Source: a virus
DNA length: 22,424 nt
Virus record (IMG/VR): IMGVR_UViG_3300005511_000089
Coordinates: 1-22,424 of that record
Direction: 5' to 3' (one strand)
The notes under the pieces were generated by a model, which saw only the letters and a list, made by a program, of their open reading frames with translations, ran no database searches and was not told the DNA's origin. The position numbers were made by a program, and so were the translations under genes. Positions 1 to 22,424 of the stretch are shown here, piece after piece. Positions within the stretch are counted from its first letter, which is position 1. Every line of letters begins with the position of its first letter.

Positions 1-541
1 GCGTCTGATCGAGCACCAACACGTCCGGCGGCCCCTTGCCATCGTCGTCGCCGTACTGAATGAAATCGACCATGAGACGATTGTAGTCGTTCATGTTCGC
101 GATATGCGTGGCGTTGAAGTTGTCTGCGCCGCGCTCCCACCAAAGGACTGCGGTCGCGCCAGCATCGTTGGCCTGCTTGATGTACTTCTTCATCAAGTCG
201 AGGTTGCCCTGCACGACGTTGCCCGCCGGGGTCTGTTGCGCGATGGCGTTGATGATGCCGGTGAAGCAAATGAAGCGAGCGCCCGACGCAATCGCTGTAT
301 CGATCTGGCCTTGCCACTGCGACGGGTAGCTGCCCGAGACGGCAGCGACACCGAGCGAGATCAGCGGACGACCCTGCGAACGGCAGTAAGCCTCCATCCA
401 ATTCGTCCAACCGTTCGCAGCGCGATTGTACTTGATCGGGTCGAGATACTTCATCGCGTTGCGGCTATCGCCGACGTAGAAGATCGTGTTCTGAAAACGC
501 CGACGAAGGTTCTTGGCGTTGGAGGCAAGCCGGGTCTGCAT
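1..541 (-). CDS. SGNH-hydrolase-like protein, 3' end cut by window
   Basis: The reading frame opens at ATG 541 and stays open for 180 codons to the window edge, so the C-terminus is missing. Near the N-terminus is FYVGDSR, whose GDS (residues 24-26) matches block I of SGNH/GDSL hydrolases, with Ser26 the expected nucleophile. A glycine-rich block follows (SLGVAAVSG, about 62-70), then FTGIINAI (about 93-100), which resembles block III, with Asn98 in place but Ala after it where Asp is usual. The expected C-terminal D-x-x-H pair would lie outside the window. Such proteins deacylate or otherwise trim surface polysaccharide and are frequent on phage spikes. It follows the 46-aa and spike-base genes with a 15-base gap, which suggests a structural spike role. 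Function is inferred; the fold assignment is moderately sure. Confidence 0.72.
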   Translation of the reverse strand, partial: MQTRLASNAKNLRRRFQNTIFYVGDSRNAMKYLDPIKYNRAANGWTNWMEAYCRSQGRPLISLGVAAVSGSYPSQWQGQIDTAIASGARFICFTGIINAIAQQTPAGNVVQGNLDLMKKYIKQANDAGATAVLWWERGADNFNATHIANMNDYNRLMVDFIQYGDDDGKGPPDVLVLDQT

Positions 542-556
542 GGTCGGACCGTTCTG

Positions 557-697
557 TTAGGCGAAGTCGATAAGGAAGGCCCCGTCGTCATCGACGAGAA
601 TGAAGCCGTCTTCATCGACGACGAAGACGAAGCCGGACGGCGCGGCGAGCAACTGCCCCGTGGCCCGAGCAATCCCGAGTCCGAGACCGAGGCGCAT
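557..697 (-). CDS. small conserved-type phage protein (46 aa)
   Basis: This 46-residue protein starts at ATG 697, which overlaps the TGA of the spike-base gene in an ATGA junction; such coupling is the rule in this cluster and decides the start. The N-terminus (MRLGLGLGIARATG) is glycine- and leucine-rich, and the rest is acidic and hydrophobic (FVFVVDEDGFILVDDDGAFLIDF), with the look of short beta strands. Tiny proteins with similar LGLGL starts are often found between a spike-base gene and a surface-enzyme gene in proteobacterial phages; that comparison is from memory. It may form a short beta extension or connector in a spike. I do not recognise a defined domain, and no function is claimed. 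Confidence 0.6.
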   Translation of the reverse strand: MRLGLGLGIARATGQLLAAPSGFVFVVDEDGFILVDDDGAFLIDFA

Positions 698-948
698 CAG
701 ATCGCGCCCTCCAATCCGGCTGCGGTCGCGGCGGTGACGTGCGTCGCCCAAAGCGTGCGCGTTTCACCGGCGATGAAGCTGAGCGTGCGGCTCGCGCCGG
801 TGCGCTTCATCGTGACGGTAACGGTGCCATCGGTGTTCGCGCGGATCGCGCGGATGGGCGTCGCGAGCGCAGCGGCGCTCGGCACAATCGGCACCCAATC
901 GAGGGCGGGACCATCGAAGGGGACGGCGTAAGGATTCTCGCGGGACAC
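697..948 (-). CDS. spike base protein, RCAP_Rcc01079-like
   Basis: This 83-aa protein begins at GTG 948, with AGGA seven bases upstream. The pattern VPIVPS-x-x-x-AL (about 19-29), then PIRAIRANTDGTVTVT (about 31-46), AGETRTLWA (about 60-68) and a C-terminal TAATAAGLEGAI matches the small beta-barrel family named for Rhodobacter capsulatus Rcc01079. There, as I recall the published gene transfer agent structure, it is the base of a head spike. It ends in an ATGA overlap with the next gene and is followed by an SGNH-like gene, so the three look like one spike module. The start lies at the end of a strong stem-loop (948-985) that would cover the ribosome binding site. A tail location cannot be excluded. 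Confidence 0.7.
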   Translation of the reverse strand: MSRENPYAVPFDGPALDWVPIVPSAAALATPIRAIRANTDGTVTVTMKRTGASRTLSFIAGETRTLWATHVTAATAAGLEGAI

Positions 949-985
949 GGGCTCTTCCTGTGAAGTTCACAGACAGAAGAGCCCG
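948..985 (-). promoter_or_regulatory. stem-loop over the RBS of the spike-base gene
   Basis: The arms CGGGCTCTTC (948-957) and GAAGAGCCCG (976-985) are perfectly complementary over ten bases. Inside them is a second palindrome, CTGTGAA/TTCACAG (958-964 and 966-972), with a three-base bulge (973-975). Read on the minus strand, the 3' arm contains the AGGA of the spike-base gene and ends on the first base of its GTG start. There is no U-run, so it is not a canonical terminator. It may sequester the start site or stabilise the RNA end; the effect is inferred. Confidence 0.65.
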
Positions 986-1010
986 CCCTTCGGCGCAGCG
1001 CGAGATCGGT

Positions 1011-1229
1011 TCAGTAGCCCTTACCCCAGCCTTCGTCGGGCTCAACGGACTCGATGAAGTGATCGTAAAGCCAGACGGGCCACGGCACCGTGGAGGCCCA
1101 GCCGCCCTTCAGCATCGACTTACCGATGCGGCTCGAAATCGTCTCGTCATGCCAGCCGCCGAGCAGCGCGTTGCCGAGTTGGTCGATGGCGATCAGGATG
1201 TTCCAAACGTAGTCCCAGGCGACCTTCAT
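1011..1229 (-). CDS. small conserved phage protein, DQLGNALLGG type (72 aa)
   Basis: The start is taken at ATG 1229, which overlaps the TGA of the metallophosphoesterase gene (ATGA); the frame is open further upstream but that part lies antisense-like within the neighbour. The protein has a hydrophobic, tryptophan-rich N-terminus (MKVAWDYVWNILIAIDQL) and the motif DQLGNALLGGWHDETISSRIGK (residues 16-37), which I recall from many short proteins encoded near the lysis genes of proteobacterial phages. Tryptophans recur (WASTVPWPVWLYD), which suggests membrane or protein contact. The family has no role known to me. A 62-base gap with a stem-loop separates it from the spike-base gene. Confidence 0.72.
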   Translation of the reverse strand: MKVAWDYVWNILIAIDQLGNALLGGWHDETISSRIGKSMLKGGWASTVPWPVWLYDHFIESVEPDEGWGKGY

Positions 1230-2518
1230 GCTGCCATTTCCTTCGGCATCGCACTCGTCAGGCGCGGGAACGCAGCGGGGGTTTCCAGCTTGATCTCGCA
1301 CCGCTCGCGCACGCCCCACGTCTCATGAATGAGGAAGAGCCATTGCTGCGGCGGTTCAAGAGCAGCGCGCAGGCCGTTGCCGTACTCGCTGTAGCCGGGG
1401 AACGCGCCGTTCGAGAACACGTTGCCGGGGTTGCCCGAGTGGTGATAGTGGCCGTGCATGATGATGTCGGGGCGTCGCCCGGCGCGAGCTTGCTGCGCCT
1501 CGACCTTCTTCGTGCCGCGCACGATGGGCAGCATCGGCCCGGCGAAGCCCTGGCCGCCGCCGGTGCCCATCTTGTCGCCGTGCGTCAGGAAGGCCGTGCG
1601 GCCCAGGACGGGGATCACGGCGTCGGTTGCCACCGTGATCTGGAAAGTCACGCGAGGATCGCCCGCAAAGGCGTCTGCGACCATCTGAGCGATCAGAGTG
1701 TCATAGGACAGCTTCGAGTACAGCTTCGCGGTCGGCTTGAACGTGGTCCGCGCGTGGTTGCCCGGCACCGAGGTAACGTGGATTCGGCGATAGACCTTGA
1801 GCAGAAGCTTGATGCCAGCAACCAAAATCTTCACGACCAAGCGGACCTGCTCATGCGAGGTCAGCGCGTTGGTGATCCGAAGCTCTTCGTGGATGTCGCC
1901 GGAAACCAGATCGCCGCCCAGGTTGAGCAGCAACCCTTCGAGCTTGGTGTCGGACGCCCAGCGCGGCCCGATCTCGCACGCGGCTTGAAAGAACTTCTTG
2001 GCACGCTGCTCGGCGATGTGCGGGTTGAAGGCGTTAAGCCCGAGAATTTCGTCGGGATCAACGACCTCGCCCATGTGCAGATCGGTGAAGAGCATCGACA
2101 TGACCGAACGGGCGCGGCTGGACGTGCTGGCCTTCAGCAACCATTCCGGCTGCGGGATGTCGAGCGAGCGGATGCCGCCGACTTCTTCCAGAAGCTTTTC
2201 GATAAGCGCCAGTTCTTTCTCGGCGGCGTTGAAGCGCGTGCGCCAGTACGCGCTATCGTGAACCTCGCGCCGCGTCGGCAACTGCTTATCTCCCGGCGCG
2301 ACGTACAGCGACCAGTTGGGCAGGAAGTTCTTCTCGCCGCGATTGGCAAGCGAGTCCTGCGCTCGCACCCAATCGGTCAGCGCGTTCTTGTTCAGCTTCA
2401 GGCGGCGCGTCGCTTCGAGAACGGCCGAGCCCTTGCCGCGATGCTCGGACCGATACGGCACGAAGCCCTCGCGCAGACAGGTCTCGATGGCTTCCTTCTT
2501 CTGTTTGTCCGTGGTCAC
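1226..2518 (-). CDS. calcineurin-like metallophosphoesterase with N-terminal HTH-like region
   Basis: The 430-aa product starts at GTG 2518, overlapping the upstream TGA in a GTGA junction. The metallophosphoesterase motifs appear in order: D-x-H at 146-148 (TDLHMGE), GGD at 201-203, GNH at 253-255 (VPGNHAR), THGD at 312-315 and HGHYHH at 355-360. These are the ligands of a two-metal site that cleaves phosphoesters, so the enzyme looks active. Residues 1-55, with KGSAVLEATRRLKLNKNALTDWV inside, look like a helix-turn-helix and suggest nucleic-acid binding. A helical, charged linker (about 85-115) follows. Its substrate is unknown. It sits after the lysis genes and is probably cytoplasmic, since no signal or membrane segment is seen. 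The enzyme class is sure; the phage role is not. Confidence 0.93.
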   Translation of the reverse strand: MTTDKQKKEAIETCLREGFVPYRSEHRGKGSAVLEATRRLKLNKNALTDWVRAQDSLANRGEKNFLPNWSLYVAPGDKQLPTRREVHDSAYWRTRFNAAEKELALIEKLLEEVGGIRSLDIPQPEWLLKASTSSRARSVMSMLFTDLHMGEVVDPDEILGLNAFNPHIAEQRAKKFFQAACEIGPRWASDTKLEGLLLNLGGDLVSGDIHEELRITNALTSHEQVRLVVKILVAGIKLLLKVYRRIHVTSVPGNHARTTFKPTAKLYSKLSYDTLIAQMVADAFAGDPRVTFQITVATDAVIPVLGRTAFLTHGDKMGTGGGQGFAGPMLPIVRGTKKVEAQQARAGRRPDIIMHGHYHHSGNPGNVFSNGAFPGYSEYGNGLRAALEPPQQWLFLIHETWGVRERCEIKLETPAAFPRLTSAMPKEMAA

Positions 2519-2850
2519 TTTGCTTTGCCTTGCGTCAAGAGAAACTGATCGAAGCGAGCGCCGATGCGATCCAACGCGCCGACCAACCGCTCTTCGATCC
2601 GATCGATCAGTTGGACGGTCGCGTATTCTTGGGCGACCTTCTCGCGGAACTGTGCGAGGTCTCGTTCGGTTGCGGCGGCGAGCCGCTGCGCTTCGGCGGC
2701 TGCGGCCTTCGCCTCATTGGCAATGGCCTGCCCCGCCTTCGCAGATGCTTCGTTCTTCGTGTGCGCGACGGCGTTGCGGATCAGAAGCGCGATGATCGCG
2801 CCAGCGCCGGTGCCGAGCAGGCCCATGAGCCATTCGGGGATCGTGATCAT
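2515..2850 (-). CDS. small membrane-anchored coiled-coil protein, lysis-linked
   Basis: This 111-aa protein starts at ATG 2850 and overlaps the o-spanin TGA (ATGA). One membrane helix is predicted by eye at about residues 7-26 (WLMGLLGTGAGAIIALLI). A long Ala/Glu/Arg helix follows (about 30-100: repeated AKAAAAEAQRLAAATERDLAQF) that should form a coiled coil, and the tail is basic. The topology recalls XhlA-like or other single-TM lysis helpers, but no diagnostic motif is present. The position directly after the spanins supports a lysis or membrane role. It is a candidate for part of the holin function, because no ordinary holin is seen nearby. I cannot assign a family. Confidence 0.72.
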   Translation of the reverse strand: MITIPEWLMGLLGTGAGAIIALLIRNAVAHTKNEASAKAGQAIANEAKAAAAEAQRLAAATERDLAQFREKVAQEYATVQLIDRIEERLVGALDRIGARFDQFLLTQGKAK

Positions 2851-3143
2851 TTGACTTGGGCCTTCAGGCGCACGCGGCGCACGTTCGATTTGGAGTCAAC
2901 AAGGCGACGCGCGTTCTCGTCTGCTCGCGCTTCTTCGAGCTTCCACGCGACACGCGCATCGATACCGGGCTTGATCTGCCTGCTCTTCGGAGCCGGGTCG
3001 TGGACAAGCGTCGACTCGTGCGGCACCGAGAACTCGGGCTGCGGACTAACGCTTGCCGTGGTTTGACACGCCGCCAGCGAAATCGTCAGGAGTGAGCAGG
3101 CAAGCGCCGTTCGGGCGAGACTTGAGGCGTTGTTCATAGTCAT
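2847..3143 (-). CDS. o-spanin, Rz1-like outer-membrane lipoprotein
   Basis: A lipoprotein signal is clear: a short N-terminus, a hydrophobic stretch (about ALACSLLTISL) and the lipobox LAAC, with the acylated Cys near residue 26. The mature chain is about 70 residues, rich in Pro and charged residues. The start can be ATG 3143 or ATG 3137 (six bases later); I use the longer. The gene begins inside the i-spanin gene in another frame and overlaps it by 98 bases, as in Rz/Rz1 pairs. The product should sit in the outer membrane inner leaflet and pair with the i-spanin C-terminus to fuse the membranes at the last lysis step. Signal and context agree well. Confidence 0.88.
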   Translation of the reverse strand: MTMNNASSLARTALACSLLTISLAACQTTASVSPQPEFSVPHESTLVHDPAPKSRQIKPGIDARVAWKLEEARADENARRLVDSKSNVRRVRLKAQVK

Positions 3144-3546
3144 CGATTTCGTCCTGTGCGTCCTTGGCGCGCTGCGCCGCTTCATCTCGCTGCTTGCTCG
3201 CCGTCTCGGCTGCTTCGAGCGCCTGATTCAGGCTCGACTTCTGCCGCGCGATCACGTCGTCTCGCGCCGCGACTTGATCGCGAAGGATCTTCGCCTCAGC
3301 GCGATTGTCGGCAGTTCTGAAGCCGAGCAGGAAGACGAGAGCCGCGAGGCCGATGATGAAAACGAGCTTCGCGGTCTTGGCGTAGCCGCCGAGCAGCGTG
3401 CTCACGATGGGGAGGTATCCGACGACTCCCGCCACGACGATCAAGAGCCCGAGGGCGGACAAGGCGATCTCAGAGGTCGCCGCTGCCCAAAGGAAGTCGC
3501 TGATCACCGTGGACGCGAAGGCGTCCATGAACCACTGCTTGATCAT
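3046..3546 (-). CDS. i-spanin, Rz-like, with two membrane segments
   Basis: The start is ATG 3546, overlapping the endolysin TGA (ATGA). The 166-aa product has two hydrophobic segments, about 27-49 (IALSALGLLIVVAGVVGYLP) and 59-77 (AKLVFIIGLAALVFLLGF). After them come a long charged coiled coil (about 80-142) and the ending NGACLLTPDD, which resembles Rz-type i-spanin C-termini. Most i-spanins have a single N-terminal anchor; the additional segment would put both termini in the periplasm, or the N-terminal half may act like a small holin. The overlapping o-spanin gene supports the call. The exact role of the first membrane segment is inferred. Confidence 0.85.
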   Translation of the reverse strand: MIKQWFMDAFASTVISDFLWAAATSEIALSALGLLIVVAGVVGYLPIVSTLLGGYAKTAKLVFIIGLAALVFLLGFRTADNRAEAKILRDQVAARDDVIARQKSSLNQALEAAETASKQRDEAAQRAKDAQDEIDDYEQRLKSRPNGACLLTPDDFAGGVSNHGKR

Positions 3547-4451
3547 TCCTTCTCCAACCAAATCCAGAGGGCCAGACCGATCAGGATGAAGGTGCCCAGG
3601 GCGACGATGACCTTCCAATCCTGAAGCACGCCCAGGAAGGAAGTGATCGACAGGCCGCCGAACAGGCCGGAGGCGGCCGTCAGCTTGCTCTTGATGAACG
3701 CCTTGAGCTTGCCGGGCGCGGTAGCGCTTTCGTCGCGGACATCGCTGTGCTCGCCGAGATCGACGTGCTCTTCACCGGCTTCGTCGGTGTCGTGGCGCTC
3801 GCCGTCTTCCGGGGGCGAGAGAAGGCCAACCGGATGATACGGCAGCGCCGATGCCTTCAACTGATCCAGCGGATACAGCGGATTGGTATCGATCTTCCGA
3901 CCGGGCGAGATCATCCAATGCGTGATGATGTCCTCGATCTTGAAGGTCTCCGCGAGCGCGGCGCAGAGGTCGGTGACGGCCGCGATCTGCTCGGGGCTGT
4001 AGTGCAGCCAGTAGCCCGCACCGTGCGCGGTGGTCTTCGCATACTCGACCTTCAGGGACGGGTCCTTGTTCGTGTCGATGGTGCAGATTTCGTTCTTGTA
4101 GACGCCGTCCGACACCTTCTGAAGCTTGCCGGGGTTGTCGATCTCGATGCCCACGGCGTAGCTGTTCATGAACTTCAGCCCCTTCCATTGGGACTGACCG
4201 GCGTGCCACGCGACGACGTTGAACGGCACAAGCTGGGTGATCTTGCCCTGGCGGCTCACGACGACGTGCGCCGAGACCTTCGCGGCCGGGTTGGTCAGCC
4301 ACGCAATGTCGCCGTCGTCCTTGAGGCCCGACGCGGTATCGTGGATAACGATGAAGCGCGGCTTCAGCGCGCCGCCGTGGTTCGGGCTCTTGACGAACGG
4401 CATTGCCGCGCCATTCCGGAAGCCCATTCCGTTCTTGATGGTGATCGACAT
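3543..4451 (-). CDS. endolysin: N-acetylmuramoyl-L-alanine amidase with C-terminal TM
   Basis: The 302-aa product starts at ATG 4451 with GGAGAG about five bases upstream; a GTG one codon earlier is less well placed. Residues about 28-192 form an Amidase_2/PGRP domain, with zinc ligands His37 (FIVIHDTA), His178 (THWMISPGRKID) and Asp188, and the likely catalytic Glu103 (VGIEIDN). It cleaves the bond between muramic acid and the stem peptide. A charged linker (about 205-245) leads to an amphipathic stretch and one strong membrane segment near 281-298 (VIVALGTFILIGLALWIW). No N-terminal signal is seen. The C-terminal anchor is unusual for a free endolysin and may supply holin-like or membrane-tethering function. 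The enzyme call is very sure. Confidence 0.95.
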   Translation of the reverse strand: MSITIKNGMGFRNGAAMPFVKSPNHGGALKPRFIVIHDTASGLKDDGDIAWLTNPAAKVSAHVVVSRQGKITQLVPFNVVAWHAGQSQWKGLKFMNSYAVGIEIDNPGKLQKVSDGVYKNEICTIDTNKDPSLKVEYAKTTAHGAGYWLHYSPEQIAAVTDLCAALAETFKIEDIITHWMISPGRKIDTNPLYPLDQLKASALPYHPVGLLSPPEDGERHDTDEAGEEHVDLGEHSDVRDESATAPGKLKAFIKSKLTAASGLFGGLSITSFLGVLQDWKVIVALGTFILIGLALWIWLEKE

Positions 4452-4456
4452 CACGT

Positions 4457-4473
4457 CTCTCCGTTGTTGAGAG
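4457..4473 (-). promoter_or_regulatory. short stem-loop containing the endolysin Shine-Dalgarno
   Basis: CTCTC (4457-4461) pairs with GAGAG (4469-4473) across a seven-base loop. On the minus strand the GAGAG-containing arm is the Shine-Dalgarno sequence, five bases before ATG 4451. Five pairs is weak, so folding may be partial. If formed it would lower endolysin translation. Confidence 0.4.
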
Positions 4474-4510
4474 CATGATTGCCGACCTATGCATGTCGCG
4501 CAGGACCGTT

Positions 4511-4526
4511 CGAGTAACCCTACTCG
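4511..4526 (-). promoter_or_regulatory. stem-loop across the gpD stop codon
   Basis: CGAGTA (4511-4516) and TACTCG (4521-4526) are perfect complements with a four-base loop. The TAG stop of the gpD gene (4520-4522) lies in the hairpin. No U-run follows on the minus strand. It marks the tail/lysis boundary and could be a weak attenuator or a processing signal. Confidence 0.4.
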
Positions 4527-5602
4527 CCGCCCTCGCCGCCGCTACCGCCGCCCCAAAAGTCGTCGCTGCCTTCGCCGGAAGTCTCGCAAGAGATGCGCGT
4601 CGTGAGGCCCTGATCGTTCAGCCGATGCGTCGCCGACTTGATGGTATAGCTGCCGTCGCAGTCGGGATCGAAGCCCACGGCCGTGATCCCAGCCCCGGCG
4701 AACATCTCAGTGCGCCCGAGGAAGTTGGCGGCGAAGACCTTCTTGCCGCGAGCGAGCGCACCCTTCGTCGCCTTGGCCTGCGCCTCCGCTTCCTCCTTGG
4801 TCTTGAAGAGCTTGCGGCTGCGAAAGACCGGCTTGCCATCGCCCTCTTTCACCCACTCGCGCTCGCCCTTCTTGATGTTGTGCCACGCCGCCTCGACCGA
4901 CTTGTAGTCGCCGCGCGTCGAGCCGGTGCAATCCCAATCCGTGACGCCGATCTCGGTCAGCATGAAGACAGGGGCCGCGCCGCCGCTAGGAAGCACGCCA
5001 GAACCCGCTTTGTTGAAGATGACCTTTTCATCGGCGAGCTTGAAATTCGCGCCCACGCGGCCCGCCAAGCGCGTCAGGAAGTTCAGATCGGACTCACTCG
5101 ACTGATCGATGTGGTCGATCTTGATCCCGCCGACCTGGCCGTTGACGATGGCCGACAGACCGTTGCGCCCGGCGATGTACTGCACGATGTCGTCAACGCT
5201 CTTCTCATGATACGAGCGCGACTTCGGCGACTTGATCTCGGTCGTGAGACCCGCAGCCTTTGCCGTCACGGTCATGATCTTCGGCCGCCCCTTCTTCGTC
5301 CACGAGTCGATGAGGAACGTGCCCATGTAGTTGACGCCCGTCTCGATGAAGCCGAGCGAGACCTGAAGCTTTGAGCCCTTGCCCGGCGCGGGGATGTACT
5401 CGCGATTGTCGATCTCAAGCTCGCAGCTATCGGACTTCTTGCCTTCGTTGTCCTGAACGGTCAGCGAGAGCAGCGGGCCGCCGCCCAGGACGCCGCCGGG
5501 GATGACATGGCCGCCGCCCTCCAAGGGCAGGCCGAAGGGTGCCGGGATCAGATTGGCCGTGATGTCGCGGCCGTCGAGCAGGATGCGGGCAGCGGGCGTC
5601 AC
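4520..5602 (-). CDS. D: P2 gpD-like tail protein (baseplate hub)
   Basis: The 360-aa protein is a homologue of P2 gpD, which forms the hub that holds the spike (T4 gp27-like). Supporting stretches are the N-terminal RILLDGRDIT, SCELEIDNRE, the GTFLIDSWTKKGRP segment, and SESDLNFLTRLAGRVGANF, a hallmark of the family in mid-protein. P2 gpD is 387 aa, so the length fits. I take GTG 5602 as start: it overlaps the gpX TGA (GTGA) and has GAGG eight bases upstream, while TTG 5608 would be too close to that site. The C-terminus is glycine/serine rich (DDFWGGGSGGEGGE), which is atypical. It follows X as in P2. Confidence 0.93.
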   Translation of the reverse strand: MTPAARILLDGRDITANLIPAPFGLPLEGGGHVIPGGVLGGGPLLSLTVQDNEGKKSDSCELEIDNREYIPAPGKGSKLQVSLGFIETGVNYMGTFLIDSWTKKGRPKIMTVTAKAAGLTTEIKSPKSRSYHEKSVDDIVQYIAGRNGLSAIVNGQVGGIKIDHIDQSSESDLNFLTRLAGRVGANFKLADEKVIFNKAGSGVLPSGGAAPVFMLTEIGVTDWDCTGSTRGDYKSVEAAWHNIKKGEREWVKEGDGKPVFRSRKLFKTKEEAEAQAKATKGALARGKKVFAANFLGRTEMFAGAGITAVGFDPDCDGSYTIKSATHRLNDQGLTTRISCETSGEGSDDFWGGGSGGEGGE

Positions 5603-5805
5603 GACCAAATCCTCGCGGCCGTGTTCGCCCTCTTCACGGTGAAGGCGGGAATGTTGATGGTCATGCCCTGGGGTAGCTTCGTCCCTGCCGCCGCGAGGCC
5701 GGGGTTGGCGCGCAGGATCGCCTCCGTCGCGCCATGCGTGACGCCGAAGCGGTTGTAGGCGATCAGGTCAACCGTATCGCCTTCGATGGTCAGGTATTGC
5801 TCCAT
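5599..5805 (-). CDS. X: P2 gpX-like tail protein (LysM type)
   Basis: The 68-aa product matches the short tail protein X of P2 (67 aa). It opens with YLTIEGDTVDLIAYNRFG, the LysM-like start typical of this family, and contains ILRANPGLA and LPQGMTINIP. It is thought to help attach the baseplate hub to the tail tube end. The ATG at 5805 shares a base with the TGA of gpU (TGATG), and the TGA overlaps the GTG of gpD. The order U-X-D is that of P2. No extra feature is seen. Confidence 0.93.
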   Translation of the reverse strand: MEQYLTIEGDTVDLIAYNRFGVTHGATEAILRANPGLAAAGTKLPQGMTINIPAFTVKRANTAARIWS

Positions 5806-6191
5806 CAGACGTAAGCCTTCAGTTCAATCGTGAACTCGATCTTACGGGGAGCGCCGTCAGACATCAGGGTCTCTTGCCCCTCCCTGATCTTCTCGATCAC
5901 GTAGTTCCCGAGATAGCGGCCGAAGCCCGTGACGAGAGGGAGCGGCTGCCCGAGCCCGGCTTGCGCGCGCATCATATCGACCTGCCGCAGCCCGCCGCGA
6001 TAGTGCGGATAGATCACGCCGTCGAGCGTGATCGTGTCCTCGCCGGGGCCGACGTATTGCGGAGCCGGGGCCATGCCGATGCGTTCCGTGGACGGCCAGC
6101 GCCATGCAGAAGTCCGGTCGAACTTCTGGTAGGCGGCCGTGTTGATCGAGAAGCGGTATGCGCCAAGCGCGAGAAGAACGGTGCTCTGCAT
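5805..6191 (-). CDS. U: P2 gpU-like tail protein
   Basis: The 128-aa protein fits the P2 gpU family (159 aa in P2). Recognisable parts are the opening LLALGAYRFSINTAAYQ, the WRWPSTERIG segment, GEDTITLDGVIYPHYRGG in the middle and GFGRYLGNYVIEKIREGQ near the end. It is a minor baseplate/tail-tip protein that works with the tape measure and X. It begins at ATG 6191, one base after the TGA of the tape measure gene. Its position between T and X is conserved. The moderate shortness affects the C-terminus. Confidence 0.92.
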   Translation of the reverse strand: MQSTVLLALGAYRFSINTAAYQKFDRTSAWRWPSTERIGMAPAPQYVGPGEDTITLDGVIYPHYRGGLRQVDMMRAQAGLGQPLPLVTGFGRYLGNYVIEKIREGQETLMSDGAPRKIEFTIELKAYV

Positions 6192-6192
6192 A

Positions 6193-8751
6193 TCAATCGC
6201 TCAAGAGTCCACGCTGCTCGGACTCGAGCCGCGCGAAGGCCGCGTAAACCGCGTCTTCGGCCGCCCGACGAACGTCGTTGGGGTTGCCGCCGTTGACTTG
6301 GACGGTGATCTGCGCCGTGTTGGTTCGGGACACCGTCGTGTTGTTCTCGGACGAACCGGCAACCGCCGCCGCGCCGTCCGCAGTCAAGCTGCGCAGCGTG
6401 TCGTTGGTCTCGATGCGGCCGGACATGCCGGGCACGAAAAGCTCGGGGCCGTTCTCGCCGACAAGGTACGGCTTGCCGAAGCTCACGGGGCCGCCCATGG
6501 CGCGCGCGCCAGCGATGGGCGCAGGGGCCGCGCCGCCCGCCGGGGCTGCCTTGCCGCCGCCGCTGCTAAAGATGCCCTTGATAGCGCTGCCCAGGGACAT
6601 CGCCTTGTCGATGGCCGCACCGAAGAAGCCAATCAGGCTCTGGATCGCCGAGATGACCTTCTGCACGCCCGCCGCAGCGACACCGCCAACGGTCTCGCCC
6701 CACTCGCGCCACTTCGATCCGGTCGCGTCGAGCGGACCGAGCAACTGCGAAAGCCAGTTGTAGACGGACGACAATCCATCGGCGAGCGCCTTCACGGCCG
6801 GGCCAGCCGGGCCAAGACCCGCCATGAAGCCCGCACCGAACCCGGCGAAGAACTCCTTGATGCCCGCCCAATTGTTGTAGACCCACACGCCAAGCGCCGT
6901 CAGAGCGACGACAAGCGCCGTGATGATCAATCCGACCGGGTTGGCGACCAGCGCGTACATGGCGAGGCCGATGGCCCGGAGCGCCGTGACAGGGAAGAGC
7001 AGGATCGAGCGCCCCAAGGCGAGCAGAGAGCCGCCGAGAGCCGACAGCGTCGCCCCTGCCCCAAGAGCGGTCAGCATTCGGAAGCCCACCGCCATCGCCG
7101 CCAGACGGCCTACAGCGGCTGCCCCGACGCCAGCGATCACACCGGCGAGCATACGGAACGGCAACAGCATGCCGAGCACGGCGAAGTTCATGCCGCGCAT
7201 CGCGAGCAGAGCTACGCGGCCGAGCGCGCCCAGGACGAACAGCAGCGGACCGGCTGCGGCAGCCGCAGCGGCGAAGTAGACGCCGGTCTTCAACAGCGCC
7301 GGGCTGGTAGCCGACAACGTTTGCAGGGTGTCCGCGATCTTCGTGAAGGCGTTGGCGATGTCGTTGCCAACCGTCTCCACAATCGTGTTGCGGAACTTCT
7401 CCCAGGCAGCGCCGAGCTTGAGCAGGACCGCAGGCAAGCCTTGGTTGGCGATCTTGTATTGCTTCTGCGAATAGCCTTCCGACTTCTCTTCGACCTCTTT
7501 GATCATCGCGGGCAGATCGGCCCGCAGCAACGCCATGTAACGCGAGATATGGCGGGCTTCGAGGATCTGTGCGATGTCGCCCGTCGTCGCCGTTCCGTCG
7601 TCCAATTTCTTCTTCAGGTCGGTGAAGAACTTGGTGACATCGACCTTCGAGCCCGCAGCGGTCACGGCATCGTTCACCGACTCCGCGATCTTGTCGCTAT
7701 CGACCGCCGACGAACTTCCGATGGCACCTTGCACGGCCTTCGTGATCGCGGCCGACAACCCGGCGTGATCGCCCTTGTGGTTCTTGATTGCGCTCGCGAT
7801 CTGGCCCTTCACGCTGCTCGCGTCGATGCCGTCACCCTTCAGGTTCTCAAGCACCGTGTCGGCAGTGACAGGGCGCGCCTGGGTGTAATCGGACAGGTTC
7901 ATGCCGATCCGGCTCAGCGCCTTCATGCCGCCCTTCGGCATCTTGACGAGACGCACGATTGCCGAGCGCAGCGCGACGCCCGCTTCGGAGCCGAGCACAC
8001 CGGCCTTAGCGAACGCCATGACCGTCGCGGTGACGGCGTCGAGCGAGTTGCCGGTCGTCGAGGCGATGCCGCCTGCGTACTTGAACGACTCCGAGATGTC
8101 CTTCATGGACGCGACCGTTGACACGGCGGCGTAGACCATGCGGTCAGTAACGGTCGCCGAAGACTGCATCGCCTGCTCATAGGTCTTCATGGGCATGCGG
8201 AATTGGGTGATGGTCTTGCTCAGCGACGCGCCGACATCGGCAGGCGTCATGTCGCCCGCCAGTGCGGACGCAGCCAAGACCTGTTCGAGCGCGCCCTTGG
8301 CCTGCTCGAACGTGAAGCCCGCCTTCAGAAGCTCGGTCGCCGACTTCATGATGCCGGTCGCACCGCCAGCGTCATACCGGCCTGCCAAGTCCTGCGCCAT
8401 CTTCGAAAGCTCGACGCGCTGCTCTTTCGTCGCTTCGCCCAACGCCTCGACCATGTTGCCAGCCTTGGCGAACTCGGCGGCATCCTTGATCATGCTCGCG
8501 CCGAACCACGCGGCGGGCGCGGTCACGCCAAGCGTGGCGTTGCGGCCATGGCGCTGCATCGCGGCCATGCGCTTCGAAGTGTTGGCGAGATGTTGGTTCA
8601 CGGCCGCGAACGGCGCGTTCATTTTCGCAGCCATGCCAGCGAGCGAAGCGCCCAGGCTATTGACCTGGGTCTTCGCTGCGTTGACTGCGGCGTTGAGGCT
8701 GGGACTGACCTTGCCCCCGATATTGACGAATACGGAGAAGCCGGTCGCCAT
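6193..8751 (-). CDS. T: tail tape measure protein (P2 gpT-like)
   Basis: At 852 aa this is close to the P2 gpT length (815). The N-terminal third is helical with tape-measure signatures (residues 1-75; then ATEL, TPADVGASLSKTITQF and a phage TMP domain with AAVSTVASMKDISESFKYAG). A long hydrophobic, Ala/Gly-rich region lies at about 484-634 with several possible membrane segments. The C-terminus carries GGPVSFGKPYLVGENGPELF, typical of tail tape measures. It sets tail length and may enter the host membrane during DNA delivery. It starts at ATG 8751, one base after the E' stop, the arrangement expected after a frameshifted chaperone pair. Confidence 0.95.
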   Translation of the reverse strand: MATGFSVFVNIGGKVSPSLNAAVNAAKTQVNSLGASLAGMAAKMNAPFAAVNQHLANTSKRMAAMQRHGRNATLGVTAPAAWFGASMIKDAAEFAKAGNMVEALGEATKEQRVELSKMAQDLAGRYDAGGATGIMKSATELLKAGFTFEQAKGALEQVLAASALAGDMTPADVGASLSKTITQFRMPMKTYEQAMQSSATVTDRMVYAAVSTVASMKDISESFKYAGGIASTTGNSLDAVTATVMAFAKAGVLGSEAGVALRSAIVRLVKMPKGGMKALSRIGMNLSDYTQARPVTADTVLENLKGDGIDASSVKGQIASAIKNHKGDHAGLSAAITKAVQGAIGSSSAVDSDKIAESVNDAVTAAGSKVDVTKFFTDLKKKLDDGTATTGDIAQILEARHISRYMALLRADLPAMIKEVEEKSEGYSQKQYKIANQGLPAVLLKLGAAWEKFRNTIVETVGNDIANAFTKIADTLQTLSATSPALLKTGVYFAAAAAAAGPLLFVLGALGRVALLAMRGMNFAVLGMLLPFRMLAGVIAGVGAAAVGRLAAMAVGFRMLTALGAGATLSALGGSLLALGRSILLFPVTALRAIGLAMYALVANPVGLIITALVVALTALGVWVYNNWAGIKEFFAGFGAGFMAGLGPAGPAVKALADGLSSVYNWLSQLLGPLDATGSKWREWGETVGGVAAAGVQKVISAIQSLIGFFGAAIDKAMSLGSAIKGIFSSGGGKAAPAGGAAPAPIAGARAMGGPVSFGKPYLVGENGPELFVPGMSGRIETNDTLRSLTADGAAAVAGSSENNTTVSRTNTAQITVQVNGGNPNDVRRAAEDAVYAAFARLESEQRGLLSD

Positions 8752-8752
8752 C

Positions 8753-9195
8753 TTACTTTGCCTTCATCGCCTTGTTGATTTCGGCCTGTAGCTTCGTTGC
8801 GTCTTCAAGCCAGCCGTAGAAGTCGTCGAGGGACATTTCCTCGACTTCCGAGATCGAGAAGCCGCCTTTGGTCAGCCGGATCAGCGTCAGAATCCCCTTG
8901 CGGAGATCGCTTAGCTCGACTGACCCCCACGAAAAGCATCGAGTTGCGTGCTCAGCTTCATCGCGTCGATTTCGTCGAGCTCTGCGATCACGTCCGGCGA
9001 GACGTTGCACAGGTCAGCCAGAAGCAGGATGCCCTTGTCGGCGTCGTGGCCCTTGAACTTCGCGGCCTTCAGCGAGTCCTTCGTCTTCGGACGGCGCATC
9101 GTCAGCGCCTTGTAGTTCTTGCCATCGACATCGAACGGGAAGTCGAGCGTGATTTCCGCCGACAGCCGCATGTCCTTCTTCACTTCGTCAGTCAC
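8753..9195 (-). CDS. E': tail assembly chaperone E-E' fusion by -1 frameshift
   Basis: The 3' frame is open from about 9010 to 8753 and lies -1 relative to the E frame. It has no convincing start of its own. Its specific part reads SWGSVELSDLRKGIL, then MSLDDFYGWLEDATKLQAEINK, like the C-terminal parts of P2 E' and related products. Read through a -1 shift the product is 147 aa, against 142 for P2 E+E'. Candidate slip positions are the TTTT at 8932-8935 and the GGGGG at 8924-8928; neither forms a perfect X-XXY-YYZ heptamer. The fusion would act with E on the tape measure during tail assembly. That it exists is strongly supported by position; the exact slip site is not. Confidence 0.82.
8911..9195 (-). 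CDS. E: tail assembly chaperone E (P2 gpE-like)
   Basis: The 94-aa product (91 in P2) starts at GTG 9195, after an in-frame TAG and with GGGAGA about eight bases upstream. It has the small chaperone pattern: ITLDFPFDVDGKNYKALTMRRPKTKD, a GILLLADLCNVSPDVIAELD-like helix and a short tail ending at TAA 8911. It lies between tube and tape measure genes, where such chaperones always sit in P2-like tails, and overlaps the E' frame. It is made in excess over the E-E' fusion in relatives. A 63-base gap with a stem-loop separates it from the tube gene. Confidence 0.88.
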   Translation of the reverse strand: MTDEVKKDMRLSAEITLDFPFDVDGKNYKALTMRRPKTKDSLKAAKFKGHDADKGILLLADLCNVSPDVIAELDEIDAMKLSTQLDAFRGGQSS

Positions 9196-9219
9196 AGTCT
9201 AGTTCTCCCGCTTGGTTGT

Positions 9220-9246
9220 GGCCGACCCGCCGTAGCGAGGTCGGCC
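9220..9246 (-). promoter_or_regulatory. stem-loop between tube and chaperone genes
   Basis: GGCCGACC (9220-9227) and GGTCGGCC (9239-9246) form a perfect eight-base GC-rich stem with an eleven-base loop. It lies after the tail tube stop and 24 bases before the GTG of gene E. No U-run follows on the minus strand, so a canonical intrinsic terminator is unlikely. It could reduce read-through or protect the tube mRNA 3' end, which would fit the high copy number of tube versus chaperone. Confidence 0.6.
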
Positions 9247-9258
9247 GTTGGTGGTTGA

Positions 9259-9762
9259 TTACATGCCCATCGCAGTGCGGATCGAGGCAAGCTGATCCAC
9301 GCCGTTGACGATGCGGATCATGTTGTCGATGTCGATCTCGACGACGACGGTGTCCTGAATCTGAATCTTCAGATACCGGATGGACATCTCGGCTTCGTTC
9401 TGCGTCAGGTCGCCTGCTTTCCAGGTGCCCAGCGTGTTCTTTTTGAAGCCGCCGTGCAGATCGACGGTCATCGGGACCGCAGTTTCGCCGTCACGCTGAA
9501 GCGCGCCGCGAAGCTGGATACGGGCGGCGTTGCCGTCCATGTTGCCCCAAAGGCCGAGAATCTGGTTGGCGTATTCGCCGAAGGTGAACTTGGCGGTCAG
9601 AGTCTCCAACCCCATGTCCAACTCGACATTGCCGTCCATACCGCCGCCGCGATATTCTTCGGTCTTCACCGAAAGCTCGGGCAGTTCGACTTCGGAAATG
9701 CGTCCGGCATAGCCGACGCCGTTCACGAAGCTGTTGAAGTTGCGAAGTACGCGCGGGATCAT
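9259..9762 (-). CDS. FII: tail tube protein (P2 FII-like)
   Basis: The 167-aa protein fits the major tail tube family of P2 FII (172 aa). It opens with MIPRVLRNFNSFVNGVGYAG and has the characteristic ELPELSVKTEEYRGGGMDG, LTAKFTFGEY and a C-terminal segment with RYLKIQIQD and EIDIDNMIRIVNG. It polymerises as stacked hexamers inside the sheath to make the DNA channel. It starts at ATG 9762 twelve bases after the sheath stop, with GGGGA in between, and is followed by a stem-loop gap. The order FI-FII-E is that of P2. Confidence 0.95.
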   Translation of the reverse strand: MIPRVLRNFNSFVNGVGYAGRISEVELPELSVKTEEYRGGGMDGNVELDMGLETLTAKFTFGEYANQILGLWGNMDGNAARIQLRGALQRDGETAVPMTVDLHGGFKKNTLGTWKAGDLTQNEAEMSIRYLKIQIQDTVVVEIDIDNMIRIVNGVDQLASIRTAMGM

Positions 9763-9774
9763 CTTTCGTCCCCG

Positions 9775-11184
9775 TTATGCGAAGAGGTTGCGGATGTAGT
9801 CCGAGACGAGATGCGACCGGAAGGTCACACGTTCGGCCGGGTACGGCGGGGTGAAGTCATACGAGAACGTCACATGACCCTGCGAGATGTCGGCTTCGGT
9901 GTTGAACTCGGGATCGACCCAGCAGTCACCACCGAGGATCGCACCGCGCACGCGAAGCTGGCGCATGTACGCCTTCACCGACGCGGTCACGTCCTCGAAA
10001 TACTGCTTGGTGATCGAGCGATCCACCGCCCAGCGATGGGCCTTCGCGATGGAGATGTCGATCATATCGCCGGTACGCGAGACGGACAGGAAGGCGAACT
10101 TCGGATCGGCCGAGCAGGTGCGGTTGCCCCACAGATACCAACCTTCGTCGCGGATGAACGTCGCGATCTCATTCTCGTTGAGAATGTTCGCGCGGCTGTT
10201 CTTGTCTCCGTAGGCGTAGTCGATGGGACGGCCGAGGCCGCCGATGCCATAGACTTCCTTGTTCGACGGCGACTCCCAAAAGCCCTTCTCGTTGTCCACG
10301 CGCGAGATCAGGCCAGCCACTCGGGCCGACGACCGTTCGAGCGAGTACGTGTTGGACTTCACCGACCAGCCGGACACGGTCGGATCGACGATGAAGACGC
10401 GGCGCGTGCCGTGGTCCTGACGATAGGCGAACGCAGCGGCATCGGTGGTCGAGGGACCATCGGCGATGATGTGCGCCTTGAAGCCATCGGCCAGCGACTT
10501 CAGTTCGTTGACGACCGGGTTCGCCGAAGCGCCGATCTGGATCGTGATGGTCGCGCCGGTGCCGTCGCCGTCGATGGTCGCGGTCAACGGCGAGACGATG
10601 CCGTAGCCGAGCGAGTCGAACTCAAGGCCGGTGATCTTGCCGCCGGTGATGATCGGCTTCGCAGTCGGAAGCACTGCGCCCGCACCGCCGCCGGTGAAGG
10701 CCACGGTCGCCTGGGTGTAGCCGGCGCCCTGCGCCGTGACCGTGTGACCGGAGACGCCGAGCGGACGCTGATGCGTGAAGCCGGGGGCGATCAGGATCAT
10801 CGGGGACACGCCGCACTCGGCTTCAGCCGCGCGGAAACAGTGAATGCCGGTGAACGCGCCGGTGTCGGCATCGACGCCGCCGATGATCTTCGAAAGCTGT
10901 TCGTTCTCGTCTTCGTCGGCCTCAACGCGGACCACGACGATGAGCGCACCGCCCTGATCGTAAATCGAGTCGATGGCCTGCGGCAGCGTGCCGGTCGCGC
11001 CGATCATGGCGGCAGCCTGACGACGGTTGACGAGCACGGGGGTGTCGAGCGGGAACGCCACTTCATTCGCGGCGGGAGCGGTGCCGATCAATCCAATGAC
11101 GGACGAACGGACGGTCTGGATCGGCCGGGGGCCGCTATCAACGACGACAGTCTCGACGCCGTGAAGGAAATCGGTAAGGGACAT
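9775..11184 (-). CDS. FI: contractile tail sheath protein (P2 FI-like) with inserted repeat domain
   Basis: The 469-aa protein is a P2 FI-type sheath (396 aa in P2). Start ATG 11184 has GAGAG upstream; a TTG at 11196 is rejected. The N-terminal FLHGVETVVVDSGPRPIQTVRSSVIGLIGTAP, the stretch LIAPGFTH, and the C-terminal EADISQGHVTFSYDFTPPYPAERVTF are family hallmarks. Residues about 141-221 interrupt the sheath domain: QGAGYTQATVAFTGGGAGA, then GLEFDSLGYGIVSPLTATIDGDGTGAT, which look like two copies of a GxGY...GTGAT beta repeat. This accounts for the excess over P2. The insert probably projects from the sheath surface. The gene follows the fibre block where P2 also has FI. Confidence 0.95.
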   Translation of the reverse strand: MSLTDFLHGVETVVVDSGPRPIQTVRSSVIGLIGTAPAANEVAFPLDTPVLVNRRQAAAMIGATGTLPQAIDSIYDQGGALIVVVRVEADEDENEQLSKIIGGVDADTGAFTGIHCFRAAEAECGVSPMILIAPGFTHQRPLGVSGHTVTAQGAGYTQATVAFTGGGAGAVLPTAKPIITGGKITGLEFDSLGYGIVSPLTATIDGDGTGATITIQIGASANPVVNELKSLADGFKAHIIADGPSTTDAAAFAYRQDHGTRRVFIVDPTVSGWSVKSNTYSLERSSARVAGLISRVDNEKGFWESPSNKEVYGIGGLGRPIDYAYGDKNSRANILNENEIATFIRDEGWYLWGNRTCSADPKFAFLSVSRTGDMIDISIAKAHRWAVDRSITKQYFEDVTASVKAYMRQLRVRGAILGGDCWVDPEFNTEADISQGHVTFSYDFTPPYPAERVTFRSHLVSDYIRNLFA

Positions 11185-11191
11185 CTGTTCT

Positions 11192-11216
11192 CTCAATCCT
11201 CAGTATTGGGATTGAG
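11192..11216 (-). promoter_or_regulatory. stem-loop just upstream of the sheath start
   Basis: CTCAATCC (11192-11199) and GGATTGAG (11209-11216) are perfect complements with a nine-base loop. On the minus strand the stem ends seven bases before ATG 11184, and its 3' arm includes the GAG of the ribosome binding site. The 82-base gap also is the largest in the window. It could control sheath translation or be part of a late promoter/processing site; no clear -35/-10 pair was seen. Confidence 0.5.
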
Positions 11217-11266
11217 CGTACCCTAGCGATCACCCTGCCGGGCGTCGGGACCGTTTCAGTATCCCT

Positions 11267-11740
11267 TCAGAGCGTCATCGCGAGCAGGAAGAGAGCCTTC
11301 AAATCATCAGGGCTCTTGTTCAGTTGCTCGGCTGCGCCGACAACGAACGGATGCGTGCTTTCGAACTCAGAGGTCCATTGCCAGCTATCTTGCACGTCGC
11401 GATCTTGCGACGCGACATACTCTTCGATGTCGTCGCGAAGCCCCATAGCATTCATTGCGAGCCGCAGTTGGCGCGCGCTCGCCTTCAGAACCGCGTCGCC
11501 CAGGTCGAGCACCATCTGCACCTTGCCGTCAACGCGCTCGACCGAATAACCGTTCAGCACCTTGTCGGCAGGCACCGGGAGGCGCGTGACCCGATAGAGG
11601 CCGACTGCCGCCAGTTCTTCGTCGGTCCAAAGCTCCGTGATCTGCCACGGATGCAGAACGTCATCGAACGCAATGGTCTGCCCCCATGCAAGCTCGACGA
11701 ACACGTTGGGGGACTTTTCGCTGACAAGGATCGTTTCCAT
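11267..11740 (-). CDS. putative tail-fibre assembly protein
   Basis: The 157-aa protein starts at ATG 11740, with GGAG six bases upstream; the TTG four codons earlier is less likely. The C-terminal half (LKASARQLRLAMNAMGLRDD, then DSWQWTSEFESTHPFVVGAAEQL and a final DLKALFLLA) matches the helical pattern found at the ends of small fibre-region proteins of many tailed phages. The N-terminal half has short beta-like stretches and WTDEELAAVGLYRV, a motif familiar from tail-fibre-associated proteins. It follows the glycine-rich adhesin gene directly, which suits a chaperone for fibre folding or attachment. The role is inferred from context and pattern. Confidence 0.65.
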   Translation of the reverse strand: METILVSEKSPNVFVELAWGQTIAFDDVLHPWQITELWTDEELAAVGLYRVTRLPVPADKVLNGYSVERVDGKVQMVLDLGDAVLKASARQLRLAMNAMGLRDDIEEYVASQDRDVQDSWQWTSEFESTHPFVVGAAEQLNKSPDDLKALFLLAMTL

Positions 11741-11742
11741 CT

Positions 11743-12306
11743 TTAGCTCCAAGTAAGTCTCGCCGAAGCGTTCGATCCGGCGTAGCCGCTAAGTGCGTTG
11801 TTGAACTGATAGTAACCACCGGCACCGCCGCTGTTGCACACAAGGGTGTAGGCAGAGCCAACAACCGGCGACCCGGCCTGCCCCCAAATCCACGTCTTCC
11901 TCACATAGCCGCCATTGCCGCCCTTACCGCCGACGTAGCTGTTCCAGTAGACCCAGGCACCACCGGCCGCGCCGCCGCCCGTGATGTTTTGGTCGCCTCC
12001 ACTGGCGGGACCGTCAGCACCGGGAGCACCGGCGGTCTCGCCGTCGCCGGGCGATCCACCTTGCCCGCCGTATGCGTAGATCACGCCTGATGGGGCCGAG
12101 AAGTAGCTAGTCCCGCCCGCCCCCGGAGCCGTGCCGCCGTTCGAAGCGCAGGCCGATCCGCCGCCAGCGCCCCAAATCTCCATCGTGATCGTGTTGTACT
12201 CAGGGATCACGGGGCTATAGGTGCCATAGCCCCAGCTTGCGCTACCGGGCGTCACCGGCGGCTTGAGCGATCCGATGCGGATGCGACGCAGGAAAGGGAG
12301 CAACAT
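11743..12306 (-). CDS. glycine-rich putative tail-fibre tip adhesin
   Basis: The start at ATG 12306 shares a base with the fibre stop (TAATG) and has GGAAG upstream, and so is preferred over GTG 12336. The 187-aa product has a basic, hydrophobic start (LLPFLRRIRIGSLK) followed by a region of about 130 residues dominated by glycine, in runs such as EIWGAGGGSA, GAGGTS, GGQGGSPGDG, GPASGGDQN, GGGAAGG and GGKGGNGGY. Aromatic residues are placed between. This resembles the glycine-rich receptor-binding domains of detachable adhesins such as the gp38 of T2-like phages, where polyglycine strands form a tip. It follows the fibre and precedes a chaperone-like gene. The adhesin role is inferred. Confidence 0.68.
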   Translation of the reverse strand: MLLPFLRRIRIGSLKPPVTPGSASWGYGTYSPVIPEYNTITMEIWGAGGGSACASNGGTAPGAGGTSYFSAPSGVIYAYGGQGGSPGDGETAGAPGADGPASGGDQNITGGGAAGGAWVYWNSYVGGKGGNGGYVRKTWIWGQAGSPVVGSAYTLVCNSGGAGGYYQFNNALSGYAGSNASARLTWS

Positions 12307-13220
12307 TAGCTGTTCTTCCAAGCTGCGCCGAGCCACTGAGCGTTATTGGCAGAGTAAACGCCCGTATAGACAAGAGCCCAGCCGTTCGCCCCCGTAGCGA
12401 CCGCCGGAACGATCCCGTTCGGAAAACGGACATTGCCGTTCCAACTGATCGAGCGACCGCCAGTTGCGTCCTGCACGAAGGTAACGTCGACTCCCTGCCC
12501 GTCTTTCGGGTTGAGGAAGTTTACCGTGACGTTGCCGGTCAAGATGACCCTGAACCGAACGCCCGTGGAGCAATCGATGTTGAGATTGCCAGAGCCGCTA
12601 TTTCCAAGGTCAACGAACCCCGCAGCCGCCCAAGCCTTATCGGTGGTGATGACGCCCTGCCCCGTGCCGGAGCGGAGGTCGGCGAGCACAACGCCATTGG
12701 CAATCGCAATGTTGCCGAGCCCCAGGTTGGCGCGCCCATTGGCCTGCGACGTGGCATCCAAACCCTGCGTTGCCGTATCAACGCGGAGACGCTTCGCCAG
12801 CGAGTCGAGGATCGCGTTGATCTGCGTCATGTCGGTAAGCTTCGCAGCGATCTCGACAAGCGTGTCATAGGCGGGATCGACGCCAGCCTTCAGGGCGTCG
12901 ATGGCCGAAGTGACGGCGTTCGAGATCGCGGTGGCATACTCCCCGGCCACGGTCGTGTGCAGTGCCGTGGTTGCCGACGTGATCATGTCCTTCACGCGCT
13001 TCACGACGGGCACAGCGTCGGTAGCCGTGCCTGCCGTGGCTTCAGCGGCCGTAGCGAGGCGCACGCCGCCGACCTCAGTCTCGGTCGCCGGGTCGATGCC
13101 CATCGCTTCCATGTCTTCGCTGATCGCCTGAATGGCGTCACGAATGCGTTGCGCGTCTTCACGCGCAACGTTGTCGGGATGCGGGAGCGGATAACCGCGC
13201 GTCGTGCTATCGTTCGGCAT
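12306..13220 (-). CDS. tail fibre protein with phage fibre repeats
   Basis: The 304-aa product carries fibre signatures: GGVRLATAAEATAGTATDAV (about 51-70), typical of Mu/P2-like fibre repeats, then coiled, alanine-rich segments, and the AKRLRVDTATQGL and RANLGLGNIA segments that recur in long tail fibres. The C-terminal 100 residues have a beta-rich fibre end (FLNPKDGQGVDVTFVQDATGG, WNGNVRFP, QWLGAAW). The N-terminal part would bind the baseplate, the C-terminus the next protein or the host. It starts at ATG 13220, six bases after the DUF4815 stop, and overlaps the adhesin start. It sits where P2 has H. Confidence 0.82.
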   Translation of the reverse strand: MPNDSTTRGYPLPHPDNVAREDAQRIRDAIQAISEDMEAMGIDPATETEVGGVRLATAAEATAGTATDAVPVVKRVKDMITSATTALHTTVAGEYATAISNAVTSAIDALKAGVDPAYDTLVEIAAKLTDMTQINAILDSLAKRLRVDTATQGLDATSQANGRANLGLGNIAIANGVVLADLRSGTGQGVITTDKAWAAAGFVDLGNSGSGNLNIDCSTGVRFRVILTGNVTVNFLNPKDGQGVDVTFVQDATGGRSISWNGNVRFPNGIVPAVATGANGWALVYTGVYSANNAQWLGAAWKNS

Positions 13221-13226
13221 GGCCTA

Positions 13227-16200
13227 TTAACCCGTGGTGGACTTGACTGCGACGGCGCGGATGTTGCGAGCGTTCGACCGAGCGCCGGGGCCGCCGCCGA
13301 TCTTCACGTAGGCGCGCGACACCGCGAGGTTGACGTGGTCGAGCATGTACTGGCGCTCTTCCCAGCCGTCGCCGAGCGGCGTGGCCTTTTCGAGCGTCAG
13401 CGCATTCGTTGACGACCACACCGGCAGGCCCGCGTTGACGCCGGTCTGAATCTTCGCCTCGAAGGTCGCGGTGTTCGGCAGGTACACGTCGAGGATCAGC
13501 CTGACCTTCGAGTCGGTGCCCGCCTCGAAGGCGCGCGTGATGTAGTCACCGGTCGCCTGGATCGCGCCCGCCACAACCTGAACGTAGGGCAGCATGATCG
13601 GCCAGAGGTTCGCCGAGCCGGTCACGCGCAGACGGACCTTCAGCTTGCCGGTGACGGCCTGCGGGAGCGAGACGTTGACCGCCGGGGCCGTCACGTACTT
13701 CGCGCCGTTCGGGGCCTCGAACTCGACCTCAATAGCCGTGCCTTCGGGGCGCTCAGCCGCGAGCAGCGGCATGAGGTCCGAGCAGTTCACGACATCCAAA
13801 TCGCCGACTTCGATGGTCTTCGAAGCTTGGGCGAACTTGGCGCAGCGCAGGCGGAAGCCGAGCGAGCGGCCGGGCTTCGGCAGCCAGGTACGGGAGTCCG
13901 AACCGTCGAGGAAGGTGCCCAGCGGGAAGGCGTTGGAAGTCACCCAGCCGTTGATCTGGTCGAAGCCGCCCAGGTCAGCGATGGCAACCGAGTGGTTGGA
14001 GTCTTCGGTCAGAAGCGTAATCGCGTAGCTGCGATCCTCGCGCAGGGTGACGGGGCGCTCGAACGCGGCGAAAGTCCAATCGGACTCAACGCGGGGAGCG
14101 ACCGAGAGCGGGTCGATGACCTTGACGGTGTTCATGTCGAGGATCGACTCCGCGACGACGCGCTCGGTCGGAAGGCCAAGCTCGACCTCGCGGATTTGCA
14201 CGCGCACCGGCTTGCTCATGTCGCCGACCTTGGTGAACTTCACGTCCACGCCGAGCGCCTGCCGGGGCTCGCTCAGACGGAAGGTCTGTGCCAGCGGATC
14301 GGCGCTGTACCAATAGGTGGTGACGATGGTGCGTTCGTTGGTGATCGTGGTCAGCCAGCCGTAGGCGGTGTAGAGCGCGTTCGCGGTCGAGCCGCCGACG
14401 CCTTCGAAGGCGACGTGCTTCACGCCGACCGGGACGTTCGCCGGAATCTGGAACGACGAAGTCAGGGTGCCGTTGCCGTCCGCGCGGATCGTGCCAGCCG
14501 GGGTCACGTCGATGTCGTCGAACGTCACCTTCTTCAGGACTTCGTTGTAGCCCCACTTGTGGATCGTGAAGCCAACCGAGCGCTGGCGGATGGTCTCTTC
14601 CGCAACCGTGGCGCTGTTGACGATGCGATCCGTGGTCTCGGTGGACGTGCCGATCAGCGGGCCAGCGGCGAAGTTGGTGCGCTGCCACGCGACGCGCGAC
14701 GTGAAGACCGAGGTCCAAACATCCTGCGTGTCGGTCCAAAGATCGACGGACGGGTTGAGCGCAACGTCGGTCGCCGGGGGACCGAACGAAGCATAGGGGT
14801 TGATCTTCGACTCGCCGGTGATCTGGCGCTGCTCGAACACGTTCTCGAACGTATAGGTCAGCGTCGTGTCGGCGGGCATCGTCGTGACGGTCGGGATGAT
14901 CGGCAGCCACAGCAGGCCGCCGAAGATCGCGCCGTTCTGCGTGAGACCCTGATCTCGCATGTCGTCGTCGAGCAGCGGATCGACGAACACGCCACGCTTC
15001 GAAGAGACTTCCTTGCGGTCCACGTCGCGCTGAAGCCGCTCTTCGGCAACCAGCGCGTAGAGATCGCTGACCATCGTTTCGAGGCTGCGCAGATCGGCGA
15101 ACGGCATGCGGACGGTCGCGACCTGCTTGATGGTCGGGACGAGACCCCAATTGTTGTAGACATCGGCGAGCTTGTGCAGCGTCGGCGCGACCGTGGTCGG
15201 CTGCGGCGCGTACAGGGAGCTAATGCCCTTCAGGTACGAGATCACGCCTTGCTGATCGACCACGATGGCGTCATAGCGCGGCAGCTTGGTCTCATACTTG
15301 ATGAAGGCGGTCGTGTCGTCGGCCGCGCCGGTGATGTCGAAGCCATCGCGCGTGATGTTGGTCGGCTCGGCGCTGGTCAGGTAGCGATACGTGACCTGAT
15401 AGGTCGAGCCCGGCGCGACTTCCGCACCGCTCGGCGACCAATCCACGGCCGCGCCGGTCAGCTTGTAGTCGGCGGTCGGCGCGTAGACGGTCGCGCCCTG
15501 CTTGACCTGACGGATCGAGAGCACGGTCGGATCGGGCAGCGTGTCGGAGACGCCGGTATAGGTGCCGTGCGTCAAGGTCACGGTCTTCTCGGCGATGATC
15601 GTGATTTCCTTGATCGAGGCGATGGGCGCGAAGCGCACCTTGATCGTCTGCGTGCCGGAATTGACCGCGTGCGGTTCGTCGTCGAGCAGCATGATCTCGG
15701 GCTCTTCGGTCACGCGCAGACGTGCCGAAGCAGGCCGGGTTCGCTTGTAGCCCCAAACGTTGATCGTGCCTTCCGAGATGGTGAAGGTCTGCTTGCCGGT
15801 CTCGTCGAGGCCGAGCGCCTTGACGTTGAAGCCCTCGACGACGTAGCCGCCATGCGCCTCGCGGTCATAGCGCGCGAGCAGGTTCGCCCAGGCGTCGTCC
15901 ATGCCGGGCTCATTCGGCGTCTCGATAGTGCCGTCCTTGATCGTATAGATCGGGAAGAAGTCGCCTTCCTCGCCGTCGCCTTCATAGCCCCAGCGACCGA
16001 GCATCGCCAGCGCCGACGCGCCGGGCTCGCCCTGTGCGCGCGTGCCGGGGGCCTGCCCCTTCAGGGTCGGGTCCTGCTCATAGGTCACGGTGAACGTGCG
16101 CAGGCGGATGCCGATCACGACGATGCCGACAGCCGAGATGACGATGTTGCGGGCTTCGATGTCATGCACCGCGCCGCGAATGTAGACCTTGGCCGCCGCC

Positions 16201-16442
16201 AACTGCGCCTCAACGGTCGCGTTGATGATCGGCCCGAGCACGATGGCACCGCCGCTGACCAACGAACCGTCGCGCCAGAAGGCATCGGCGACGCCCTTCA
16301 GGCGGTTCGCTTCGATGTCCTGAATGACGTTCAGTTCGTTGCTGGTCAGGAAGCGGTCATAGTGCGCAGCGAGACGCTGGTAGCCCTTCGTCTTATCGAA
16401 GGTGTTGATGTATGCCGGAAGTTGGTCGCGAGCGTCTGCCAT
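13227..16442 (-). CDS. large DUF4815-type structural protein (baseplate/fibre)
   Basis: This 1071-aa protein is the largest product in the window. It opens with PAYINTFDKTKGYQRLAAHYDRF, SNELNVIQDIEANRLKGVADAFWRDG and GGAIVLGP, the pattern of the DUF4815 phage domain. The middle has FVDPLLDDDMRDQG (about 490), and the part around 700-830 has SADPLAQTFRL, followed by KPVRVQIREVELGLPTERVV, also seen in such proteins. The C-terminal portion is beta-rich, and may be a carbohydrate-binding or fibre domain (LILDVYLPNTATFEAKI). It starts two bases after the 232-aa gene and likely is a large baseplate appendage that carries the fibre. No enzyme motif was noticed. Confidence 0.85.
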   Translation of the reverse strand: MADARDQLPAYINTFDKTKGYQRLAAHYDRFLTSNELNVIQDIEANRLKGVADAFWRDGSLVSGGAIVLGPIINATVEAQLAAAKVYIRGAVHDIEARNIVISAVGIVVIGIRLRTFTVTYEQDPTLKGQAPGTRAQGEPGASALAMLGRWGYEGDGEEGDFFPIYTIKDGTIETPNEPGMDDAWANLLARYDREAHGGYVVEGFNVKALGLDETGKQTFTISEGTINVWGYKRTRPASARLRVTEEPEIMLLDDEPHAVNSGTQTIKVRFAPIASIKEITIIAEKTVTLTHGTYTGVSDTLPDPTVLSIRQVKQGATVYAPTADYKLTGAAVDWSPSGAEVAPGSTYQVTYRYLTSAEPTNITRDGFDITGAADDTTAFIKYETKLPRYDAIVVDQQGVISYLKGISSLYAPQPTTVAPTLHKLADVYNNWGLVPTIKQVATVRMPFADLRSLETMVSDLYALVAEERLQRDVDRKEVSSKRGVFVDPLLDDDMRDQGLTQNGAIFGGLLWLPIIPTVTTMPADTTLTYTFENVFEQRQITGESKINPYASFGPPATDVALNPSVDLWTDTQDVWTSVFTSRVAWQRTNFAAGPLIGTSTETTDRIVNSATVAEETIRQRSVGFTIHKWGYNEVLKKVTFDDIDVTPAGTIRADGNGTLTSSFQIPANVPVGVKHVAFEGVGGSTANALYTAYGWLTTITNERTIVTTYWYSADPLAQTFRLSEPRQALGVDVKFTKVGDMSKPVRVQIREVELGLPTERVVAESILDMNTVKVIDPLSVAPRVESDWTFAAFERPVTLREDRSYAITLLTEDSNHSVAIADLGGFDQINGWVTSNAFPLGTFLDGSDSRTWLPKPGRSLGFRLRCAKFAQASKTIEVGDLDVVNCSDLMPLLAAERPEGTAIEVEFEAPNGAKYVTAPAVNVSLPQAVTGKLKVRLRVTGSANLWPIMLPYVQVVAGAIQATGDYITRAFEAGTDSKVRLILDVYLPNTATFEAKIQTGVNAGLPVWSSTNALTLEKATPLGDGWEERQYMLDHVNLAVSRAYVKIGGGPGARSNARNIRAVAVKSTTG

Positions 16443-16444
16443 TT

Positions 16445-17143
16445 TCAGATCACCAGAACGTAAGAGAATCCCTGCCGCTCGCTCGGGGAGCGAACCTTGC
16501 CCGCGAAGCGGTCGAGCAGGAGCAAGTATCCCGGTTCGGCGACCTGATCGGGAGTCAAGTACAGTTGCCCTTCAGGCACTCCCGCCTTGCGCGTGCCATC
16601 GACGAAGATGCCGACTTCGCGGATCGTCTGGTCGGATGCTTCGAGGTAGTCGAAGAGCACGCTGCAATAGAGGTAGCGCGTCGCGGTCGTGGAGATCGTC
16701 CAACGCGCGCCGCCGGGCGTGCTGATGTTGCCGTTGTCGTCGGGCACGACGAACTCGACCGACGACGCGATGCGGCGGCCCACTTCGTTGACCAACGCGG
16801 TCTCGCCCGAACCCAGGGCGGGCGTGCCGTACTGAACCTGCGCCTGGACGGTTGCGCCCGGCGCAATCTGGCCGCCATTGACGCGCGTCACAGCGCCGGT
16901 GTTGGCGTTGAACGTGTAGTCGCGCGGCGTCTCATAGGTGAGCGCGTTGCCGACATCCTTCAGGGCCAGCGTCGAGATCGGCGTATGGTCGAGCGTGAAG
17001 CGCTCGGGCGAGCCCGAGAACGTCGCGTTCTTGATCTCGGTCTGGCCCCACCACGAGTCCCCTCGCCCCCAGGCGAAAAACATCGTGCGAGACTTCAGCG
17101 CGGCGGCGAGACCTTCGCGCCCGCTATTAACCAGAAGTGCCAT
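16445..17143 (-). CDS. putative baseplate/fibre-linking structural protein (232 aa)
   Basis: The start is ATG 17143 with a near-perfect GGAGG five bases upstream; it overlaps the gpI end by 17 bases. The N-terminal GLAAALKSRTMFFAWGRGDSWWG and the later ALVNEVGRRIASSVEFV match a type of structural protein encoded next to baseplate or fibre genes; the name is uncertain. The C-terminal half (YLYCSVLFDYLEA, TIREVGIFVDGT, LTPDQVAEPGYLLLLDRFAG) is beta-strand rich. It lies between the P2 I homologue and the DUF4815 protein, so it probably connects the wedge with the fibre. I cannot name the family with certainty. Confidence 0.72.
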   Translation of the reverse strand: MALLVNSGREGLAAALKSRTMFFAWGRGDSWWGQTEIKNATFSGSPERFTLDHTPISTLALKDVGNALTYETPRDYTFNANTGAVTRVNGGQIAPGATVQAQVQYGTPALGSGETALVNEVGRRIASSVEFVVPDDNGNISTPGGARWTISTTATRYLYCSVLFDYLEASDQTIREVGIFVDGTRKAGVPEGQLYLTPDQVAEPGYLLLLDRFAGKVRSPSERQGFSYVLVI

Positions 17144-17978
17144 CGGGTCCTCCGTAAATCGTGAACTGTTCCATGTTGGTGTAGGAGACGCCCGGCCAAG
17201 GCGTGCGCGGCCAAGGCATCAAAACGTCCTTTGCGAAGTCGATCTGCTCGCCCGAGAGCGAAGCCTGAATGGAGACCACGGAAGGCTCGACGACCTCGCC
17301 ATCGAGCATCGAGCGGTCGAGCACGAAGCCTTCCTCGAAGCGCGCGATGCCCTCGACGGACAGGAAGCCGCCGCCGTCCATCTCGGAATCGAAATCGACT
17401 TCCTCGCCGTGCTGCTTGCCGAACGAAACCTTCGGCTTGATGCCCGGCAGATAGACGCCGGACCAATCGTCGAGCAGCGCACCGTCGAGCGGCATCATGT
17501 CGAGCCGCATCGGCCGGATGTCATAGCCGCCATAGATACGGCCCAGGACGCTCGACGCCTTCTTCGAGAGGTTCGCCAGCCCGATCAGGTTGAGCAGCGT
17601 GTCTTGATCAGGCCGCTCCGTGAGGCCGATCTGGAACAGCCCCCAGCGCACAGCGCCGTGGTCTCCGCGCTCATAGAAGCCGTCGAGGCCCAGCCAATCG
17701 AAGATGATCTCATAGGCTTCCACGCGGCCACGGAGCGTCTGCCATCGCTTGCCCTGCTTGTAGAGCATCTGATGGTCTTTGACGAACTCGGCCGCGTCTT
17801 CGAGCCCCCAATGGCGCAACAGCCACGGCAGCACGTCTTCGGGGATCACATCGAGATAGCGCACGTCGATGATCGACTGCACCAACGCGGCATAGCGCGA
17901 GCGCGAGTCAATCGTCTTGACGACGGATCGCTGAAGCGGCGTCGTGTTGCGCGGGACGATGTCGATCAGGTCGGTCAT
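17127..17978 (-). CDS. I: P2 gpI-like tail protein, extended
   Basis: The N-terminal 180 residues fit the tail protein I family: LLRHWGLEDAAEFVKDHQM and QGKRWQTLRGRVEAYEIIF, with the preceding DVIPEDVLPWL segment. P2 gpI is 176 aa; here the protein is 283, so about 100 residues are added at the C-terminus (about 184-283), which include acidic and beta-like stretches (EEVDFDSEMDGGGFLS, FVLDRSMLDGEVVEP). The start ATG 17978 shares a base with the J stop (TGATG). It is a baseplate wedge partner to J. The extension may carry the attachment site for the proteins that follow. Confidence 0.92.
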   Translation of the reverse strand: MTDLIDIVPRNTTPLQRSVVKTIDSRSRYAALVQSIIDVRYLDVIPEDVLPWLLRHWGLEDAAEFVKDHQMLYKQGKRWQTLRGRVEAYEIIFDWLGLDGFYERGDHGAVRWGLFQIGLTERPDQDTLLNLIGLANLSKKASSVLGRIYGGYDIRPMRLDMMPLDGALLDDWSGVYLPGIKPKVSFGKQHGEEVDFDSEMDGGGFLSVEGIARFEEGFVLDRSMLDGEVVEPSVVSIQASLSGEQIDFAKDVLMPWPRTPWPGVSYTNMEQFTIYGGPDGTSG

Positions 17979-18835
17979 CAGTAGGACCGACCCTTGAAGT
18001 TGAGGCCGACACTGCCCAGGGCGACGGCTTCATTGGGCTCCGCGCGCGTGTAGTCGTCGGCTTCCGGCGTGATCATGACGATCCGGCGGACGCCCGACGT
18101 GCGCAGCGAGGCGATGACGAAGTCGGCGGTGAAGTCCCAGCCCAGGCGACGGGCAGCGGCAAACTCGGTCTTGAGCCGATCTTCGGCGGCCTGCATTTCG
18201 GTGATCGGTGCTTCCGGCAGAAGCCAGATGTCGGCCTCCACGTTGACGACGCGGATCACGGCCGGGACGACCTCGATATGATCGTTGTCGCCGCGCACAA
18301 GCGGATCGTTGAGCGCTGCGGTGACGACCGCGAGCAGATCGTCGCTCGGCACGCCGTTGCCTTCGGTGGACAGGATCGAGACCTTGACCCCGCCCATGGC
18401 ATCGCCCACAACGCCCACGTCGGCCACGCGGAGCGGGTCGGCGAGGAAGGCGTGCCTTTTGTACCAATTCTCGGTGAAGCCGCCCTGCCCCTTCTTACGC
18501 TCGCGCAGACGGCGTCGCAGGTCGTCGATGGACTCGCCATCGGCCTGGGTCAGGTCCCAATCGGACGCCTGCGCGATCAGGTCCGCGCCCTGCCCGAAGT
18601 CGAGCAGCGTCGCGCGGAACGTGTCGTTCAGCGACGTGACGTAGAGCAGATCGCCATAGGCGGCGTGGCGGCAGAAGTTGTTGATCGGGTCCGAGCGCAG
18701 CATGTACGTGTCCCAATCGAGACCGGCGGTCTCAAGCAGGCCACGCATCTGCGTCAGGCGGGCGTCGAACAATGCCTGGAACGCGGGCTCGCGCTCGATG
18801 ACAGGCAGCGGCAGGTTCGGCAGCGGCGCGTCCAT
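17978..18835 (-). CDS. J: P2 gpJ-like baseplate wedge protein
   Basis: The 285-aa protein (302 in P2) matches baseplate J. The N-terminal PLPVIEREPAFQALFDARLTQM, then DPINNFCRHAAYGDLLYVTSLNDTFRATLLDFGQGADLIAQASDW, is the core, and RLRERKKGQGG and WYKRHAFLADPLRVADV with repeated beta elements follow. It forms the wedge arm that joins the hub and the fibres. The start ATG 18835 overlaps the W stop (TAATG); the TGA end overlaps the I start. All of this is the P2 order W-J-I. No oddity was seen. Confidence 0.95.
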   Translation of the reverse strand: MDAPLPNLPLPVIEREPAFQALFDARLTQMRGLLETAGLDWDTYMLRSDPINNFCRHAAYGDLLYVTSLNDTFRATLLDFGQGADLIAQASDWDLTQADGESIDDLRRRLRERKKGQGGFTENWYKRHAFLADPLRVADVGVVGDAMGGVKVSILSTEGNGVPSDDLLAVVTAALNDPLVRGDNDHIEVVPAVIRVVNVEADIWLLPEAPITEMQAAEDRLKTEFAAARRLGWDFTADFVIASLRTSGVRRIVMITPEADDYTRAEPNEAVALGSVGLNFKGRSY

Positions 18836-19248
18836 TAGACGTAGCTCCCGACGACCATGTTGTCAGAAAGGATCACGCGGCCGCGCGCGTCTCGGGCTTC
18901 CGAATAGTCGCCGAGATGGCCGCGCGGGTAATAGATGCCCTCGATATCAAATTGGGCGTTGCCCTGATCGGTCATGTCGGCAAGCTCCATCTGAATGATG
19001 CGGAAGCGAGGCTCTTCCGCCATCAGGGACTCGGGGTTCTTGCGATTGATCGCTTCCGGCACGGCCGCGTAGAAATCGATCAGCGTCACCGGCGACACGG
19101 CATGGTCAACAAGGCGCGGCATCTTCGAGCCGAAATCGCGGGCCATAACGAGCGACTTCAGCGAAGTGCTCAGAATGGTCGCAATCGACTGCCAGACATC
19201 GTCGATGCCTTCGAGAGGCTTGCCGGTGTTGAGGTCAATGGTCGCCAT
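18835..19248 (-). CDS. W: P2 gpW-like baseplate wedge protein (gp25-like)
   Basis: I take ATG 19248 (MATIDLNTGKPLEG) as the start; GTG 19257 three codons upstream lies in a strong stem-loop and is less likely. The 137-aa product (115 in P2) shows the gp25/lysozyme-like wedge pattern: IATILSTSLKSLVMARDFGSKMPRLVDHAVSP, then IDFYAAVPEAINRKNPESL and FDIEGIYYPRG. It belongs to the conserved inner baseplate and sits next to the V spike. The lysozyme name is historical; the family is structural. No strong Shine-Dalgarno is visible, which fits control by the hairpin or by coupling. Confidence 0.93.
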   Translation of the reverse strand: MATIDLNTGKPLEGIDDVWQSIATILSTSLKSLVMARDFGSKMPRLVDHAVSPVTLIDFYAAVPEAINRKNPESLMAEEPRFRIIQMELADMTDQGNAQFDIEGIYYPRGHLGDYSEARDARGRVILSDNMVVGSYV

Positions 19249-19255
19249 AAGGCGC

Positions 19256-19276
19256 ACCGTGCCGCGTCGGCACGGT
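19256..19276 (-). promoter_or_regulatory. perfect stem-loop between V and W genes
   Basis: ACCGTGCCG (19256-19264) and CGGCACGGT (19268-19276) pair over nine bases with a three-base loop, the tightest hairpin in the window. On the minus strand it ends seven bases before ATG 19248. It is not followed by a U-run. It could limit W translation or act as an RNase stop; the 51-base gap holds nothing else that I can see. Confidence 0.6.
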
Positions 19277-19299
19277 CGCTTACAGCCTGTTCCGGTCGC

Positions 19300-20133
19300 C
19301 TATCCGGGCTTCGAGAAGGTCTTCTTCGCCGGGCCAGCTTCGGTGTAGACCTTGATCGGCGGCTTCTCACCTGCGCTATCGACGCCCAGGAACGTCTCGG
19401 CGACGGTCGTGAACGCTTCGGCTTCGTGGGTCGACTCGCCGCCCGCCGTGGACTTGAAGTCTTCGCCCGCCTCGATCTCGACGTTCTCCTCCATCTCGAC
19501 CTTGAAGTTCTTCGCCGTGAACGTGATCGTGCCGTCCTTCATGACCATCTTGCAGCCCGAGCCTTCGAGCGTGATCGAGCCCTTGTTCTTGAGGCCCTTA
19601 ATCAGCCAATCGCCGGTATTGCGATCATAGCTGATCTCGCCCAGGACTTTGTCCTCGCCTTCCTCGCCGTCCTCGCCGACTTCCTCGCCACCTTCGTCGC
19701 CGCCGCCATCCTCGCCGCCCTGACCGTTCTTGCTCTTCGGCTTATTGAAGATTTTGCGCCAGACGCCAGCCTTGTCGGTCGTTTCCTTCTCGTCTTCGTT
19801 CTCAGGCGTGTAAGTGCCCGCCGGATAGACCTGCGCGGTCGCAAGCTCGCCGCCTTCCGCGAGCAGAACGACCTTCTCGTCCTTCTCAAGGAAGTGCGTC
19901 TCGCGGTCGCCCTTCGCGCGCATGCCGCCAGCCGGGAGCCAATCCGTGATGTTGTGGTTGTCTTCGTCGTTCTCGTCACCGATCAGAACGCGGTACGCCG
20001 GGGGCTGGCGCTTGTAGTCCACTTCCTTGATCTTGCCGAACTTGACGACATCCTGCGCGCGCCGATCGATGTCGGTCGCTTCCGGGTCGGCCACGCCGCC
20101 GGTGCTCGCAGGATCGCGAAGAAACTTTACCAT
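19300..20133 (-). CDS. V: P2 gpV-like baseplate spike with acidic insertion
   Basis: The ATG at 20133 lies one base after the tail terminator stop; the open frame further upstream is antisense-like and is rejected. The 277-aa product (211 in P2) has an N-terminal OB-fold part (about 22-110: KIKEVDYKRQPPAYRVLIGDENDEDN, then FLEKDEKVVLLAEGGE). A low-complexity acidic Gly/Glu/Asp tract at 136-161 follows. After it come the repeats of a beta-helical needle (about 165-250: GDWLIKGLKNKGSITLEG, DGTITFTAKNFKVEMEENVEIEAG). It forms the trimeric tip that pierces the outer membrane. The typical HxH metal site at the tip is not seen, although a single His236 remains. Confidence 0.93.
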   Translation of the reverse strand: MVKFLRDPASTGGVADPEATDIDRRAQDVVKFGKIKEVDYKRQPPAYRVLIGDENDEDNHNITDWLPAGGMRAKGDRETHFLEKDEKVVLLAEGGELATAQVYPAGTYTPENEDEKETTDKAGVWRKIFNKPKSKNGQGGEDGGGDEGGEEVGEDGEEGEDKVLGEISYDRNTGDWLIKGLKNKGSITLEGSGCKMVMKDGTITFTAKNFKVEMEENVEIEAGEDFKSTAGGESTHEAEAFTTVAETFLGVDSAGEKPPIKVYTEAGPAKKTFSKPG

Positions 20134-20134
20134 G

Positions 20135-20662
20135 CTACTTGCCCGCCAGGAAGTCCGCCATGTCGGCGTCGAGATTGTCGGCCGTGACGCGCGGACGCCA
20201 AGCGGTGCGATAGATGACCTGCCAAACGAGGCCGATAGCGCCAATAGGCCGCTTGACCTGCTCAGTGATCACGTCGATGTCGGACTCGAGCAGCCGCATG
20301 CGAGCAGACTCAAAGCCGGGGATCACGAAGCCCTCGAACGCGGCTTCCATCTGCTCCGCGATGTCGTCGAGCTTGTCGTCAACGGTCTCCGTGCCGAGCA
20401 GCATCGCCTCCGTGACAATCGTCAACTCGCGCTCGATATAGGTCGCGTCGCCCTCGATCCCGTAGTCCTTCTCGGGGTTGTACTTCTCCATGCGCGCATA
20501 GACGAGAATGGCGGGGCCATCCTCTTTCAACTCTTCCTCGTTCACGGGAGCCATGCGGCTCGCATACACGCGGCTTTGCGCGGCCGTGCGGTACTCGCCG
20601 TCAACACTATCAGCAAGCCGGGCTCGAAACGCTTCGCGGATACGCTTACGAGGATGCGCCAT
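20135..20662 (-). CDS. putative tail terminator/completion protein
   Basis: This 175-aa protein starts at ATG 20662, one base after the joining protein stop. It begins with MAHPRKRIREAFRARLAD and continues with AAQSRVYASRMAPV, ILVYARMEKYNPE, ERELTIVTEAMLLGTETVDDKLDDIAEQMEAAFEG and a C-terminal YRTAWRPRVTADNLDADMADF. The helix-beta-beta arrangement and the opening IREAF-type helix are like minor tail proteins that cap the tail at the head end (lambda gpU-like terminators). Position supports it: after the head-tail joining gene and before the baseplate genes. The family is inferred and not named. Confidence 0.68.
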   Translation of the reverse strand: MAHPRKRIREAFRARLADSVDGEYRTAAQSRVYASRMAPVNEEELKEDGPAILVYARMEKYNPEKDYGIEGDATYIERELTIVTEAMLLGTETVDDKLDDIAEQMEAAFEGFVIPGFESARMRLLESDIDVITEQVKRPIGAIGLVWQVIYRTAWRPRVTADNLDADMADFLAGK

Positions 20663-20663
20663 G

Positions 20664-21017
20664 TCAGTCGTTCGCCATGAGCAGGAGCAAGGTCAGGCCG
20701 GTGCCATCCGGGCGCTTGTCCTCGATCCGATATTCTTCGCCCTTGATCGTCAGCTTCTCGCCCTTGCGACCGCCCTTGTTCAGGTCGGACGTGCGGCAGA
20801 GAAACGTCGGGCCGGTGGACGTGACGCTCGCGCCCATTTGCATCTGGAATTGCGTCCCGTTCCAACGGTTCGGATTCCAATTGCTGCCTTCGTCGTCGAA
20901 CTGGCCGGGGATGTCCTTCGGCTCGACGGCTGGATCGCGGCTCACATAACGCGCCTCAACCCCGAACTCGTCGGGGTTGAGGAAGATCAACAGATCGTTG
21001 TCGGTCTCGACAGGCAT
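20664..21017 (-). CDS. head-tail joining protein, lambda FII-like
   Basis: The product has 117 residues, the same as lambda gpFII. Similar features include an N-terminal segment that ends in IPGQFDDEGS, then GPTFLCRTSDLNKGGRKGEKLTIKGEEYRIEDKRPDGTG, which has the order of the lambda FII beta-barrel (RTDE...GDTLTI...V-D). It would sit at the portal end and accept the tail. The ATG at 21017 overlaps the TGA of the gene before (TGATG). It is placed after the capsid gene and a small linker-rich gene, as in lambda-like head operons. The assignment is good but based on pattern only. Confidence 0.78.
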   Translation of the reverse strand: MPVETDNDLLIFLNPDEFGVEARYVSRDPAVEPKDIPGQFDDEGSNWNPNRWNGTQFQMQMGASVTSTGPTFLCRTSDLNKGGRKGEKLTIKGEEYRIEDKRPDGTGLTLLLLMAND

Positions 21018-21463
21018 CAGACGCCCGATGCGCGAAGCGCCAGAGCAGCGTCGATATCGGCGTCGGTGATGTCGAACCCGACGATCTCTTCAATCGGCTT
21101 CTGCTTCGGCTTGCCGACGCGATGACCGGACTTGAAGAAGTCCTTCTTCTCGTCGAGCAGGTCGATTGCGGACGCGATGTCCACGACCTTGGAATTGCTC
21201 GCGCCGTCCGTCTGATGCGAGGCGGGAGGGACTTCATCAGCGGACGGCGCGTCGCCGGGGGCATCACCGGCGGACTCGGTGCCAGCGAGCGTGCTGGCCG
21301 AATCCAGTGCGATCTCGGCGACGGCCGAGACCTGATCGGGAGCGAGCTTGACGCGAGAAGGCCCGAGGGCCTTCGCTTCATTCTCGTCCATCTCGATAGC
21401 AGTGCCGGGCGGCAGATACCGCCCGTCACGCTTGATCGTTACGAGGCCGCGATAGATCGGCAT
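21017..21463 (-). CDS. small head-module protein with disordered linker (148 aa)
   Basis: The ATG 21463 overlaps the capsid stop (TAATG). The N-terminal 30 residues have a small beta motif (IKRDGRYLPPGTAIEMDENEAK) seen in short proteins downstream of capsid genes in Mu- and lambda-like phages (possibly the DUF7210 type). The central region (about 50-90) is rich in Ala, Ser, Asp, Pro and Gly and should be unstructured. The C-terminal part has VVDIASAIDLLDEKKDFFKSGHRVGKPK and IVGFDITDADIDAALAL, where helices are likely. The protein might be a head completion or packaging helper. I do not assign a function. Confidence 0.68.
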   Translation of the reverse strand: MPIYRGLVTIKRDGRYLPPGTAIEMDENEAKALGPSRVKLAPDQVSAVAEIALDSASTLAGTESAGDAPGDAPSADEVPPASHQTDGASNSKVVDIASAIDLLDEKKDFFKSGHRVGKPKQKPIEEIVGFDITDADIDAALALRASGV

Positions 21464-22424
21464 TACTTCACCTTCGCGCCCAGGGTGCCGTTCACGCGGT
21501 AGGGCGCGATCAGCGGGGCGGACTGGCCGAGGATGTACCGCACGGACGGGTCCTCTTCCTCCCAGGACTTCACGAAGAAGTCGCGGGGCTGGATACCGGC
21601 CTTGAGGTCCATGATCGCGCCGAAGTGACGGACGCCCTCGATCTCGCGCGAAGCCATGACGACTTCACCGGCCGGGAGCACGTCCTTCTCGACGCCGTCG
21701 AGCGGATCGACGTACTTGTCGGCGTGGACCCACAGACGGTAGTCGCCGAACTGAGCGACCAGACGGATGCCGGGGGTGATCAGGATCGGGCCGAGCGAGG
21801 CGCGAGCCGATTCCAGCGTCGCCTTGGTCATGTCGATCTGAAGACGCATCGCCTTGGCGACCGCATCGGTGTCGGGACCGGCCAGCTTGGCGCGGATGGT
21901 CTTCCACACGTCGCTCGCCATGATCACGTCACGGCAGGTCAGCGACGAATGATCGAAGATCGTCTGACCCCAATCTTCGATGTCGTCGAGCGGGTTGACG
22001 GCGGCGTTGTCCCACTTGTCGGTGCCGGTCAGGACGATGCTCAGTTCGGCATCGCGGCCGAAATCGACAAGCTGCTCGGGATAGTCGTCGCCCTTCAGGA
22101 CGAGCTTGCCGGTGCGCAGAACTTCGGCCGACATGACTTCCAGGCGGCGGGTCCACATATCCAACTGCTCGCTCACGGCGAAGCCGATGGACGCGGCAAG
22201 CCGCTGCTCGGGCGACAGGGAGCCGCCGATCTTCTCGCCAGCGCGGCGCTTGAACTGGCCGCTCGGCTTGAAGACGCGCTTGTCCTTGATGTAGGCCGGG
22301 GCGAGCGACTGAGTCTTGTAGCCCTTCTCGCGGATCACCTTGCCCGCAACGATGGGCGAGACGAGAGGCGAGATCAGGCGACGGCCCTTCACCGAGTCGA
22401 ACTTGATGTCTTCGGTGTTGGAGG
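21463..22424 (-). CDS. major capsid protein, lambda gpE family (5' end cut by window)
   Basis: The frame is open to the window edge, with 10 codons beyond GTG 22392 (SNTEDIKFDSV), so the true start is outside; GTG 22392 is internal. About 25-30 residues are missing, judging by family proteins of about 340 aa. The segment EDIKFDSVKGRRLISPLVSPIVAGKVI, then TQSLAPAYIKDKRVFKP, is the signature of capsid protein E. YPEQLVDFGRDAELSI, IILITPGIRL-like strands and a C-terminus ending NGTLGAKVK follow. It builds the HK97-fold shell. The first gene in transcription order here, it has no scaffold or protease in view. Confidence 0.93.
   Translation of the reverse strand, partial: SNTEDIKFDSVKGRRLISPLVSPIVAGKVIREKGYKTQSLAPAYIKDKRVFKPSGQFKRRAGEKIGGSLSPEQRLAASIGFAVSEQLDMWTRRLEVMSAEVLRTGKLVLKGDDYPEQLVDFGRDAELSIVLTGTDKWDNAAVNPLDDIEDWGQTIFDHSSLTCRDVIMASDVWKTIRAKLAGPDTDAVAKAMRLQIDMTKATLESARASLGPILITPGIRLVAQFGDYRLWVHADKYVDPLDGVEKDVLPAGEVVMASREIEGVRHFGAIMDLKAGIQPRDFFVKSWEEEDPSVRYILGQSAPLIAPYRVNGTLGAKVK

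What the first reader, a model, noticed from the sequence alone, without database searches (positions are those of the whole stretch)
1..948. Possible capsid-spike module: Rcc01079-like base, 46-aa protein and SGNH enzyme
The 83-aa protein resembles the head-spike base of the Rhodobacter gene transfer agent. It is followed, with a coupled start, by a tiny protein and an SGNH-like protein with GDS and Asn motifs. In the GTA, base and fibre form head spikes that bind capsule. Here the fibre slot appears filled by an enzyme, which suggests spikes, on head or tail, that bind and deacylate surface polysaccharide. This would be a second recognition set beyond the baseplate fibres.
Basis: partly seen in the sequence, partly recalled or inferred. 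Interest (0 to 1): 0.58.

Follow-up and report, generated by a model that had tools for sequence, protein, structure and literature searches.

The report
Phage head spike with separate enzyme
A probable Bradyrhizobium phage carries a head-spike base like that of a bacterial gene transfer agent, a tiny adaptor that plugs into it, and a separate enzyme-like protein that the adaptor probably holds; relatives reuse the adaptor's tail end with other enzymes and fibres.

Summary
(1) The 83-aa protein is a head-spike base of the RcGTA Rcc01079 type: best PDB sequence match, six-strand model, and the two clear structural matches are RcGTA and Carin1 phage capsid chains (Z 9.3 and 9.9; next 4.4). (2) The 46-aa protein is the key part. 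It begins MRLGLGLGI, like the alternating Leu-Gly "star" with which the RcGTA fibre plugs into its base, and ends in a strictly C-terminal tag (GFVFVVDEDGFILVDDDGAFL...). The tag ends short proteins in 12 other lineages, with differing front ends. It is followed by an SGNH or SGNH-like gene in 8 of 13 lineages, a fibre-like gene in 2, another large protein in 1 and no effector in 2. These effectors share only a short start, M-x-(x)-T/S/P-R (10 of 11). (3) The third protein runs off the contig; it has SGNH-like motifs but stays below Pfam's cut-off.

Best reading: a split head spike, with base, star-and-tag adaptor and a docked esterase-like effector. Base and star are well supported; docking and catalysis are inferred. 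A new variant of a known kind.

The parts
697..948 (-). Head-spike base of the Rcc01079 type, 83 aa (GTG start)
   Evidence: PDB first match Rcc01079 E 0.0021; PHROG 12296; hhalign E 1.3e-7; model pLDDT 84.3 and structural matches 6tb9 and 8cjz
557..697 (-). Adaptor, 46 aa, coupled to the base by TGATG
   Evidence: tblastn match to Caulobacter phage DMCA gp23, E 1e-6, 52% identity; conserved in relatives
671..697 (-). Star peptide MRLGLGLGI at the adaptor's N-terminus
   Evidence: Same alternation as RcGTA fibre residues 2-10 (PMC7296036 passages); strict rule 11 of 24 post-base ORFs against 0 of 727 other ORFs
560..640 (-). C-terminal tag of the adaptor, two DxDG repeats
   Evidence: Found in 12 other lineages; exact C-terminus in 12 of 12 complete distinct sequences
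2..541 (-). SGNH-like effector, first 180 aa; cut by the contig end (431 aa in L004 and G407)
   Evidence: GDS and Asn motifs by reading; Pfam GDSL_2 E 0.0038, below cut-off; DGTH in relatives
530..541 (-). N-terminal tip MQTR of the effector, proposed docking half
   Evidence: Rule M-x-(x)-T/S/P-R fits 10 of 11 effectors and 30 of 727 background ORFs
464..472 (-). GDS motif (residues 24-26), candidate block I of SGNH hydrolases
   Evidence: Sequence; aligned at the start of the Pfam GDSL_2 model

Best explanation
The three genes build a split head spike on a contractile-tailed phage, probably of Bradyrhizobium. Five copies of the 83-aa jelly-roll base sit on each capsid pentamer (inferred from RcGTA). 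One copy of the 46-aa adaptor pushes its N-terminal star peptide (M1, L3, L5, L7, I9) into the five hydrophobic pockets of the base ring (inferred; the peptide and the RcGTA precedent are shown). The adaptor's C-terminal tag, two short DxDG repeats that end exactly at the C-terminus, then holds the next gene's product by its N-terminal M-x-T-R tip (inferred). That product is an SGNH-like hydrolase that probably removes acyl groups from surface polysaccharide during reversible attachment (inferred). In close relatives the same base instead precedes a single-chain fibre that starts with the star, so the adaptor acts as a converter from base to exchangeable effector.
For: Base. Star: (paper passages). 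A base of the same PHROG lies directly after the major capsid gene in a Flavobacterium phage. Tag conserved with differing front ends and always C-terminal. Tag next to SGNH or SGNH-like genes in 8 of 13 lineages. In 11 tag records searched whole, five PF13472 hits, all in the ORF after the tag (positions compared by me). Shared effector tip in 10 of 11, 2 of 2 in loci found after the rule was set. Exchange of the outer part on nearly the same base. A star fused directly to a weakly SGNH-like protein in Paracoccus phage Pben1 (Pfam E 0.073).
Against: Two lineages (L069, L090) have base and tagged adaptor but no effector gene next. In three lineages the next protein is not SGNH. The window's effector is below Pfam's cut-off, missing from a profile of the other effectors and without a usable model. 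No contact between tag and effector was modelled. L004's effector is 431 aa with a C-terminal part of unknown role.
Confidence: 0.6

Rival explanations
1. The base and the star-bearing adaptor form a small head spike, but the SGNH-like protein is not held by it. The tag does something else (capping, folding, binding sugar itself) and the enzyme is free or sits on the tail.
For: L069 and L090 carry base and tagged adaptor with a regulator-like gene next, not an effector. No contact has been shown.
Against: SGNH, fibre-like or other large effector in 11 of 13 lineages, with a shared start although the rest is unrelated.
Confidence: 0.2
2. The module sits on the tail: the base homologue has been moved to a tail position and the three proteins form side spikes of the baseplate.
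For: PHROG 12296 is annotated tail fibre. The gene lies after lysis genes, far from the capsid gene. In L064, L074 and L094 the tag occurs on proteins encoded beside tail or portal genes.
Against: The two clear structural matches are chains of capsid entries. In RcGTA the base is on the head although its gene is elsewhere (passages). A homologue follows the major capsid gene in a Flavobacterium phage.
Confidence: 0.12
3. Adaptor and effector are made as one chain by reading through the adaptor's stop, so that the spike is a single-chain fibre like that of RcGTA.
For: In the window, L004, L002 and L003 the two are in the same frame, five codons apart; in DMCA they are adjacent in frame.
Against: In L062, L063, L064 and L073 the genes overlap out of frame, so no single readthrough scheme fits; the stop here is TAA.
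Confidence: 0.03

Closest known systems
RcGTA head spike (Rcc01079 base and Rcc01080 fibre; GhsA/GhsB)
   Same: Homologous base with the same fold; next gene starts with the alternating hydrophobic-glycine star
   Different: RcGTA's fibre is one 325-aa chain; here the star protein is 46 aa and ends in a tag, and the outer part is a separate SGNH-like protein. Found in a contractile-tailed phage, not a gene transfer agent.
Carin1 bacteriophage mature capsid, chain 8cjz_h
   Same: Best structural match of the base model by VIA-align (Z 9.9, rmsd 1.7, 70 residues)
   Different: 16% identity; the DOI I tried for its paper is not in the library, so the role of that chain was not checked
Caulobacter phage DMCA gp22-gp23-gp24
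   Same: A 47-aa adaptor homologous to the window's, followed by an SGNH-type protein and preceded by a small protein
   Different: The small protein before it is not detectably related to Rcc01079, and the effector belongs to another subfamily (phrog_9703); annotated only as hypothetical proteins
SGNH tail fibres and spikes (coliphage G7C gp63.1, Klebsiella prophage fibres, Pectobacterium phage Possum gp66 with connector gp67)
   Same: SGNH-type enzyme on a particle for surface polysaccharide; Possum has a small connector protein (PMC13123978 and PMC9569702 passages)
   Different: All on tails; no star, no DxDG tag described in the passages seen
RcGTA TspA detachable tailspike
   Same: Separate, loosely held polysaccharide-degrading enzyme of a related particle (PMC13420450 abstract and passages)
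   Different: Beta-helix trimer on the baseplate, not on the head spike

Membership tests
RcGTA-type head-spike base (Rcc01079, PHROG 12296) | Sequence homology to Rcc01079 | tested here: met
   one profile test missed it
RcGTA-type head-spike base (Rcc01079, PHROG 12296) | Small six-strand jelly-roll fold | tested here: met
   Model with six strands, pLDDT 84.3; 6tb9_A1 Foldseek E 1.6e-3, VIA Z 9.3, rmsd 2.6, 72 residues
RcGTA-type head-spike base (Rcc01079, PHROG 12296) | Acidic residue at position 12 that binds a cation at the capsid | tested here: inconclusive
   Asp12 aligns with Glu12 (with the residue named in PMC7296036 passages); binding not tested
RcGTA-type head-spike base (Rcc01079, PHROG 12296) | Pentamer on capsid vertices | not testable with these tools
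   Needs particles
RcGTA-type head-spike fibre (Rcc01080) | N-terminal star peptide of alternating hydrophobics and glycines | tested here: met
   46-aa protein meets the strict rule
RcGTA-type head-spike fibre (Rcc01080) | Receptor-binding part in the same chain | tested here: not met
   The chain ends after 46 aa; so it is an adaptor with the fibre's anchor, not a fibre of this type
SGNH/GDSL hydrolase superfamily (the window's third protein) | Block I GDS and a later Asn, in order | tested here: met
   GDS 24-26 and Asn98 by reading; block definitions recalled
SGNH/GDSL hydrolase superfamily (the window's third protein) | Block V Asp-x-x-His | tested here: inconclusive
   Beyond the contig end; relatives have DGTH
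SGNH/GDSL hydrolase superfamily (the window's third protein) | Score above the Pfam cut-off of PF13472 | tested here: not met
   18.2 bits against 32.9; hence called SGNH-like only
SGNH/GDSL hydrolase superfamily (the window's third protein) | SGNH fold | tested here: inconclusive
   Model pLDDT 36.9, not usable

The most novel reading that the evidence does not exclude
A portable plug-and-socket of phage particles: a 27-residue C-terminal tag on small anchor proteins holds, without a covalent bond, any effector that carries an M-x-T-R tip. Phages use it to hang exchangeable esterases, fibres or other spike-like proteins on head vertices (through the star and Rcc01079-type or other bases) or on tails, by swapping one gene.
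Probability: 0.45. Interest if true: 0.75.

Novelty: new variant of a known kind. Interest (0 to 1): 0.6.

Why it matters
Head spikes that bind capsule are known in detail from RcGTA. Here the same base and star peptide occur in a contractile-tailed phage, with the receptor-binding part cut off and replaced by an adaptor and a separate enzyme-like effector. It offers a sequence signature (star N-terminus, DxDG tag at the very C-terminus) that finds such modules and their effectors among unannotated small genes, and a compact system to test how phages swap surface-polysaccharide enzymes. If the tag docks the effector, it is also a short natural coupling tag.

Tried and rejected
Tried without result: tblastn of the base and of the SGNH-like protein in 50,697 phage records and megablast of the whole window: no match. 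The narrow profile A1 did not list Rcc01079 (its top rows are designed Pizza proteins). The fused adaptor-effector model was useless. Three attempts to tie the window's effector to other SGNH proteins failed. The protein after the adaptor in G940 looked to me like a beta-helix spike, but Pfam and the PDB gave no match, so that is impression only. One search also listed G923, which is an aminotransferase-like protein and was dropped as false; one search gave two partial matches inside long ORFs, not followed up and not counted. One search listed five further matches of PHROG 12296 at E 0.001 to 0.01 inside longer frames (L040-L044), which were not analysed.

Counts: the 13 tag lineages are A window with L002, L003, L004 and G407; B DMCA; C L073 with L072, which ends at the contig edge and cannot be judged; D L075; E L062; F L063; G L064; H L069; I L090; J L074; K L094; G860; G940. 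Loci of the same contig fetched twice (L059-L061, L065-L068, L070, L071, L082-L089, L091-L093) were counted once. SGNH evidence by Pfam GDSL_2: C 1.1e-9, D 2.5e-9, E 6.6e-4, F 0.01, G 8.9e-8, G860 6.1e-16, A 0.0038 (window); B has no Pfam match and rests on phrog_9703 (1.3e-12) and its alignment with the others. Of these, C, D, G and G860 are above the curated cut-off; A, E and F are below it. The 24 post-base ORFs are window, L004, L005, L006, L009, L010, RcapNL, P8625, immuto, Pben1, Y25, L048-L057, L069, L075, L090; L002, L003, L007, L008 and L015 were left out as near copies, RcGTA because it comes from the paper. The tip rule was written after seeing the first nine effectors, so only G860 and G940 are held out.

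Considered and rejected: chance small ORFs (conserved in relatives with coupling); the plus-strand ORF 2..931 as a gene (it overlaps these conserved genes).

Papers: PMC7296036, PMC10218006, PMC8601537, PMC13123978 and PMC9569702 passages only; PMC13420450 abstract, outline and passages; all others search listing only. The claim that no paper describes an enzyme on a head spike rests on searches (0 papers), 79, 85, 133 and 134; subscription journals are mostly not held.

Full report
What is there. The window is one whole virus record of 22,424 bases with no end repeats. The virion genes run on the minus strand: Phage_cap_E-type major capsid protein, head closure and tail terminator, baseplate proteins, a 1,071-aa protein with a DUF4815 domain, tail sheath, tape measure, hub protein, amidase, spanin-like proteins, a metallophosphoesterase-type nuclease, and at the far end the three genes of the finding. 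It is thus a contractile-tailed phage. Two base relatives lie in named Bradyrhizobium genomes, and a genome drawn from the same genus matches the first 960 bases at 86.6%, so the host is probably Bradyrhizobium.

The base. The 83-aa protein matches Rcc01079, the head-spike base of RcGTA, in register over residues 7-74. It and Rcc01079 fall in the same PHROG. Two profile tests agree: hhalign E 1.3e-7, and first against 1,000 shuffles. One test did not: the profile of its closest relatives missed Rcc01079 in the PDB. The AlphaFold model (seven sequences, pLDDT 84.3) has six strands, the number that PMC7296036 gives for Rcc01079 (passages). Foldseek ranks 6tb9 first, and VIA-align gives Z 9.9 and 9.3 for chains of two capsid entries, Carin1 phage and RcGTA, and 4.4 for the next. 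RcGTA's Glu12, which helps bind a cation at the capsid, corresponds to Asp12.

The adaptor. [quoted passage not shown] Many proteins encoded right after a base homologue start alike: Rhodobacter phage RcapNL, Verrucomicrobia phage P8625, Flavobacterium phage immuto, Paracoccus phage Pben1, and others. A strict rule finds the star in 11 of 24 post-base ORFs and in 0 of 727 other ORFs; a lax rule in 16 of 24 against 11 of 724 (the sorting of the hits is mine). So the fibre slot is occupied by the 46-aa protein.

The tag. After the star the adaptor has only a short stretch ending GFVFVVDEDGFILVDDDGAFLIDFA. Its one significant relative in 50,697 phage records is gp23 of Caulobacter phage DMCA (E 1e-6). 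Scans with the adaptor and tag alignments found further tag proteins. In all 12 complete distinct sequences the tag is the exact C-terminus, and the pattern was not seen inside a protein in 760 kb. The front ends differ: star-like in some, in others no star, such as the 126-aa protein of L063 or the protein of L064 that follows a tail-tip-like ORF. Four lineages have an Rcc01079-type base before the adaptor (window 3e-5, L069 6.5e-21, L090 1.6e-10, L075 2.5e-7); DMCA and L073 have other small proteins there, not detectably related.

The effector. In 13 tag lineages the next gene is SGNH or SGNH-like in 8, a fibre-like protein in 2 (L074, L094), another large protein in 1 (G940), and absent in 2 (L069, L090). 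Searched whole, 11 tag records gave five PF13472 hits, all in the ORF after the tag (positions compared by me). The enzymes differ, yet 10 of 11 effectors start M-x-(x)-T/S/P-R; in 727 background ORFs the rule fits 30. The two loci fetched after the rule was written fit it (MIPTR, MVETR). One of these is a clear GDSL protein (6.1e-16). I read this as two halves of a docking contact; nothing here shows the contact itself.

The window's effector. It is the weak point. It has GDS and Asn in order, and relatives have DGTH further on. Pfam's GDSL match is E 0.0038, below the cut-off, and weaker or absent in relatives' stretches. It is not found by a profile of the other effectors, and the fold was not predicted usefully. 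I call it SGNH-like, about 70% likely to be a true SGNH enzyme.

Swapping. With nearly the same base, relatives carry a 459-aa single-chain protein starting MRLGFGIGLSYP (L006, L008, L015) or a 60-aa star protein plus a different GDSL protein (L005); more distant bases precede other star-starting proteins (L009, L010). A conserved anchor with exchanged outer parts is what receptor-binding modules show.

Mechanism and standing. Shown: homology and predicted fold of the base, the star peptide, the tag's conservation and C-terminal place, the linkage to downstream genes. Inferred: pentamer on vertices, star in pockets, tag holding the effector, and deacylation of surface polysaccharide. SGNH fibres that act as esterases are known from tails (PMC13123978, PMC9569702, passages), and RcGTA head fibres bind capsule (PMC10218006, passages). 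RcGTA's own biofilm-degrading spike TspA sits on the baseplate, loosely (PMC13420450, abstract and passages). I found no paper on an enzyme carried by a head spike. Hence: a known kind of spike in a new, split form.

Noticed in passing
L002 and L003, near 11232 (effector gene): The effector gene is frameshifted in these two prophage contigs, while L004 and G407 have an intact 431-aa frame.
   Followed up: partly
L099 4813-6218 and 2383-3609 (genome G860): A tagged adaptor and SGNH gene with no base beside them lie downstream of a glycosyltransferase gene in a cellular genome; RcGTA's spike genes also lie beside capsule genes.
   Followed up: no
L074 4562-6327 and L094 4929-7144: Tagged small protein after a long (790-aa) ORF that looks portal-like to me, followed by a fibre-like protein starting with a similar TRTL(S/A)NYLAS stretch.
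   Followed up: partly
L069 5038-5688 and L090 5082-6410: After base and tagged adaptor comes a GcrA- or HTH-type regulator gene instead of an effector.
   Followed up: partly
L005 10243-11688; Bradyrhizobium phage BDU-MI-1 (L028 4914-6218): L005 has a 60-aa star protein with a different end and a GDSL-type effector whose 70% relative in phage BDU-MI-1 has no such small gene before it.
   Followed up: partly
L075, L005 and DMCA effectors: They match phrog_9703, annotated head decoration, in their SGNH part; the source of that annotation was not traced.
   Followed up: no
window 13227-16442, minus strand: A 1,071-aa protein with a DUF4815 domain (E 1.1e-163) sits between the baseplate genes and the tail sheath gene.
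   Followed up: no
L009 7560-7610: The upstream start of the base gene is out of frame with its conserved part, perhaps an assembly error.
   Followed up: no
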